Of a DNA stretch of 64,000 nt, positions 1 through 64,000 are shown in pieces; the first letter of the stretch is position 1, and the number at the start of each line of letters is the position of its first letter. The stretch spans positions 806,001 to 870,000 of the forward strand of contig CP076546.1 of NCBI GenBank assembly GCA_018889975.1. The letters run 5' to 3'. This DNA is from Bacillus sp. NP157. GTDB lineage: Bacteria; Pseudomonadota; Gammaproteobacteria; Xanthomonadales; Rhodanobacteraceae. Under the pieces are notes generated by a model. It was not told the origin of the DNA. It worked only from the letters and a program-made list of their open reading frames with translations, and did no database searches. The translations under genes were made by a program, and so were the position numbers.

Positions 1-44
1 GTGGGGGTGTCATAATTGGCCATCTTAAGGATCTCCTCATCCCC

Positions 45-1130
<1,086 letters not shown>

Positions 1131-1189
1131 TTGGTGGCGTGTTCGCCGCCGTTCCGATACCTTTCCCGCTTCAGCGAGGGAGACCGTTA

Positions 1190-1756
1190 GTGAGCATCAA
1201 GTCCGACAAGTGGATCCGCCGCATGGCCGAGCAGCACGGCATGATCGAGCCGTACGAACCCGGCCAGGTCAGGGAGCGCGACGGCCACCGCCTCGTGTCG
1301 TATGGCACGTCCAGCTATGGCTACGACGTTCGCTGCGCCGACGAGTTCAAGGTGTTCACCAACATCAACTCCACCATCGTCGACCCCAAGGCCTTCGACA
1401 AGGGCAGCTTCGTCGACATCAAGTCGGACGTCTGCATCATCCCGCCCAATTCGTTCGCGCTGGCCCGCACCGTTGAGTACTTCCGCATCCCGCGCAACGT
1501 GCTCACCATCTGCCTGGGCAAGAGCACCTACGCGCGCTGCGGCATCATCGTGAACGTCACCCCGCTCGAGCCCGAGTGGGAAGGCCATGTCACGCTGGAA
1601 TTTTCGAACACCACGCCGCTGCCCGCGAAAATCTACGCCAACGAAGGCGTGGCGCAGATGCTGTTCCTGGAGTCCGACGAGGTCTGCGAAGTGTCCTACG
1701 CCGACCGGGGTGGCAAGTACCAGGGCCAGCGTGGCGTGACCCTGCCGAGCACCTGA
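1190..1756 (+). CDS. dcd: dCTP deaminase
   Basis: 188 residues from a GTG start, the usual Dcd length. It deaminates dCTP to dUTP and so supplies dUMP for thymidylate synthesis. The N-terminus [18 protein letters not shown] and the motifs SSYGYDVR and [15 protein letters not shown] are diagnostic of the trimeric dUTPase/Dcd fold and its active site. The frame stays open upstream to 1139, but GTG at 1190 is preceded by AGGGAGA about six bases away and matches the family start. It follows apbC by about 60 bp and may be co-transcribed with it. Confidence 0.95.
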
Positions 1757-1842
1757 ACGCTTTTTCGTGTCGCATCCGCGCCCGACACGACGGCGCGGTA
1801 GACTTTCCTTTTCCGCCGTTCCACCGATCCACGGAGACACGC

Positions 1843-2334
1843 ATGATCCGAGTTCCCACCCTGATGGCCCGCGCCGCCGCGGCGATCCTCCTCGCCAGCA
1901 TGCTGGTGCTTGCCGGCTGCCATCGTGGCTCCTCGAAGACGGACCACGTCAGCACCGCGCAGGGCCAGTTCGACTACACGATCGAGGCCTACAAGAGCGG
2001 CCAGTTCAAGGTCGACGGTGCCGTGCTGTCGGCATCCGACACCGGTAGCCACTTCGCCTACATGAAGGACCAGGGCAAGCTGCCGAAGACGGTGCTGCTG
2101 CTGCCCAGCGACGACTCCAAGATCCGCGACAACCACCTGGGCTTCATGGCCCGCATGGCGCTGGATTACGGCTTCGCCGTGTACTACGACAAGAAGGGCG
2201 AACTCGTCCGCCTGAACGCCGTCGAAAGCGAAGCCCGCCAGCTGGAAGACACCCCGCACAAGGCCGACCTGCCCGACCGCATGAAGGGCAAGGACGCGTC
2301 CAGCGGCGCCTACGACCCGCAGACGCAGCAGTAA
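1843..2334 (+). CDS. Putative lipoprotein of unknown function
   Basis: 163 residues. The N-terminus has a basic start, a hydrophobic run and a lipobox LAGC with the modified Cys at about residue 26, so a lipid-anchored envelope protein is expected. The mature part is acidic and mixed, with repeated Asp-Lys pairs, and contains no enzyme motif I recognise. ATG 1843 is chosen because the signal peptide begins there; the longer open frame overlaps dcd. It ends at a strong bidirectional terminator. Probably conserved in close relatives; function unknown. Confidence 0.75.
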   Translation: MIRVPTLMARAAAAILLASMLVLAGCHRGSSKTDHVSTAQGQFDYTIEAYKSGQFKVDGAVLSASDTGSHFAYMKDQGKLPKTVLLLPSDDSKIRDNHLGFMARMALDYGFAVYYDKKGELVRLNAVESEARQLEDTPHKADLPDRMKGKDASSGAYDPQTQQ

Positions 2335-2337
2335 GCG

Positions 2338-2368
2338 AAAAGGCCGGCGCAAGCCGGCCTTTTTCATT
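2338..2368. terminator. Bidirectional Rho-independent terminator
   Basis: Perfect 11-bp stem AAAAGGCCGGC / GCCGGCCTTTT (2338-2348 and 2353-2363) with a GCAA loop and T runs on both strands. It lies between the convergent lipoprotein gene and the HIT gene and can serve both. Confidence 0.9.
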
Positions 2369-2779
2369 TCAGTCGATGTGCAGGGCCGCCTTCAACGTCG
2401 CGGCCACGCGATCGATATCCTCATAGGCCCCGGCCTTTCCGGACCCCCACACCGGCCCCGGCCACGCCGCATCGCCCTCGACGCGCGCCACCACGTGCAC
2501 GTGCAGCTGGCGGACGATGTTCCCCAGCGCACCGATATTGAGCTTGTCGCAGGGCCCGGTCGCACGCAGCGCGGCGCCGGCGAGGTCGACCTCGCGCCAC
2601 AGCGTGGCCCGGTCTGCCTCGGCCAGGTCGGCCACTTCGACCAGCCCCGCCTGGCGCGGTACCAGCACCAGCCAGGCAAACCGGCTATCGCGCATCAGCA
2701 ATACGCGGCATAGCGGCAGGTCGCCGACGACGACCGTGTCGCCGGCAAGCCGTGGATCCAGTTCGAACGACGCGCTCAC
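2369..2779 (-). CDS. HIT-family (histidine triad-like) hydrolase
   Basis: 136 residues from a GTG start. The C-terminal half has the histidine-triad signature QLHVHVVAR (H93, H95) followed by DAAWPGPVWG, typical of a bacterial HIT subgroup predicted to hydrolyse nucleotide-phosphoramidate or similar bonds. In the classical pattern a third His would stand at V97; here it is Val. The GTG overlaps the TGA of the upstream hydrolase gene (GTGA, 2776-2779), so the two are likely translationally coupled. Substrate unknown. Confidence 0.85.
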   Translation of the reverse strand: MSASFELDPRLAGDTVVVGDLPLCRVLLMRDSRFAWLVLVPRQAGLVEVADLAEADRATLWREVDLAGAALRATGPCDKLNIGALGNIVRQLHVHVVARVEGDAAWPGPVWGSGKAGAYEDIDRVAATLKAALHID

Positions 2780-3447
2780 GCCAGTTCGCGGGCGAAGAAG
2801 GCGAGGGTGCGTTCCCAGGCGAGCGTCGCGCTGGGTTCGTCGTAGCTGCCGCGCACGTCGCAATTGAAGCCGTGGTCGGCCGGGTAGACCCAGGTGTCCA
2901 TTTCCGGCTTGAGCTCGCGGTGCTTTTCCACCATCTCCGGCGGGATGGAGTGGTCGCGTTCGCCGAAGTGGAAGATCACGTTGGCCTTGGCCGGTTCGCT
3001 GAGGAACGGCACGTCGCGCGAGCCGTAGTAGCTGGACGAGGGCAGGGCCAGGCGCAGCGCGGCGAGCATGGCGACGGTGCCGCCCCAGCAGTAGCCGACG
3101 GTGCCGACCTTTACCTTGTAGGTGTCGGCGAGGTAGGCGGCGGCGATGCCGACGTCCTGCTGGGGGCGGAGCAGGCCGAGTTCGGCGACCTTTTTCACGC
3201 CCTTGGTCATGCCTTCCTGGTCGTAGCCGGTTTCGACGCCTTTCTCGACCGGGTCGAACAGGGCTGGGGCGAGGGCGACGTAGCCTTCGGCGGCGAAGCG
3301 GTCGGCGATGCTGCGGATGTGGGCGTTGACGCCGAAGATTTCCTGGATGACGACGATGGCGCCGCGCGGGGTGCCGGTGGGTTCGGCGAGGTAGGCGTCC
3401 ATGCTTTCGTGCGGGCGGGAGGTGTCGAGGATCAGGGTGTGACCCAT
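2776..3447 (-). CDS. Dienelactone hydrolase family protein
   Basis: 223 residues, alpha/beta-hydrolase fold. The nucleophile elbow is GYCWGG with Cys120 in place of Ser, as in dienelactone hydrolases. The candidate catalytic acid is D165 (GERDHS) and the His is H192 (DHGFNC). No signal peptide, so cytosolic. ATG 3447 is chosen because it matches the family start; the open frame upstream runs into repeat DNA. No catechol-pathway genes are nearby, so the substrate is open; many members act on unknown esters or lactones. It is the first gene of a pair with the HIT gene. Confidence 0.88.
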   Translation of the reverse strand: MGHTLILDTSRPHESMDAYLAEPTGTPRGAIVVIQEIFGVNAHIRSIADRFAAEGYVALAPALFDPVEKGVETGYDQEGMTKGVKKVAELGLLRPQQDVGIAAAYLADTYKVKVGTVGYCWGGTVAMLAALRLALPSSSYYGSRDVPFLSEPAKANVIFHFGERDHSIPPEMVEKHRELKPEMDTWVYPADHGFNCDVRGSYDEPSATLAWERTLAFFARELA

Positions 3448-3823
3448 GGGGGAATCTCCGGATTGGTTGAGAGCGATCCCGCAAGCGTACCAAGCCAGAC
3501 CGGTTGCCGCTTCGCGGCCGTGCCTCACGGCCTCCGGCCGAACCTCGGCCCTGTAGGAGCGCGCCTGCGCGCGATGTCGTCCCCGCGGCGCTCGAACGTG
3601 GCCGCAGGATAGCCCTCGGTGCCTACCCTCGCTGCTCAGACAGGTCCTCCGCGCTCGACAAGGGTGGCCGCAGCCGCGGCCCATGTACCTAATCAGCCTT
3701 CGGCTGCTCGCTTGTGCGGAACTCGCCTCGAGGGTAGGCACCGAGGGCTCTCCTCATCCTTGCCGCGAACGGGGTGTGACAGCCGCGGTATCGGCATCCC
3801 CGACGCAGCGGCAGCTCTCGTAG
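3448..3823. repeat. Intergenic REP composite: REP, 139-bp element A, left half of interrupted REP
   Basis: No gene seen. A REP palindrome lies at 3553-3574 (GTAGGAGCGCGCCTGCGCGC core). A spacer containing GCGGCGCTCG follows, then element A at 3611-3749 in plus orientation. Its 21-bp arms (3611-3631 and 3729-3749) are perfectly complementary. A flank then leads to a second REP, which the IS110 element breaks after position 3823. The same REP-element-REP order, with homologous flanks, recurs intact at 62069-62357. Confidence 0.85.
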
Positions 3824-3838
3824 ATACTCTCTTCCCGG

Positions 3839-4834
3839 TCAACCCTGCCTAAGGTGCTCTGGGCTAAAAAGCTTGGTGACGTCGAAGTTTTCGTTGTCGC
3901 GCAGGCAAGCCCAGAGCCCGGTGAGGTATTTGCGCATGACTGCCGCGAGGGCCTGGCGCTTGGCCTTTCCGCGACGAAGCAGCTGTTCGTAGAAGGCTTT
4001 GACCAAGGGGTCGTAGCGCACGGCAACCAGCGCAGGCATGTACATGCCTGCGCGCAGGTAGGTGTTTCCGCCCTTGCTTAGCCGCGGCCGTCCGTGGACG
4101 CTCGTGCCCGATTGGGTGTGACAAACGTCCAGGCCCGCATGGCGGCTGACCTGCGGCGCTTTCATAGTGCTGGGAAGCATGGCCAGTTCAGCGAGTACCG
4201 CCATCGCCGAGACCTCGGCGATGCCCGGGGCTGCGGTCATGTGGCGAAGCTGGGCTTGGCGCACCGGATCGGTGTCGATCTGCTGGCGCATCGCACCGCG
4301 CAGGCGTTCGATGCGCCGATCGAGGGTGGCGACGGCCTCGGTTTCGTCCTCGAGCAGCAGCACATGCGTGCCCTTCTTGGCAGTCAGGGCGTGCAGGCGG
4401 TTCTTCGCGCGGACCCGCTCCCCCAACAGCCGGTTCACCTGCCGTCCCAGGTCCCGCAGGGCCAGGTCCGCCTGCTCCGGTGCGATCCAGCGTGCCGGCT
4501 TGAGCGCCTCGCCATACTCGGCAAGCAACCCCGCATCGATCGTGTCGGTCTTGGTGCCCTTGAGCTTGAGCTGGGCGAACCGCTTGGCACTGCGCGGGTT
4601 GATGACCGAGACCGGCAATCCAGCCCGATCCAGCGCGATGGCCAGGTCCAGGTGATAGATCCCGGTCGCTTCCATCACCACCCAGGAAGGCCGTAAATCC
4701 AGAAGCTTCCTGGCCAGCCGTGCATGTCCTGCCGGGGTTTGCTCGAACTTCCCCAGCGCAACACCCTTGCCGTTGTCATACGAGGCCACGGCGCAGTCGC
4801 GCGCGCTGACGTCCAATCCGATCGACATGACCAT
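3839..4834 (-). CDS. IS110-family transposase (DEDD bridge recombinase)
   Basis: 331 residues, full length. The N-terminal RuvC-like DEDD domain has D8 (GLDVS), E55 (VVMEATG), and D97 with D100 (KTDTIDA). A helical middle follows, then the C-terminal Tnp_20 domain with AGLDVCHTQSGTSVHGR, where a serine around S245 is expected to be the nucleophile. The family excises and integrates its element through a circular form, guided by a structured RNA from the element's own end. Met3 at 4828 is an alternative start. The stop codon overlaps the TTGACC that would serve as -35 in the circle. All catalytic residues are present. Confidence 0.93.
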   Translation of the reverse strand: MVMSIGLDVSARDCAVASYDNGKGVALGKFEQTPAGHARLARKLLDLRPSWVVMEATGIYHLDLAIALDRAGLPVSVINPRSAKRFAQLKLKGTKTDTIDAGLLAEYGEALKPARWIAPEQADLALRDLGRQVNRLLGERVRAKNRLHALTAKKGTHVLLLEDETEAVATLDRRIERLRGAMRQQIDTDPVRQAQLRHMTAAPGIAEVSAMAVLAELAMLPSTMKAPQVSRHAGLDVCHTQSGTSVHGRPRLSKGGNTYLRAGMYMPALVAVRYDPLVKAFYEQLLRRGKAKRQALAAVMRKYLTGLWACLRDNENFDVTKLFSPEHLRQG

Positions 4835-4888
4835 CCCTTACATCCTCCGCGAGTTAGCGTGAGAATGGATCCGGCTCCCCGACCCCGC

Positions 4889-5056
4889 ATTTTTTGCCCC
4901 TGCAACCTTGTATGCGAAGTCCCTCGCGGGCTTCTGGATACTCTCCGCAGTTGGCAATGGGGCGGGGGCCACTCTACAGGCGAAGTCAGGAACATCCTGC
5001 TTCAAGGAGCGCGCGGCCTCCCCGGAATCCTTCGCACACCCCCCGGATGGGAGGCA
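4889..5056 (-). ncRNA. Putative bridge RNA of the IS110 element
   Basis: Read on the minus strand. A 5' hairpin CCTCCC-ATCC-GGGGGG (5054-5039) comes first. The target loop has a basal stem of GGGG and GGCC (5023-5015) with GGCC and CCC (4970-4964), a left guide GCGCGCTCCT (5014-5005), a distal hairpin (5003-4982) and a right guide CCTGTAG (4980-4974). The donor loop has basal stems CTGC/GCAG-type and TTGCC/GGCAA, a left guide GAGAGTATC (4945-4937), a distal hairpin (4934-4916) and a right guide ATACAAG (4913-4907). Target guides match the REP around core CT. Donor guides match the element's own ends (3823-3831 and 5065-5071). Both distal hairpins share GAAG...CTTC with one bulged A. Ends of the RNA are estimates; size and order agree with the IS621 bridge RNA. 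Confidence 0.8.
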
Positions 5057-5071
5057 CCGCCAAGATACAAG

Positions 5072-5547
5072 GAGCGCGCCTGCGCGCGAACAGCCGACGG
5101 AGCGGTTTAGCCGGAATGTTTGTAACTGACTCGCCGGAGCGTTCTGAACTTCAGTCGAAACGATGGTTTTGGCTTCACAGTCGAATGCTACCGAATCCGC
5201 GTTCGCGCGCAGGCGCGCTCCTACAAAGCCGTCGGGTCGCCAGGCAGGGCCACGGTGCGCCACTCCACCCGTCGCGGCAGGCGCGCTCCTGCAGACAAGG
5301 CTTGCGGCGGGCTGCAAGAACAGACCTTGGCGCCCACCCTCGAGGCGAGTTCCGCACAAGTGAGCGGCCGCAGGCCGATAGATGCATGGGCCGCGGCTGC
5401 GGCCACCCTTATCGAGCGCGGAGGACCTGTCTGAGCAGCGAGGGTGGGCGCCGAGGGCTGGTCCTGCGACCACGCCCGAGCGCCGCGGGTCCTGCGACCA
5501 CGCCCGAGCGCCGCGGGTCCCGCGACCACGCCCGAGCGAGGAGGGGC
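5072..5547. repeat. REP right half, REP, 133-bp element B and 28-bp tandem repeats
   Basis: No gene seen. 5072-5089 is the right half of the REP split by the IS. A flank homologous to 62358-62420 follows. A minus-oriented REP is at 5203-5224 and a partial one near 5276-5295. Element B spans 5325-5457 in minus orientation, with arms of the GGCGCCC type paired to GGGCGCC. Directly after it a 28-bp unit starting CCTGCGACCACGCCCGAGCG occurs at 5463-5490 and 5491-5518, with a partial third copy to 5540, ending just before the rimO promoter. Confidence 0.85.
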
Positions 5548-5553
5548 TATAAT
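5548..5553 (+). promoter_or_regulatory. Likely -10 element of rimO
   Basis: Perfect TATAAT 30 bp before the rimO ATG, directly downstream of the 28-bp tandem repeats. No good TTGACA-like -35 lies 16-18 bp upstream, because that position is occupied by repeat sequence. Confidence 0.55.
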
Positions 5554-5582
5554 GTTGGGTTTCCCCTCTCGGTACCCAGGCA

Positions 5583-6905
5583 ATGGCTCAGGCCGCACAG
5601 ACCCAGAAGATCGGATTCGTCAGCCTTGGCTGCCCGAAGGCGCTCGTCGATTCCGAACGCATCCTCACCCAGCTCAAGGTCGAGGGCTACGAAATCGTAC
5701 CCAGCTACGACGCGGCCGACGCCGTGGTCGTCAACACCTGTGGTTTCATCGACTCGGCGGTGCAGGAGTCGCTCGATGCCATCGGCGAGGCGCTGCATGA
5801 GAACGGCAAGGTCATCGTCACCGGTTGCCTGGGCAAGCGTTCGGAGCTGATTCGCGATAGCTATCCGGAAGTGCTGTCGATCAGTGGCCCGGCGGACTAT
5901 GCCTCGGTGATGAGCGCGGTGCACACGGCGCTGCCGCCGGCGCGTAACAAGTTCCTCGACCTGGTGCCGGATACCGGCATCAAGCTCACCCCGAAGCACT
6001 ACGCGTACCTGAAGATTTCCGAGGGCTGCAACCATCGTTGCAGCTTCTGCATCATCCCGTCGATGCGTGGCGACCTCGTCAGCCGTCCGGTTGACCAGGT
6101 GCTGATGGAAGCGGAGAAGCTGGTCCGCGGTGGCGTGAAGGAATTGCTCGTCATCTCGCAGGACACCAGTGCCTACGGTGTCGACATGCGTTACGCCGAG
6201 CGTGAGTGGCGTGGCAAGTCGTACCGCACGCGCATGACCGAACTGTGCGAAGGGCTTTCCGAGCTTGGCGTGTGGACGCGCCTGCACTACGTGTACCCGT
6301 ACCCGCACGTCGACGAAGTCATGCCGCTGATGGCGGAGGGCAAGATCCTTCCGTACCTCGACATCCCGTTCCAGCACGCCAGCCCGCGCCTGCTGAAGCT
6401 GATGAAGCGTCCGGGCAACGTGGACAAGACCCTCGAGCGCATCCAGAACTGGCGTCGCCAGGTGCCGGACCTGACCCTGCGCAGCACCTTCATCGTGGGC
6501 TTCCCGGGCGAGACCGACGCCGAGTTCAACGAGCTGCTCGACTTCCTGCGTGCCGCCGAACTCGATCGCGTGGGTGCGTTTGCCTACTCGCCGGTCGACG
6601 GTGCGAAGGCCAACGAGCTGCCGGGCCAGGTCGACGAAGAGCTCAAGGAAGATCGCCTGGAGCAGTTCATGGCGGTGCAGGCCGAGATTTCCGCGGCGAA
6701 GCTGCAGCGCAAGGTCGGTAAGACCGTGAAGGTGCTGGTCGATGAAATCGACGCCGATGGTGCGTGGGGCCGTTCCAGCGCGGATGCGCCGGAGATCGAC
6801 GGTGCCGTGCGCATCGACGACGGCCAGCTGCTCAAGCCGGGCCAGTTCGTCGACGTGATCGTCGAAGAAGCCGACGCCCACGACCTCTACGGTCGCCTGG
6901 CGTAA
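5583..6905 (+). CDS. rimO: Ribosomal protein S12 methylthiotransferase RimO
   Basis: 440 residues, full family length. This radical-SAM enzyme methylthiolates the conserved Asp of ribosomal protein S12. Three domains are visible: an N-terminal UPF0004 domain with cluster cysteines C17, C53 and C82; a radical-SAM domain with [10 protein letters not shown] (C149, C153, C156) and [10 protein letters not shown]; and a C-terminal TRAM domain ([11 protein letters not shown]...[16 protein letters not shown]). RimO rather than MiaB is indicated by [12 protein letters not shown] and by YPYPHVDEV. The next gene starts five bases after its stop. Confidence 0.96.
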
Positions 6906-6910
6906 CGTCC

Positions 6911-7783
6911 ATGCGGTACGTGGCGCCCACGCGCGACGCGTTCGATCGTCGCGTGCTCGCGGCGCCACCGTTGTCGCACTGGGGCGAGTTCTCAAGCTAT
7001 ATCGACGGTGATGCGTGGCCGGATGCGGCCGCGCTGAATGCGCTGTGGCCGGCCGATGCCGGCGTGCGCTTCGCCACCCAGGACAAGGCGTTGCTCGACG
7101 ATGGTCTGCACTACGAAGAGCGCATCGCCCGTGGTGCCATCGCCACGCGTCCGGAGAACTGGCACGACCTGTTCAATGCGTTTGCCTGGTTGCGCTATCC
7201 GACCTTGAAGCGCGCGTTGAATGCGCGGCAGGTCGCGGAGATCGGACGGATGGGTCCGCGCGAGCGTTCGCGCGCGCAGTGTGCGCTGACCCACTTCGAC
7301 GAAGCCGGCATCCTGGTCACGCTGCGCGATGCGGCGATGGTCGCGGCCTGGGATCGGCACGACTGGCATGCGCTGTTCTGGACACATCGCGAGGCCTGGC
7401 TACGTGGCGAGGCACGCGTTGAGATCTTTGGTCATGCCTTGCTGGAACACGCCCTTACGCCCGACAAGCTGCTGGTTGGCAAGGCGCTGGTGGTGCTCGA
7501 CGAGGGCGATGGCGTCGGCGTTGACGTCGGCGTCGGTGGTGGTGGCACTGGTACTGGCAGTCGCGGGCACGCAGACATCGTGACGATATGCGCCGAGGCG
7601 ATCGCGAGCGGCGCCATTCTCAACGACCCGCAGGAATTGCGTCCGCTACCCGTATCGGGCGTGCCGGGCTGGCACGAGGGCACCGGTGATGCCTCGTTCT
7701 ATCTCAGCGCCCCGTGCTTCCAGCCGGTAAGGGAAGGGCGGGTTTACCCGCCCGCCCTGGTGGCTTGTCAGAGCAAGCCGTGA
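6911..7783 (+). CDS. DUF3025-family protein
   Basis: 290 residues. The protein shows the DUF3025 pattern ENWHDLFNAFAWLRYPTLKRALNARQ and HDWHALFWTHREAW...FGHALLEHAL, known from gamma- and betaproteobacteria without an assigned function. No signal peptide or membrane segment. A Gly/Val/Asp-rich stretch at about residues 200-220 (GDGVGVDVGVGGGGTGTGS) looks like a simple-sequence insertion in a loop. ATG 6911 sits five bases after the rimO stop, so co-transcription is likely. Its 3' end overlaps the convergent response-regulator gene by 16 bp. Confidence 0.82.
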   Translation: MRYVAPTRDAFDRRVLAAPPLSHWGEFSSYIDGDAWPDAAALNALWPADAGVRFATQDKALLDDGLHYEERIARGAIATRPENWHDLFNAFAWLRYPTLKRALNARQVAEIGRMGPRERSRAQCALTHFDEAGILVTLRDAAMVAAWDRHDWHALFWTHREAWLRGEARVEIFGHALLEHALTPDKLLVGKALVVLDEGDGVGVDVGVGGGGTGTGSRGHADIVTICAEAIASGAILNDPQELRPLPVSGVPGWHEGTGDASFYLSAPCFQPVREGRVYPPALVACQSKP

Positions 7784-8403
7784 TCGCGCACGTAGTCGCC
7801 TAGCAGGCTGTCGTGGTCGACGCCGAGCTTGCGCATCGCATCACGCTTCTGCCGGCTGATGGTCTTCACCGACTTGCCTTCGCGGTCGGCGATCTGCTGG
7901 AGCGACATACCGGCGACGAAGGCCTTGATGACTTCCTTCTCACGCGGCGACAGCGGTGCGCCCGGCATCGCGACGGAGTTGTCGTCGGCTTCGTTGAGAA
8001 TATCCAGCAGGGTTTCGCTGAGATAAGTCTCACCGTCGCGCACCGCTTTCGCGGCGACCGCCAGTTCGTCCATCGGCGCGCGTTTGTCGACGATGCCGCG
8101 TGCCCCGCGGGCCAACATCGACTGTAGGGCCGCGGGCCGGTTGATCATCGTGAGGACGATGACGGCGAGGTGCGGATATTTCTCAGCAATGGTGTCGAGC
8201 AGGGCGAATCCGTCGTCCTGTCGATCGCTCGGCATGAGAAAATCCGTAATCACCACGTCGCAGGGACGGTCCGCCAGCATGGCGAGCAGTTCGTCCGCGG
8301 CTTTCGCCTCACCCACGACATCGATGTGTGCGTTACGCAGCGCGAGGGCGCCGCCTACGAGCACCAGTGGATGATCGTCTGCCAGAATCACGTTCAGTGG
8401 CAT
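7768..8403 (-). CDS. NarL/FixJ-type response regulator
   Basis: 211 residues. The receiver domain has the acidic pair D9-D10, phosphoacceptor D54 (VVITDFLMPS), Thr near 84 (VLTMI) and K107 (VDKRAP). The C-terminal LuxR-type helix-turn-helix reads LSPREKEVIKAFVAGMSLQQIADREGKS; because of the 20-residue limit only its key part is given here: SPREKEVIKAF and KTISRQK. The layout resembles RcsB, BvgA and EvgA. It is transcribed divergently from the hybrid kinase gene at 8489, 85 bp apart, and is its most likely phosphorelay output. Regulon unknown. Confidence 0.93.
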   Translation of the reverse strand: MPLNVILADDHPLVLVGGALALRNAHIDVVGEAKAADELLAMLADRPCDVVITDFLMPSDRQDDGFALLDTIAEKYPHLAVIVLTMINRPAALQSMLARGARGIVDKRAPMDELAVAAKAVRDGETYLSETLLDILNEADDNSVAMPGAPLSPREKEVIKAFVAGMSLQQIADREGKSVKTISRQKRDAMRKLGVDHDSLLGDYVRDHGLL

Positions 8404-8488
8404 GCCTTGTGTTCTCCTTCGTTCTGAGCGACGCCCGTGCGTTTCGATCCGATTATGCCCATGATGGTTCCCCCGACGAAGCCCGCCT

Positions 8489-11400
8489 GTGACCCGATAC
8501 CTGCTTCCGTTAATCCTTCTCTTCCTGTCGGCGTTCGCCTACGCCACGCCGGAGACGCCTTTGGGCAAGGAAGACGAGGCCTGGCTTCGGCACCATCCGG
8601 TCCTGACAGTGGGAGCCTACCGCGAAGGCTACCCGCCGTTCGAAGAGGTCCGTGACGGCGAACTGGAGGGCCTGGGCCCGGATTACCTGCGCCAGATCGC
8701 CGGCGAGCTGGGCCTCACCCTGCAAACCCGGGTGTTCGACACCTGGCCGCAGCTGCTGGCGGCCCTGTCCCGGGGCGAGATCGACGTCGCCACCAGCGTG
8801 ACCCCGCTGGAGCAGGGGATGCCGGGCATCCGCGTGGGCGCGACCTACTTCGAATCGCTCCCCGCGCTGGTCCAGCGGATCGACACACCGATCATCCATC
8901 GCCCGGGTGAGCTGGCCGGCAAGCGCCTGGCCGTGCATGCCGGCTATTTCGACACCGTGGCCCTGCGCCGGGAGCTTCCGAAGACCACCCTGGTCGAGGT
9001 CGCTTCCACCGCCGACGCGCTGCAGCGCGTCCGCACGGGCGATGCCGCGGCTTACATCGACAATCCGTATTCCGCCCGCGAGTTCGTCGGCCGGCTGGGC
9101 GAGGAGCACGCCCTGCGCGTCGGCGACCCGCTGGCCCTGCCGATCAGCGCGCTGGCCTTCGCCGTGCCGGCCAGCGAGGCGCCGCTGGGCCGGGCGATCG
9201 ACCACGCCCTGGGCGAGCTCACCGCCGCCGACCACGGCCGCCTGCGTGCGCCCTGGGTGGGCCGGGACATCGCCCCGCGGCCGCGCCAGTTCGCCATTCC
9301 CATCAGCGAGCGCGAAAAAGCCTGGCTGCGTGGCCTGCCGCCCCTGCGCCTCGGGGTCGACCCCAGCTACGCGCCTTTCAGCCTGATCACCGAGAAGGGC
9401 CAGGCCGAAGGGCTCGCCCTGGATTACGTCCGCGAGATTGCCGCCGAGCTCGGCCTGCGGGTGACCCAGGTGCCCAGCGCCAACTGGACCGGCACCGTGG
9501 AAGACGTGAAGCGCGGCGACGTCGACCTGGTCGCCGCGATCAATCCGCAGAGCGCCACCTGGCCGTGGCTGGAGCCGAGCACCGCCTACCTCGACTTCCC
9601 GATCATGATCGTGACGCGCGAAGGCGCGCCGACCATCGCCGGTCGCGACGACCTCGCCGGCAAGCGCGTGCTGGCCAATACCACCCGCGAACCGATCCGC
9701 CGCCTGCTCGCGCGCGTGCCCGGCGCGCTGGTCGTGCCGGTGGATACCGAGGTCGAGGGCTTGCGACGGCTGGCGGCGGGAGAGGGCGATGCCTTCGTCG
9801 GCAACCTCGCCTCGGTCGATTACCTCATCCGCGAGCAGTTCCTCGGCCAGCTGAAGGTGGCCGCGCCGACCGGCGACAGCGAAGCGATCGCCATCGGTGT
9901 CCGCCGCGAACTGGCGCCGCTGCTGCCGCTGATCAATCGCGTACTGGTCAACCTGCCGACGCATCGCCAGCAGGAAATCCGCAACACGTGGTTCGCCTCG
10001 CATTACGTGGTCGGGCCGACCTGGCGCGAGATCGCCAGCCGCGTGCTCCCCTTCGTCGCCGTGCTGCTCGGCTCGCTGATCGCGATCAGCTACGCCTACC
10101 TCAACCTGCGTCGCGAAACGCGGCGGCGCGAACGCACCGAGCGACGGCTGGCCGAAGTCACGGCCCACGTGCCGGCGGTGGTCTACGAAGCCGTGCGCGA
10201 CACCGCGGGCGAATACAGCCTCGCCTACGTCGGCGGCGATCCGCAGACCCTGCTCGGCATGCAGCCCAACGAGCTGCTGGCCGGTGGCGACAGCCTGCTC
10301 GCGCCGGTGGCGCCGGAAGATCGCGAAGCCCTGCGCCAGGCCTTCGAGCGTTCCGCGCGTGACACCTCGCCGCTGCACGTCACCGTGCGCGCACAGGTCG
10401 GTGAGCGGGTGCGTTACCTCAGCTCCGACGCGGTACCGCTGGCGGCCGCCGACGGCAGCGTGCGCTGGAACGGCTACTGGGTGGACGTCACCACCCAGGA
10501 ACTCGCGTCGCGCAACCTGTCGCGCGCACGCGACGACGCCGAAGCCGCGACGCGTGCGAAGAGCGATTTCCTGGCCACGATCAGCCACGAGATCCGCACG
10601 CCGATGAATGGCGTGATCGGCCTGCTCGACGTGCTCGAACGCACGCCGCTGGATGGCGAGCAGCGCAAGATGGTGTCGACCATCGAACACTCTGCCGAAG
10701 CGCTGCTGCACATCCTCGACGACGTGCTCGACTTCTCCAAGATCGAGGCAGGCCATCTCGCCCTGGATCCGCGACCGACCGATCCGCGTGCGATCGTCGA
10801 AGAAGCCGTGGCGATCATGTCCGCGCAGGCGGAGGCGAAGGGGCTGCGCATCGACGTGCACATCGACGAGGCGATCGCCGCGGCGGTGCTGGTCGACGAC
10901 GGCCGCCTGCGCCAGGTGCTGCTGAACCTGCTCGGCAACGCGATCAAGTTCACCGCCAGCGGCGGGGTGCGGGTCGATGTCCACGTGGACCAGGAGCACG
11001 CCGGTCGCCAGCGCCTGCGCTTCGTCGTCACTGACACCGGCATCGGCATCCATGCGGCGAAGCTGCGCCATGTGTTCGCGCCCTTCAGCCAGGCCGAGTC
11101 GTCGACGACGCGTCGCTTCGGCGGCACCGGGCTGGGCCTGAGCATCTCGCGACGCCTGATCGAACGCATGGGCGGGCACATCGTCATCCAGAGCGAGCCC
11201 GGCAACGGCACCGTGGTGACGGCGACGGTGGAATTGCCCATGGTCGACCCGGCGACGGTCGTTCGCGGCGAGGATGGCGGTGTCCACGCGGCCGCGTTGC
11301 CGCACCGCCGCGCCGTGCGCATCCTCGTCGCCGAAGACCATCCGGTGAACCAGCAACTGGTCCGCGCCCAGCTCGCGCTGCATGGCCTGGATTGCGACAT

Positions 11401-12121
11401 CGTCGACGATGGCGAAGCCGCGATGGCCGCACTCGAACGGGTCGACTACGACCTGCTGCTGGTCGACTGCCACATGCCGCGGAAGGACGGCTATGCCGTC
11501 GCCCGCGAGGTGCGCCGGCGCGAGGCGGGCAGCGACCGGCACCTGCCGATCGTCGCGATGACCGCCGACGCACGCGCCGACCAGCGCGAGCGCTGCCTGG
11601 ACGCCGGGATGGACGACCTGTTGCGCAAGCCGATCCGGCTCGAGGCGTTCCACGCGGCCGTGTCGAACTGGCTGGGCCGGGCCGGCGACCTCGAAGGCGC
11701 TGGAGGTGACGAGCCGGGCTCCGGTAGTGATTCGGACACCGGCACCGATACCGACACCGACTCCGACTCCGGCACCGGCACGGAAGCAGGCGCGGGCATC
11801 GACATCGAGCGCCTGCGCCGCGCCTTCGGTTCCGACGACAACGTCGCGACCGTTATCCGCGCAGGCGTCGATGCCACGCGCGACGCGCTGGCCCGATTCG
11901 ACGGCGTCTTGGCCACCGGCGACACCGAGCGCGTGGCAGGCTGGATCCACCACGTGCTGGGCGGGGTCAACGTGTTTGGTGAATCGGCCGTCGCCCGCGA
12001 GGGCGAGTCACTGGAGCGGGCGTTGCGCGAAGGCGCGCCGCTGGAGGAAGGCGCCGTGCGCGCGTTCGCGGCGAACGTCGATGCGTTCACAACGAACCTC
12101 GCGCGACTGGCTCACGCGTAG
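8489..12121 (+). CDS. BvgS/EvgS-like hybrid sensor histidine kinase
   Basis: 1210 residues from GTG. Signal peptide, then two periplasmic solute-binding (Venus flytrap) domains at about 35-265 and 280-500. One membrane segment follows at about 520-540 ([20 protein letters not shown]) and a PAS domain at about 555-675. The HisKA has H700 ([10 protein letters not shown]), then an HATPase with [12 protein letters not shown]. The receiver has D993 ([12 protein letters not shown]) and a C-terminal Hpt domain has H1155 (HHVLGG). Between receiver and Hpt is a Ser/Asp/Thr/Gly repeat linker. Ligands are probably small molecules such as nicotinate-like compounds or amino acids; not determinable here. 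It pairs with the divergent regulator. Confidence 0.93.
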
Positions 12122-12612
12122 CTGACGGCGACCACCGCGAAGCGGGTCGGTCCACCCGGCAACACGGCTTCGAACTCGTCGTCCACGCGTTTCTTCAGCA
12201 CCGCGCGGGCCAGTGGCGAATCGATGCTGATCCAGCCCAGCTTCGCATCGGTCTCGTCGGGGCCGACGATGCGGTAACGAAGCATGTCGCCGCTGTCGAC
12301 GTTCTCCAGCTCGATCGTCGCGCCGAAGAACACCGCATCGGCGTTCGACGGCGTGGCCTCGACCACCTTCAGCACGGGGATCCGCTTGCTGAGGTAACGC
12401 ACGCGGCGATCGATCTCGCCGAGTTGCTTCTTGCGGTAGGTGTATTCCGCGTTTTCCGAGCGATCGCCTTCGGCGGCGGCCGCGGCGAGGGCCTTCACCA
12501 CTTCCGGGCGCACCGTATGCCACAGGTGGTCGAGCTCGGTCTTCAGCCGTTCGAAACCCTCGCGGGTGATGATCGCGGTGGACGAGGGCGCCGGTGGACG
12601 CCAGCGGCTCAT
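12112..12612 (-). CDS. greB: Transcription elongation factor GreB
   Basis: 166 residues. GreB restarts backtracked RNA polymerase by stimulating cleavage of the 3' RNA end. An N-terminal coiled-coil with the acidic tip GDRSENAEY is followed by a C-terminal FKBP-like domain ([20 protein letters not shown]...). GreB rather than GreA is indicated by [23 protein letters not shown] 12612 overlaps the stop of the upstream membrane-protein gene (ATGA). Its 3' end overlaps the convergent kinase gene by 10 bp. Confidence 0.92.
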
Positions 12613-13871
12613 GGCGCCACCTTGCGCGCCGGATCCAGCGTGTCGAGCAGGGCGTTGATGTCCTGGGTCAGCGGATGCCCCTCGTAGGACGCCAGCAACG
12701 AACGGGCGAGATGTGCCGCCTTGTCGCGCTCTTCCAGCTGCAGGTGCATGCGTACGGCGAGCAGGCCGTAGTGCGGCGCGCCCATGTCGCCCGGCCACAG
12801 GCGCAGGTAACCGAGGGCGAGCTGCAGGGCCAGCCGCGGCATGCCGGCGTGGGCGGCGGTATCGGCGAGCGGTCCGCAGGTGTTCGACGCGTCCGGCACG
12901 AAGGCCGGGTCCACGCCAAGGCAGTCCTGCACCACGCCCAGCGCGCGGCGGGTTTCGCCGCCGGCGACCAGCGCAGCGATCCAGATCTGCCCGTGCACGA
13001 GCAGCTCGGGCAGGCGGCCCTGCGCACGCAGCAGTTCCCGGTAGCGGGTGTGCATCGGTGCTGGCGTGATGCCTTCGCGGATGCGTTCGGTAAGGATGTC
13101 GGTCGCCGCGGGCACGTCGTCGCGCGCGATCTGGTTCACGTGGTCGAGCAGGGCGACGTCGTCCGCCGGGTTGGCCATCTCCGCCAGCACCTCGGCCTCG
13201 GGGCGATAGCCGAGCTTTTCATGGTGGTGGTGGATCAGCGCGCCCATCAGGTGGAAGTTATAGATCGCGAGGTAGTTGGCCACGAGGTAGTACGCCGCGG
13301 TGCCGAGGAACAGCGGGCCGCGTTGCTGCATCGCGTACTGCGCGCCGGTCTGCAACAGGCTGGTGGCCAGCATCACGCCGAACAGCTTGAAATAATCGCC
13401 ACCGATGCGGCCGATCGCTGCCACCCAGGTCAACGGGTTCAACGCCGCGCCGACGCCGTCGAAGGTCAGCGACATCGTCACCACCGGCAGCACGAGGGCC
13501 ACTGCGACCGAGACCAGCAGGCCCGGCACGCCGAAGAACAGCGGCGCAAGCAAGGCCATCGCATTGCCGAACAGCTGGATGATGATCAGCGCCCGTGCCG
13601 CCTGGTCTTCCGAGTTCATCGCCATCTCGGGCGGGTTCTCGAAGCCGTCGGCGGTATGCCGCAGGCAGGCAAAGGCGTAGGTGTACAGCGCGACCCAGCC
13701 GAGGCCGATCACCAGCAGGCGCAAACCCATCATCGGGATATAGGCGAGCAGGTCGAACGCGGCGACGGCGAGGATGGTGATCGGCGCCGAACCGCGCATC
13801 GGGTAGCGAAAGCCACTGACGATGCGCTGGTTGAACGGGATCGATGCATCGGCGAGGGCGACACGCGGCAT
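12609..13871 (-). CDS. Membrane protein with C-terminal TPR-like region, unknown function
   Basis: 420 residues. Residues about 25-215 hold several hydrophobic segments ([55 protein letters not shown]), resembling DUF4013/BPSS1780-like membrane domains. Residues about 225-415 are helical and TPR-like ([22 protein letters not shown], shortened here to [15 protein letters not shown]). The gene lies between the HerA-like ATPase gene (2-bp gap) and greB (ATGA overlap), so a three-gene operon is likely. Function unknown. Confidence 0.72.
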
Positions 13872-13873
13872 GC

Positions 13874-15373
13874 TCAGCGCTTCCCGCCGAAGATGCTGCC
13901 GAGGATGCCGCGGACGATCTGCTGGCCCGCGCGCGATCCGGCGGTGCGCACCATCGACTTGGCCATCGTTTCCAGCATGCCCTGGCGGCGGCTGGTGCCG
14001 AGCACGGCGTCGCGCACCGTGTTGCCCCAGCCCGAACCCTGGTCGTCGCCCTTGCGCGCGTCCTTCACCGGCGGCGCATCGTCGGCGTTTTTCGCCGTCG
14101 CACGTGCGGCCAGCATTTCCTCGGCCGATTCGCGATTCACCGCGGCGTCGTACTTCGCACCCACCGGCGAGCGCGAACGGATGGTCGTGCGCTCGTCCAG
14201 CGTGAGCGCGCCGATGCGGCAGGTCGGTGTCGACACCAGGATCTTCTGCACCGGGCTGGGCACGCCGCCATCGCCGAGCGTGGACGCCAGCGCTTCACCG
14301 GTACCCAGCGTGCCGATCGTTTCCACGACGTCGAGCTTCGGGTTCTTCGCGAAGGTTTCCGCCGCGGCCTTCACCGCCTTCTGGTCGCGCGGGGTGAACG
14401 CACGCAGCGCATGCTGCACGCGGTTGCCGAGCTGGCCGAGGATTTCGCCGGGCACGTCGTCGGGATTCTGCGAGCAGAAATACACGCCCACGCCCTTGGA
14501 GCGGACCAGTCGCACCACTTGTTCCACCCGCTGGCGCAAGGCGGCCGGGGCGTCGTCGAACAGCAGGTGCGCCTCGTCGAAGAAGAACACCATCTTCGGC
14601 ACGTCCAGGTCGCCGACTTCCGGCAACTGCTCGAACAGCTCGGAGAGCAGCCAGAGCAGGAAGGTGGAATACAGGCGTGGCTTCAGGATCAGCGTGTCGG
14701 CGGCCAGCACGTTGATGACGCCGCGGCCGCTCATGTCCTGGCGGATCAGGTCGCTGAGTTCGAGCGCGGGTTCGCCGAAGAAATGGTCGGCGCCGTCCTG
14801 CTCCAGCTTCAGCAGCGCGCGCTGGATCGCCGCGACGCTCTGCGCGCTGATCAGCCCGTAGCGTGCCGAAATGTCCTTGGCATGTTCGGCGGCGAAGCCG
14901 AGCATCGCGCGCAGGTCGGGAAGGTCGAGCAGCAGCAGGCCTTCGTCGTCGGCGACGCGGAAGACCACCTCGAGCACGCCTTCCTGGGTGTCGTTGAGTT
15001 CGAGGATGCGGGCGAGCAGGGTGGGTCCCATCTCCGACACGGTGGCGCGCACGGGGTGGCCGAGCTTGTCGTAGATGTCCCAGAACACCACCGGGTTGGC
15101 CTGCGGCGCCCAGCCGGTCAGCCCGAGCCTGGCCAGGCGATCCTTCAGCTTGTCCGAGGGCGCGGCGGCCGCCTGCGCGAGGCCGGCGAGGTCGCCCTTG
15201 GCGTCGGCGAGGAAACACGGCACCCCGAGCCGGGAAAACCCTTCGGCCAGCAGCATCAGGGTCACCGACTTACCGGTGCCGGTGGCGCCGGCGATCATGC
15301 CGTGGCGATTGCCATAGCGCGGATCCAGTTCAACGGCGGTGTCGTCGCTGCGGCCGATCAAGATGCCTGGCAT
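13874..15373 (-). CDS. HerA/YjgR-family ATPase (DUF853)
   Basis: 499 residues. The start GILIGRSDDTAVELDPRYGN and Walker A GATGTGKS match the YjgR family, as do FLADAKGDLAG, Walker B FFFDEAHLLFDDAP and the C-terminal RSPVGAKYD. The family belongs to the FtsK-HerA superfamily of DNA-translocase-like ATPases; its role is not established. ATG 15373 is preferred over the longer frame: it has AAGGACAG upstream and gives the family N-terminus. First gene of the operon with the membrane/TPR gene and greB. Confidence 0.88.
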   Translation of the reverse strand: MPGILIGRSDDTAVELDPRYGNRHGMIAGATGTGKSVTLMLLAEGFSRLGVPCFLADAKGDLAGLAQAAAAPSDKLKDRLARLGLTGWAPQANPVVFWDIYDKLGHPVRATVSEMGPTLLARILELNDTQEGVLEVVFRVADDEGLLLLDLPDLRAMLGFAAEHAKDISARYGLISAQSVAAIQRALLKLEQDGADHFFGEPALELSDLIRQDMSGRGVINVLAADTLILKPRLYSTFLLWLLSELFEQLPEVGDLDVPKMVFFFDEAHLLFDDAPAALRQRVEQVVRLVRSKGVGVYFCSQNPDDVPGEILGQLGNRVQHALRAFTPRDQKAVKAAAETFAKNPKLDVVETIGTLGTGEALASTLGDGGVPSPVQKILVSTPTCRIGALTLDERTTIRSRSPVGAKYDAAVNRESAEEMLAARATAKNADDAPPVKDARKGDDQGSGWGNTVRDAVLGTSRRQGMLETMAKSMVRTAGSRAGQQIVRGILGSIFGGKR

Positions 15374-15506
15374 GGGTCTGTCCTTAAGGATGTCCTGAAC
15401 AAGTTTACGCAAGGATGCGCCACTACGGAGATTTTTCCGCGGGAGCGCTTGAGTCACGTAGGCTTACGGCGTAATGTCGCCGGCATTGCCTGATCTGGTC
15501 CACTGC

Positions 15507-17102
15507 ATGTCGCTGCGCGTTTCCCACGCCCTTTTCCTGCTTCCCCTCGCGGTCCTCGCCGGCTGCGCTTCCGGTGGTTCCACCCGTCCCGGCAAGGCAT
15601 CACCGCAAGTGAATGCGTTGTACGACCGGATGAACCAGGCGAGCAAGGGGTATGAGTCGGCGATCGACCAGGCCCGTCGCGGCGATACCGCCCAGGCCGC
15701 GAAGACCCGCAAGCAGTCACTGGACCAGCTCAAGGACGCCTCGGCGCGCTGTGGGCTGACCCCCGGCTGCGACCCGCAGCGTTTCGCCGCCGTGTTCGAC
15801 CGCCTGCTGCGTCTTAAGGATGGCAGCTTCATCGAAGGCGAAGATGCCGACGATACCGAGCAGACCGCCGAAGTGGGCGCCCAGCCCGGCGATGCCGCCG
15901 GCTCGGTCGTGGTCAATGCGCTTCCGCAGGCCCAGCGCAGCGTCACGCTGCTGAAGGGCCAGCAGTTTTCCGACCTGATGGTGATGAACGGCCCGGTCAA
16001 GGCCGCGCTGGAGATGTGGCTGACCCAGCTGCGCCCGAACCTGATGGATGCGTACGTCAATTACCAGATGATGCGCTACAAGATGTGGCCGGCGTACCAG
16101 AAGGGCGACCTGCCCGAGGCGCTGCTTTTCGGCATCATGGCCAAGGAATCCGGCGGCAAGGTGCATGCCGTGTCGCGTTCGGGTGCCTCCGGCCCCTTGC
16201 AGTTCATGTACGCCACCGGCCTGCGCTTCGGCCTGTCCAGCGACAGCGGCTTCGACCAGCGCTTCGACCCGACCATGGCTGCCCAGGCCAACGCCGAATA
16301 CATCAACGAACAGCTGGGCGCCTTCAACAACAACCTCGAGATGACCCTGGCCGCCTATAACGGTGGCGAAGGGCGCATGCGCCGCATCGCCGCGGCAAGC
16401 CCGGGCGCCGGCTTCTACGATCCGGCCATTTACGGGCAGATGTCCGCCGAAACGCGCGACTACGTGCCGATGGTGCTTGCCGCCGCATGGCTGTTCCTGC
16501 ATCCGGACAGCTACCACCTGAAGTTTCCGAAGGTGGATGGCGTGCCCGGTTCGATCACGCTGACCCGCCCGGCGTCGCTCAGCGAACTGACGGTGTGCCT
16601 TGGCTCGGTCGACGAGATGCCGCAAGGCTGGTTCCGTACCTTGCGCAACCTCAACCCGCGGCTCGATCCGCAGGTAAGCCAGCCGGCGGGAACCCGCCTT
16701 GACGTACCCAAGCAGCTTGAAAAAGCCTACATGGCCAGCTGCGCGGATGGTCCCTGGCCGATCCTCGCCAGCGACCTGCACAACGCGGTGAAGATCATCG
16801 CCCCGCCGCCGCCGGCTGCGACCTCGGCCGCACTGGCCAGTGGTGGTGGCAGTGGTGGCGGTGCGAACGGACCGAACGGCCCGGGCCCGCAGTACAGCTA
16901 CGGCAGCGGCGGTGGTTCGTCGTCGTCGTCGTCGAAGGGCTCGTCCGGCGCGAAGAGCTACACCGTGCGCAAGGGCGACACGCTGGTCAGCATCGCGCGC
17001 AAGAGCAGCTGCGCCGACGTGGAAGACATTGCAAAGATGAATGGCCTCAAGGGCCATGCCCTCAAGGTGGGGCAGTCGCTGAAGGTGCCGGTCTGCCGCT
17101 GA
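15507..17102 (+). CDS. LysM-containing lytic murein transglycosylase
   Basis: 531 residues. The N-terminus is a lipoprotein signal with lipobox LAGC, so an envelope-anchored enzyme. The SLT domain at about 190-330 carries catalytic E214 (MAKESGG) and the family motifs SGASGPLQFM and LAAYNGGEGRM. It cleaves peptidoglycan glycan chains with formation of 1,6-anhydromuramic ends. A Gly/Ser linker precedes one LysM at about 483-531 (YTVRKGDTLVSIARKS...) which binds peptidoglycan. The layout recalls MltD, with one LysM. ATG 15507 is chosen over 15474 because the signal peptide starts there. Confidence 0.88.
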   Translation: MSLRVSHALFLLPLAVLAGCASGGSTRPGKASPQVNALYDRMNQASKGYESAIDQARRGDTAQAAKTRKQSLDQLKDASARCGLTPGCDPQRFAAVFDRLLRLKDGSFIEGEDADDTEQTAEVGAQPGDAAGSVVVNALPQAQRSVTLLKGQQFSDLMVMNGPVKAALEMWLTQLRPNLMDAYVNYQMMRYKMWPAYQKGDLPEALLFGIMAKESGGKVHAVSRSGASGPLQFMYATGLRFGLSSDSGFDQRFDPTMAAQANAEYINEQLGAFNNNLEMTLAAYNGGEGRMRRIAAASPGAGFYDPAIYGQMSAETRDYVPMVLAAAWLFLHPDSYHLKFPKVDGVPGSITLTRPASLSELTVCLGSVDEMPQGWFRTLRNLNPRLDPQVSQPAGTRLDVPKQLEKAYMASCADGPWPILASDLHNAVKIIAPPPPAATSAALASGGGSGGGANGPNGPGPQYSYGSGGGSSSSSSKGSSGAKSYTVRKGDTLVSIARKSSCADVEDIAKMNGLKGHALKVGQSLKVPVCR

Positions 17103-17111
17103 GGCAGGGGC

Positions 17112-17558
17112 TCAGGCGAGGGCGGAGGGTTCCATCCAGTCGGTGGTGCCCAGCTCGCGGCGATCGGGAGCGGAAAGCTCCTTGATCTGGCGCATCAGGC
17201 GCAGCACCTGGCGGTGCAGTTCTTCCATGCCCGGGCGACGCGAATCCAGCGTCTCGTGGTACACGGCGGCGATCCACAGGGCGACGCCACGGGTGGCGAT
17301 CAGCGGATTTTCCGAGCGCGCCTTGCCCAGGCCCAGGTCGGGGCCGTGGCCATACGTGCTGTAACGCTCTTCGGGGGGCGTGCCGTAGAGGTGCGGGAAA
17401 TCACATGCGGCGGCCTGTTCCATCTCACGGCGAACCAGTTGCTGCAGGTCCGCATGGGTGCGAACGGGCAGCGCAAGCACCACGCGCTCGATGTCGGCCA
17501 GCTGGCGACGGAGGCGGATCTCGCGGTTGACGGCGATGAGATGTGTGACCAGACGCAT
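17112..17558 (-). CDS. Conserved hypothetical protein
   Basis: 148 residues. It is helical and charged, with no signal or membrane segment and no motif I can assign. The N-terminal part (LIAVNREIRLRRQLADIERV) could form a short coiled coil. Codon use matches its neighbours. The upstream region holds a 13-bp tandem duplication (TACGACGACTGCG, 17572-17597). It is convergent with the lytic transglycosylase gene, nine bases apart. Likely real because the frame is clean and the composition typical; function unknown. Confidence 0.65.
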   Translation of the reverse strand: MRLVTHLIAVNREIRLRRQLADIERVVLALPVRTHADLQQLVRREMEQAAACDFPHLYGTPPEERYSTYGHGPDLGLGKARSENPLIATRGVALWIAAVYHETLDSRRPGMEELHRQVLRLMRQIKELSAPDRRELGTTDWMEPSALA

Positions 17559-17571
17559 GACGGCTCCCCTA

Positions 17572-17597
17572 TACGACGACTGCGTACGACGACTGCG
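17572..17597. repeat. 13-bp tandem direct repeat
   Basis: TACGACGACTGCG occurs twice without a gap, about 15-40 bp upstream of the hypothetical gene starting at 17558. It may reflect slippage or a paired binding site. Confidence 0.7.
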
Positions 17598-17697
17598 TGT
17601 CGGACGTGGCCATGAGCCCCCTTGCGTCCGAGGAAGGGAGCATACGCCGGCGATGCGTCAAATGTAAGACGTTTTCGTCACAAAGTGACGCGTAAGG

Positions 17698-18552
17698 TCA
17701 TGCGGCCGTGCCGCCCCGCGCCCAGCGCCCGATCCGCTGTCCAACCGTAACTTGTTGTTGCGACTGGAGATCGTCGAATTCGTAGCCTTCGGGGAGCAGT
17801 AGAATTACGGTAGAGCCCATGTTGAAACGGGCCATTTCGGCAAAGCGCTCGAGCGTGAGACCGCGGCCGCGACAATCGCTGCGAATGATCTCAGATGCGT
17901 AAGGCGGAATCGCCAGGCCGTCCCACACAGTGGCGACGCTGGAGACCAGGATCGCGCCGACCATCACCGACACGAACGGACCGTGCTCGCCATCGAAATG
18001 GCAGACCAGGCGTTCATTGCGGGCGAACAGGCGCGGGATCGCCTCGACCGCGAACGGCGCGACGCTGAAGATGCGACCGGGCACATGGGTGGTGCCGGTC
18101 AGGGTGCCGGCCAGCGGCATGTGCACGCGGTGGTAATCGCGCGGCGACAGGTAGATGGTCGCGAAGCTGCCGTTGCGGAACGGCACGGCGGCTTCTTCGC
18201 TGCCCAGCAGTTCGGCCGCGGTGTACTCCTGGCCCTTGGCCTGGAAGATCCGGCCGTCGCGGATCGGCCCTAGCTGGCTGATCCGGCCGTCGGCGGGCGA
18301 GAGGATCGCCTGCGGGTCGGGATCGGCCACGCGCGCGCCCGGCTTCAGCTTTCGGGTGAAGAACGCATTGAAATGCGGGTAGGCCAGCGGGTCCGGTTGC
18401 GCGGCCTGGGCCATGTCCACGTGGTAGCGCTGGACGATCTCCCGGATCAGGAAGTTCTTCCACGGGACCCACTCCCAGCGCGTCGCCTGGTAGACGATCC
18501 GCGACAGGAAGCGGTGCGGGAGGATGTACTGCAACAGGACGCTGGGTTTCAT
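17698..18552 (-). CDS. psd: Phosphatidylserine decarboxylase proenzyme
   Basis: 284 residues, normal length. It converts phosphatidylserine to phosphatidylethanolamine at the inner membrane. The C-terminal FNMGSTVILLLPEG holds the G-S self-cleavage site that forms the pyruvoyl group; MGST stands for the common LGST. SPADGRI, SPRDYHRVHMPL and the N-terminal LLQYILPHRFLSR are family motifs. ATG 18552 is chosen by homology; the longer frames upstream are not supported. It stands divergent from the autotransporter gene. Confidence 0.95.
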   Translation of the reverse strand: MKPSVLLQYILPHRFLSRIVYQATRWEWVPWKNFLIREIVQRYHVDMAQAAQPDPLAYPHFNAFFTRKLKPGARVADPDPQAILSPADGRISQLGPIRDGRIFQAKGQEYTAAELLGSEEAAVPFRNGSFATIYLSPRDYHRVHMPLAGTLTGTTHVPGRIFSVAPFAVEAIPRLFARNERLVCHFDGEHGPFVSVMVGAILVSSVATVWDGLAIPPYASEIIRSDCRGRGLTLERFAEMARFNMGSTVILLLPEGYEFDDLQSQQQVTVGQRIGRWARGGTAA

Positions 18553-18823
18553 CGGCGGGAGTATAGGGGAGTCGCGCCGATCGGCCACCATCCGGCAAAC
18601 GCTTGCATCCGGCCCGGTGAATGCACGTTTTCTTCATCCCGGCCCTCCTATAGACCGTAGCCGGAGACGAAGCGCAGGCAAAACCTGCGCTTCGTCGCTC
18701 TGCACGGAAGGCCCTGGCGCCGGGAGTGGGAGCGAAGGAGGGGGCCTTTCGCCGTACCCGGGCAGTGATTGCCAACTGTGTGCCTAGCCGCTCCGGACGG
18801 CGGCGCCAGCGGGGATATGGATC
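18553..18823 (+). promoter_or_regulatory. Upstream region of the autotransporter gene with two strong hairpins
   Basis: No gene seen. A perfect 13-bp stem GACGAAGCGCAGG / CCTGCGCTTCGTC (18666-18678 and 18684-18696) has a CAAAA loop. A second stem of AAGGCCC with GGGCCTT lies just downstream, at about 18707-18753. Neither has a T run, so they are not ordinary terminators. They could be leader structures of the autotransporter mRNA or transcription-factor palindromes. Confidence 0.5.
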
Positions 18824-21800
18824 ATGAAAACCTGTGCTGCGCTCCACCGTCGCCCGGTCATGGGTGGCTGCCGCCACGCCGTGCTCTTCGCCTGCATCGC
18901 CGCCGTGCTGGCCCCCTGGCCCGCCGCCCATGCGCAGGCCGTGCTCGCTCCCTATAACCCGGTGGACAACGATGCCGAGGTCGGCCGCCTCGACGTGCCC
19001 GCCGGCACCACGCTCACGCTGACCGGGCCGCAGCAGTTCGCCGCGGGGCAGACCGGGGCCCAGGACACCACGCTGCAACAGCTCAGCGACGAAGGCCGGC
19101 TGGTCTCCGGCCAGCAGTGGATCGGCGCCGGGCGGCTCAATCCGGGAAGCCAGAACCTGGGGATCACGGTGAAGGATCCGATCACCGGGACCAACCGGGT
19201 GGTCTCGGTCTATAACAACAACAACCTGTTCGCGCTGCCGCCAGTGGCTTACTCGACGGTCGTGCCCGACCTGGTCAACGTCGGCGACAACCAGTACATC
19301 GACGCGCGCGTGGGCCAGGTCGGCCCGGGTGGCGGCACGCTGGACGTGGCCATCGGCACGGGCGCGAACAGCCAGGCGCCGACCAACGCGTGGACCATGG
19401 CGGCCAAGCAGACCGACCTGTTCTATGCCGACGGCACCGGCACGGCGGCAAGCAACCTCAACTGGCAGGGACAGAACCGGATCACCTTCAACGGCGAAGT
19501 CGCCGACCCGACCCAGCCACGCAGTTTCGGCGTGAGCTTCGTGGCGCACTACGGCGGGACGTTCAATGTCACCACCGCAGATGGCACGGCCGCGCACACC
19601 GTGACCAACGATGCGCAGCTGCGCGACTACAACAGCTTCCTGATCGCCCAGATCCAGGCCGGCAAGCTCGACCCGGCACAGTACGTGACGCTGTTTGCGC
19701 TGGCCTATACGTCGACCACCGAGCAGATCGTCTACGGGATCACGGCGGACAGCCCACCCGACGATGTCGCCCAGCCGATCGGCGATCGCATCGCGATGCG
19801 CCTGGTCGGGCCGAACGCGCACGGCAGCATCGCCCAAGGCGCCGTGCTCGAGGTGGTCAACGCCAATGGCGGCGCCGTGCGTGCCGACGGCGGTGCGACC
19901 TTCATCAACCAGGGGTCGCTCGGCAGCCAGCGCAGCAGCGGCGACGGATCGGCACTGGTCCTTACCGGTGCGAGCAGTGGCAGCAACGCCGGGGTGATCA
20001 ACGGCAACTTCTTCCCGAACGCCGGTGGCGGCATCAGCAGCGGTTCGCTGGGCGCGAACATCGTCGACGTGCAGTCGGGCAGCCGTTTCGACAACGCGGC
20101 GAACGGCATCATCAACCTGTCGCTCGGCATCACCAACGGCGCGGGCAAGTCCACGGGGATCCGCGTCGGCGCGGGCGCGGTCGCGACGAACGAGGGCACG
20201 GTGAATGTCGGCGTCACCGGCTCGCGTTCGAACGGTTCGGCCGACGGCGTCTACCTCAACGATGCCACGGCGAGCTTCACCAACGGCGCGGATGGCATGA
20301 TCTATATCGGCCGCGGCCCGCAGTACACGCCCGGCGCGGTAGCCGCCGACGTGGCGCTCAACCAGGGCACGATCACCACGGGCATCAACGTGCCCACCGC
20401 GGCGACCGTGCTCAACCAGGGCACCATCACCATCGGCACGCTGACGCAGAACGCGGCTGCGATCCTGGTGACGGCACCGGCCGCGAATGTCACCAACGCC
20501 GGCACGATCAACATCACCGGGCGCGCGGCGGCGGTGCCGCGCGAGAACATCGGCATCTCCGTGATGAACGCGGGCGCGACCGGCCCGGGCATCCGCAACA
20601 CCGGCACGATCAACGTCACCGGTGTGAATGGCACCGGCATCAAGGCGGTGTCCACCGCGGGGACGCCGTCGCTGGTCCATTCCACCGGCACGATCAACGT
20701 GGCCGGCGGTGCGGATCCGGCGAGCGGCACGCGCAATTATGGCGTATGGGTCGAGGGGCAGGGCAGCGCCACCGCCACGGGCGATATCCAGGGCGCGGTG
20801 AACCTGCAGGGCGACGGTGCCATCGGCATCCACGCCCGCGGCCGGGCGACGGTGAATGTCGCCGCGGGCGCGGCGCCGAGTTTCCAGGCCGGCAGCAAGC
20901 AGATCGGCTTCTTCGCGTTCGGCGACAACGCGAAGATCAACGTCGCAGCGGGCTCCGTGCTCGACGTGTCGACCGCGCAATCCACGCTGTTCCGGCTCGA
21001 TAGCGGCGCCGACTTCGACGGTACCGGCCTCACGCTCGGCGTCTCCGGTGCCGGGGCCACGGGCGTGCTCGGCTCGGGCACGGGCTCGGTGCTGAGCACC
21101 CGCAACGCGAACATCGCCGTCACCGGTGCCGGTGCGCAAGGCGTCGTGGCCGAAGGTGGGGCGAAGGGAACGATCGATGCCGCCACCACGATGTCGCTGA
21201 CCGGCGCCGGTGCGGTGGCAGGCGTCGCGGACGGACAGAAGCACGACCTCACCGGTGCCGCGACGGGTGCGGTGTCCACCGCGACCTCGTTGAACAGCCT
21301 GGCGACGTTGAGCTCGTCGTCCGATGGTGTGATCGGACTGATCGGCCGCAATCGCGCGACACTGGTCAATGCCGGGACCCTGGATTTCAGCGGCGCGAAC
21401 ACCACCGGCCTGATCGTCGAGAGCAATGCGATCGCGACGAACAGTGGCGTCGTCAACCTTGGCGGACCCGAGGCCACCGGTGCGATCCTGCGCACGGGCG
21501 GCACGCTGGCGAACACCGGCAGCATCCACGTCGCGAACGGCACCGGCGTGCGCATCGAAGGCACCGGCACGCAGCGACTGAATCCCGCCGGGACGATCGA
21601 CGTCGACGACGGACATGCCGGCGTGTTGCTCACGGCCGGTGCGGGCCTGGTGCTCGGTAGCGGCGATTCGGCGATCACGACCCGGGGCAGTGCACACGGT
21701 ATCCTGCTCGACGTGGGCGCGACGTCGCTGGCTGCGACGGGCACGACGATCACCACGCTGGGCACGGGCAACGCCATCGAAAACACCGCGGAAATCGGCG

Positions 21801-24277
21801 CGATCACGTTGTCCGGCGTCACCCTGCATTCCGGTGACGGCGCAGGCCTGCGCACGGCCACCGCGATCGACCCCGCGTCGACGGCGACCTTCGAGGTGGA
21901 TGGCGCGGGGGTGGGCTACGCCTTCCGTCGCGCCGACGGATCGGCGACCAACGGCGACCTGCTCATCGGCAGTGGTTACACGATCCACGGCAATGCGGCG
22001 GGTAGCACGGGGATCCAGGCGCTGACCACCGGCGCGGTCAGTGTCGGTGCCAGCGTCGACATCCTCGATCCCGCCGGTGGATCGGCGTTGATTGCCGGTA
22101 CGGCATCCTCCGTGGCGAACACCGGCACGCTCACGTCGGCAAGCACGGTCGCACCCGTCGTCGACCTCGCCGACGGCACGGGTACCACGCTGGTCAACAA
22201 CGGCAGCATCACCGCGGCCTCGCCGGGCGCGATCGCCGTGCGCGGCAGCGCGGGCAGCGATGCGCTGACGCTCGCCTCGGGCAGTGTCCGTGGGGAGATC
22301 GCGTCGGGTGAAGGCGGCGATACCTTCGACTGGACCGGCGGATCGCTCGACGGCGGCCTGGTCATGGGAAGTGCGAACAACACCGCCACGCTGGGCGCGG
22401 TCGATACCTCGACGACGTACCACCTGCTGGCCGGCAGCGGCGGCAACAATACGCTGACCTTCGATGGCACCGAGGCCCGCGGTGGCACGTTCGCCGTCGA
22501 CGACCTCGGTAAAGGCATTAACGTGCAGGGCTGGAACAGCTTCAACCTCGTGCATGGCGCGGCCTTCACCCTGACCGACAACCTGCTCCTGGCCGGTAGC
22601 GACGTCAACATCGATCCCGCGTCGACGCTGTTCGCCGGCGATGGCGTGCATCCGGTCATTTCGGCGGCGACACCGGGTGGCGCCAGCGTGACCAACGCCG
22701 GCACGATCGACCTGACCAACGGCAGCGGCTCGCCAGGCAACACGCTGACGGTGGATGGCGACTACACGGGCAACAACGGCACGGTGAAACTGGTCACCAC
22801 GCTCAACGCCGGTGGCGCGCTCGCGGTGCAGGCGACCGACCGCCTGCTGGTGCAGGGCAATGCCAGCGGCCAGACCGTGCTCGACATCACGCCGTCTTCG
22901 CTCAGCACGGGCGCGCTGACCGACCTCAATCGCAATGGCTATGTCGGCCCGGACGAGGGCATCTCGGTGGTCCAGGTCGCGGGCAGTTCCAGCGGCGATG
23001 CGTTCCGCGTCAACGGTGGTTACGTCGCGTTCGGTCCCTTTCAGTACGGGCTGTACGCGTTCCAGCCGGGCTCGAGCAACGCGGCGCAGCGCGTCGTCGG
23101 CGGGACCACGACGGGGAACACCTTCTGGGATTACCGGCTGGCCAACGTGCTGGTGTGCAACGGGCCATGCCCGGCACCGACGACCGACACGCCCGCGCCG
23201 ACCCCGCCGCCGGGCGAACCCTATGTGCCGCCACCGCCGCCGGCCACGCCATCCACGGGCGGCGACCTGCCGGTGGCGAGCGTGCCCGCGGCCGAAGCAC
23301 GCCCGGCCGTCGTGCCGCAGGTACCCGCATCGATCGTGTCGCCCTCGGCGATCGCGTTCTTTGGCTATCGGTCGCTGGACAACCTGCATCGCCGGCTGGG
23401 CGAGGTGCGCGACATGGATGACCTCGGCGAGGGCCTCGGCGGCGAACCGTTCGTCCGTTACTTCGGCGGCGACTACCACTATTCGACGAACCGGTCGTTC
23501 CAGGATTATGGCTACGACTACGACGTGGAAACGCGCGCCGTGCAGGTCGGCGTGAACCTGTTCGCACTGGACGCCGACCGGTCGACGCTACGCGCCGGTG
23601 TCGCCTATACGCACGGCACCACCCGGCTGGATCCGAAGGCGGCCGACGGCTACAGCCACGTGAAGCTGGACAGCAACAGCATCGCGATGTTCGTGACCTG
23701 GCAGCACGTGAGCGGCTTCTATGTCGACCTGATCGCCTCGGGCGACCGGCATGCCGGCGACATCGACACACTGCGCGAGCGCGGTACGGCGCGCGTGCGG
23801 GGGTCGGGTTGGGAGGGTTCGGTGGAGGCGGGTTATCCGTTCCGTTTCGACGGTGGCTGGGAGCTCGAGCCGCAGTTGCAGCTGGTCCGCCAGCATGTCG
23901 CGTTGCGCGACCAGGTCGACGTGGATGCGGTGACGACGCATTACGAGCCGCTGGAGCAGACGGTCGGTCGCGCGGGCCTGCGTTTCGATCGCACGTGGAC
24001 GACGGCGGCGGGGAGCAGGTTCACGCCGTATGCGCGGGCGAATTACATCAAGGGCTGGGGTGGGGTGTCGAAGGTGGACGTGGGGGCGGAGGGTTTCGAT
24101 GTGTCGCAGCAGTTTGCGGGTGGGAAGTTTGGGCAGATGGTGGAGCTGGGCCTGGGTGGGACGTGGGCGTGGCGGAATAAGGTGTCGATTTACGGCGAGG
24201 GTGACTGGCAAAACAGCGTAGGCTCCGCTGGCGCCCGCGGCTGGTCGGCGAACGTCGGCCTCCGCTGGGACTTCTGA
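18824..24277 (+). CDS. Large type Va autotransporter (surface adhesin-like)
   Basis: 1817 residues. A signal peptide of about 38 residues ends AHAQA. The passenger, about 39-1440, is rich in Gly, Ala, Thr and Asn, with many NAGTI, NQGTI and NNGSI motifs spaced as in right-handed beta-helices (pertactin-like). A Pro-rich linker lies at about 1447-1490 (PAPTPPPGEPYVPPPPPAT). The C-terminal beta-barrel autotransporter domain runs from about 1514 to the terminal VGLRWDF, whose final Phe is the outer-membrane insertion signal. No protease triad is evident, so adhesion or biofilm roles are more likely than proteolysis. GGGGAT precedes the ATG. The gene is complete. Confidence 0.92.
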   Translation: MKTCAALHRRPVMGGCRHAVLFACIAAVLAPWPAAHAQAVLAPYNPVDNDAEVGRLDVPAGTTLTLTGPQQFAAGQTGAQDTTLQQLSDEGRLVSGQQWIGAGRLNPGSQNLGITVKDPITGTNRVVSVYNNNNLFALPPVAYSTVVPDLVNVGDNQYIDARVGQVGPGGGTLDVAIGTGANSQAPTNAWTMAAKQTDLFYADGTGTAASNLNWQGQNRITFNGEVADPTQPRSFGVSFVAHYGGTFNVTTADGTAAHTVTNDAQLRDYNSFLIAQIQAGKLDPAQYVTLFALAYTSTTEQIVYGITADSPPDDVAQPIGDRIAMRLVGPNAHGSIAQGAVLEVVNANGGAVRADGGATFINQGSLGSQRSSGDGSALVLTGASSGSNAGVINGNFFPNAGGGISSGSLGANIVDVQSGSRFDNAANGIINLSLGITNGAGKSTGIRVGAGAVATNEGTVNVGVTGSRSNGSADGVYLNDATASFTNGADGMIYIGRGPQYTPGAVAADVALNQGTITTGINVPTAATVLNQGTITIGTLTQNAAAILVTAPAANVTNAGTINITGRAAAVPRENIGISVMNAGATGPGIRNTGTINVTGVNGTGIKAVSTAGTPSLVHSTGTINVAGGADPASGTRNYGVWVEGQGSATATGDIQGAVNLQGDGAIGIHARGRATVNVAAGAAPSFQAGSKQIGFFAFGDNAKINVAAGSVLDVSTAQSTLFRLDSGADFDGTGLTLGVSGAGATGVLGSGTGSVLSTRNANIAVTGAGAQGVVAEGGAKGTIDAATTMSLTGAGAVAGVADGQKHDLTGAATGAVSTATSLNSLATLSSSSDGVIGLIGRNRATLVNAGTLDFSGANTTGLIVESNAIATNSGVVNLGGPEATGAILRTGGTLANTGSIHVANGTGVRIEGTGTQRLNPAGTIDVDDGHAGVLLTAGAGLVLGSGDSAITTRGSAHGILLDVGATSLAATGTTITTLGTGNAIENTAEIGAITLSGVTLHSGDGAGLRTATAIDPASTATFEVDGAGVGYAFRRADGSATNGDLLIGSGYTIHGNAAGSTGIQALTTGAVSVGASVDILDPAGGSALIAGTASSVANTGTLTSASTVAPVVDLADGTGTTLVNNGSITAASPGAIAVRGSAGSDALTLASGSVRGEIASGEGGDTFDWTGGSLDGGLVMGSANNTATLGAVDTSTTYHLLAGSGGNNTLTFDGTEARGGTFAVDDLGKGINVQGWNSFNLVHGAAFTLTDNLLLAGSDVNIDPASTLFAGDGVHPVISAATPGGASVTNAGTIDLTNGSGSPGNTLTVDGDYTGNNGTVKLVTTLNAGGALAVQATDRLLVQGNASGQTVLDITPSSLSTGALTDLNRNGYVGPDEGISVVQVAGSSSGDAFRVNGGYVAFGPFQYGLYAFQPGSSNAAQRVVGGTTTGNTFWDYRLANVLVCNGPCPAPTTDTPAPTPPPGEPYVPPPPPATPSTGGDLPVASVPAAEARPAVVPQVPASIVSPSAIAFFGYRSLDNLHRRLGEVRDMDDLGEGLGGEPFVRYFGGDYHYSTNRSFQDYGYDYDVETRAVQVGVNLFALDADRSTLRAGVAYTHGTTRLDPKAADGYSHVKLDSNSIAMFVTWQHVSGFYVDLIASGDRHAGDIDTLRERGTARVRGSGWEGSVEAGYPFRFDGGWELEPQLQLVRQHVALRDQVDVDAVTTHYEPLEQTVGRAGLRFDRTWTTAAGSRFTPYARANYIKGWGGVSKVDVGAEGFDVSQQFAGGKFGQMVELGLGGTWAWRNKVSIYGEGDWQNSVGSAGARGWSANVGLRWDF

Positions 24278-24710
24278 ACCGGTTCGCCGCAGCTGCGGCG
24301 CGTGCCTCACTCACGGCCTCCGGCCGAACCTCGGCCCTGTAGGAGCGCGCCTGCGCGCGATTGGGTCGACGCGGCGCTCATGCGTGGTCGCAGAAGAGCC
24401 CTCGCTGCCCACCCTCGCTGCTCAGACAGGTCCTCCGCGCTCGATAAGGTTGGCCGCAGCCGCGGCCCATGTACTTATTGGCCTGCGGCCGCTCGCTTGT
24501 GCGGAACTCGCCTCGAGGGTGGGCACCGAGGGCTCTCTTCATTGTCGTCGCGATCGGGTCGGAGCACCGCTGTAGGAATGCGCCTACAAGTGTTGGGGGA
24601 TTGGTGACGTGCTTCGTCGGGTTTTCTGCGTGCACCGCTCAGCGTGGGGACGCGTTCGTGCTGCGAGCCGGGTTTGGGCTAGCGCGACACAATGATTTCG
24701 AGGAGTGGCG
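24278..24710. repeat. Intergenic REP and 138-bp element C
   Basis: A 16-bp palindrome CGCCGCAGCTGCGGCG (24285-24300) follows the autotransporter stop. A REP lies at 24339-24360. Element C spans 24397-24534 in plus orientation, with arms matching at 20 of 21 positions. A decayed REP lies near 24570. The rest holds no gene I can support up to the small open frame at 24711. Confidence 0.85.
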
Positions 24711-24818
24711 ATGGTGTTCTTGCTGGTCGCGTTCGTTGTGTTTCTGATCCTGGGAATGACGTGCTGGTTCGCCGTGGTTGTGTCGCTGATCGGCGTTTTT
24801 CCGCAATTTCGAAAATAA
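24711..24818 (+). CDS. Possible 35-residue membrane protein
   Basis: ATG preceded by GAGGAG with seven-base spacing. The product MVFLLVAFVVFLILGMTCWF... is almost entirely hydrophobic, ending IGVFPQFRK: one membrane helix with a basic C-terminus. Local base composition is richer in T than the neighbouring genes, as expected for hydrophobic codons. It is the first of three closely spaced small frames. No family recognised. Support is the ribosome-binding site and the helix; it could be chance. Confidence 0.4.
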   Translation: MVFLLVAFVVFLILGMTCWFAVVVSLIGVFPQFRK

Positions 24819-24843
24819 CTCCGATCGCTTCTCCGCCCGCACG

Positions 24844-25002
24844 ATGTGGAATCCACTGAATGCGCTTTTGAATCCGGTGCTTCTCACCGAGCGAGGATTG
24901 CTATGGCGGCAGCGTGCCATTCGAGGCGCGATTGGTTTCGTCATCTTCTGTGGAATGGGGGCGCTTATGGGGCTTTGCGCGAAGCTCTTGTACGCGAGAT
25001 GA
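24844..25002 (+). CDS. Possible 52-residue membrane protein
   Basis: Starts 25 bp after the previous small frame. Product MWNPLNALLNPVLLTERGLL... has a basic stretch WRQRAIRG, then one hydrophobic helix FVIFCGMGALMGLCAKLLY, and ends AR. No clear Shine-Dalgarno, so translation might depend on coupling to the upstream frame. No family recognised. Confidence 0.33.
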   Translation: MWNPLNALLNPVLLTERGLLWRQRAIRGAIGFVIFCGMGALMGLCAKLLYAR

Positions 25003-25020
25003 AGCCACAAGTTGCGAGGG

Positions 25021-25182
25021 ATGGAAACGAGTAGCCGCGATGAAGGACCCGATGCAGCGGAAGGCAATGTCGATATGGAAAGTGGCGGAGCTTTCGGCGG
25101 TTCGGTTGCAGGGGAAGGTCCGGAACGTGTGAGGTTGCGCGGGGGGGCGTTGAACGCAGTCGGGTTCGGCGGTGCGGTCTGA
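25021..25182 (+). CDS. Possible 53-residue small protein
   Basis: Third small frame, 18 bp after the second. The product METSSRDEGPDAAEGNVDME... begins acidic and ends Gly/Arg-rich. A GAGGG stands too close to the ATG for an ideal ribosome-binding site. Composition is not clearly protein-like. Least convincing of the three. Confidence 0.2.
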   Translation: METSSRDEGPDAAEGNVDMESGGAFGGSVAGEGPERVRLRGGALNAVGFGGAV

Positions 25183-25534
25183 TTTTTCTGGAATGCCGCG
25201 GTTGTGGTTGCGTTGCCGTGGTTTCCGGTCGCGCGCAGGCGCGCTCCTACAGGAGCTGTGCGGCGTGCAAGAACAGCCCTGGGCGCCCACCCTCGAGGCG
25301 AGTTCCGCACAAGCGAGCGGCCGAAGGCCGATTAGGTACACGGGCCGCGGCTGCGGCCAACCTTATCGAGCGCGGAGGACCTGTCTGAGCAGCGAGGGTG
25401 GGCGCCCAGGGCTGGTCCTGCGACCACGCCCGAGCGCCGCGCAGAGCAGCGAGGGTGGGCGCCCAGGGCTGGTCCTGCGACCACGCGCGAGCGCCGAGCG
25501 TGTCCGCGACCACGCCCGAGCGCCGCGCAGAGGT
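25183..25534. repeat. REP, 139-bp element D and duplicated right arm
   Basis: REP in minus orientation at 25229-25250. Element D spans 25275-25413 in minus orientation with perfect 21-bp arms; its distinctive GGGCGCCC pairing differs from other copies yet is compensated on both sides. The right-arm end plus GGTCCTGCGACCACGC is repeated at 25449-25490, and the GCGACCACG spacer motif occurs again up to the CocE stop codon. No gene seen. Confidence 0.85.
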
Positions 25535-27484
25535 TCAGGGTGCAGAAGTGACCGGCAACTCCAGGTACGTGCCGTTGGTGCCGTCACGGAGGATGGACTG
25601 GGTTGCCTTCACGTAATCGGCGGGCTTGGCGTTGAAGATGTTCGGTACGAACGTCTGCGGATTACGGTCGTAGAGCGGGAACCAGCTCGACTGGATCTGC
25701 ACCATCACCCGGTGGCCCGGCTGGAACACATGGTTCACCGTCGGCAACGGAAAGCTGTACGCCAACGCCTTGCCCGCCTCGATCGCCTTCGGCTTGTCGT
25801 AGCCCTCGCGATAGCGGCCGCGGAAAATCTCCATCGCCACCGGCAACTGGTAACCGCCCATCGACGGCTTCTCCTCCACCTCGTCCGGATACACGTCGAT
25901 CAGCTTCACCACCCAATCGCTATCCGTACCCGTGGTCGACGCCAGCAAGTGCGCCAGCGGCTCGCCGGCCACGCCCATCGGCTTGTCCAGCACCGGCGAC
26001 ACATAGGTCAGCACGTCGGTGCGGGTCGCGAACTGGCGCTGGTCGTCGACCAGCCATTCCGGCCACGAATCCTCGCGATCGGCGACGCCGTGCGACCACG
26101 ACTGGATCGGGCGCACGCGGTACGGCACCGGCTTGGCGGGGTCGGACACGTAGTCATCCGCGCCCTGCGTCGGCACGGTCGTGCCGAAGCGGCCGTCGGC
26201 TTCGGCGTACCAGCGCTGCGTGGTCGGCGTGCAGCCGTTCGTGCACGACGACGGCCAGGTATCGAGCTTGCGCCAGGTGTTCTCGCCGGTGACGAAGGCG
26301 TTGACCGGGGCGATGTTCGCCTTCGGTGCGTCGTCCTTCAGGTACTGGGCGAGGAACGGGCGCAGCATGGTCTGGCGGAAGGTGGTGCCGGTGTTGCTGC
26401 CCAGGTCGATCGCGCCGATGGTGTTGCCGGCTTCCCAGGTCTTCGCGTGGCGCCACGGGCCGAGCACGAGCCACAGCTTTTCGTGGGATGGGTCGCGTGG
26501 GGCGAGGGCGCGGTACACGGCCATGTCGCCGTAGTTGTCTTCCTGGTCCCACAGGCTGTGCACGAGCATGGTCGGCACGGTCATCGGTTCCTTCGCCGCG
26601 ATCCGGTCCAGCGCCTGGTCGGACCAGAAGCTGTCGTAGGCGGGGTGGGCGAGCAGCTTCTGCCAGAAACCGAGTGCTTCCATGCCGTAGGCACGGCCGA
26701 TGTCGCCGGCCGAGCCGCCGTGCAGGTAAAGGTCGTAGTCGTCGCGGTAGCCGGAGGTCCAGCCGATGTTGCTCTGGCGCGAGTTCACCATGCCGTAGAT
26801 GTAGGGGATCATCTGCTGGCGGAAGGCGCCGCGGTGGAACCAGTCGTCGCCCATCCAGCCGTCGATCATCGGGTTGATCGGCACGGCGACCTTGAGCGCA
26901 GGATGCGGATGGATCGTGGCGATCATCGCTTCGAAGCCGTCGTACGAGATGCCGATGATGCCGACCTTGCCGTTGGATTCGGGGACGTGCTTCACCAGCC
27001 AGTCGATGCTGTCGTAGATATCGCTGGATTCGTCGATCTTCGTGGGATTGCCGTGGCCGATCGGTGGGCGGTTCATCACGAAGTCGCCTTCGGAGCCGTT
27101 CTTGCCGCGGATGTCCTGGATGACCCGGATATAGCCGTCCTGGACGACGATGTCGGCGGGGTTGTCGTAGCCGCGCAGGGTGGGCCCGAGGTGCGGGCTG
27201 TCGGCGCGGTGGCCCATCCCGTCGGCGCCGTAGGGCGTGCGGGTGAGCAGGATGCCGGCGTGCGTGGCGCCCCTGGGCACCAGGATCACGGTGTGCAGCT
27301 TCACGCCGTCACGCATCGGGATGTCGACGGTGCGGCGCTCGTAATCGAAGCCCTGGTTGGCCGGCGTGAACTTCGCCGGGATTTCCGTGGGCAGGTCTTT
27401 GTAGGTCTTCTCGCCGCCGACCGCCGGGGTCGCGAGGACCCCGGCGGCGAGCGCGACGATACCCAGTCGCAGGAGTGGATGCAT
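25535..27484 (-). CDS. CocE/NonD-family hydrolase (alpha-amino-acid ester hydrolase/acylase-like)
   Basis: 649 residues with a signal peptide ending about residue 24, so periplasmic or secreted. The alpha/beta-hydrolase domain has the nucleophile elbow GISYDGF. Early motifs IPMRDGVKLHTVI, RTPYG and QDIRGKNGSEG are typical of X-Pro dipeptidyl-peptidase S15/CocE enzymes. The C-terminal jelly-roll domain is present (FQPGHRVMVQIQSSWFPLYD). Members cleave esters or amides of alpha-amino acids, beta-lactam side chains or glutaryl amides. It follows the TonB receptor gene by 11 bp, so peptide-like or acylated nutrients taken up by that receptor are plausible substrates. Confidence 0.9.
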   Translation of the reverse strand: MHPLLRLGIVALAAGVLATPAVGGEKTYKDLPTEIPAKFTPANQGFDYERRTVDIPMRDGVKLHTVILVPRGATHAGILLTRTPYGADGMGHRADSPHLGPTLRGYDNPADIVVQDGYIRVIQDIRGKNGSEGDFVMNRPPIGHGNPTKIDESSDIYDSIDWLVKHVPESNGKVGIIGISYDGFEAMIATIHPHPALKVAVPINPMIDGWMGDDWFHRGAFRQQMIPYIYGMVNSRQSNIGWTSGYRDDYDLYLHGGSAGDIGRAYGMEALGFWQKLLAHPAYDSFWSDQALDRIAAKEPMTVPTMLVHSLWDQEDNYGDMAVYRALAPRDPSHEKLWLVLGPWRHAKTWEAGNTIGAIDLGSNTGTTFRQTMLRPFLAQYLKDDAPKANIAPVNAFVTGENTWRKLDTWPSSCTNGCTPTTQRWYAEADGRFGTTVPTQGADDYVSDPAKPVPYRVRPIQSWSHGVADREDSWPEWLVDDQRQFATRTDVLTYVSPVLDKPMGVAGEPLAHLLASTTGTDSDWVVKLIDVYPDEVEEKPSMGGYQLPVAMEIFRGRYREGYDKPKAIEAGKALAYSFPLPTVNHVFQPGHRVMVQIQSSWFPLYDRNPQTFVPNIFNAKPADYVKATQSILRDGTNGTYLELPVTSAP

Positions 27485-27495
27485 GGACGCTCCGA

Positions 27496-30400
27496 TCAGA
27501 AGTCGTAGGTGATGCCGAAGCGGGCGTAGCGCGGCTGGGTGTAGCTGATCACCTGCTGGTAGCCATCGTTCACCGAGTTGGTGCTACCCGAGACCGGGTT
27601 GGTCCGCTGCGAACGCTGCTGGTTGAGGATGTTGAACACCGACACGCTGAAGGCCAGCTTCTTGTCGGCCCAGAGCGGACGGTACTCCGTGCTCACGTCG
27701 ACCAGCTCTTCCCACGGTTCGCGGCCCTTGGCGCCATACGCCGACGGGACGCCGAAGCAGAAGTGGTAGTAGCTGCCGTAACCGGACGGATCGCCCTCGT
27801 CGGCGCCGTAACGGCCCAGGCACGACTTCGGCAGGCCCGACTGGATCAGGATGTTGGCCGAGACCAGCCATTCCGGGGCGACCTGGTAGGAGCCGTAGAT
27901 CTTCAGCTGGTGCTTGCGGTCGTTGCCGAGGTCGCCGTTGGCGTAGTTCATCAGCGTGGCGTAATCCCAGTCACGCGATGCCGCGACCGAGCCCTGGCCC
28001 ACGTCCGAACGGACCTGGCCTTCGGTGTTGCCGTAGCTACGCGAGTAGAGGTAATCCACCTTGCCCGACCACTTGCCGTCGAACGGATGCGACAGGTACA
28101 TGTCGAGGCCGTAGTAGTTGCGCTTGAGGTGCGGGAAGCCGAAGTCGGCGTTGGTCACGGTCACGTTGGTGTAGCCACCGTTCGCGTTGGCCAGCTGGTA
28201 GACGTTGGCGCGGCCCGGGTTGGACAGGTAGCAGCTGCCCACCGTCACCGCGTCGATGTCGGCGCCCTGGGCGATCGCGGCGCGGGTGATCGCACCGTTG
28301 TCGCAGACGTCGTCCAGCGCGTTGCGCAGGTGGCGGACCGTGGCCTTCGCACCGGCCACCCAGTCGGCGTTGATCTGCTTGTCCGCGCCCAGGATGTACT
28401 CGTCCTGGTACTCCGACTTGATGTTTTTCGCGCTGACGGTCTTCGGATCGGGCGGCTGGCCGTATTCACCGTTGGGTGATACGGCGCCACCGGTGGCGGA
28501 GTTGACGAAGGTCACGCCGGTCGGCATGCCGCTACCGTCGATGCCGGTGTAGGTGAAGTACTGGTTGGTGGCGAGCGAGCCGGCCGAGGTACGCAATGCC
28601 ACGGAGGCCGGCATGGCGAGGAAGTAGCGGCCGGCGTTGCCGTAGATCTTCAGCGACGAGTCGCCTGCGACGTCCCAGCTGAAGGCCAGGCGCGGTGCCC
28701 ACTGCGGGGTGGTGAGCCGCAGGTACGGCTGGCCCGAGGGGTTGTAGTTGGTGAACTGGTCGTTGCGGATGCCCAGCGACAGCAACAGGCGGTCGGAGAC
28801 CTGCCAGTCGTCCATCACGTACTGGGCGCGCTGCTTCACGCGCACCGAGGCCAGCGTGTTGTAGTGGCGGTAGTAGCCGTAATAGCCGGTCTGGCCGCCC
28901 GGGTAGTTCGCCGGCTTGTCGACGAACGGGCTGTCGCTGATGTTGAGGTTCGGATCCTGCTTGCCGTACCAAAGCTCGTAACCGACGCCGCCGATGGTGG
29001 TGCCGTCCTGGATGTCATGCGAATCCTGGTTATCGATACCGGCGGTGATCGAGTGGTTGCCGATCTTGTAGTTCAGGTCGACGCGCAGGTTGCGGTTGGT
29101 CGACTCGTGGTCCGGGTTGTCCACGGTGTCCAGCGTCTGGCCGTTGCTGATCGGCGTGCCGCCGTTGAGCGCCGGGTTCTGCCCGCTCAGGTTGCCGATG
29201 AACGGGCCGACGATGCCGGTGTCCGGGGCTTCGTTGTAATAGGTGAGCTTGGACTTGCCGTACAGCGCCGTGAGGGTGAGGTCGTCGGTGATGTAGCTGG
29301 TGTACTTGGCCACGTAGACCATCGCCTTGGTCTTGTACGTGGTGTCCTGGCTGGTGTAATCGCCGACGCTGTCGGTGTCGTAATCGTAGGCGTACTTGTT
29401 GCCGTTGGAACGGTGGGTCTGGTTGACCCCGGTCAGCTCGAGGATGTTGCTGTCATTGATGTTCCAGTCGAGCTTGCCGTACCACTTCGGATCCTTGTAC
29501 GTGTACTTGGTGTCGTAGGCGTGGTTCACGTCGCCGATGCTGTTGCCCTGGCTGCGTTCCATCTCCACCGCGGCGAAGGCATAGAGCTTGTCCTTGATCA
29601 GCGGGCCGCCGGCGTAGGCGCTGATCGTCGAGGTCCACTCGTGGTTCTCGTCGTTGCGCTGGTTGATCGAGCCCGGGGGCGCCGGGTTGTCGTGGCCGTA
29701 GGTGATGTTGCGCGCGCTGGCGCGGGCGAAGTCCGGCTCCCACAGCACCTGCGCACCGAAGTGCCATTCATTGGTGCCGCGCTTGCCGACCTGGCTGATC
29801 ACACCGCCATCGGAACGGCCGTACATCGCGGAGTAACCGCCGCTCAGGATTTCCTGCTGGTCGATCGCGCCGTAGGGCAGGGTCACGCCGCCGAAGCCGC
29901 TGAGCGGGTCGGTCGTGTTCATGCCGTTGATGTAGTACGCGTTCTCGGTGACCGCGGAGCCGGCGAAGCTGACCGTGCTGCCGCCGAAGGCGTTCTTGAA
30001 ACCGGTGTAGCCCGGCGACGCGCCCGGGGCGAGCAGCGCGACCGCTTCGGCGGAGCGCTGCAGCGGCAGGCGGGCGAGGTCGGCCGAGGTGATCACGGTG
30101 CTGGAGGCGACCGTGGCCACGTCGATCTTCGGCAGCTGGTTGGCCGATACGGTGACCTGGCCGAGGTCCTGCGCATCCGCGCTGGAGGCGGCGGCACTGC
30201 CGGCGAACGATACGTCGGTGGCGGCACCCACGCGCAGGGTGATGTTGTCGCGCGACTCGACGGCGGCGCCGTTGGCCTTCAGCGTGACCTTGTAGGTGGC
30301 GAGCGGCAGCGACTCGGCGCTGTAGCGGCCACGCGAATCGACGGCGACTTCGCGGGTCAGGCCGTTGCTGCCTTCGATCAGGACTGTTTCGCCGGCCGTG

Positions 30401-30516
30401 GCGGGGGCGCTACCGGCGATGCGGCCGGTGGTGGCCTGGCCAAAGGCCACCCCACTGAAGGTCGCCGCGACGGCGGCGCACAGCAGGGTACGGCGGAGGA
30501 TGGGAAGCGAACTCAT
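27496..30516 (-). CDS. Oar-like TonB-dependent receptor with carboxypeptidase-like N-domain
   Basis: 1006 residues. Signal peptide ends FSGVAFGQA. Residues about 25-110 form a carboxypeptidase-regulatory-like (CarboxypepD) fold, then a plug domain and a large barrel ending GITYDF with terminal Phe. This outer-membrane receptor class, called Oar-like, is abundant in Xanthomonadales and often handles peptides or large nutrients. ATG 30516 is chosen: GGAG stands eight bases upstream and the signal peptide starts there; the 1025-residue frame begins earlier without support. It is followed by the CocE hydrolase. Substrate unknown. Confidence 0.9.
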   Translation of the reverse strand: MSSLPILRRTLLCAAVAATFSGVAFGQATTGRIAGSAPATAGETVLIEGSNGLTREVAVDSRGRYSAESLPLATYKVTLKANGAAVESRDNITLRVGAATDVSFAGSAAASSADAQDLGQVTVSANQLPKIDVATVASSTVITSADLARLPLQRSAEAVALLAPGASPGYTGFKNAFGGSTVSFAGSAVTENAYYINGMNTTDPLSGFGGVTLPYGAIDQQEILSGGYSAMYGRSDGGVISQVGKRGTNEWHFGAQVLWEPDFARASARNITYGHDNPAPPGSINQRNDENHEWTSTISAYAGGPLIKDKLYAFAAVEMERSQGNSIGDVNHAYDTKYTYKDPKWYGKLDWNINDSNILELTGVNQTHRSNGNKYAYDYDTDSVGDYTSQDTTYKTKAMVYVAKYTSYITDDLTLTALYGKSKLTYYNEAPDTGIVGPFIGNLSGQNPALNGGTPISNGQTLDTVDNPDHESTNRNLRVDLNYKIGNHSITAGIDNQDSHDIQDGTTIGGVGYELWYGKQDPNLNISDSPFVDKPANYPGGQTGYYGYYRHYNTLASVRVKQRAQYVMDDWQVSDRLLLSLGIRNDQFTNYNPSGQPYLRLTTPQWAPRLAFSWDVAGDSSLKIYGNAGRYFLAMPASVALRTSAGSLATNQYFTYTGIDGSGMPTGVTFVNSATGGAVSPNGEYGQPPDPKTVSAKNIKSEYQDEYILGADKQINADWVAGAKATVRHLRNALDDVCDNGAITRAAIAQGADIDAVTVGSCYLSNPGRANVYQLANANGGYTNVTVTNADFGFPHLKRNYYGLDMYLSHPFDGKWSGKVDYLYSRSYGNTEGQVRSDVGQGSVAASRDWDYATLMNYANGDLGNDRKHQLKIYGSYQVAPEWLVSANILIQSGLPKSCLGRYGADEGDPSGYGSYYHFCFGVPSAYGAKGREPWEELVDVSTEYRPLWADKKLAFSVSVFNILNQQRSQRTNPVSGSTNSVNDGYQQVISYTQPRYARFGITYDF

Positions 30517-30614
30517 GGTGATGCTCCGGAAAGGCTCTGTCTGTGTTTGGGAGGTTTTGATCGATTTAAGCAACAGGCGAAAAGCGGCCTTCCTGGCGCG
30601 TTCTTGTGTGTGGA

Positions 30615-31370
30615 TCAGGCCAGCGCGACCTCGCCGACGGCCTTGCGGACCGCGGCGAACGCGCGTGATTTTTCAGATTTGCGATCGGTGACGAGCACGT
30701 CGATGCGATCGGGGTCGCACCAGTTCACGCGGCTGCGTACGCCGATCTTCGAGTGGTCGGCGGCGATGACGATGCGACGGGCGTTCGCACACATCGCGCG
30801 TGCCACCTCCACTTCGTCGAGTTCAAAGCTGCTCGCGCCGGCCTTCGCGTCCACGCCGACTGGCGAGAGGATGGCGACGTGGGCCTGGTAGCGATGGATC
30901 TCGGCGATCGTGCCCGCGCCGTTGGTGCAGCCGATCTGCGCGTTGAAGCGTCCGCCGAGCAGGTGGACCTCGTTGTCCGGGCGCGCGGCAAAACGCGCGG
31001 CGACGTCAACGGCGTTGGTGACGATGGTGAGCCCGCTGCGCGTGGCCAGCGCTTCGGCCACGAGGTTCATCGTGCTGCCGGCGTCCATGAAGATGGTCTG
31101 GCCGCTTTCGACCAGGCTGGCGACGACCTTGGCGATCGCCCGCTTTTCGCGGACGCGGGTGGCGTGGCGCACGTCGATCGGCGGTTCGTCCGAGGTCAGC
31201 ACGGCGCCGCCGTGCACGCGGCGGATCTCGCCGCGCTCGGCCAGTTCGACCAGGTCGCGGCGGATGGTCTCGCGCGATACACCCAGTTCGGTGACGATCC
31301 GTTCCACGGACACCTGGCCGCTGGTGCGCAGCAGGTCGCGGATGCGGGTGTGTCGTTCTTCATGCCACAT
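30615..31370 (-). CDS. DeoR-family transcriptional regulator
   Basis: 251 residues. N-terminal DeoR helix-turn-helix (IRDLLRTSGQVSVERIV, SRETIRRDLVEL) with RRVHGGAV, then a sugar-phosphate-sensing DeoRC domain (FMDAGSTMNLVAEAL, TNAVDVAARF, LLGGRFN, IAADHSKIG). DeoR proteins usually repress transport or catabolic operons and are released by a phosphorylated metabolite. The gene overlaps the permease 3' end by 11 bp, so it is the last gene of the ABC operon. It probably controls that operon through the AT-rich divergent region near 35.1 kb. Effector unknown. Confidence 0.92.
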   Translation of the reverse strand: MWHEERHTRIRDLLRTSGQVSVERIVTELGVSRETIRRDLVELAERGEIRRVHGGAVLTSDEPPIDVRHATRVREKRAIAKVVASLVESGQTIFMDAGSTMNLVAEALATRSGLTIVTNAVDVAARFAARPDNEVHLLGGRFNAQIGCTNGAGTIAEIHRYQAHVAILSPVGVDAKAGASSFELDEVEVARAMCANARRIVIAADHSKIGVRSRVNWCDPDRIDVLVTDRKSEKSRAFAAVRKAVGEVALA

Positions 31371-33015
31371 GGCGTCGTTCCTTGATGATGTGCAGGAGCA
31401 GGCGCATCGCGCCCAGGGCGAGGGCACCAGCGACCACGACGCACATGGCGTATGCGGCGGCCTGGGCCAGGAATCCGTTTTCGTCCAGGCGCATCACGGT
31501 GACCGAGGCCAGGCCCGTGTCGGCGGTGACCAGGAAGATCACGCCGGACAGCGTCACCATCGAGCGCATGAACAGGTAGAAGAAGGTGGCGATGGCGGCG
31601 GGTGCCACGAACGGCAGCACCGCGTCGCGGAGCACGTGGCGCGTGCTGCCACCGAAGGCGGCGACCGCGTCGTCCAGCGCATCGGGCACGTCACGCATGC
31701 CGGTCTGCATCGTGAGGAAGGCCTGTGCGTGGTAGTGGTAGAGGCTGCACGCGGCGATCACCCACAGGCTGCCGTGCAACCAGCCCGACCACGGGCCATG
31801 GTTGAAGGCCAGCACATAGCCCAGGCCAATGACCATGCCGGGCACGGCGGCCGGCAGCGTGGCGATGAATTGCAGCGGCCTGGCCAGCAGGGGCGGGGCC
31901 TTGCGCAGCGCCGCGGCCAGCGCGAACACCAGTACGGTGCCGGCCACGGCGGCCATCAACGACATGCCGAGCGAGGCCAGCACCGGGCGGAAGCCTTCGG
32001 TCATGCCAGTGTAGTTATCGAGGGTCAGCGCGGTCTGGTACGGCCACAGCTTCACCAGTGAGACGTAGGCGACGGTGCCGACCACGGCGAGCATCGGCAA
32101 CAGCGCGAGCCATGTGACGATGCCGAGGCAGGCGTCGCGCACGGCGTTCGGCGTGGCGACCAGTCCACGGCCGGGGCTGGCGTCGCCGCTGTCCTGGCGA
32201 CGGCGTGCCATCCGCGCGACCCAGACCGAGAGGATGGCGGGCAGCAGCAACACCATGCCGAGCGTCGCGCCCATGGCGAAGTCGAGCTGGCCGACCACTT
32301 CGCTGTAGATCTCCATCGCTAGCACGCGGTAGTTGCCGCCGACGATCACCGCGCTGCCGAAGTCGGTGAGCGTTTCGGTGAAGACCAGGAAGGCCGCGGC
32401 CAGCAAGGCGAAGCGCAGCCGGGGCAGGGTGACGTCGACGAACTGCCGCCACGAGGTCGCGCCCATCGATGCGGCGGCGTCGTAATGGCGGGCCGGCGTG
32501 CGGGCCAGCGCGGCCGACACGATCAGCACCACCTGCGGCAGGCCGTAGAGCGTGTTGGCGATCACCAGCCCGGGGAACCCGTAGATATCGGTGGGCAGGC
32601 CGGTCAGGCGATGGACCAGGCCGTTGCGGCCGAGCAGCAGGACCAGGCCAAGGCCGAGCACCAGCGACGGTGCCAGCATCGGCAGCAACAGCGTGGCGCG
32701 GATCAGTGCCTTGCCCGGCAGGCGTGAGCGGTGCAATGCCATCGCGATGCACAGGCCGAGCGAGACCGTCGCCAGCGTGGTGGCGATGCCGGTCACGATG
32801 CTGTGCCACGCGGCGCGCGGCAGGCCGGGATCGTCCAGCAGCCGCGCGTAGTTGCCGAGCGTGGGCACGCCCGAGGCGTCGCTCAGGCTGCGCCATGCCA
32901 CGGTGAGCAGCGGGAACAGGAAGAACACCGCCAGACCCACGCAGGGCACCGCCGCCAGCAGCCACGCGGCGTAGCGCGTCCGTGGCCGTGCGCGTGGGAT
33001 GGCGATGCTGTTCAC
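31360..33015 (-). CDS. ABC transporter permease, two fused membrane domains (phosphonate/iron type)
   Basis: 551 residues from GTG, about 12 membrane segments. Two binding-protein-dependent transport domains are fused in tandem; the EAA-loop regions read AASMGATSWRQFVDVTLPRL and AVAAFGGSTRHVLRDAVLP. Fused permeases of this form occur in ThiP/AfuB-like systems and in the putative 2-aminoethylphosphonate (PhnU2-like) group. GTG overlaps the stop of the ATPase gene (GTGA, 33012-33015). It imports the substrate delivered by the binding protein at 34044. Confidence 0.9.
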   Translation of the reverse strand: MNSIAIPRARPRTRYAAWLLAAVPCVGLAVFFLFPLLTVAWRSLSDASGVPTLGNYARLLDDPGLPRAAWHSIVTGIATTLATVSLGLCIAMALHRSRLPGKALIRATLLLPMLAPSLVLGLGLVLLLGRNGLVHRLTGLPTDIYGFPGLVIANTLYGLPQVVLIVSAALARTPARHYDAAASMGATSWRQFVDVTLPRLRFALLAAAFLVFTETLTDFGSAVIVGGNYRVLAMEIYSEVVGQLDFAMGATLGMVLLLPAILSVWVARMARRRQDSGDASPGRGLVATPNAVRDACLGIVTWLALLPMLAVVGTVAYVSLVKLWPYQTALTLDNYTGMTEGFRPVLASLGMSLMAAVAGTVLVFALAAALRKAPPLLARPLQFIATLPAAVPGMVIGLGYVLAFNHGPWSGWLHGSLWVIAACSLYHYHAQAFLTMQTGMRDVPDALDDAVAAFGGSTRHVLRDAVLPFVAPAAIATFFYLFMRSMVTLSGVIFLVTADTGLASVTVMRLDENGFLAQAAAYAMCVVVAGALALGAMRLLLHIIKERRHVA

Positions 33016-34013
33016 GCGCTCACCCAGGCGCCGTGCGTGGCGTCGATCGCGACTGTCTCGCCCGGCAGCAGCGTGCTGCGCCCGTGCAGCTCGGCGACGA
33101 CCCGCTGGCCACGCCAGTCGATCGCCGCGCGGGTCAGGTTGCCGAGGAAGGTGGTGTCGGTGACCACGCCGTGGCCGCGCGGATCCGGCTGCACCACCAG
33201 GTCTTCCGGGCGCAGGCACAGGTCCCACGTCGCGTCGGCACCGGGTGGGCGGCGTTCGAGGAAGCCGGGCATCGCGTCGCGCACGAAGGCGGTCGGCAAC
33301 AGGTTGGCGCGGCCGATGAATTCGGCGACGAAGCGCGACGCGGGCCGTTCGTAGAGGTCACGCGGGGAGCCGATCTGTTCGATCCGGCCCGCGCGCATGC
33401 AGACGATGGTGTCGGCCAGCGCGAGCGCTTCGTCCTGGTCGTGGGTGACCATGATGGTGGGGATCGCCAGCGAACGCTGCAGCGAGCGGATCTCGCCGCG
33501 CAGTTGCGCGCGGATGGCCGGGTCCAGCGCCGACAGCGGTTCGTCCAGCAACAACAAGGCGGGTTCGGCGGCGAGGGCGCGGGCCAGCGCGACACGCTGC
33601 TGCTGGCCACCGGACAGCTCGTCGGGAAAGCGTGCGCCGAGCGAACCCAGGCCGACCCGGGCCAGCAACTCGGTGCTGCGCGCGGCCATCGTGGCCGAGG
33701 GCACGCCGCGCAGGCGCATGGGGTAACCGATGTTTGCCGCGGCGGTGAGGTCGGGGAACAGCGAGTACGACTGGAACACGATGCCCATGCCGCGTTCGCG
33801 CGCGGGCAGGCGGGTGATGTCGCGGCCGTCCAGCACGATGCGTCCGGCGTCGGGCGTGGTCAGGCCGGCCACCGTGCGCAACAGCGTGGTCTTGCCGCAG
33901 CCGCTGGGGCCGAGCAGGCAGACGAAGTCGCTGGCGCCGGCATGGAACGACACACGGTCAAGCACCGTATGCCCGTTCCAGGCCTTGCTGATCTCTTCGA
34001 TGCGAAGATGCAT
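33012..34013 (-). CDS. ABC transporter ATP-binding protein (phosphonate/iron/polyamine class)
   Basis: 333 residues. Walker A LGPSGCGKTTLL, signature LSGGQQQRVALARAL, Walker B LLLLDEPLSALD and H-loop VTHDQDEAL are all present, followed by a C-terminal TOBE-like regulatory domain (LCLRPEDLVV...). This is the CUT1/FbpC/PhnT-type ATPase of importers. It sits between the binding-protein gene (30-bp gap) and the fused permease (4-bp overlap). Substrate specificity cannot be judged from the ATPase. Confidence 0.93.
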   Translation of the reverse strand: MHLRIEEISKAWNGHTVLDRVSFHAGASDFVCLLGPSGCGKTTLLRTVAGLTTPDAGRIVLDGRDITRLPARERGMGIVFQSYSLFPDLTAAANIGYPMRLRGVPSATMAARSTELLARVGLGSLGARFPDELSGGQQQRVALARALAAEPALLLLDEPLSALDPAIRAQLRGEIRSLQRSLAIPTIMVTHDQDEALALADTIVCMRAGRIEQIGSPRDLYERPASRFVAEFIGRANLLPTAFVRDAMPGFLERRPPGADATWDLCLRPEDLVVQPDPRGHGVVTDTTFLGNLTRAAIDWRGQRVVAELHGRSTLLPGETVAIDATHGAWVSA

Positions 34014-34043
34014 GTACCCCGTTACTCCCCAACGACGCGCGCG

Positions 34044-35045
34044 TCAGCGCGTCATTCGCTTGAATCGTGCGATGAGCGCGGCGCGTTCGCGCGCCGCCGC
34101 GTCGAAGTCGCGGGCGGGAAGGCCTGCGACCACGTTGGCTGGCAAGCCAGCGCGTCGTTGTTCGTCGGTCGGCACGCTGCCGGGCGCGGCGACGATTTCC
34201 TTGTAGCCGCGATACAGCGCGGCGGCGGCCGGCGAGGCCGTCCAGTCGAGGAAACGCTTCGCGTCGGCGCTGTTGGTCGCGCCCTTCATCAGTGCCGAGC
34301 CTTCCAGTTCGTAGCCGGTGCCGTCGCTGGGCAGGACCATCGTCACCGGGTAGCCCTGGCGGATCGATTGCATCGCCGAGAAGGCGAACGACACGCCGAT
34401 CGGGAATTCGCCGATCCGGGCCAGCTTGCACGGCGCCGAACCCGACAGGGTTTCCTGGCCGACGTTGGCGGCGATCGCGGCGACCAGCTGCATGCCTTGC
34501 GCGCTGCGCCCGGCGTCGCTGAGCGAGGACAGCACCATGTAGCCGGTGCCGGACGAGGCCGGGTCGGGCATCGCCAGCTGGCCGCGATACTTCGGCGAGG
34601 CCAGGTCGCGCCACGTCCGCGGCATCGGGAGCCCCCGTTCGGCGAGAGCTTCGCGGTTCACGCACAGCGCGGCGAGGTAGCCGGTCGGCGCGAACCAGCG
34701 GCCGTCGCGGCCACGGAAGCGCGCGGGCAGGGCATCGATGGCCGGGCTGTGCACGGGCTGGAGCAGGGCGGCGATCCGAGCGTCGAGCAGGTCGGTGGCG
34801 GCCATGCCCCAGACCACGTCGTTGCGCGGCTCGGCCGATTCGGCGATCAGGCGCGCGGCGAGGTCGCCGCTGGACAGCCGCAGCACATGGATGTCGACCC
34901 CCGGCAAGGCCTGGCGCGCGCCTTCCAGGTACGTCGCGATCTCGTCGCTTTCCAGCGCCGAATACACCGTGAGCGTGCCGGCCTGTGCACTGGTGCACAC
35001 GGCGAGCAACGCGATGACGCTGGCGATGTGTCGTTCTGGACGCAC
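34044..35045 (-). CDS. ABC transporter substrate-binding protein, 2-aminoethylphosphonate/Fe3+ type
   Basis: 333 residues from the GTG at 35045, giving a signal peptide that ends TSAQA. The mature start GTLTVYSALESDEIATYLEG, with VVWGMAATDLLDARI, MPDPASSGTGYMVLSS and GSAPCKLARIGEFPIGVSF, closely follows the putative 2-aminoethylphosphonate binding proteins (PhnS2-like) within the iron-type family. The Tyr residues of ferric-binding proteins are not obvious. The frame continues upstream without a better start. First gene of the operon to the DeoR regulator. Phosphonate or phosphate-ester uptake is inference. Confidence 0.82.
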   Translation of the reverse strand: MRPERHIASVIALLAVCTSAQAGTLTVYSALESDEIATYLEGARQALPGVDIHVLRLSSGDLAARLIAESAEPRNDVVWGMAATDLLDARIAALLQPVHSPAIDALPARFRGRDGRWFAPTGYLAALCVNREALAERGLPMPRTWRDLASPKYRGQLAMPDPASSGTGYMVLSSLSDAGRSAQGMQLVAAIAANVGQETLSGSAPCKLARIGEFPIGVSFAFSAMQSIRQGYPVTMVLPSDGTGYELEGSALMKGATNSADAKRFLDWTASPAAAALYRGYKEIVAAPGSVPTDEQRRAGLPANVVAGLPARDFDAAARERAALIARFKRMTR

Positions 35046-35220
35046 GGGCTGCCCTGGGTTATCACGGTGCGGAACACGAGGGGACAGTACACCCATTCGT
35101 GTGGCGATTTGGGTATATTTGCAAACGTGTGGCGTCTTCGTCCACAGGAATATTTGCGTTTTTGTCATTAATCCGAAACGTGCGAACGCTAGTCAGCGCG
35201 CGTTTCCGCCGGAGTTCCCA
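35046..35220. promoter_or_regulatory. AT-rich divergent promoter/operator region
   Basis: The only clearly AT-rich stretch nearby. ATATTTGC occurs twice in direct orientation (35115-35122 and 35150-35157, 35 bp apart). AAACGTG also occurs twice (35123-35129 and 35176-35182). The pairs sit between the ABC operon and the phosphatase gene, suitable for a repressor such as the DeoR protein encoded in the operon. Confidence 0.45.
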
Positions 35221-36018
35221 GTGACCCTCAGTGCCACGTTGTCCGCCGCCGAGCGGATCGAATTCGAAGCGTTTGCCGTCGGCATCGCCAACAATGCCCG
35301 CGCTTTGTCACTGCCACGTTTCCGTCGGCCGGTGGACGTGCTGCTCAAGGGCGACATGAGCCCGGTGACCGCGGTCGACCGCGGGGTGGAGTCGATGCTG
35401 CGCGAGCGGATCGGCCTGGCCTGGCCCGGCCACGGGCTGCTCGGCGAGGAATACGGCGCCACCGACGTGGATGCGGAGTTCGTCTGGTCGATCGACCCGA
35501 TCGACGGCACCCGCAGCTTCATTTCCGGCTGGCCCCTGTGGGGCACGCTGATCGCGCTGCTGCGCAACGGTCGCCCGGTGCTGGGCGTGCTCGACATGCC
35601 GGTGCTGGATGAGCGCTGGATCGCCCATGCCGGCGTGGAAACCCGCATGAACGGCATCCCGTGCAGCACCAGCGGTTGCACCCGCCTGGCCGAGGCGACC
35701 CTCTACACGACCACGCCGGACATGTTCACGCCCGACGAGTGGACCCGTTTCGACCGCACCAGCCGTGCCGCGCACGCGCGCCGCTTCGGCGGGGACTGCT
35801 ACGGTTACGGCATGCTGGCGTCCGGTCACATCGATGCGGTGATCGAGTCCAACCTCATGCCCTACGATTACCTCGCCATCGCACCCGTGGTGGAGGCCGC
35901 CGGTGGCGTGATGACCGACTGGGAAGGCCGCGCGCTTGGCCTGGACAGCGGTGGCCGGGTCGTCGCCGCGGCCACGCCCGCCCTGCATGCCGAACTGATT
36001 GCTTCGCTGAAGGACTGA
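35221..36018 (+). CDS. Inositol-monophosphatase-family phosphatase (histidinol-phosphatase-like)
   Basis: 265 residues from GTG, with GGAG nine bases upstream. Metal-binding motifs of the family are GEEYGA, DPIDGTRSF and PYDYLAIAPVVEAAGG. The sequence is nearest the HisN-like/archaeal IMP branch, which dephosphorylates small phosphate esters (histidinol-P, inositol-P or others). No histidine genes nearby. Its neighbours are a phospholipase C gene (5-bp gap) and, divergently, an organophosphate-type ABC transporter, so a scavenging role on a phosphorylated head group is plausible. Confidence 0.88.
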   Translation: MTLSATLSAAERIEFEAFAVGIANNARALSLPRFRRPVDVLLKGDMSPVTAVDRGVESMLRERIGLAWPGHGLLGEEYGATDVDAEFVWSIDPIDGTRSFISGWPLWGTLIALLRNGRPVLGVLDMPVLDERWIAHAGVETRMNGIPCSTSGCTRLAEATLYTTTPDMFTPDEWTRFDRTSRAAHARRFGGDCYGYGMLASGHIDAVIESNLMPYDYLAIAPVVEAAGGVMTDWEGRALGLDSGGRVVAAATPALHAELIASLKD

Positions 36019-36023
36019 ACGCC

Positions 36024-38153
36024 ATGTTTTCCCGCGATCGCCGTCGCTTCCTGCAAGGTGCCGGCGGCACCGTCGCCGCTTCGCTGATCGCGCAGGGCTT
36101 CCCGGCGTCGATCGCGCGGGCCCTGGCCACGGCGCCGGACCGGCGCACGGGCAGCATCGCCGACGTCGGCCACGTGGTGATCCTCATGCAGGAAAACCGT
36201 TCGTTCGACCACTATTTCGGCAGCCTGCGCGGCGTGCGTGGGTTCAACGATCCGCGCGTGCTGGAACTCGGCAACGGCGACCCGGTGTGGAAGCAGCCAA
36301 CGACCGCGGCGCATACCAAATTCTGGAAGCCGCGTGGCACCGGCGCCGACACGGCGTGGGTCTACCCGTTCCACCTGGATACGCGGACGAGCGGCGACCA
36401 CCACGAAGGCACCGACCACGGCTGGAGCACCGGCCACGGCGCATGGAACCTCGGCCGCAACGATCGCTGGATCGAGCAGAAGCAGGACGTGCTCACCATG
36501 GCCTACCTGCGTCGCGACGACGCGGCGTTCCACTACGCGCTGGCCGATGCGTTCACCGTGTGCGACGCGTACCACGCCTCCGCCCTCGCCGATACCGCGA
36601 TCAACCGCATCTATCTGTGGAGCGGCACGTCCGATCCGTCCGGCCGCCTCGGCACGAAGCCGAACGGCCCGGGTAGCGAGGAGCGTGCGAATACCAATGG
36701 CTATACGTGGACGACGTACCCGGAGCGGCTGGAACAGGCCGGCGTCAGCTGGCGTGTGTACCAGGGTGGCACCGGCGAGCCTGGCTCGCCGACCGACAAC
36801 TACACCGACAATTCGCTGGAATTCTTCGCCGCCTACCAGGTGAAGGAAGGCGCCGACCCGGCAAGCGCGCTGGTGCGCAACGGCGTATCCACGCACACGC
36901 TGCGCGACCTGCACGACGACGTCGTGCACGACCGCCTGCCGCAGGTCAGCTGGATCGTCGCGCCGTACAAATACAGCGAACATCCGACCTCGTCGCCTGC
37001 CGATGGCGCCTTCTATATCCGTGCCGTGCTCGATGCACTCACGGCGAACAGCAAGGTCTGGAGCCGCACCGTGCTGTTCCTCAATTACGACGAGAACGAC
37101 GGTTTCTTCGACCACGTCGTGCCACCCGCGCCGCCACTGGCGAACGGGGAGGGCGGAAAAGTCTCCGACGCACTCGTGGCGAGCCTGCGCGACGAAGTGA
37201 TGGACCTGGACGCACATCCGCGCATCTCCAGCCCGCTGGTGCCCGGCAGCGATCCGAAGGGGCTGCAGCCGGTCGGCCTCGGCAACCGGGTACCGATGAT
37301 CGTGGTCTCGCCGTGGACCCGCGGCGGCTGGCTCTGCTCGGAAACCTTCGACCACACTTCGGTGCTGCGCTTTCTCGAAACCCGCTTCGGCGTGCATGAG
37401 CCGAACATCAGCGACTGGCGCCGCGCCATCTGTGGCGACCTCACCAGCTGCTTCGACTTCGCCGGTCGCCACGACGACCACGTGCCCACCATCGCCGTAC
37501 CACGCGGCTCGGACGGCAAGGCGCCGATCGCGGTGCCCGCCGCGCAGGCGATGCCGACGCAGGAACCCGGCCAGCGTCCCGCGCGTGCGCTCGGCTACGG
37601 CTTCAGCGTCGAGCATCGACTGGAAGGCGGCGCAAGCCACCTGGCCTTCGCCAACACCGGCACGCTCGGCACCGCCTTCATGGTCTACGACGGCCTCGAC
37701 CGCGACGCACCGCCACGCCGCTATGCCGTAGCGGCCGGCGATCGGCTGGAGGATGCGTGGAAGGTGCGGGAGAAGGGCGACGGCTATAGCCGGCGTATCC
37801 ACGGGCCGAATGGCTACTTCGCCGCGCTGCGAGGATTCGCCGACGACACCCTGGAAGTCGTGGTCCGCGGCGTGCCCGGCGAGCGACGGGTCGAAGTCGC
37901 TATCACCAGCACGGCGGCCGTCCGCACCGCATGTCGCGTGGCGCAGGCCTATGCCGAGCCCAGCGCCGAACCCAACGCCGAACCGCAACACGTCAACGTC
38001 GACCCCGGCAGCACGGCGAAGGTCACGTTCGACCTTACCCAGGCAGCGGGTTGGTACGACATCACGGTCACTACGCCGGAAGCACCGCGCTATCTGCGTC
38101 GCTTTGCCGGGCACCATGAGGATGGCCGGCCTTCGATGAGCGATCCGGGGTGA
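36024..38153 (+). CDS. Tat-exported phospholipase C (phosphocholine-type)
   Basis: 709 residues. Twin-arginine signal SRDRRRFLQGAGG then AASLIAQGFPASIARA. The phosphoesterase domain starts VGHVVILMQENRSFDHYFGS and includes FLNYDENDGFFDHV and SPWTRGGW. Two C-terminal DUF756 domains (about 505-600 and 610-700) are present. This is the layout of Pseudomonas PlcH/PlcN, which release phosphocholine or phosphoethanolamine from phospholipids or sphingomyelin outside the inner membrane. No PlcR-like chaperone follows. It is co-oriented with the phosphatase gene and probably co-transcribed. Confidence 0.93.
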   Translation: MFSRDRRRFLQGAGGTVAASLIAQGFPASIARALATAPDRRTGSIADVGHVVILMQENRSFDHYFGSLRGVRGFNDPRVLELGNGDPVWKQPTTAAHTKFWKPRGTGADTAWVYPFHLDTRTSGDHHEGTDHGWSTGHGAWNLGRNDRWIEQKQDVLTMAYLRRDDAAFHYALADAFTVCDAYHASALADTAINRIYLWSGTSDPSGRLGTKPNGPGSEERANTNGYTWTTYPERLEQAGVSWRVYQGGTGEPGSPTDNYTDNSLEFFAAYQVKEGADPASALVRNGVSTHTLRDLHDDVVHDRLPQVSWIVAPYKYSEHPTSSPADGAFYIRAVLDALTANSKVWSRTVLFLNYDENDGFFDHVVPPAPPLANGEGGKVSDALVASLRDEVMDLDAHPRISSPLVPGSDPKGLQPVGLGNRVPMIVVSPWTRGGWLCSETFDHTSVLRFLETRFGVHEPNISDWRRAICGDLTSCFDFAGRHDDHVPTIAVPRGSDGKAPIAVPAAQAMPTQEPGQRPARALGYGFSVEHRLEGGASHLAFANTGTLGTAFMVYDGLDRDAPPRRYAVAAGDRLEDAWKVREKGDGYSRRIHGPNGYFAALRGFADDTLEVVVRGVPGERRVEVAITSTAAVRTACRVAQAYAEPSAEPNAEPQHVNVDPGSTAKVTFDLTQAAGWYDITVTTPEAPRYLRRFAGHHEDGRPSMSDPG

Positions 38154-38216
38154 AAGCGGTTTGCGATTCGTGTCCCGGCATTCCAGTCTACAGCCGGGCC
38201 GACACTCACATGGTAT

Positions 38217-38654
38217 TCACGGGCTGGCGCGCTCAGGTTCGACCGATGCCGAGAAATAGCTGACCACATCCTTGCTGAGATACAGGTAGCCAGCAATAGC
38301 CGCAGTCAACAAGGCTACGAATAGAGATGTGGGTACGGACAGCGGCACGTCGATGTGTAGCAGTCGGGGCCCTACGTAAACGGCGGTAGCCATGAGCACC
38401 CATCCCGCGACATGGACGGAGCGCCCGTTGCGGGATCGCAGCAAGAACTGGACGGAAGACACGCCAAGGGCGATGGCGCTCGGGATAAGGATTGCGGCGA
38501 GACCACTCTGCCAGAGGATGCCTGGACGAATCGTCTGGCCAAAAACGTCTACGCCGCCCGACAACATCTGGCTCAAGGGGATCAGGCAACCTGCCAGGCC
38601 GCCAAGGGTCAGCAGTCGAAGGATTCGGGGCATCGAGGAAAAGCGATCCATCAT
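38217..38654 (-). CDS. Small integral membrane protein, unknown function
   Basis: 145 residues with four hydrophobic segments: LLTLGGLAGCLIPLSQML, GLAAILIPSAIALGVSSVQF, VAGWVLMATAVYVGPRLL and SLFVALLTAAIAGYLYL. CAGGAG stands seven bases before the ATG. Codon use is less GC-biased than the housekeeping genes, suggesting a faster-evolving or acquired gene. No family recognised. Confidence 0.65.
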   Translation of the reverse strand: MMDRFSSMPRILRLLTLGGLAGCLIPLSQMLSGGVDVFGQTIRPGILWQSGLAAILIPSAIALGVSSVQFLLRSRNGRSVHVAGWVLMATAVYVGPRLLHIDVPLSVPTSLFVALLTAAIAGYLYLSKDVVSYFSASVEPERASP

Positions 38655-38763
38655 TTCCAGCTCCTGAATGGGCTTGATGCCCCAGCAATTCAGCTTTCAC
38701 CGACCGGGTCAACGGCAGTCACTGAAGCAAGTGCCGGTATTAGAGATCCCGGCAGTGCTAATT

Positions 38764-40275
38764 TCAACGATGCGCCACCTGCGCCTCCGCCGCCGAAACA
38801 CCCCGTAGCGCCCCTGCGCGCCCCGGCGCCTGTTCCAGCGATGCACGGAACGCCACCAACGCAAGCGCGGGCTGCTTCTGTTCCAGCAAGAGCTCGCCCA
38901 GCTGCTCGCGTGCCGGCACGATCGGCCCCGGCGTGACCGGACGCTTTTCCACGGCATCTTCGGCATCCGCGGCGCGCGTCAACATCGCCTTCGCCGCCGA
39001 AGCGTTCCCCGCGGCCTGGTCAGTCCAGGCGGTAACTTCCATGCCCAGAACCCGTGTCTGGGTCGCCCAGTAGTCATCCCCGGCGGCCGTGAGTTGAGCC
39101 GCGATCGCGTCGAGCTTCGCGGCCTGAGCACGCGCGTCGTCCGCGTGGCCGCCCCGTGCCAGGCCCAGGCCTTTCGACCACACGGCAATCGCGACCACCG
39201 AGGAAGGCGCGCCCGCGAGCGGCTCGATGGACGCTGCCGCCGACCAGTCCTGCTGCTCGACCGCGACCCGGATCGGCATGGCCATCGCCGCGTACGCGAT
39301 GGCGAAGTTGTCCATATCCAGGTTGGGCAGCGCTTTAGCCGCCGTGACGACACCACGCGCCTCGGCGACATGGCCCGTCTGCAGGTAGGCATAGACGAGG
39401 TAGTCCATAGCATGCAGCTCGCCCATCGCGTCGCCGTGCGTCTGCGCCGCCTTCTCCGACGCGAGGTTCGAGCGGATCGAGTCATCCCACAGCCCCAGCC
39501 GCGTGAAGATATGCGAAGGCATGTGCAGCGCATGCGGCGCCGACGGCGCGATGCTCGCGTACTTCCGCGCCGCGGGCAGTCCCCGCTGGGCCAGCTCCGC
39601 GCTGTCGCACGCGTGGATCAGGTAATGGGCGATACCCGGATGATCGGGCCAGCGCGCGAACAGCGGCTCCAGGATCGCCACCGCCTGCTTCTGCCGCGCA
39701 TGGGTCTTATCCGACATCGGCGCATCCGCCAACAACGCCACCGTGTAAAACACCTGCGCCTCGACATCCTGCGGATAAGCCTTCGCCACCTGCGCCATCG
39801 CCTGCTCGTAAGCCAGCGTCCGCTGCCCCGGCTTCAACGCCGGATCCACCTTGAACAATTGCGACAACGCCTGGATATAACCCCGCTCCCGTGCATCGCC
39901 CCCTGCAAGCCGCAGGGCCTCCTGCATCTCCTTCTGCCCCTCCGCAAACGTCTCCGGCGGCAACGCCGGCTGCCACACCGGATGGAAATACGTCATCGCG
40001 ACCCCCCAATGCGCCATCGCACAGGACGGATCCTTCGCCGCCACCTCCCTGAACGCCTGCGTCGCCGGCCCATAGGCAAACGAATGCAACAACGCCACCG
40101 CCCGATCAAACGACGCCTGCGAGCCCGCCGCACACGAAATCGGAAACGACACCTTCCCCAGCTTCTCCGGCACCCCATGGTCATGCATATCCATGTCCAT
40201 CCCCCGCGCAGGACACGAATTGGCAGCACCCACGAGACAGGCAGCGAGCAACAGGGGGCGAAGGCGATAGGGCAT
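38764..40275 (-). CDS. Exported TPR-repeat protein
   Basis: 503 residues with a signal peptide ending near CPARG. A His/Met-rich patch GMDMDMHDHG follows the signal and could bind metal. The rest is built of helical TPR-like repeats (ALLHSFAYGPATQAFREVAA, LAYEQAMAQVAKAYPQDVEA, AHYLIHACDSAELAQRGLPA). Similar soluble TPR proteins occur widely in proteobacteria with unknown function. It stands alone between the small membrane protein and a repeat-rich gap. Confidence 0.78.
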   Translation of the reverse strand: MPYRLRPLLLAACLVGAANSCPARGMDMDMHDHGVPEKLGKVSFPISCAAGSQASFDRAVALLHSFAYGPATQAFREVAAKDPSCAMAHWGVAMTYFHPVWQPALPPETFAEGQKEMQEALRLAGGDARERGYIQALSQLFKVDPALKPGQRTLAYEQAMAQVAKAYPQDVEAQVFYTVALLADAPMSDKTHARQKQAVAILEPLFARWPDHPGIAHYLIHACDSAELAQRGLPAARKYASIAPSAPHALHMPSHIFTRLGLWDDSIRSNLASEKAAQTHGDAMGELHAMDYLVYAYLQTGHVAEARGVVTAAKALPNLDMDNFAIAYAAMAMPIRVAVEQQDWSAAASIEPLAGAPSSVVAIAVWSKGLGLARGGHADDARAQAAKLDAIAAQLTAAGDDYWATQTRVLGMEVTAWTDQAAGNASAAKAMLTRAADAEDAVEKRPVTPGPIVPAREQLGELLLEQKQPALALVAFRASLEQAPGRAGALRGVSAAEAQVAHR

Positions 40276-40754
40276 GTCTGGATCCTTCAGGTGGGCAGGC
40301 TTGCGGGCCGTAGAACCTTACGCCGGGGTGGAGGGGGTGGGTATTTGTCTTATGGCTATGGGTGCGGGATGAAGTTCGATGGGATGGAATTGGATGGGTC
40401 GCGTGGCTTGGACGCGGTTCGGCGGGCGGCTGCGTTCCGGTGTCGCCCGTTCGCGCGCAGGCGCGCTCCTACATGGGCTGGGCGGGGTGCGAGAGCAGGC
40501 CTCGGGGGCCACCCTCGAGGCGAGTTCCGCACAAGCGAGCGCCCGTAGGGCAATAAGTACATGGGCCGCGGCTGCGGCCACCCTTATCGAGCGCGGAGGA
40601 CCTGTCTGAGCAGCGAGGGTGGCCGCCGAGGCCTGATCCTGCGACCACGCCCGCGCGCCGCGCAGAGGTCGTCCCCCGAAGCCCCAGCAGATCGCAGGCG
40701 GTAACGGGTAAGCGAGGCTATACTCCACGGTCAGTCCTAGAAAAGCACCGCGCC
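40276..40754. repeat. Intergenic REP and 138-bp element E, then prmB promoter
   Basis: No gene seen. REP in minus orientation at 40451-40472. Element E spans 40497-40634 in minus orientation. Its arm ends are AGGCC with GGCCT, replacing AGCCC with GGGCT of other copies, so pairing is kept; one mismatch lies within the arms. TATACT at 40719-40724 is a candidate -10 for prmB. Confidence 0.85.
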
Positions 40755-41675
40755 GTGACCAGCGAACTCACCTCCATCATCGATTTCATCCGATACGGCG
40801 CCAGCCGCTTCTCGGCCGCCGGGCTCACCTTCGGGCACAGCCACGACAATCCGATCGACGAGGCCACCCACCTGGTCCTGGCCGTACTACACCTCCCGCC
40901 CGACCTGCCGCCCGCCTACGGCGCCGGCAAACTGGTCGCCGAAGAACGCGAAAAAGTCCTCGCGCTCATCGAAAAACGCATCGTCGAACGCGTCCCGGTC
41001 GCCTACCTCGTCGGCGAAACCTGGTTCGCCGGACTCAAGTTCAAGAGCGACCGCCGCGCCCTCGTGCCGCGCTCGCCCATCGCCGAACTGATCGAAAGCG
41101 GCTTCAACCCCTGGCTCGACGACCGCCACGTCGAACGCGCCCTCGACCTGTGCACCGGCTCCGGCTGCATCGGCATCGCCATGGCCGAGTACAACCCGCA
41201 CTGGCAGGTCGACATCGTCGACATCAGCGACGACGCCCTGGCCCTCGCCAACGAAAACATCGCCTACCAGCACGTCGAAGAGCGCGTCCGCGCCGTCAAG
41301 TCCGACCTGTTCTCCGGCGTCAAGGGCGAGGTCTACGACCTCATCGTGTCCAACCCGCCGTACGTCACCAACGACGAATACGCCGCGATGCCGGCCGAAT
41401 ATAGCCATGAACCGGTCCTCGGCCTGACATCCGGCGATGATGGACTGGACATCACGCTGCGCATCCTGGACGAAGCCGCCGACCACCTCAGCGAAGATGG
41501 CTTGCTGATCGTCGAGGTGGGCGACAGCGAACATGCCCTGGTCAACCTGCTGCCGCGCCTGCCGTTCGTGTGGCTGGAATTCAAGGTCGGCCAGATGGGC
41601 ATCTTCGCCCTCGAACGCCGCGACCTGGTCGAGCACGCAGCGGACATCGCCGCCGCGCGCGCCGCGAGAAACTAA
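40755..41675 (+). CDS. prmB: Ribosomal protein L3 glutamine methyltransferase PrmB
   Basis: 306 residues from GTG. It transfers a methyl group from SAM to a glutamine of ribosomal protein L3. An N-terminal helical domain is followed by a Rossmann methyltransferase domain with the SAM loop [14 protein letters not shown] and the Gln-methyltransferase motif SNPPYVTN. PrmB rather than PrmC is indicated by [12 protein letters not shown] at the start and by [20 protein letters not shown]. It is followed by aroC after 17 bp, a common pairing in gammaproteobacteria. Confidence 0.94.
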
Positions 41676-41692
41676 AACCCAACGGAAGTACC

Positions 41693-42796
41693 GTGTCCTC
41701 CAATACGTTCGGCAAGCTTCTCTCCGTCACAACCTTCGGCGAAAGCCACGGCCCCGCGATCGGGTGCGTGGTCGACGGTTGTCCCCCCGGCCTGCCGCTG
41801 GACGCGGACGAGTTCCGCGCCGACCTCGAGCGGCGCGCCACCGGCCGCTCGCGACACACCTCGCAGCGCCGCGAGGCGGACGAGATCGAGATCCTCTCGG
41901 GCGTGTACGAGGGTGTCACCACCGGTACGCCCATCGCGTTGCTGATCCGCAACACCGATGCGCGGTCGAAGGACTACGGCAACATCCTCGACACGTTCCG
42001 CCCCGGCCACGCCGACTACACCTACTGGCAGAAGTACGGCGTGCGCGACCCCCGCGGTGGCGGCCGCTCGTCGGCCCGCGAAACCACCATGCGCGTGGCC
42101 GCCGGCGTGATCGCCAAGAAGTGGCTGGCCCAGCGCCACGGCGTCACCGTGCAGGGCCACGTCAGCCAGATCGGCGAGGTCACCCCGCGTGGCTTCGACC
42201 CCGGCGCCATCGAAACCAGCCCGTTCTTCTGGCCGGATGCCGCCCAGGTGCCCGAGCTCGAGGCCTACATGGATGCCCTGCGCAAGTCGGGCGATTCGGT
42301 GGGCGCGAAGGTCACCGTGGTCGCCGACGGCGTGCCGGCAGGGTGGGGCGAGCCGATCTACGGCAAGCTCGACGGCGAACTGGCCGCGGCGATGATGTCG
42401 ATCAACGCGGTCAAGGGCGTCGAGATCGGCGACGGCTTCGCCGCCGTGGCCCAGCGCGGCACCCAGCACCGCGACGAGATCACCGCGCAGGGTTTCCTTT
42501 CCAACCACGCCGGCGGCATCCTCGGTGGCATCGCCACGGGCCAGCCCGTCGTCGTCTCCATGGCCTTCAAGCCCACCTCCAGCGTGCTGATCCCCGGTCG
42601 CAGCGTCGACCGCGCGGGCCAGGCCACCGAAGTGGTCACGAAAGGCCGGCATGATCCGTGTGTCGGGATCCGCGCCGTGCCCATCGCCGAGGCCATGCTG
42701 GCCATCGTGCTGATGGACCAGGCCCTGCGCCACCAGGCCCAGTGCGGCGACGTGGGGCCGGTCGCCCCGCGCATCCCCGGCACGGTCCAGGAGTAA
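41693..42796 (+). CDS. aroC: Chorismate synthase
   Basis: 367 residues from GTG at 41693. It makes chorismate from EPSP with reduced FMN, the last shikimate-pathway step, feeding the trp genes farther on. Signatures [55 protein letters not shown] and [19 protein letters not shown] are present. The upstream in-frame extension overlaps prmB and is not used; GGAAG precedes the GTG. The next gene starts immediately after its TAA. Confidence 0.96.
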
Positions 42797-43798
42797 ATGA
42801 TGAGCAAGCCGAAGGTCTGGGTCTCCCGGCCATTCTTCCCCGACATCGTCGACCGCCTGCGCGAGCATTTCGACGTCAGCGCCGAAGCGACCGAGCGGCC
42901 GTTCTCGGCCGAGGAACTGAGCGCCCGCCTGGCCGATGCCGACGCCGCGATCGTCGGCCTGGCCGACCGGATCGACGCCAGCGTGCTGGCGAAGGCGCCG
43001 AAGCTGCGCTTCGTGGCCAACCTCGGGGTGGGCTACAACAACCTCGACCTCGATGCCCTCACCGAAGCCGGTGTCGGCGCGTCGAACACCCCGGACGTCC
43101 TCAACGAAACCGTCGCCGACTACGCCTGGGCGCTGATGCTGGCCGCCGCGCGCCGGGTCGGCGAAGCCGAGCGCTGGCTGCGCGACGGGCAGTGGAAGGG
43201 CTCGCGCTTCGAAGGCTGGCTGGGCGCCGACGTGCACGGCAAGACCATCGGCATCCTCGGCATGGGCCGGATCGGCCAGGCCATCGCCCGGCGTGCGCTG
43301 GGCTTCCGCGCGACCGTGATCTACCACAACCGTTCGCGGCTGGACGCGGCGATCGAACGGGAATGCGGTGCCAGCTACGTCGACAAGGCCACGCTGCTCG
43401 CCCAGTCCGACCACCTGGTGCTGGTGCTGCCGTTCACCCCGGCCAACCGCCACGCGATCGGCGAAGCCGAACTCGCGGCGATGAAGCGGACGGCCACGCT
43501 GACCAATATCGCCCGCGGTGGCATCGTCGACGACGCGGCCCTGGCCCGCGCCCTGGCCGCCGGGACCATCGCGTCCGCGGCGCTGGATGTGTTCGAAGGC
43601 GAGCCGCAGGTGCACCCGGCCCTGCTCGAACTCGAAAATATCGTGCTCAGTCCGCACATCGCAAGCGCAAGTCGCGACACACGTCGCGATATGGCGGCGC
43701 TGGCTGTGGACAATGTGCTGGCGGCGTTCGGGCATGGTCCTCACGCCGGCCAGCCACCCTCGATCCTCAATCCGGGTGTGCTGGCCGACGCCAGCTGA
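42797..43798 (+). CDS. D-isomer-specific 2-hydroxyacid dehydrogenase (glyoxylate/hydroxypyruvate reductase-like)
   Basis: 333 residues. The NAD(P)-binding motif is GILGMGRIGQAIA, with HNRS after beta-2 favouring NADP. The catalytic residues fall in NIARGGIVDD (Arg), the Glu of DVFEGEPQV, and the His of SPHIASAS. Closest in pattern to GhrB/GyaR-type reductases of glyoxylate and hydroxypyruvate. Two ATGs in tandem directly follow the aroC stop, so translation is probably coupled. Exact substrate uncertain. Confidence 0.9.
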   Translation: MMSKPKVWVSRPFFPDIVDRLREHFDVSAEATERPFSAEELSARLADADAAIVGLADRIDASVLAKAPKLRFVANLGVGYNNLDLDALTEAGVGASNTPDVLNETVADYAWALMLAAARRVGEAERWLRDGQWKGSRFEGWLGADVHGKTIGILGMGRIGQAIARRALGFRATVIYHNRSRLDAAIERECGASYVDKATLLAQSDHLVLVLPFTPANRHAIGEAELAAMKRTATLTNIARGGIVDDAALARALAAGTIASAALDVFEGEPQVHPALLELENIVLSPHIASASRDTRRDMAALAVDNVLAAFGHGPHAGQPPSILNPGVLADAS

Positions 43799-43826
43799 CC
43801 CTCTACCCACGTCAACAAGAGCGAAG

Positions 43827-44854
<1,028 letters not shown>

Positions 44855-44855
<1 letters not shown>

Positions 44856-45145
44856 TGAACCGCCGCGCCGTCCTCGCTTGGCTGTGCCTGCTGCTGTCGC
44901 CCCTGGCGTCGGCGGCGGGGCAGGTCGGTGCGAAGGCGGCGCGGGCCGATACACCCGAGGTGGCCCGCGCGAAGCTCGACGCGACGCAAGGGCAGGCCCA
45001 GGCCGAAGGCCGCAACGTGCAGGACCTGAAAAAACGGGTCGACACGCTGGAGACCCATTCGAAGGCCTCGAAGAAAGCCCTCGAGGAACGCGACCGGAAG
45101 ATCGCGGAGCTGGAACGGCAGCTGGAAGCCGAGCAACACCCGTAG
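44855..45145 (+). CDS. Small exported coiled-coil protein
   Basis: 96 residues. The signal peptide MNRRAVLAWLCLLLSPLASA is followed by a Lys/Glu/Gln-rich heptad region (VQDLKKRVDTLETHSKASKK, ERDRKIAELERQLEAEQ) predicted to form a coiled coil. It starts on the last base of asd's TAA and precedes fimV, whose own middle is also coiled coil. Perhaps a periplasmic accessory to FimV or the cell wall, but this rests on position only. Confidence 0.7.
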
Positions 45146-45333
45146 CGGCCCCTGGCCTCTATGGAACATGTAAGGGGGGCGTGTACAGGCCTCGCGACGG
45201 AATCAAGCTTGTCGCGTAAATGCCCGTAGGCGCTATTGTTAGTTGTTGCTGGGGTGCTTTACAGTGGCGCCTTCGCGGCTGACCGTCCGGCAGAGGCGGG
45301 CCGCCAGCATGATTTGTTCGGGGGATGCCACTG

Positions 45334-47928
45334 ATGAACCGTACTTTGAAGTTGTCGATCATGCTGGCGCTCACGATGGGGGGCAGCCAGGTCCTCGCCC
45401 AGAGCCTGGGTGCCGTGCAGGTCCACTCCACCATGGACCAGCCGCTCTCGGCCGACATCCCGCTCACGGGCGTGTCAGGCAACCCGAACGATATCCATGT
45501 CGCGCTGGCCTCCGATGAAGCCTTCTCGCGCGCCGGGCTGAACAAGTCCGGCATGCCGGTCCCGCTGTCTTTCAGCGTGGGCAAGAACGCCAGCGGCCAG
45601 CCGGTGATCCACGTTTCCAGCAGCGCGCCGATCCGCGATACCTACCTCGACTTCCTGGTCGAAGTCGGTGCCAGCGGCCAGACCGCGATCCGCGAAGTGA
45701 CCATGCTGCTCGACCCGCCGGGCACCCCGGCCAGCGCGCCTGCCGTGCCGGCCGCCCGTCCGTCGCGCACGTCCGACGTGCCCTCGCGCGTGCCCGCCAA
45801 GGCGGAAAGCCGCGCCGAGCGGACCGAGCGCGCGCCGCCGGCCAAGCCCGCACGCAGCACGGCCGCCGCCGCACCGGCACCGTCGGGCGGCAGCAACATC
45901 GGCCCCGTGCAGCGTGGCCAGACGCTGTCGACCATCGCCCGCGAAAACGCCGGCAGCAACGATTTCAACCAGGTGCTGGTGGCCTTGCACAAGGCCAACC
46001 CGGACGCCTTCTACCGCGACAACATCAATGCGCTGAAGACCGGCGCGGTGTTGCGCATGCCCTCGCAGGACGACATCCAGGCGCAGACGGCCGCGGCCGC
46101 GCTGGCCGAAGTCCGTCGCCAGAACGAAGCCTGGCGCACCGGTGCCGCCCGCACGCCGGCCACCGTCGCCGACGGCGCCGCCACCAGTACATCGTCGTCC
46201 ACGCCGGGCAAGGCCGCGGCCGCGAAGAGCGACCGGCTTGCCCTCGTCCCGGCGAAGGAAGGTGGCGATGCCGCGTCAACCCGCGCCGGCGTCAAGGGCG
46301 GCACGGGCGATGCCCAGGTCGCCGGCCTGAAGCAGGAACTGGCCACTTCGCAGGAGTCGGTCGCCTCGCTCAAGCAGCAGGGCGCCGAACTGAAGTCGCG
46401 CGTGGGCGACCTCGAAGCGATCAACACCAAGAACGAGCGCTTGCTGAGCCTGAAGGACAGCGAGATCGCCGAGCTGCAGCACAAGCTCGCCGAGGCACGC
46501 AAGGCGAAGGGTCAGCCGGCCGCGTCGTCCAGCGCACCGGGCGCCGCCGCGGCGGCAACGCCGACGCCGGCCGCTTCGACGCCGGTCGCCGCCGCACCGG
46601 TGGCTGCACCGGCCGCCGCCGCTTCGGTAGCCACGCCGGCTCCGGCACCCGCCGCCAGCGTCGCGGCCGTGCATGCGGCCAGCGCATCGACCGCCGCGGC
46701 ACCGGCATCCTCGGCCACCGTGGCGACCACGCCGCTGGCGAGCCCGGCCAGCACGCCGGCGCAGGCGGCCTCGACGCCGCACGCGAAGCCGGCCACGCCG
46801 CATGCCGCGCCGACCCCGGCCAGCACCGAGGAAGATCCCTGGTTCATGCAGCCGTGGGCGTGGGGTGGCGGCGCGGTCGTCATCCTGCTGCTCGTCGCCG
46901 CCGTGTTCGGTCGTCGCAAGAAGGCCACGGCCGCCGTGCCGCCGAGCTCGCTGGCCGATCGCTTCGGCCAGGAACCGACCTTCGGCAACTTCGATCCGGA
47001 CCATCTGGACCATACCGAAAGCATGGACCAGGACCAGCGCGAGATCATCGACGCGCTGTCCGAGCACCCGGACGACATCGGCCTGCACCTGGAGCTGGTG
47101 AGCCTGTATTACGGCCGCCGCGACGTCGATCATTTCGAAGCCGCCGCGGAAGCCATGTTCGCCCACGTCGCCGATCCGGACCAGCCGGAGTGGCGCGAGG
47201 TGGTGATGATGGGCGAAGACCTCGCCCCGACCCATCCGCTGTTCGGCGGCCAGCCGGGCGACGTGTTCGACGAACCGTACGAAGGCGATACCTATCATCC
47301 TGCGCATGGCGAGCCGGTCCACGGCGATGCGCTGGAAGAGTTCGACCTCGGCACCTACGTGACCAGCCCGGACGACGAGGTCAAGCCGGCGCCGCAGAAG
47401 CACAGCGAATACCACTTCAATTTCGACCTGACCCCGTCGCAGCGCAGCGAAGCCGAGCATCGCCCGCACGCGCCGGAAGTGTTCGACGTGGACGCGCCGG
47501 AATCGCCGTACACCGAAGCCCGCGCCAGCGACGAGCCGCTCGCCTTCGGCGATATCCTCGCCGGGGAAAAGGCGCCGACCGAAGAGCGTTCCACCTGGTC
47601 GTTCGACGACGAAGACGAGCACGCCACGCCGGCGACCCCGGCCGAGCCGCCGCACTTCGACGAACCGCCGCGCTTCGATGAGCCGCCGCGTTTCGACGAA
47701 GTCCCGCGCTTCGACGAACCGACGTTCCCGGATGAAGAGCCGGCGATCGACCACACCGGCCCGGAAAGCTTCAGCGACGACCCGGTCGACACCAAGCTGG
47801 ACCTGGCCCGCGCCTACCTCGACATGGGCGACGCCGAAGGCGCCCGCCTGATGCTCGACGAGGTGATCAGCGAAGGCACCCAGATGCAGAAGGACACCGC
47901 GCGGCGGATCCTCGACGGCATCGTCTGA
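45334..47928 (+). CDS. fimV: FimV-like polar hub protein
   Basis: 864 residues. Signal peptide, then the FimV N-terminal domain (QSLGAVQVHSTMDQPLSADI). A periplasmic LysM lies at about 190-250 (VQRGQTLSTIARENAGS). A coiled coil at about 325-385 is followed by an Ala/Pro/Ser/Thr-rich region and one membrane helix at about 507-525 (GGGAVVILLLVAAVFGRRKK). The acidic cytoplasmic part ends in the conserved FimV C-terminal TPR motif (KLDLARAYLDMGDAEGARLM). FimV binds peptidoglycan at the poles and is needed for type IV pili and twitching in Pseudomonas. A short repeat of PRFDEPP lies near residues 775-795. ATG 45334 is preferred over 45325 for its GGGGG spacing. Confidence 0.9.
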   Translation: MNRTLKLSIMLALTMGGSQVLAQSLGAVQVHSTMDQPLSADIPLTGVSGNPNDIHVALASDEAFSRAGLNKSGMPVPLSFSVGKNASGQPVIHVSSSAPIRDTYLDFLVEVGASGQTAIREVTMLLDPPGTPASAPAVPAARPSRTSDVPSRVPAKAESRAERTERAPPAKPARSTAAAAPAPSGGSNIGPVQRGQTLSTIARENAGSNDFNQVLVALHKANPDAFYRDNINALKTGAVLRMPSQDDIQAQTAAAALAEVRRQNEAWRTGAARTPATVADGAATSTSSSTPGKAAAAKSDRLALVPAKEGGDAASTRAGVKGGTGDAQVAGLKQELATSQESVASLKQQGAELKSRVGDLEAINTKNERLLSLKDSEIAELQHKLAEARKAKGQPAASSSAPGAAAAATPTPAASTPVAAAPVAAPAAAASVATPAPAPAASVAAVHAASASTAAAPASSATVATTPLASPASTPAQAASTPHAKPATPHAAPTPASTEEDPWFMQPWAWGGGAVVILLLVAAVFGRRKKATAAVPPSSLADRFGQEPTFGNFDPDHLDHTESMDQDQREIIDALSEHPDDIGLHLELVSLYYGRRDVDHFEAAAEAMFAHVADPDQPEWREVVMMGEDLAPTHPLFGGQPGDVFDEPYEGDTYHPAHGEPVHGDALEEFDLGTYVTSPDDEVKPAPQKHSEYHFNFDLTPSQRSEAEHRPHAPEVFDVDAPESPYTEARASDEPLAFGDILAGEKAPTEERSTWSFDDEDEHATPATPAEPPHFDEPPRFDEPPRFDEVPRFDEPTFPDEEPAIDHTGPESFSDDPVDTKLDLARAYLDMGDAEGARLMLDEVISEGTQMQKDTARRILDGIV

Positions 47929-47934
47929 CCCGGC

Positions 47935-47993
47935 GGGAGCGGGTTGGCGCGTGGGGCCCGGGAGACCGGGCCGGCATGTGCGAACTCGCTCCC
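47935..47993. repeat. Nested palindrome between fimV and truA
   Basis: Outer arms GGGAGCGGGTT and AACTCGCTCCC (one mismatch) enclose an inner stem GGCCCGG-GAGA-CCGGGCC (47955-47972). No T run. It resembles a second REP class distinct from the GTAGGAGCGCGCC type, or a processing signal between fimV and truA. Confidence 0.6.
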
Positions 47994-48041
47994 ACGGTCG
48001 TTACGGGGTAACCTTCCCGGTTTCCCCCGCCCAGATTCCCC

Positions 48042-48809
48042 ATGCGCATCGCCCTAGGCGTCGAATACGACGGCACCGACTTCTTTGGCTGGCAGAAGCT
48101 CAGCCATGCGAAGACCGTGCAGGGTGCGCTGGAACAGGCGCTGTCCTTCGTCGCGCACACCCCGATCGAAGTCACCGCGGCCGGTCGCACCGACGCCGGC
48201 GTGCATGGCCGTGGCCAGGTGGTGCATTTCGACACCGACGTGGTCCGCGACATGCGCGGCTGGATCCTCGGCGCCTGTTCGAACCTGCCGCGCAGCGTCG
48301 CGGTGACCTGGGCGCAGCCCGTGTCCGAGGAATTCCACGCGCGCTTCTCCGCCCGTATGCGCCGCTACCGCTACCGGTTGCTGCCGCGTTTCGTACGGCC
48401 GGCGCTGGATGCGCGCTTCGTGGCCTGGGAAAAGAAGGCGCTGGATGCCAGCCGCATGCATGCGGGGGCGCAGGCGATCGTCGGCGAGCATGATTTCTCC
48501 GCGTTCCGCGCGATCTCCTGCCAGGCCGCGCATGCGCGGCGCAACGTGCGTGCCATCCGCGTGTTCCAGGACGACATCCACGTCGTCGTCGAGATCGAAG
48601 CGAACGCCTTCCTCCACCACATGGTGCGCAACATCGTCGGCTCGCTGATCCCGATCGGCCGCGGCGAGCAGCCGGTCGAATGGATGGCTGAACTGCTGGA
48701 AGGCCGTGACCGCGACGTGGCGGGCGCGACCGCGCCGGCCGAGGGCCTGACCTTCCTCGGTCCGCTGTACGAAGCCCACTGGGGCCTGCCGCCGGAGGTG
48801 ACGTTGTGA
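48042..48809 (+). CDS. truA: tRNA pseudouridine(38-40) synthase TruA
   Basis: 255 residues. It isomerises uridines 38-40 in the tRNA anticodon arm. [10 protein letters not shown] and the catalytic motif [20 protein letters not shown] (Asp in RTDAG) are present, with [11 protein letters not shown] near the C-terminus. Full length. The trpF GTG overlaps its stop (GTGA), so the two are translationally coupled, the order typical of gammaproteobacteria. Confidence 0.96.
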
Positions 48810-49429
48810 CCCGCGTGAAATTCTGCGGCTTCACCCGGGTGGACGACATGCTGGCCGCCGCGCGGATGGGCGTCGATGCGGTGGGTTTCGTCATGACCCG
48901 CAAGAGCAAGCGCTTCGTCGACATCGGGCAGGCCGTGGCGCTGCGCGATGCCGTGCCGCCCTTCGTCAGCAGCGTGGTGCTGGTGATGGATGACGATCCG
49001 GCGTATGTCGACGAGATCGTCCGTCGCGTACGCCCGGACATGCTCCAGTTCCACGGCAACGAGACCGACGAGGCCTGCGCCGCGCACGGCGTGCGCTACC
49101 TGAAGGCCATCGCGATGGGCGAAGGGGAGGGTGCCTTGCCGCGCCTGCGTGCCTACCCGCGAGCGGCTGGCCTCTTGCTCGACGGCCACGGCCTGGGTGA
49201 GACCGGCGGCAGTGGCCAGCGTTTCGACTGGTCGCGGATGCCGCGCGACCTGGCGCAACCGCTGGTGCTCGCCGGCGGACTCACCGCCGATAACGTCGCC
49301 GAGGCCATCGCCACGGCACGGCCCTGGGGCGTAGACCTCTCCAGCGGCATCGAGACATCGCCCGGCATCAAGGATCGGGCTAAGATGGAACGCTTCCTCG
49401 CCGCCGTGCGCGCTATCCCCAGCGCCTGA
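48806..49429 (+). CDS. trpF: Phosphoribosylanthranilate isomerase
   Basis: 207 residues from GTG. It catalyses the third step from chorismate to tryptophan. The TIM-barrel signature begins [15 protein letters not shown] with the catalytic Cys. [20 protein letters not shown] holds the catalytic Asp, and [10 protein letters not shown] and [13 protein letters not shown] bind phosphate. It is a stand-alone enzyme, not fused to TrpC. The GTG overlaps truA; trpB follows after 28 bp. Confidence 0.96.
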
Positions 49430-49457
49430 GCGGCCTTTCGCACCTACCGGTACCGCA

Positions 49458-50668
<1,211 letters not shown>

Positions 50669-50669
<1 letters not shown>

Positions 50670-51469
50670 TGAGCCGCATCGAAAGCCGCTTCGCGGCCCT
50701 GAAGTCCGCCGGCCGTACCGGGCTCGTCACCTTCATCACCGCGGGCGACCCGTCGCCGGAAGACGTGGTCTCCCTGCTGCACGGCCTGGTCGCCGCCGGC
50801 GCCGACGTCATCGAGCTGGGCGTGCCGTTTTCCGATCCGATGGCCGACGGCCCGGTGATCCAGCATGCGTCCGAGCGGGCGATCGCCAAAGGCGTGGGCC
50901 TGGCCAACGTGCTGGCCTGGGTCGCGGCCTTCCGTGAGACGGACAACGAGACGCCGATCGTCCTGATGGGTTACCTCAACCCCGTCGAGATGTACGGTTA
51001 CGCGTCGTTCGCCGAAGATGCGGTCGAAGCCGGGGTCGATGGCGTCCTGATGGTGGATTGCCCGCTGGAGGAATCGCATGTCCTGCAGCCGCTGCGCGAC
51101 GCCGGCATCGACCAGATCCTGCTCGCCTCGCCGACCACGGCCGACGCCCGCCTGGGCAAGCTGTGCGAGGCCGCATCGGGCTTCCTGTATTATGTGTCGT
51201 TCGCTGGCATCACCGGCGCGGCCCAGCTGAGCACCGGCCAGATCGCCGAGCGCGTCGCCGGGATCCGCGCCCGCTCGAAGGCACCGGTCGCAGTCGGCTT
51301 CGGCGTCCGCGATGCCGCCTCGGCCCGGGCCATCGGCGAATTCGCCGACGCCGTGGTCATTGGCAGCGCGCTGGTCGAGACGCTGTCCGCAGCCACCTCG
51401 GCCGACGACGCCGTGGCCAGGGCACATGCTTTCCTGGCCCCGATCCGCGCAGCCCTCGACGCCGCCTGA
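50669..51469 (+). CDS. trpA: Tryptophan synthase alpha chain
   Basis: 266 residues. It cleaves indole-3-glycerol phosphate and channels indole to TrpB. Catalytic residues E49 ([11 protein letters not shown]) and D60 (MADGP) are in place; [11 protein letters not shown] and [11 protein letters not shown] bind the phosphate end. The gene is followed by REP-like DNA, then accD. Confidence 0.97.
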
Positions 51470-51479
51470 TCGAACCAGC

Positions 51480-51565
51480 TGTTACATGTAGGAGCGCGCC
51501 CGCGCGCGACCGCACCACCATCCGTAGCAACGCGCCCACGCGCGACCAGCACCACCATCGGGAGA
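51480..51565 (+). repeat. Tandem REP-like pair in the accD leader
   Basis: GTAGGAGCGCGCCCGCGCGC at 51488 is followed by ACCGCACCACCATCC and then a diverged second copy, GTAGCAACGCGCCCACGCGC, with ACCAGCACCACCATCG. The two units, each about 37 bp, end just before the accD ribosome-binding site GGGAGA. Confidence 0.8.
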
Positions 51566-51570
51566 CACAC

Positions 51571-52446
51571 ATGAACTGGCTGCAAAAAATCATGACGCCG
51601 AAGACCCGCGCACCTGCCGCGGCCGGTGGCAAGGGCAAGGTCCCCGAGGGTGTGTGGGAGAAGTGCGCTGGCTGCGGCACCGTGCTGTACAAGCCGGAGC
51701 TCGAGAAGTCGCTGATGGTCTGCCCCAAGTGCGGCCATCACCACGCGATCCGTGCCCGTGCGCGCCTCGATGCGTTCTTCGACCAGGGCACCACGACCGA
51801 GCTGTGGGCGAAGATGGAAGCCGTCGACGCCCTGAAGTTCAAGGACCAGAAGAAGTACAAGGACCGCGTCGCGGCCGCGCAGAAGTCGACCGGCGAGAAG
51901 GACGCACTGATCGCGATGTCCGGCAAGCTGCTGGGTCGTCCGCTGGTGTCGGTGGCCTTCGAGTTCTCGTTCATGGGCGGCTCGATGGGCTCGGTGGTGG
52001 GCGAGAAGTTCACCCGTGCCGCGGAAAAGGCGCTGGCGGAGAAGAGCGCGCTGGTGTGCTTCTCGGCGACCGGTGGCGCGCGCATGCAGGAAGGCCTGTT
52101 TTCGCTGATGCAGATGGCGAAGACGTCGGCGGCGCTGGCGCGCATGCGCGATGCGGGCGTGCCGTACATTTCGGTGCTGACCCATCCGACCACGGGTGGC
52201 GTGTCGGCGTCGCTGGGCATGCTGGGCGATCTGAACGTGGCGGAGCCGAAGGCGTTGATCGGCTTTGCCGGTCCGCGCGTGATCGAGCAGACGGTGCGTG
52301 AGACGTTGCCGGAGGGTTTCCAGCGTCCGGATTTCCTGGTCGATCACGGTGCGATCGATATGATCGTGGACCGTCGCGAGATGCGCGACAAGCTGGGCGC
52401 GATGCTCGGCATCCTCGAAAAGATGCCCCGCGTCGACGCAGCATGA
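51571..52446 (+). CDS. accD: Acetyl-CoA carboxylase carboxyltransferase beta subunit
   Basis: 291 residues. With AccA it forms the carboxyltransferase that makes malonyl-CoA for fatty acids. The N-terminal zinc ribbon has C32-AG-C35 and C51-PK-C54. The crotonase-like core includes [19 protein letters not shown] and [17 protein letters not shown] 51571 with GGGAG upstream gives the family start. The downstream terminator ends the trp-accD block; folC, often next in relatives, does not follow here. Confidence 0.96.
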
Positions 52447-52452
52447 TCGGAG

Positions 52453-52479
52453 GGCCGCCCAAGGGCGGCCTTCTTCTTT
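52453..52479 (+). terminator. Rho-independent terminator after accD
   Basis: Perfect 8-bp stem GGCCGCCC / GGGCGGCC (52453-52460 and 52463-52470) with an AA loop, followed by TTCTTCTTT. Confidence 0.88.
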
Positions 52480-52916
52480 ACGGCCTCCGGCCGAACCGCC
52501 GCCCTGTAGGAGCGCGCCTGCGCGCGAATGCCGTCCGCGCGGCGCCCGGGCGTGGTCGCAGGACCAGCCCTCGGCGCCCACCCTCGCTGCTCAGACAGCG
52601 TTCTGGCGTGCGACAGGGAGGGGCTGCTCCGCAGCCCGTTTTCTTATGGGCCTACGGCCGCGCACCGGGTGCCGGGCGGCGGTTTCTGACTCGACTCCTG
52701 TCTCGGCAGAAACGGCCGGCCATCGTGGCCGGCCCCCTTCGGGCTTTTCCCGCCCGGCCCCCTCGCCGCCACGAACTCGCCTCGAGGGTGGGCGCCGAGG
52801 CCTGTTCTTGCAGCCCGCACAGCTCGTGTAGGAGCGCGCCTGCGCGCGATGGCCAACAACGCGGCGATGCAGCTAACCCGAATGCCCTCAATTCGCATCG
52901 AATGAAGGTCCAGGCA
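52480..52916. repeat. REP, element F with replaced interior, REP
   Basis: REP at 52506-52527. Element F spans 52566-52803 in plus orientation; its arms (52566-52586 and 52783-52803) are normal, but only the first bases of the standard interior (CTGCTCAGACAG) and the last (GAACTCGC) remain. About 170 bp of unrelated hairpin-rich DNA fills the middle, including AGGGGCTGCTCCGCAGCCC and GGCCGGCCATCGTGGCCGGC. A second REP follows at 52828-52849. No gene seen. Confidence 0.8.
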
Positions 52917-53030
52917 TCATCGCTTCGTGGCCTCGTAGGCGATGATTTCGATCAACGTCGAGGGTGCTGGCAATGACGAATGAACAACCGTGTCGTTGCG
53001 TGAACCGCTGGCCTGCATCAACGCATAGCC
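52917..53030 (-). pseudogene. 3' remnant of a gene, possibly Rid family
   Basis: An open stretch of 37 codons ends SSLPAPSTLIEIIAYEATKR and TGA. The pattern resembles the C-terminus of Rid/YjgF proteins (a strand LxEIxAIA-like). It has no start codon context and begins exactly where sequence shared with the REP flank at 63.85 kb (AGCCTCATTCGCCCGA) starts, so repeat-associated deletion could have removed the 5' part. Family assignment is weak. Confidence 0.28.
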
Positions 53031-53347
53031 TCATTCGCCCGAATCGAGGTTGACGGTTCGCGCGCAGGCGCGCTCCTACGCCTGATGCCGATGCCAGCCC
53101 ATGCCAGTGTGCTGGCGTTTGGCCGTCCGCCCACGTCGCGGCAAGGATGAAGAGAGCCCTCGGTGCCTACCCTCGAGGCGAGTTCCGCACAAGCGAGCGG
53201 CCGAAGGCTAATCGAATACACGGGCCGCGGCTGCGGCCAACCTTATCGAGCGCGGAGGACCTGTCTGAGCAGCGAGGGTAGGCACCGAGGGCTGTCCTGC
53301 GACCAAGCCCGAGCGCCGCGCACAGCCCGATGACGCCGAACCCCGGA
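53031..53347. repeat. REP and 139-bp element G
   Basis: REP in minus orientation at 53058-53079. Element G spans 53155-53293 in minus orientation with perfect 21-bp arms of the GGTGCCTACC type. The spacer GCGACCAAGCCCGAGCGCCG follows. No gene seen. Confidence 0.85.
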
Positions 53348-53479
53348 TCAGCGCGCAGCAGCGACGACGGTCGACGGCAGCTGCGGTGCGCTGGTGGTCA
53401 CGAAGGCACCCATCGTCAGGACACAGGTGAACACGACGACGGCGAAGAGGGACTTCAGCAGGATGGTTTCAGCTTTCAT
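53348..53479 (-). CDS. Small membrane or exported protein, 43 residues
   Basis: Product MKAETILLKSLFAVVVFTCV then LTMGAFVTTSAPQLPS and TVVAAAR. One N-terminal hydrophobic helix could be a membrane anchor or signal peptide. A strong ribosome-binding site AGGAGAACC stands before the ATG. The stop is clean and the composition matches the genome. It lies alone between repeat DNA and the PAP2 gene. No known family recognised. Confidence 0.6.
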   Translation of the reverse strand: MKAETILLKSLFAVVVFTCVLTMGAFVTTSAPQLPSTVVAAAR

Positions 53480-53693
53480 GGTGGTTCTCCTCGTTTTGGC
53501 GGGTGGGCCTCAGGGCCCTTCGCTTGAGAGGTTGCATCGGGCGTGCCAACGTCGTTGGAGCGCCTGGAATGGCGGTTTTGGGCCATTTCTTGGGGTGCGG
53601 GATGTGCTTTGAATCGTGTCCGCGGACAGGGGGTGTCCGAGGCGGTGTGCGGGCGTGCGGACACAAAGTATCGGACGGTATCGCGGGGTGGGG

Positions 53694-53715
53694 TCGCGCG
53701 CGGGCGCGCTCCTAC
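53694..53715 (-). repeat. REP palindrome
   Basis: A GTAGGAGCGCGCC-type REP on the minus strand with one C in place of T in the loop, about 40 bp downstream of the PAP2 gene. The rest of 53480-53755 holds no gene I can support. Confidence 0.8.
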
Positions 53716-53755
53716 AGGGGCGGGGCTGTGCGTCGGGGTCTGGAGTGGGGCGGGG

Positions 53756-54298
53756 TTAGAAGATGATGCGTTCGATCCAGAGCGACAGGGTGCCGAGCAG
53801 GCCGCCGATGGCGGTGGCGGCGAGGACGTCGCTGGGGTAGTGCAGGCCGAGGATGACGCGCGATGCGCCGATCAGTGCGGCGAAGCCGATCAGGAACGGG
53901 GCGAGCACCGGGTAGTGGGCGACGGCGACGACGGTGAAGGCGACGGCCTGCAGGGTGTGGCCGGAGGGGAAGCTGAATTCATCCAGCGGCGGCACGTGGG
54001 CGATCACGCCGGGGCATGAGCGGAATGGGCGCGGGCGCTTCGTCCAGCGCTTCAGCACGCGGTACAGCATCAAGGCGGTCAGGCCGGTGAGGGCCATCTG
54101 CACCGCGACGGCCAGGCCATGCAGGCCGCCGACCAGTGCCATCACCGTCATCAACGCATACCAGAACACGCCGTCGCCGAGCCGGCTGACCAGGCCGAAG
54201 AAGATGCCGATGGCGCGGCGTGCGCCCCAGCGGTTGGCGGCGACGCACATGCGGCGGTCGAGGTTAGCCCTACGCGGCGATCGCGGTGCTGCGTTCAT
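53756..54298 (-). CDS. PAP2-family membrane phosphatase
   Basis: 180 residues with several membrane helices. The three PAP2 motifs are KRWTKRPRP, PSGHT and SRVILGLHYPSD. The active site should face the periplasm, on substrates such as undecaprenyl pyrophosphate, phosphatidic acid or related lipid phosphates. ATG 54298 lies inside the 3' end of the glycosyltransferase gene (29-bp overlap), so the two are translationally coupled; together they suggest glycolipid or cell-envelope lipid metabolism. Confidence 0.88.
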   Translation of the reverse strand: MNAAPRSPRRANLDRRMCVAANRWGARRAIGIFFGLVSRLGDGVFWYALMTVMALVGGLHGLAVAVQMALTGLTALMLYRVLKRWTKRPRPFRSCPGVIAHVPPLDEFSFPSGHTLQAVAFTVVAVAHYPVLAPFLIGFAALIGASRVILGLHYPSDVLAATAIGGLLGTLSLWIERIIF

Positions 54299-55430
54299 GG
54301 AGCTTCTCCTCGGCGAGCGAGTGCATGATGGATTCGAATTCCGACACGACCGACTCCGGCGACAGGCCGGCGACGGAAGCGCGGGCGGCACGGCCCATGG
54401 CGACGAGCGCCGTGGGATCCGCGCCGAGGGTGGCGGCGCGTTCGACGAGGCCTCCTTCGTTGCCCGGTGCGACGCGGATGCCGTTCTGGCCGTTGCGGAT
54501 GAACTCGCGTGCGGCGGCTTCGGCGTAGGCGACCACGGGGATGCCCGAGGACATCGCTTCGAGCACCACGTTGCCGAAGGTTTCGGTGAGGCTGGGGAAC
54601 ACGAAGAGGTCGGCGCTGGCGTAGAACGCGGCGAGGTCGTCGCCGCGGCGGGTGCCGGCGAAGATCACGTCCGGGTGCGCGGCTTCCAGCGCGGCGCGGC
54701 CGGGGCCGTCGCCGACGATGACGCAGCGTGCGCCGGGGACGCGGCGTTCGAGCGCGCGCCAGGCGTCGATGACGACGTCGAGGTTCTTTTCCGGGGCGAC
54801 GCGACCGACGCTCAGCACCACCGGCGTATCCGCATCGACGCCCCACGAGGCGCGCAGTTCGTCGCTGCGGCGTTCCGGATGGAAACGCTGCGTGTCGACG
54901 GCACGGCGCAGCACGCGCACGTCGTGCACGCCGAGGTCGTTCAGTTCGCCGGCGAGCTGGCCGGTCGGCACCAGGGTGGTGTGGGCGCGGCGGTGGAAGC
55001 GGGCAAGGTAACGGCGGACCAGCGGCGTGAGTGCGCCGAAGCCGTAATGGCCAACGTAGAAATCGAAGCGCGTATGGAAGCCGGTCGCGACCGGGATGCC
55101 GAGGCGGCGGGCGGCGCTCACCGCGCTCCAGCCCAGCGGGCCTTCGGTCGCCACGTAGATCGCATCCGGCCGCTCGGCTCGCCAGCGGCGTTCGATGCGG
55201 AAGCGGGCGGGCAGGCCGAAGCGCAGGCCGGCGTAGCGGGGGACGGAAGCGCCTTCCACCTCGAGGACATCCATGCCCGCATCGGCCAGCGGCGGCGTGG
55301 CGCCATGGATCGGACGAATGAGGTCGACGGCGTGGCCGCGACGGACAAGGCCGCGAGCGAGGGACTGGACGGTCAGCGCAACCCCGTTCACGTCCGGTGC
55401 GTAGGTCTCGGTGACGATGCCGACTCGCAT
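54270..55430 (-). CDS. GT4-family glycosyltransferase
   Basis: 386 residues, GT-B fold. N-terminal GIVTETYAPDVNGVALTVQS; nucleotide-sugar-binding C-terminal domain with SVGRVAPEKNLD, FAGTRRGDDLAAFYASADLF and the E-x7-E motif FPSLTETFGNVVLEAMSSG. It resembles alpha-mannosyl- or glucosyltransferases that act on lipids (for example PimB-like or diacylglycerol glycosyltransferases). Acceptor unknown. Probably co-transcribed with the PAP2 gene. Confidence 0.92.
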   Translation of the reverse strand: MRVGIVTETYAPDVNGVALTVQSLARGLVRRGHAVDLIRPIHGATPPLADAGMDVLEVEGASVPRYAGLRFGLPARFRIERRWRAERPDAIYVATEGPLGWSAVSAARRLGIPVATGFHTRFDFYVGHYGFGALTPLVRRYLARFHRRAHTTLVPTGQLAGELNDLGVHDVRVLRRAVDTQRFHPERRSDELRASWGVDADTPVVLSVGRVAPEKNLDVVIDAWRALERRVPGARCVIVGDGPGRAALEAAHPDVIFAGTRRGDDLAAFYASADLFVFPSLTETFGNVVLEAMSSGIPVVAYAEAAAREFIRNGQNGIRVAPGNEGGLVERAATLGADPTALVAMGRAARASVAGLSPESVVSEFESIMHSLAEEKLHERSTAIAA

Positions 55431-55515
55431 GGCGGTGCCCCTTCTGGCCTCTTTGACGCATGGTTGCGCGCGGGCGTGTCGGGCGGGTTATTCGGGGATG
55501 ACAGGGGCATGACAC

Positions 55516-55643
55516 GGAGGTGGGGGATGGGAAGTGGGGGCGCACGATTGGCGGCGCCGGGGGGCCTTCAGTGCTTATCCGGCAACGTCGCACGGCGATG
55601 CGACGTCTCGTGCTAGCGCCCCCACTTCCCATCCCCCACCTCC
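55516..55643. repeat. Long perfect inverted repeat between glycosyltransferase and gltX
   Basis: Arms of 28 bp (55516-55543 and 55616-55643), perfectly complementary, purine-rich on the left (GGAGGTGGGGGATGGGAAGT...). The 72-bp spacer contains a second stem ACGTCGCA / TGCGACGT (55585-55606), and GCACGA / TCGTGC extends the arms with a slip of two bases. It ends 55 bp before the gltX ATG. It could act as a leader hairpin, a cruciform or a small non-autonomous element. Confidence 0.8.
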
Positions 55644-55698
55644 CGCACCGCCCCTTACGCTAAAATCCCCCTCTTGCCCCAACCCGCGATCACTCCCC

Positions 55699-57099
55699 AT
55701 GCCCGTCCGCACCCGTTTCGCCCCCAGCCCCACCGGCTACCTCCACATCGGCGGTGCCCGCACCGCGTTGTATTGCTGGCTGGAGGCGCGTCGCCGTGGT
55801 GGCGAGTTCATCCTGCGGATCGAGGACACGGATCGCGAGCGTTCGACCCAGGAAGCCGTGCAGGCGATCCTCGACGGCATGAACTGGCTGGGCCTGACCC
55901 ATGACGAGGGTCCGTATTACCAGACCCTGCGCATGGACCGGTACCGCGAGGTGGCGGACCAGCTGCTGCGCGAGGGCAAGGCGTATTACGCCTACGAGAC
56001 GAAGGAAGAGATCGAGGCCATGCGCAACGCCGCGATGGCCGCCGGTGAGAAGCCGCGTTACAACGGCTATTACCGCGATCGCAACGAGCCGTTGCGCGAC
56101 GATCCGAACCGGGTGATCCGCTTCAAGAACCCGACCTCGGGCAGCGTCGTGTTCGACGACAAGGTGAAGGGCCGCATCGAGTGGGCGAACACCGAGCTCG
56201 ACGACCTGGTGATCTTCCGTTCGGACGGGTTCCCGACCTACAACTTCGCGGTCGTGGTCGACGATATCGACATGGGCATCACCGAGGTGATCCGCGGCGA
56301 CGACCACGTCAACAACACCCCGCGCCAGATCAACATCTACAAGGCGCTGGGCGCGCCGGTGCCGGAATTCGCGCACCTGCCGATGATCCTCGGCCCGGAC
56401 GGCCAGAAGCTGTCCAAGCGGCATGGCGCGGTCAGCGTGATGCAGTACCGCGAAGACGGCTTCCTGCCGCACGCGCTGCTCAACTACCTCGTCCGCCTGG
56501 GCTGGTCGCACGGCGACCAGGAGATCTTCTCCGTGGGCGAGATGATCGAGCTGTTCGACGCGGCCGACGTGAACAAGGCGGCGTCGCGTTTCGACGTCAC
56601 CAAGCTGTCGTGGCTGAACCAGCATTACCTGAAGACCGACGATCCGGCCACGCTCGGCAACGAGCTGGCGTATCACCTGCAGCGCATCGGCATCGACCCG
56701 GCGACCGGCCCGAACCCGGCTGACGTCGTCGTCGCGCTGCGCGATCGCGTGCAGACCTTCGTCGAGATGGCCCAGCGCGCGGCGCTCTGGTACGGCCCGA
56801 TCGTCGAATGGGATCCGAAGGCGATCGACAAGCACCTGCGCACCGAAACGGCCCCGGCCGTGCTCGCCCGTGCGAAGGAAGAGCTTGCCGCGCTGCCGGA
56901 GTGGACCCCGGAAGCCGTGCACGGTGCCGTCGAGCGCACCGCCGCCGCGCTGGAGCTGGGCATGGGCAAGGTCGCCGCGCCGCTGCGCGTGGCGATGACC
57001 GGCACCCAGGTCTCGCCGTCGATCGAACACACCATCTACCTGTGCGGCCGCGACGTCGCCCTGGCCCGCATCGACGACGCCGTCGCCAAAGCCGCCTAA
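55699..57099 (+). CDS. gltX: Glutamate--tRNA ligase
   Basis: 466 residues, class I synthetase. The HIGH motif is HIGG (residues 16-19) in [19 protein letters not shown] and the KMSKS motif is [26 protein letters not shown] is typical of GltX. The C-terminal anticodon-binding domain is complete. ATG 55699 gives the family start; the longer frame includes the inverted repeat. A TAAAAT about 40 bp upstream could be the -10. Confidence 0.96.
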
Positions 57100-57105
57100 G
57101 CACCC

Positions 57106-57399
57106 TTGGACGAACTGCTCGCCAAAGCCACCGCCGGCGTCGACCCCCAGGCGCCGGGCGCGTTCATGGTGATCTTCATGAACCTGATGCGGCTCGTCCC
57201 GTGGGGCGAGCTGATCCTCTGGCAGGTGGTTTTCATCGTGGTCGGCGCCCTGCTGGGCTGGTGGCGCGGGCGTTTCACCGCCACCGTGGTGGCCTCGCTG
57301 GTCCTTGGGCCGTTCGGCTGGGTCGTGCCGTTCCTGCCGCGGAAGCCAGCCGGGCCACCGCCCTTGCCGCCGCCGTTGCCGGGCTCGAAAAAACGCTGA
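57106..57399 (+). CDS. Small membrane protein, unknown function
   Basis: 97 residues, apparently from a TTG six bases after the gltX stop. Hydrophobic segments: FMVIFMNLMRLVPWGELILW, VVFIVVGALLGWWRGRF, and TVVASLVLGPFGWVVPFL. A Pro-rich tail (PPLPPPLPGSKKR) follows. The pattern recalls small membrane proteins often placed after gltX. The TTG start is uncertain. Confidence 0.7.
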   Translation: MDELLAKATAGVDPQAPGAFMVIFMNLMRLVPWGELILWQVVFIVVGALLGWWRGRFTATVVASLVLGPFGWVVPFLPRKPAGPPPLPPPLPGSKKR

Positions 57400-57425
57400 C
57401 GGGCCCTCATGTTAGAATGATGACC

Positions 57426-57905
57426 ATGAGCTCCCACGCCGGCCACCTTCATCCGCACAACCACCAAAACGATGCCCGTGGCTTCGTCGAAGCGGTTGAG
57501 CACGCCTCCAACGAGCGTGGCCTGCGGCTGACGCCGCTGCGTCGCGAAGTGCTCGAGCTGGTCGCCGACGCCGGCAAGCCGGTCAAGGCCTACGACCTGC
57601 TGGACCGCCTGCGCGAAAAGCACGGCAACGCCGCGCCGCCGACGGTGTATCGCGCCCTGGATTTCCTGCTCGAGAACGGCTTCATCCACAAGCTGGAATC
57701 GATCAACGCCTACGTCTCCTGCCACCATCCGGCGGAGTTCCACCAGGTGCCGTTCCTCATCTGCGACAAGTGCCAGTGCGCGCAGGAAGTCTGCGATGTG
57801 CGGGTCGCCGAGCTGATCGAGGCACAGGCGCAGGCGCTGGGCTTCCGGCCGCAGGCGCAGACGCTGGAAGTGCACGGGATCTGCAAGAACTGCCGCGAGT
57901 CCTGA
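57426..57905 (+). CDS. zur: Fur-family regulator, probably zinc regulator Zur
   Basis: 159 residues from the third of three nearby ATGs (57417, 57420, 57426). His-rich start (HAGHLHPHNHQND), winged helix with RLTPLRREVLELV and PPTVYRALDFLLENGFIHKL, then CHHPAEFHQVPFLICDKC and C-terminal GICKNC, whose two CxxC pairs form the structural zinc site. These features and the zinc-type genes just downstream favour Zur over Fur. TAGAAT eight bases before 57426 would give a leaderless mRNA, since no good ribosome-binding site is present. Confidence 0.85.
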   Translation: MSSHAGHLHPHNHQNDARGFVEAVEHASNERGLRLTPLRREVLELVADAGKPVKAYDLLDRLREKHGNAAPPTVYRALDFLLENGFIHKLESINAYVSCHHPAEFHQVPFLICDKCQCAQEVCDVRVAELIEAQAQALGFRPQAQTLEVHGICKNCRES

Positions 57906-57968
57906 GGTCGGCGGCATCGCGCTGCTGCTAGGGCCTGATCGGGCCGGTCGATATCTTCACCTAAAAAA

Positions 57969-57998
57969 ACGGGGCACCGCATCACTGCGGTGCCCCGT
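57969..57998 (-). terminator. Rho-independent terminator, minus strand
   Basis: A 13-bp stem ACGGGGCACCGCA / TGCGGTGCCCCGT with TCAC loop. The T run (GTTTTTTTAG) lies on the minus-strand side, so it should end transcripts of the TonB receptor gene; it may weakly serve the regulator gene as well. Confidence 0.85.
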
Positions 57999-58102
57999 GC
58001 TGTTTCCGGCACCTGCCGGGGAGGGAGGCGGGGGCTCAGGGGCCGGGAACGGGGGTAGGAGCATCGCGGTTGGGCGTGGTCCTGGTGGGTGTTGTAAGGG
58101 CA

Positions 58103-58124
58103 TCGCGCGCAGGCGCGCTCCTAC
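58103..58124 (-). repeat. REP palindrome
   Basis: A single GTAGGAGCGCGCC-type REP on the minus strand, between the terminator and the stop of the TonB receptor gene. Confidence 0.85.
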
Positions 58125-58140
58125 GTGGGGTGGGAAGGGG

Positions 58141-60159
58141 TTAGAAGTAGGCGCGGATGCCTACGGAGACGTTGCGGCCGGGCATGGGGGCGACGTCCTT
58201 GAATAGCGACGTGGCGGGCCGGGCGGTCTGGTTGGTGAGGTTGTTGCCGTCGACGAAGGCTTCCCACTGGCTGCGGTCGTCGTTGACGAACTGCCAGGCG
58301 AAGTGGGCGTTGACCAGCGTGTAGCCGGCGGTGTCGGTTTCGAAGGCGGCGATCTTGTCCTGTTTCATGTAGCGCACGGCACCCAGGCTGGCGCGCAGGC
58401 TGTCGGCGCTCCAGCTGAGCGTCGAGCCGACGCGGCCGGCGGGGATGCGCGGCACGTTGCCGCCACCGTCGGAGAGCGTCGCGCGCACCGTGTCGCCGAA
58501 CACGCGCAGGTCCCAGTGGCCCGACGGTGCTTCGGAGAGATGGAAGGTCGCTTCGGCTTCCGCGCCGCGGAACGTCGCGTCGTTCTGCGACCAGGTACGC
58601 ACGGGCAGGTCGTCTTCGATCTCGCCGGTGTCGGCGAGGTAAATGAAGTTCTTGTACTTGTTGTAGTACACGGCGACATTGCCCTCGACGACATCGCCGT
58701 GGAAGTGCAGGCCGAGTTCGGCCTGGTTGGACTTTTCCTTGCCCAGGTCGCTGCCGATTTCAAAGGTGTTCGAGGCTTCGTGCGGGCCGTTGGCGAAGAG
58801 TTCTTCTTCGGACGGTGCGCGTTCGGCGTGGTCGAGGTTCAACGACACATGCCACTGGTCGGCGAAGCGGTAGGCGAAGCCGGCGGAGAAGCTGTTCGGA
58901 GAGTAATTGCGCTTCGCGCCATCGATCGGCTGCACGCTCTGCTTGTCGTGGCGCGCACCGAGTTCGACCTTGAGCGGACCGAAGTCGCGGGTTTCGGTGA
59001 GGAATGCGCCGACGCCCTTGGTGGTCGTCGCCGGCACGAAGGTTTCCTCACCGACGGCGGCGAACTGGCGATGCTGGGTCTGCACGCCGAACGCACCGAC
59101 CCATCCGGCCAGTTCGTCGTGGGTCACCACCATGCGACCCTGGTTGCTCTGCGTGGTGAAGGTCGTGCCGGGTTCGTCGCCTTCGTATTCCACGTGCTGG
59201 TAATCGCCGTGGCCGAGGCTGAATTCGACCTTGCTGATGCCGTCGATCGGCTGCACCAGGCCACCCTTCAGGGTGTAGTTGGTCTGCGCCATCTTGATGT
59301 GCACCGGCGCTTCGCCTTCGGCCGGGTCACCCGGTTCGGCGGGGCTGCCGTACAGGTCCATGAAGCGCGAGATCGACAGGCCGACGTAACCCCACGAACC
59401 GAGCACGGAGGCACCGACGGCGCCGGAGGTGGTCTTCACCGCGCTGTTGGCGAGCGTGCCGCCGGGGATGTCGTAGTCCTTGTTGTCGCGGTGCATGCCG
59501 TCGACGTGGATGGCGAACTGGTCGTTGCCGGCGTCCATGCGCAGCAGGCCGGTCTTGCCGTCGGAGACGGAGTCGGTGCGCACTTCGGCGCGGCCGTCGA
59601 AGCCATTGGTCGGCGCCTTCTCCGGCACGCGGCCATCGACGACGTTGACCACGCCGCCGATCGCGCCGGAGCCGTAGAGCAGGGTCGCCGGGCCCTTGAG
59701 GACTTCGATCTGATCGGCGAGGAACGGCTCGAGCGTGACGGCGTGGTCCTGGCTGACGTTGGAGACGTCCTGCGAGGACAGGCCATTCTCGAGCACGGCC
59801 ACGCGCGGGCCGTCGAGGCCGCGGATTACCGGGCGGCCGACGGCGGTGCCGAGGGCCGAGGTCTGCACGCCGGGGATCGAGGAGACGGTTTCGCCCAGCG
59901 ACTCGCCCTTGGCGTCGTCGAGGGCCGAGCCGGCCAGCACGGCCACCGGGGCGACGATCTGGTCGGCGTTGCGGCCGCCGGGCACGGCGCTGACGACGAT
60001 GCCTTCCAGCTTGTCGACATGCTTGCCGCGGGCCTTGCCCTTGGCGTCGGGGGCGTTCCCTTCAGGGGCCGTGGCGTCCTGGGGCGCGTCGTCGGCCATG
60101 GCGGGCATGGCGTTGCCGAACGTCGCGGCAAGGGTCAGGGCGAAAAGGGTTCTACGCAT
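58141..60159 (-). CDS. TonB-dependent receptor, ZnuD-like (zinc uptake)
   Basis: 672 residues from ATG 60159 (GGAG nine bases upstream). Signal peptide ends AMPAMA. Plug domain with GIVVSAVPGGRNADQIVAPV and RPVIRGLDGPRVAVLENGL, barrel with AERAPSEEELFANGPHEASN and TFEIGSDLGKEKSNQAELGL, terminal GIRAYF. The pattern matches ZnuD-type receptors that import zinc (and sometimes heme). Context supports zinc: a candidate Zur box upstream, a MerC-domain gene divergent, a CDF exporter and a Zur-like regulator nearby. Substrate is inference. Confidence 0.85.
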   Translation of the reverse strand: MRRTLFALTLAATFGNAMPAMADDAPQDATAPEGNAPDAKGKARGKHVDKLEGIVVSAVPGGRNADQIVAPVAVLAGSALDDAKGESLGETVSSIPGVQTSALGTAVGRPVIRGLDGPRVAVLENGLSSQDVSNVSQDHAVTLEPFLADQIEVLKGPATLLYGSGAIGGVVNVVDGRVPEKAPTNGFDGRAEVRTDSVSDGKTGLLRMDAGNDQFAIHVDGMHRDNKDYDIPGGTLANSAVKTTSGAVGASVLGSWGYVGLSISRFMDLYGSPAEPGDPAEGEAPVHIKMAQTNYTLKGGLVQPIDGISKVEFSLGHGDYQHVEYEGDEPGTTFTTQSNQGRMVVTHDELAGWVGAFGVQTQHRQFAAVGEETFVPATTTKGVGAFLTETRDFGPLKVELGARHDKQSVQPIDGAKRNYSPNSFSAGFAYRFADQWHVSLNLDHAERAPSEEELFANGPHEASNTFEIGSDLGKEKSNQAELGLHFHGDVVEGNVAVYYNKYKNFIYLADTGEIEDDLPVRTWSQNDATFRGAEAEATFHLSEAPSGHWDLRVFGDTVRATLSDGGGNVPRIPAGRVGSTLSWSADSLRASLGAVRYMKQDKIAAFETDTAGYTLVNAHFAWQFVNDDRSQWEAFVDGNNLTNQTARPATSLFKDVAPMPGRNVSVGIRAYF

Positions 60160-60185
60160 CGGGTGGAGCTCCATCGGTTGGACTT

Positions 60186-60212
60186 TGCAATGTTATAAAG
60201 TATCATCACTTG
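60186..60212. promoter_or_regulatory. Candidate Zur box in the divergent ZnuD/MerC promoter
   Basis: An imperfect, AT-rich palindrome TGTTATAAAGTATCATCA at 60191-60208 stands out in GC-rich DNA. The half TGTTATA matches the common proteobacterial Zur half-site; the other half is weaker. It lies 32 bp before the receptor start and 31 bp before the MerC start. Confidence 0.4.
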
Positions 60213-60238
60213 CCTCGACCTGTGCAAAAAGTCACGCT

Positions 60239-60694
60239 ATGCACTCCATGACCGACACATCGCTTCCGCCTGAAACCCGCCGCCGCTGGTGGCACGTCGC
60301 CGACAGGCTGGGAGCGACCGCTTCCTTCCTCTGCGCCGTGCACTGCGCGGTGCTGCCGTTCGTGCTGGCGCTGCTGCCGTTCATCGGCCTCGGCTTCCTC
60401 GCCTCGCATGCGTTCGAAGGCGTGTTCGTGAGCTGTGCGACCGTGCTGGCGAGCTTCGCGCTGGTCTCCGGGTATCGCCGGCACCACCACGTGCTGCCGC
60501 TGCTGCTGGCGGGTCCCGGCCTGGTCCTGCTGATCCTGGGTGTCACCGTGCTGCACGATCGCTCGTTGTTCGTCCACGCCCTGGTCGTCACCTGCGGCGG
60601 CCTGCTGGTCGCCACCTCGCATTTCATCAACCTGCGCGTCGACCGCAGCGGCCACGCCGGGCATATCCACGGCCCCACCTGTGCCCACCCGTGA
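60239..60694 (+). CDS. MerC-domain membrane protein
   Basis: 151 residues, ATG 60239 or 60248. Four membrane segments. The MerC metal-binding pair is in SFLCAVHCAVLPFVLALLP, with His-rich RHHHV in the loop and a C-terminal HGPTCAHP. MerC was first known as a mercuric-ion transporter; here there is no merA or merR, and the gene diverges from a ZnuD-like receptor, so transport of zinc or a related metal across the inner membrane is more plausible. Confidence 0.85.
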   Translation: MHSMTDTSLPPETRRRWWHVADRLGATASFLCAVHCAVLPFVLALLPFIGLGFLASHAFEGVFVSCATVLASFALVSGYRRHHHVLPLLLAGPGLVLLILGVTVLHDRSLFVHALVVTCGGLLVATSHFINLRVDRSGHAGHIHGPTCAHP

Positions 60695-60731
60695 TTGTGT
60701 AACCGCACGCGCTGCACCTAGCCTTCGCCCC

Positions 60732-61700
60732 ATGGCACACGACCACGCACACGCGCACGGCCACTCCCACGGCCACGCGCACGATCATCCGCACGACCAT
60801 GCGCACTTCGAAGGAAGCAGCGAGCGGAAGCTTTTGTTCGCCTTCGTCCTGACCCTGGTCATGCTGCTGGTGGAAGCCGCGGGGGGCCTTGTTTCAGGCT
60901 CGCTGGCGCTGCTGGCGGATGCGGGCCACATGCTGGTGGATGCGCTGGCGTTGCTGCTGGCCTTCCTCGGTGCGCGTTTCGCTGCGCGTCCGGCGGATGC
61001 GCAGCGTACGTACGGCTATGGCCGCATCGAGGTGTTGGCCGGCTTCGTCAATGCGCTGACCCAGTTCGCGCTGGTGGCTTTCATCGTCTACGAGGCAGCC
61101 CAGCGACTGTTCCATCCGGAGCCGATCCTGTCGGGGATCATGTTCGTCGTGGCGCTGGTGGGCCTGGTGGCGAACGTGGTGGTGTTGCGCACGCTGCATG
61201 GGCACGACCCGGACGACGTGAACATCGCTGGCGCGAGCCTGCATGTGCTGGGTGACCTGCTGGGCTCGGTGGCGGCCGTGCTGGCGGCGCTGGCGGTGCG
61301 CTGGATGGGCTGGCTGTGGGCCGATCCGGTGTTGTCGATCCTGGTGTCGCTGTTGATCCTGCGCAGCGCGTGGTCGCTGCTGCGGCGGTCGGGGCACATC
61401 CTGCTGGAGGGCACGCCGGATGGGGTGCACCTGGATGAGGTGACCCGGACGCTGCGTGAGTGCGATCCGGCGATCGTGGATATCCACCATGTGCATGTCT
61501 GGCAGGTGACGGCGGGGTCGCGGATGGCGACGTTGCATGCGGGCCTGGCGGAGGGGGCGGACCAGGGTCGCGTTCTCACGGCGATCAAGACGGTGCTGAG
61601 CGAGCGCTGGCAGGTGGGTCACGCGACGATCCAATTTGATCCGGGTCCGTGTCCGGATGAGCTGGAGGGTTGTGCCCAGGATGGCCGGCATGGCCATTGA
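60732..61700 (+). CDS. CDF-family divalent cation exporter (ZitB/CzcD-like)
   Basis: 322 residues, six membrane helices. His-rich N-terminus (HDHAHAHGHSHGHAHDHPHD). The metal site is formed by HxxxD pairs in LLADAGHMLVDALAL and GASLHVLGDLLGS. The cytoplasmic domain has VDIHHVHVWQVTAG and ends with DGRHGH. It exports Zn2+ or similar ions in exchange for protons. It starts 37 bp after the MerC gene. Having receptor, MerC protein and exporter together points to a zinc-balance module. Confidence 0.92.
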   Translation: MAHDHAHAHGHSHGHAHDHPHDHAHFEGSSERKLLFAFVLTLVMLLVEAAGGLVSGSLALLADAGHMLVDALALLLAFLGARFAARPADAQRTYGYGRIEVLAGFVNALTQFALVAFIVYEAAQRLFHPEPILSGIMFVVALVGLVANVVVLRTLHGHDPDDVNIAGASLHVLGDLLGSVAAVLAALAVRWMGWLWADPVLSILVSLLILRSAWSLLRRSGHILLEGTPDGVHLDEVTRTLRECDPAIVDIHHVHVWQVTAGSRMATLHAGLAEGADQGRVLTAIKTVLSERWQVGHATIQFDPGPCPDELEGCAQDGRHGH

Positions 61701-61796
61701 TGGGGCTTCCTGAACGGGGAGGCTTGCCATTTGCGCGGCCGCTGATACGATGATCGGCCGTTTCCCTCTACTTTTTTCAGAATCAAGGAGTTTCCC

Positions 61797-61961
61797 ATGG
61801 GCAAGGGCGATCGTCGCACCCGTCGCGGCAAGATCTACCGTTCCAGCTATGGCAATGCCCGTCCGCACGTCGACGTCGTCACTGGCGCCGCTGTTGCCAA
61901 GTCGGCTGCCGCCAAGCCGGCTGCTGCCAAGAAGGCTGCCGCTCCGCGCAAGAAGGCCTAA
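61797..61961 (+). CDS. 30S ribosomal protein THX
   Basis: 54 residues: MGKGDRRTRRGKIYRSSYGN, then ARPHVDVV, followed by an Ala/Lys-rich tail (AAAKPAAAKKAAAPRKKA). The basic start GKGDRRTRRGKI matches the small THX/S31e family bound at the top of the 30S head. AAGGAG stands six bases before the ATG, a near-ideal ribosome-binding site, and a terminator follows directly. The Ala/Lys extension is typical of the longer proteobacterial forms. Confidence 0.93.
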   Translation: MGKGDRRTRRGKIYRSSYGNARPHVDVVTGAAVAKSAAAKPAAAKKAAAPRKKA

Positions 61962-61984
61962 AGCCTCCGCTGCGTGAGATGAAG

Positions 61985-62008
61985 AGCCCCGCATCCGCGG
62001 GGCTTTTT
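61985..62008 (+). terminator. Rho-independent terminator after THX gene
   Basis: Perfect 8-bp stem AGCCCCGC / GCGGGGCT with ATCC loop, then TTTTT. Confidence 0.92.
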
Positions 62009-62510
62009 GTTATGTGGGTCGCCGCTTTGCGGCGCATGTCTCTCGGCCTCCGGCCGAACCGCCGCCCTGTAGGAGCGCGCCTGCGCGCGAATGCCGTCCC
62101 CGCGGCGCTCGGACCCGCCCGCAGGACAGCCCTCGGTGCCTACCCTCGCTGCTCAGACAGGTCCTCCGCGCTCGATAAGGTTGGCCGCAGCCGCGGCCCA
62201 TGTATTTGATTGCCCTACGGGCGCTCGCTTGTGCGGAACTCGCCTCGAGGGTAGGCACCGAGGGCTCTCCTCATCCGTGTCGCGAACTGGGTAGGACAGC
62301 CGCGCCACCGGCATCCCCGACGCAACGGGGCTCTTGTAGGAGCGCGCCTGCGCGCGAAAAGCCAACGAAGCGGTTTAGCGGAAGGATCTGTAACCGACTC
62401 GTCCGAACGCCCTCTACTTACATCGAAGCGCACTGTCCCCTGCCAGCCCATGGCGGCCACTGCCAAAGACCTCTTAAGATGACTGGCTCCCCCTCGACAA
62501 GGAACGATGA
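62009..62510. repeat. Intact REP composite: REP, 139-bp element H, REP
   Basis: REP at 62069-62090, spacer with GCGGCGCTCGG, element H at 62128-62266 in plus orientation with perfect 21-bp arms, a flank, and REP at 62336-62357. About 60 bp of further shared sequence (AGCGGTTTAG...) follows. Both flanks are homologous to those around the IS110 element, which makes this the uninterrupted counterpart. No gene seen before 62511. Confidence 0.88.
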
Positions 62511-63212
62511 GTGGTGAATGACCTGATCGATGCGCTTCTTGCGTATCCGTGGATCGCGCTGGATCCGCCACCGACTCCGGCCGAGCGTTCGTTGCTGGAA
62601 AGGCGCGTCCCCGTTCCTTTGCCTGCCGATGTCGACGCGTTGCTTGCCGTGGCGAGGGGGTTTTCGTCGCCGTCGCTGGGGCGGATCGACGTTGCTGGCG
62701 CTTCGCACGATTTCGAGTTCCTTGATGTCTTTCCGCATGGCGTGCCTGTCGCCGCCTGTGATGGGAATTTCTGGGTCGTTGACGTGCGCGATGACGGTAG
62801 CTGGGGGCAGGTATTTTTTGTTTGCCATGACCCCGCGGTTGTCGTGGTGCAGTGTCTTTCGCTGCGCGATTTCCTGTTGCGCTTGCTGGATGGCGATGCG
62901 CTGGGCGACGAGGCCCTGGCACTGGCCATGGCCGTGTGGGACCGCGATCCGGTGTCGTTTTCGGGAACCGATGCGCTTGCTTCGGGCGATGTCGAACTTG
63001 CGGCATTCGCCGGGTCGCTCGATGAGTCGTTCGACATCGTGGATTTGCGTGCGGCTGGCGTGGGCGATGGATTTGCCTGGGGTCGGGCTGGGCCGACGAC
63101 CTCCTGCAGGCGTCATGCGTCGAACATGCTGTTCGGCGTGGAGCGGCCCCGTGCGCGTACCGGTTGGCTCAGTCGGCTGCGCGGAAGGTTTCGCCTCAGG
63201 GACTCGGCATGA
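62511..63212 (+). CDS. SMI1/KNR4 (SUKH)-like protein
   Basis: 233 residues from GTG (62511 or 62514), AAGGA upstream. The middle part (LPADVDALLAVARGF, FLDVFPHGVPVAACDGNFWV, FFVCHDPAVVVVQCLSLRDF) resembles the SUKH/SMI1-KNR4 fold, which in bacteria is common in immunity proteins against polymorphic and contact-delivered toxins. No toxin gene is seen upstream within the window. ATGA overlap with the next gene. Fold assignment is by eye. Confidence 0.65.
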   Translation: MVNDLIDALLAYPWIALDPPPTPAERSLLERRVPVPLPADVDALLAVARGFSSPSLGRIDVAGASHDFEFLDVFPHGVPVAACDGNFWVVDVRDDGSWGQVFFVCHDPAVVVVQCLSLRDFLLRLLDGDALGDEALALAMAVWDRDPVSFSGTDALASGDVELAAFAGSLDESFDIVDLRAAGVGDGFAWGRAGPTTSCRRHASNMLFGVERPRARTGWLSRLRGRFRLRDSA

Positions 63213-63727
63213 GCGGTCGTCGGATCGCTTTCGGCTTGTATGGCGTGGTGAGTGCGCTGGTTTGTGCCTATTTCATTTACGTCTGGAAGCCGCTCTGGAT
63301 CCTGTTCGGCGGCATGGCGGCGTACTTCGTGTTTCGTGCGTTTCGACCCAGTCCAGCGCAGGGGCGTCGGGTGGTAGAGGCGGGAGAGCCTGCGGTAGTG
63401 GCGTTCGGGCGGCTGGGCATGTACGCGGTCGATGGCGACCGGGAGCAAGCGCTCGGCATGTACATTCGTCTTGGTGGCCGAGCCGTGTTCATTGATATCG
63501 CGCAGGACGGCTTGTTGGATGGGCGGATCGCGTATGCGCATCGCTTGTATGCGGCGACCGATGTGCTGGAAGCGGGGCTCGGCGCATTCGTGCAAGCGAA
63601 CCGCGAGTTCGCAGGCCGGCGGGTGGGGACAATCGGTTTGCATTCGCGCAAGGATGCGGAGCAGGGCGAAGTGTTCTGGGATCCGGATGGGTATACGTTG
63701 CTGAAGGGTACGACCTTCGTCAGCTAG
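63209..63727 (+). CDS. Hypothetical membrane-anchored protein
   Basis: 172 residues. One or two N-terminal membrane helices (FGLYGVVSALVCAYFIYVW, LWILFGGMAAYFVFRAF), then a soluble domain without recognised motif (VVAFGRLGMYAVDGDREQAL, FVQANREFAGRRVG). Start ATG overlaps the stop of the SUKH-like gene (ATGA), so the two are made together and may act together. Function unknown. Confidence 0.65.
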   Translation: MSGRRIAFGLYGVVSALVCAYFIYVWKPLWILFGGMAAYFVFRAFRPSPAQGRRVVEAGEPAVVAFGRLGMYAVDGDREQALGMYIRLGGRAVFIDIAQDGLLDGRIAYAHRLYAATDVLEAGLGAFVQANREFAGRRVGTIGLHSRKDAEQGEVFWDPDGYTLLKGTTFVS

Positions 63728-63744
63728 CTTTACCGATGTTGTTT

Positions 63745-63897
63745 GTAGGAGCGCGCCTGCGCGCGAAATGGCGGAGCCTGTATTTTCGATTTGTGTGGAT
63801 GTCCTCTGTTTGGAACGAGGGCATATCTTTGTTTTTTAGTTCAAAGCCTCATTCGCCCGATGCGATGTTGAGGGTTCGCGCACAGGTGCGCTCCTAC
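63745..63897. repeat. Two REP palindromes in opposite orientation
   Basis: REP at 63745-63766 (plus) and a diverged REP at 63876-63897 (minus). The AT-richer DNA between them includes AGCCTCATTCGCCCGA, also found at 53.03 kb next to another REP. Confidence 0.85.
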
Positions 63898-63926
63898 ACG
63901 GGAACGAACACGGGTGCTGTTGCGGG

Positions 63927-64000
63927 TTAGGGGGCGTAGGTGAGGCGGACGATGCCTTCGCAGATGTCTTCGCTGCCGAGGAATCGGAGTGGGGGTACGG
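63927..64000 (-). CDS. C-terminal end of an unknown protein (partial)
   Basis: The minus strand is open from the window edge to a TAA at 63927-63929 and encodes VPPLRFLGSEDICEGIVRLT, YAP. The codon pattern (GC-rich third positions) is that of a real gene. It enters from beyond the window, so the family cannot be named. Confidence 0.55.
   Translation of the reverse strand, partial: VPPLRFLGSEDICEGIVRLTYAP

Follow-up and report, generated by a model that had tools for sequence, protein, structure and literature searches.

Does the non-coding left end of the IS110-group insertion sequence present in the window (the whole 64-kb stretch of DNA analyzed here) encode a bridge RNA with guides for both a REP target and the element's own ends? 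This had been proposed from the letters of the stretch, and the covariation of guides with insertion sites among relatives, together with compensatory pairs in the RNA, supports the proposal. We consider it nearly certain that the locus is a complete IS110-group (IS621-like) IS whose bridge RNA is predicted to direct the recombinase into host REPs. The support observed consists of the anatomy of the element, the identical REP positions of its copies, guide-site covariation in relatives and the compensatory pairs.

Borders, copies and recombinase of the element

The borders were placed where identity between copies stops. This gives an element of 1248 bp with one CT core, reading from 5071 to 3824:

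3824-5071, minus strand: whole IS110-group element
5072-5089, plus strand: palindromic portion of the REP that the element interrupts, reading GAGCGCGCCTGCGCGCGA on the plus strand; the minus strand gives the left target GCGCGCTC
5070-5071, minus strand: CT core of the left junction, common to target and element end
3839-4834, minus strand: IS110 transposase, 331 aa, with D8, E55, D97, D100 and S242
3824-3831, minus strand: left donor sequence GAGAGTAT, the right end of the element
3822-3823, minus strand: CT core of the right junction

Two traits of the IS110 group are evident in this arrangement. A long left end of 237 bp ahead of the transposase gene (5071-4835) is combined with a short right end of 15 bp past the stop codon (3838-3824), and the site is specific with a short core, CT being found at both junctions in five copies. 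These five are the full copies of the element in the host genome (one contig, 4.88 Mb). All of them occupy the identical position in the REP, in one orientation relative to it; the left flank is GCGCGCTC (in one copy GTGCGCTC) followed by CT, and the right flank is CT followed by AC. No copy with the same guides was seen at a site unrelated to REPs (5/5 lie in them). The transposase frame is intact in all five, and the copies differ by one base only, in a run of C residues that has six C in three copies and five in two.

The transposase matched PF01548 (DEDD RuvC-like) and PF02371 (catalytic serine domain), both above cut-off, and scored 194.5 bits against NF033542, 'IS110 family RNA-guided transposase' (cut-off 140). 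Among chains of solved structures the closest by sequence was the ISCro4 transposase (PDB 9t56; E 1.2e-36), and IS621 was matched with E 1.8e-34. Residues D8, E55, D97, D100 and S242 align with the catalytic D11, E60, D102, D105 and S241 of IS621, in the numbering of PMC11208158, which the chain numbering in the alignment exceeds by about 2; D8 was placed via ISCro4 because the IS621 alignment begins further on. All five residues are conserved in 15 of 15 aligned proteins, the window protein included and the protein of L195 left out.

The predicted bridge RNA and its putative junction promoter

The following features were located in the left end:

4869-5055, minus strand: predicted bridge RNA of about 187 nt, its 5′ end placed from the promoter and its 3′ end from conserved sequence and pairs
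5039-5055, minus strand: 5′ hairpin (GCCTCCC...GGGGGG), from single-sequence folding only
5005-5014, minus strand: left target guide GCGCGCUCCU (DNA GCGCGCTCCT), including core CU
4982-5003, minus strand: distal hairpin of the target-binding loop, with a bulged A
4974-4980, minus strand: right target guide CCUGUAG, its GUAG being the REP head
4964-4968, minus strand: C-run in the 3′ arm of the target-loop stem; five C in the window copy and one other, six in three
4937-4945, minus strand: left donor guide GAGAGUAUC (DNA GAGAGTATC), equal to the right end at 3831-3823
4916-4934, minus strand: distal hairpin of the donor-binding loop, with a bulged A
4907-4913, minus strand: right donor guide AUACAAG, pairing with CTTGTAT (5071-5065) over seven bases without interruption

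The layout is of the IS621 type, with a target-binding and a donor-binding loop preceded by a 5′ hairpin, the last from folding only. The original prediction had described this hairpin and the two serial loops, which are present, but had ended the RNA at 4889, which is 7-20 nt short of its predicted 3′ end. Beyond 4889, at about 4886-4882, lies the 3′ arm of the donor-loop outer stem; covarying pairs reach about 4882 in a 19-sequence alignment and about 4870 in a four-sequence alignment, the latter with two compensated pairs in a further outer helix to about 4870. Both distal hairpins, at 5003-4982 and at 4934-4916, were confirmed to contain GAAG...CTTC plus one additional A.

Since the folding energy of 4889-5056 alone is not unusual (z -1.10; 25 of 200 shuffles were as stable), the case for the structure rests on compensatory changes. 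The whole left end gave z -2.26, with 4 of 200 shuffles as stable. Both partners have changed in 21 of the 34 base pairs across the 19 aligned RNAs, and the covariation score is 0.416 versus 0.182 for shuffled data and at most 0.108 with the pairing partners slid. Pairing is seen in 96.4% of cells, versus 84.2% when shuffled and at most 50.6% with slid partners, a percentage favoured by the design, as the consensus structure was taken from this same 19-sequence alignment. The covariance model played no part in building the alignment. One measure out of five was less clear-cut: 44 further pair types were counted versus 38.2, a value reached in 7 of 500 shuffles. The well supported parts are the target-loop stem, the target-loop distal hairpin and the donor-loop outer stem. 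Rfam 15 gave no gathering-level match in the 64-kb window, and at E up to 5 over 4800-5100 only two unrelated sub-threshold matches were listed.

Two alleles of the bridge RNA, with five and six C at 4968-4964, coexist in the host genome (the window copy, L001, L003, L004 and L005).

On re-checking, all four guide strings were exact, and their order and sense are as described for IS621 (PMC11208160). The left target guide GCGCGCTCCT equals the left side of the target including core CT, and the right donor guide ATACAAG complements the first seven bases of the element, CTTGTAT; both had been predicted. The other two claimed matches hold in part. The right target guide complements the REP consensus CTACAGG, but at the window copy only CTAC pairs unbroken, because the flank there reads CTACGAG; CTACAGG itself flanks one of the five copies (L005). 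The left donor guide equals the element end at 3831-3823, but its match takes in just one base of the CT core, the first (GAGAGTATC is followed by C). GTAG ends the right guide in 22 of 25 aligned RNAs, two of which come from the host genome.

To gauge how unlikely such matches are by chance, the 237-nt left end was subjected to 100,000 dinucleotide shuffles; the four exact strings appeared in 48, 961, 45 and 363 of them. At least two occurred together in 4 shuffles and at least three in none, in line with the earlier judgment that four matches are improbable by chance. Because the strings were picked post hoc these figures serve as a guide only, and the independent test is covariation in relatives.

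A sigma70-like promoter would be rebuilt when the ends of the element are joined in a circle:

5062-5067, minus strand: predicted -10 box, TATCTT, of the promoter that circle closure would restore
3837-3842, minus strand: predicted -35 box TTGACC, overlapping the TGA stop of the transposase and 17 bp from the -10 box after closure

In the IS110 group a circular intermediate has a promoter across its junction; the predicted junction of this element contains candidate boxes spaced by 17 bp. In the window alone the score was reached by 235 of 20,000 shuffles, so it is the recurrence of the promoter that carries weight: across the predicted junction it is the best-scoring arrangement in 15 of 15 elements with both ends joined, 14 of them having a 17-bp spacing and the remaining one 18 bp, with 8-10 of 12 consensus bases.

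Guides and insertion sites among relatives

Relatives were sought by DNA, by protein and with a covariance model trained on four left ends (those of the window, a Vibrio plasmid, an Oceanospirillales bin and Rheinheimera). The model matched 8 of 369 genomes of the class and 11 of 328 of the order, the host's own included in each case, and its matches span at least three orders within the class, namely the host's own and those of G479 and G494. Five of 233 family genomes matched by protein (E 1e-30), the own genome included and the others only 32-36% identical; the element is therefore uncommon in genomes close to the host's. In the host's genus, 3 of 23 genomes matched by DNA: the host itself, G014 with four copies and G007 with a single 28-base match only. 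Plasmids yielded one record by DNA (the Vibrio plasmid) and three by protein at E 1e-40; phages yielded six records by protein at E 1e-30, all with at most 34.5% identity. A scan of genome contigs gave 342 relatives, from which 80 loci were retained; of these only L042 (49%) and L043 (54%) were close, and the others were 28-36% identical. When 36 of these 80 loci were compared with the covariance model, L050 gave E 0.007, L107 gave 0.076 and the rest were weaker or gave nothing; none was used. Searches of 5 genomes from the order of G479 and 8 from that of G494 yielded no new element, the left end had no match in the E. coli genomes searched, and among viral contigs searched by protein five stretches fit a pattern, none being confirmed as a relative.

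In total, 24 elements or element families were tabulated, three of them from G783 and two from G372, and these are not independent. Before counting, L196 (left end not found), L177 (donor loop lost) and L204 and L206 (further left ends of G705) were dropped. L197 was also dropped, its frame and core being unclear, but was kept in the palindrome count below; L173 was left out for left sites and its right end was used. For L122 and L123 the frames were assigned manually. In the permutations, which ignore shared descent of the entries, each guide was compared with its own site and with the sites of the others.

Guides were found to change along with insertion sites for both target guides and for the left donor guide. 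Over seven non-core positions of the left target guide the 24 entries match their own sites at 5.25 versus 3.18 across entries, a value not reached in 100,000 permutations (best 4.52). With one entry per distinct left guide (n=18) the figures are 5.11 versus 2.97 (0 of 20,000 permutations). The signal is seen at guide positions 3-6 (-5 to -2), where matches to the own site were 0.71, 0.92, 0.92 and 0.88 versus 0.38, 0.42, 0.33 and 0.47 for others. For the right target guide 17 entries gave 3.69 versus 2.50 of 5, and for the left donor guide 17 entries gave 6.65 versus 5.89 of 8 (0 of 100,000 permutations each). Without L122 and L123 the counts were 0, 6 and 1 of 100,000 for the left target, right target and left donor guides, respectively. 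Complementarity to and covariation with target and donor, as in IS621-type systems, are thus found, the statistics applying to both target guides and the left donor guide. Poor left-guide fits were recorded for L199 (2/7), L042 (4/7, rank nine), L123 and L176 (4/7 each) and L021 (5/7, rank five), and right target guides fell below the cross means in G479 (2.1 of 5) and G760 (2.0 of 5).

Individual relatives illustrate the covariation. The element of G014, from the host's own genus, differs in its left guide and lies in other palindromes, CGGCTCCT, with 6/7 matches at each of four sites; only the left 88 bases and the right ends of this element were read, and it was used for left target guides only. 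G277 has the right guide GCGTTAG and the site CTAACG, and its donor GAGCAT is accompanied by a matching change in the donor guide; in G668 the donor and the donor guide alike read GGAGGAT. In L123, a distant relative on a Salinibacter plasmid, the core is AT in the site and in both target guides, with GC at that place in the donor guide. Seven copies in G479 carry the left guide TCCCGACCT, and that genome contains 521 KCCCGACCTAC sites versus 39 for the backward control; elsewhere the counts are 5 in the host genome (control 21) and 9 in G014 (control 20).

The donor end of the G014 element (L136, L148, L164 and L169) reads GAGAGCAT, not GAGAGTAT; for this reason the donor string of the window missed its right end, which was revealed by contig ends. 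In G479, one of seven copies (L173) lacks the CTTGTAT left end, but its RNA loops, gene and right end are retained. The left junction of L197 (G728) is TT-TGTAT and its longest frame has 149 aa; this is a decayed copy or one with a shifted core.

The same data allow other accounts of the left end to be weighed. Given how common REP sequence is and how short the right guide, the guide matches might be due to chance or to the copying of flanking REP sequence into the left end. We give this almost no credence, since three or more of the four strings never came together in 100,000 shuffles and relatives in other palindromes have other left guides at the same structural position. It could also be that the RNA mainly regulates expression of the transposase and that the protein alone selects the REP. 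Such regulation has been reported for ISPpu9, an element of Pseudomonas putida REPs, where two small RNAs and a structured leader act on the transposase (PMC8450116). A regulator, however, needs no match to the insertion site, and at positions -5 to -2 the left guides agree with their own sites at 0.71-0.92 versus 0.33-0.47 for others; regulation in place of guidance is therefore very improbable, and the RNA may regulate as well as guide.

A further account accepts the element as real and holds that the window copy is disabled, a one-base deletion in the C-run having spoiled the target-loop stem. The missing base does cost one stem pair, in the window copy and one other, the remaining three copies having six C. 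However, the five-C form occurs in two copies at unrelated sites and the frame is intact in 5/5, and we regard loss of function as unlikely. Given the two unrelated sites, the five-C form has either moved since, or the slip (or a sequencing error in the run) occurred twice.

Proposed mechanism, REP targets and known systems

The reading we prefer, that of a bridge RNA guiding the recombinase into REPs, suggests the following course by analogy with IS621. The element would leave as a circle. Closure would place TTGACC of the right end 17 bp from TATCTT of the left end and so activate a bridge RNA of about 190 nt, which would be bound by the DEDD/serine recombinase. In the first loop the left guide would pair with GCGCGCTC plus CT, from the palindrome stem of a host REP, and the right guide with CTAC, which complements GTAG in the REP head; the second loop would pair with the joined ends GAGAGTAT-CT-TGTAT. 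Strand exchange at the common CT would then give insertion in one orientation within the GTAG head (core AG on that strand).

The REP targeted by the element is GCGCGCTCCTACAGG. Exact 12-bp targets GCGCGCTCCTAC number 651 in the host genome (337 and 314 by strand) versus 5 (2 and 3) for the backward control, and the window contains 17 matches to the REP consensus with at most three mismatches, versus 1.36 expected. In such REPs a palindrome comes after a GT(A/G)G head (PMC2817692), and the insertion point of the element falls inside the GTAG head. The target resembles a REP listed for Xanthomonas campestris in the same paper. Across relatives, a perfect stem of at least 6 bp ending within 3 nt of the core was found at 31 of 40 insertion sites versus 292 of 8,000 shuffled flanks, the 40 including several sites per genome, which are not independent. 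The nine sites without such a stem are those of L021, L043, L122, L123, L174, L176, L178, L197 and L199. One Y1-transposase-like (RAYT-like) gene was found in the host genome (L215 1193-1910, G000:C1 about 4521799). The target REP of the element is present on both its flanks, and the gene is therefore likely the RAYT of these REPs.

Based on the stems abutting 31 of 40 sites and on the REP-flanked RAYT-like gene, we put at about even the chance that the clade of IS110 elements to which this one belongs specialises in REP/RAYT repeats, its right guide GUAG answering to the head common to REPs of many bacteria and its left guide being rewritten for the palindrome stem of each host. If this is true, the RAYT keeps supplying landing sites and the element switches hosts through a few changes of guide bases. 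A right guide fixed on the REP head combined with a left guide following the host palindrome may be a step beyond published work. The mechanism itself is ordinary, having been documented for IS621 in 2024, and what is new here is an element with unusually legible guides. Two relatives of the same genus with different left guides and different, matching REP families amount to an independent natural test of bridge RNA reprogramming. The reading also offers a simple account of the frequent presence of IS110 elements in REPs, and the roughly two dozen natural guide/site pairs are candidates to try as recombinases.

The element resembles IS621 of E. coli (Durrant et al. 2024, PMC11208160; structure, PMC11208158) in its DEDD/Ser recombinase, in a predicted left-end bridge RNA with the target loop ahead of the donor loop, in the CT core and predicted junction promoter, and in a REP target ending in CCTAC (ATCAGGCCTAC in IS621). 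It differs in its guides and REP, and the recombinases match with E 1.8e-34 only. Its right donor guide pairs unbroken, whereas the IS621 paper describes discontiguous pairing, and its left donor guide matches one core base only, whereas the published scheme pairs the core dinucleotide each time (PMC11208160). ISPpu9, ISPpu10 and ISPa11, IS110-family elements of Pseudomonas REPs, are likewise reported to have all copies at one fixed REP point (PMC1525189). Compared by description, ISPpu9 and ISPpu10 insert between REP bases 9 and 10 and ISPa11 between 6 and 7 (authors' numbering in that paper), and their REPs and hosts differ from ours. In the description of seekRNAs of IS1111 and IS110 elements (PMC11187229), an RNA from a non-coding region picks the target; the IS110 type lies upstream of the transposase, like the RNA described here, whereas the IS1111 RNAs lie mostly downstream. 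Among papers linking IS110, REPs and GTAG, a set that leaves subscription papers mostly uncovered, none deals with a bridge RNA as judged by title and the start of the abstract.

A second dispersed repeat, containing CTCGAGGCGAGTTCCGCACAAG, has seven copies in the window with zero mismatches:

3711-3732, 5339-5360, 24496-24517 and 25292-25313: second repeat, copies 1-4
40514-40535, 53172-53193 and 62228-62249: second repeat, copies 5-7

Each copy has a GTAGGAGCGCGC REP 41-139 bp leftward in window coordinates, always in the opposite orientation; the two are convergent in three cases and divergent in four. They seem to be associated, though not as one fixed unit. A sequence similar to the second repeat is also found at contig ends of G014.
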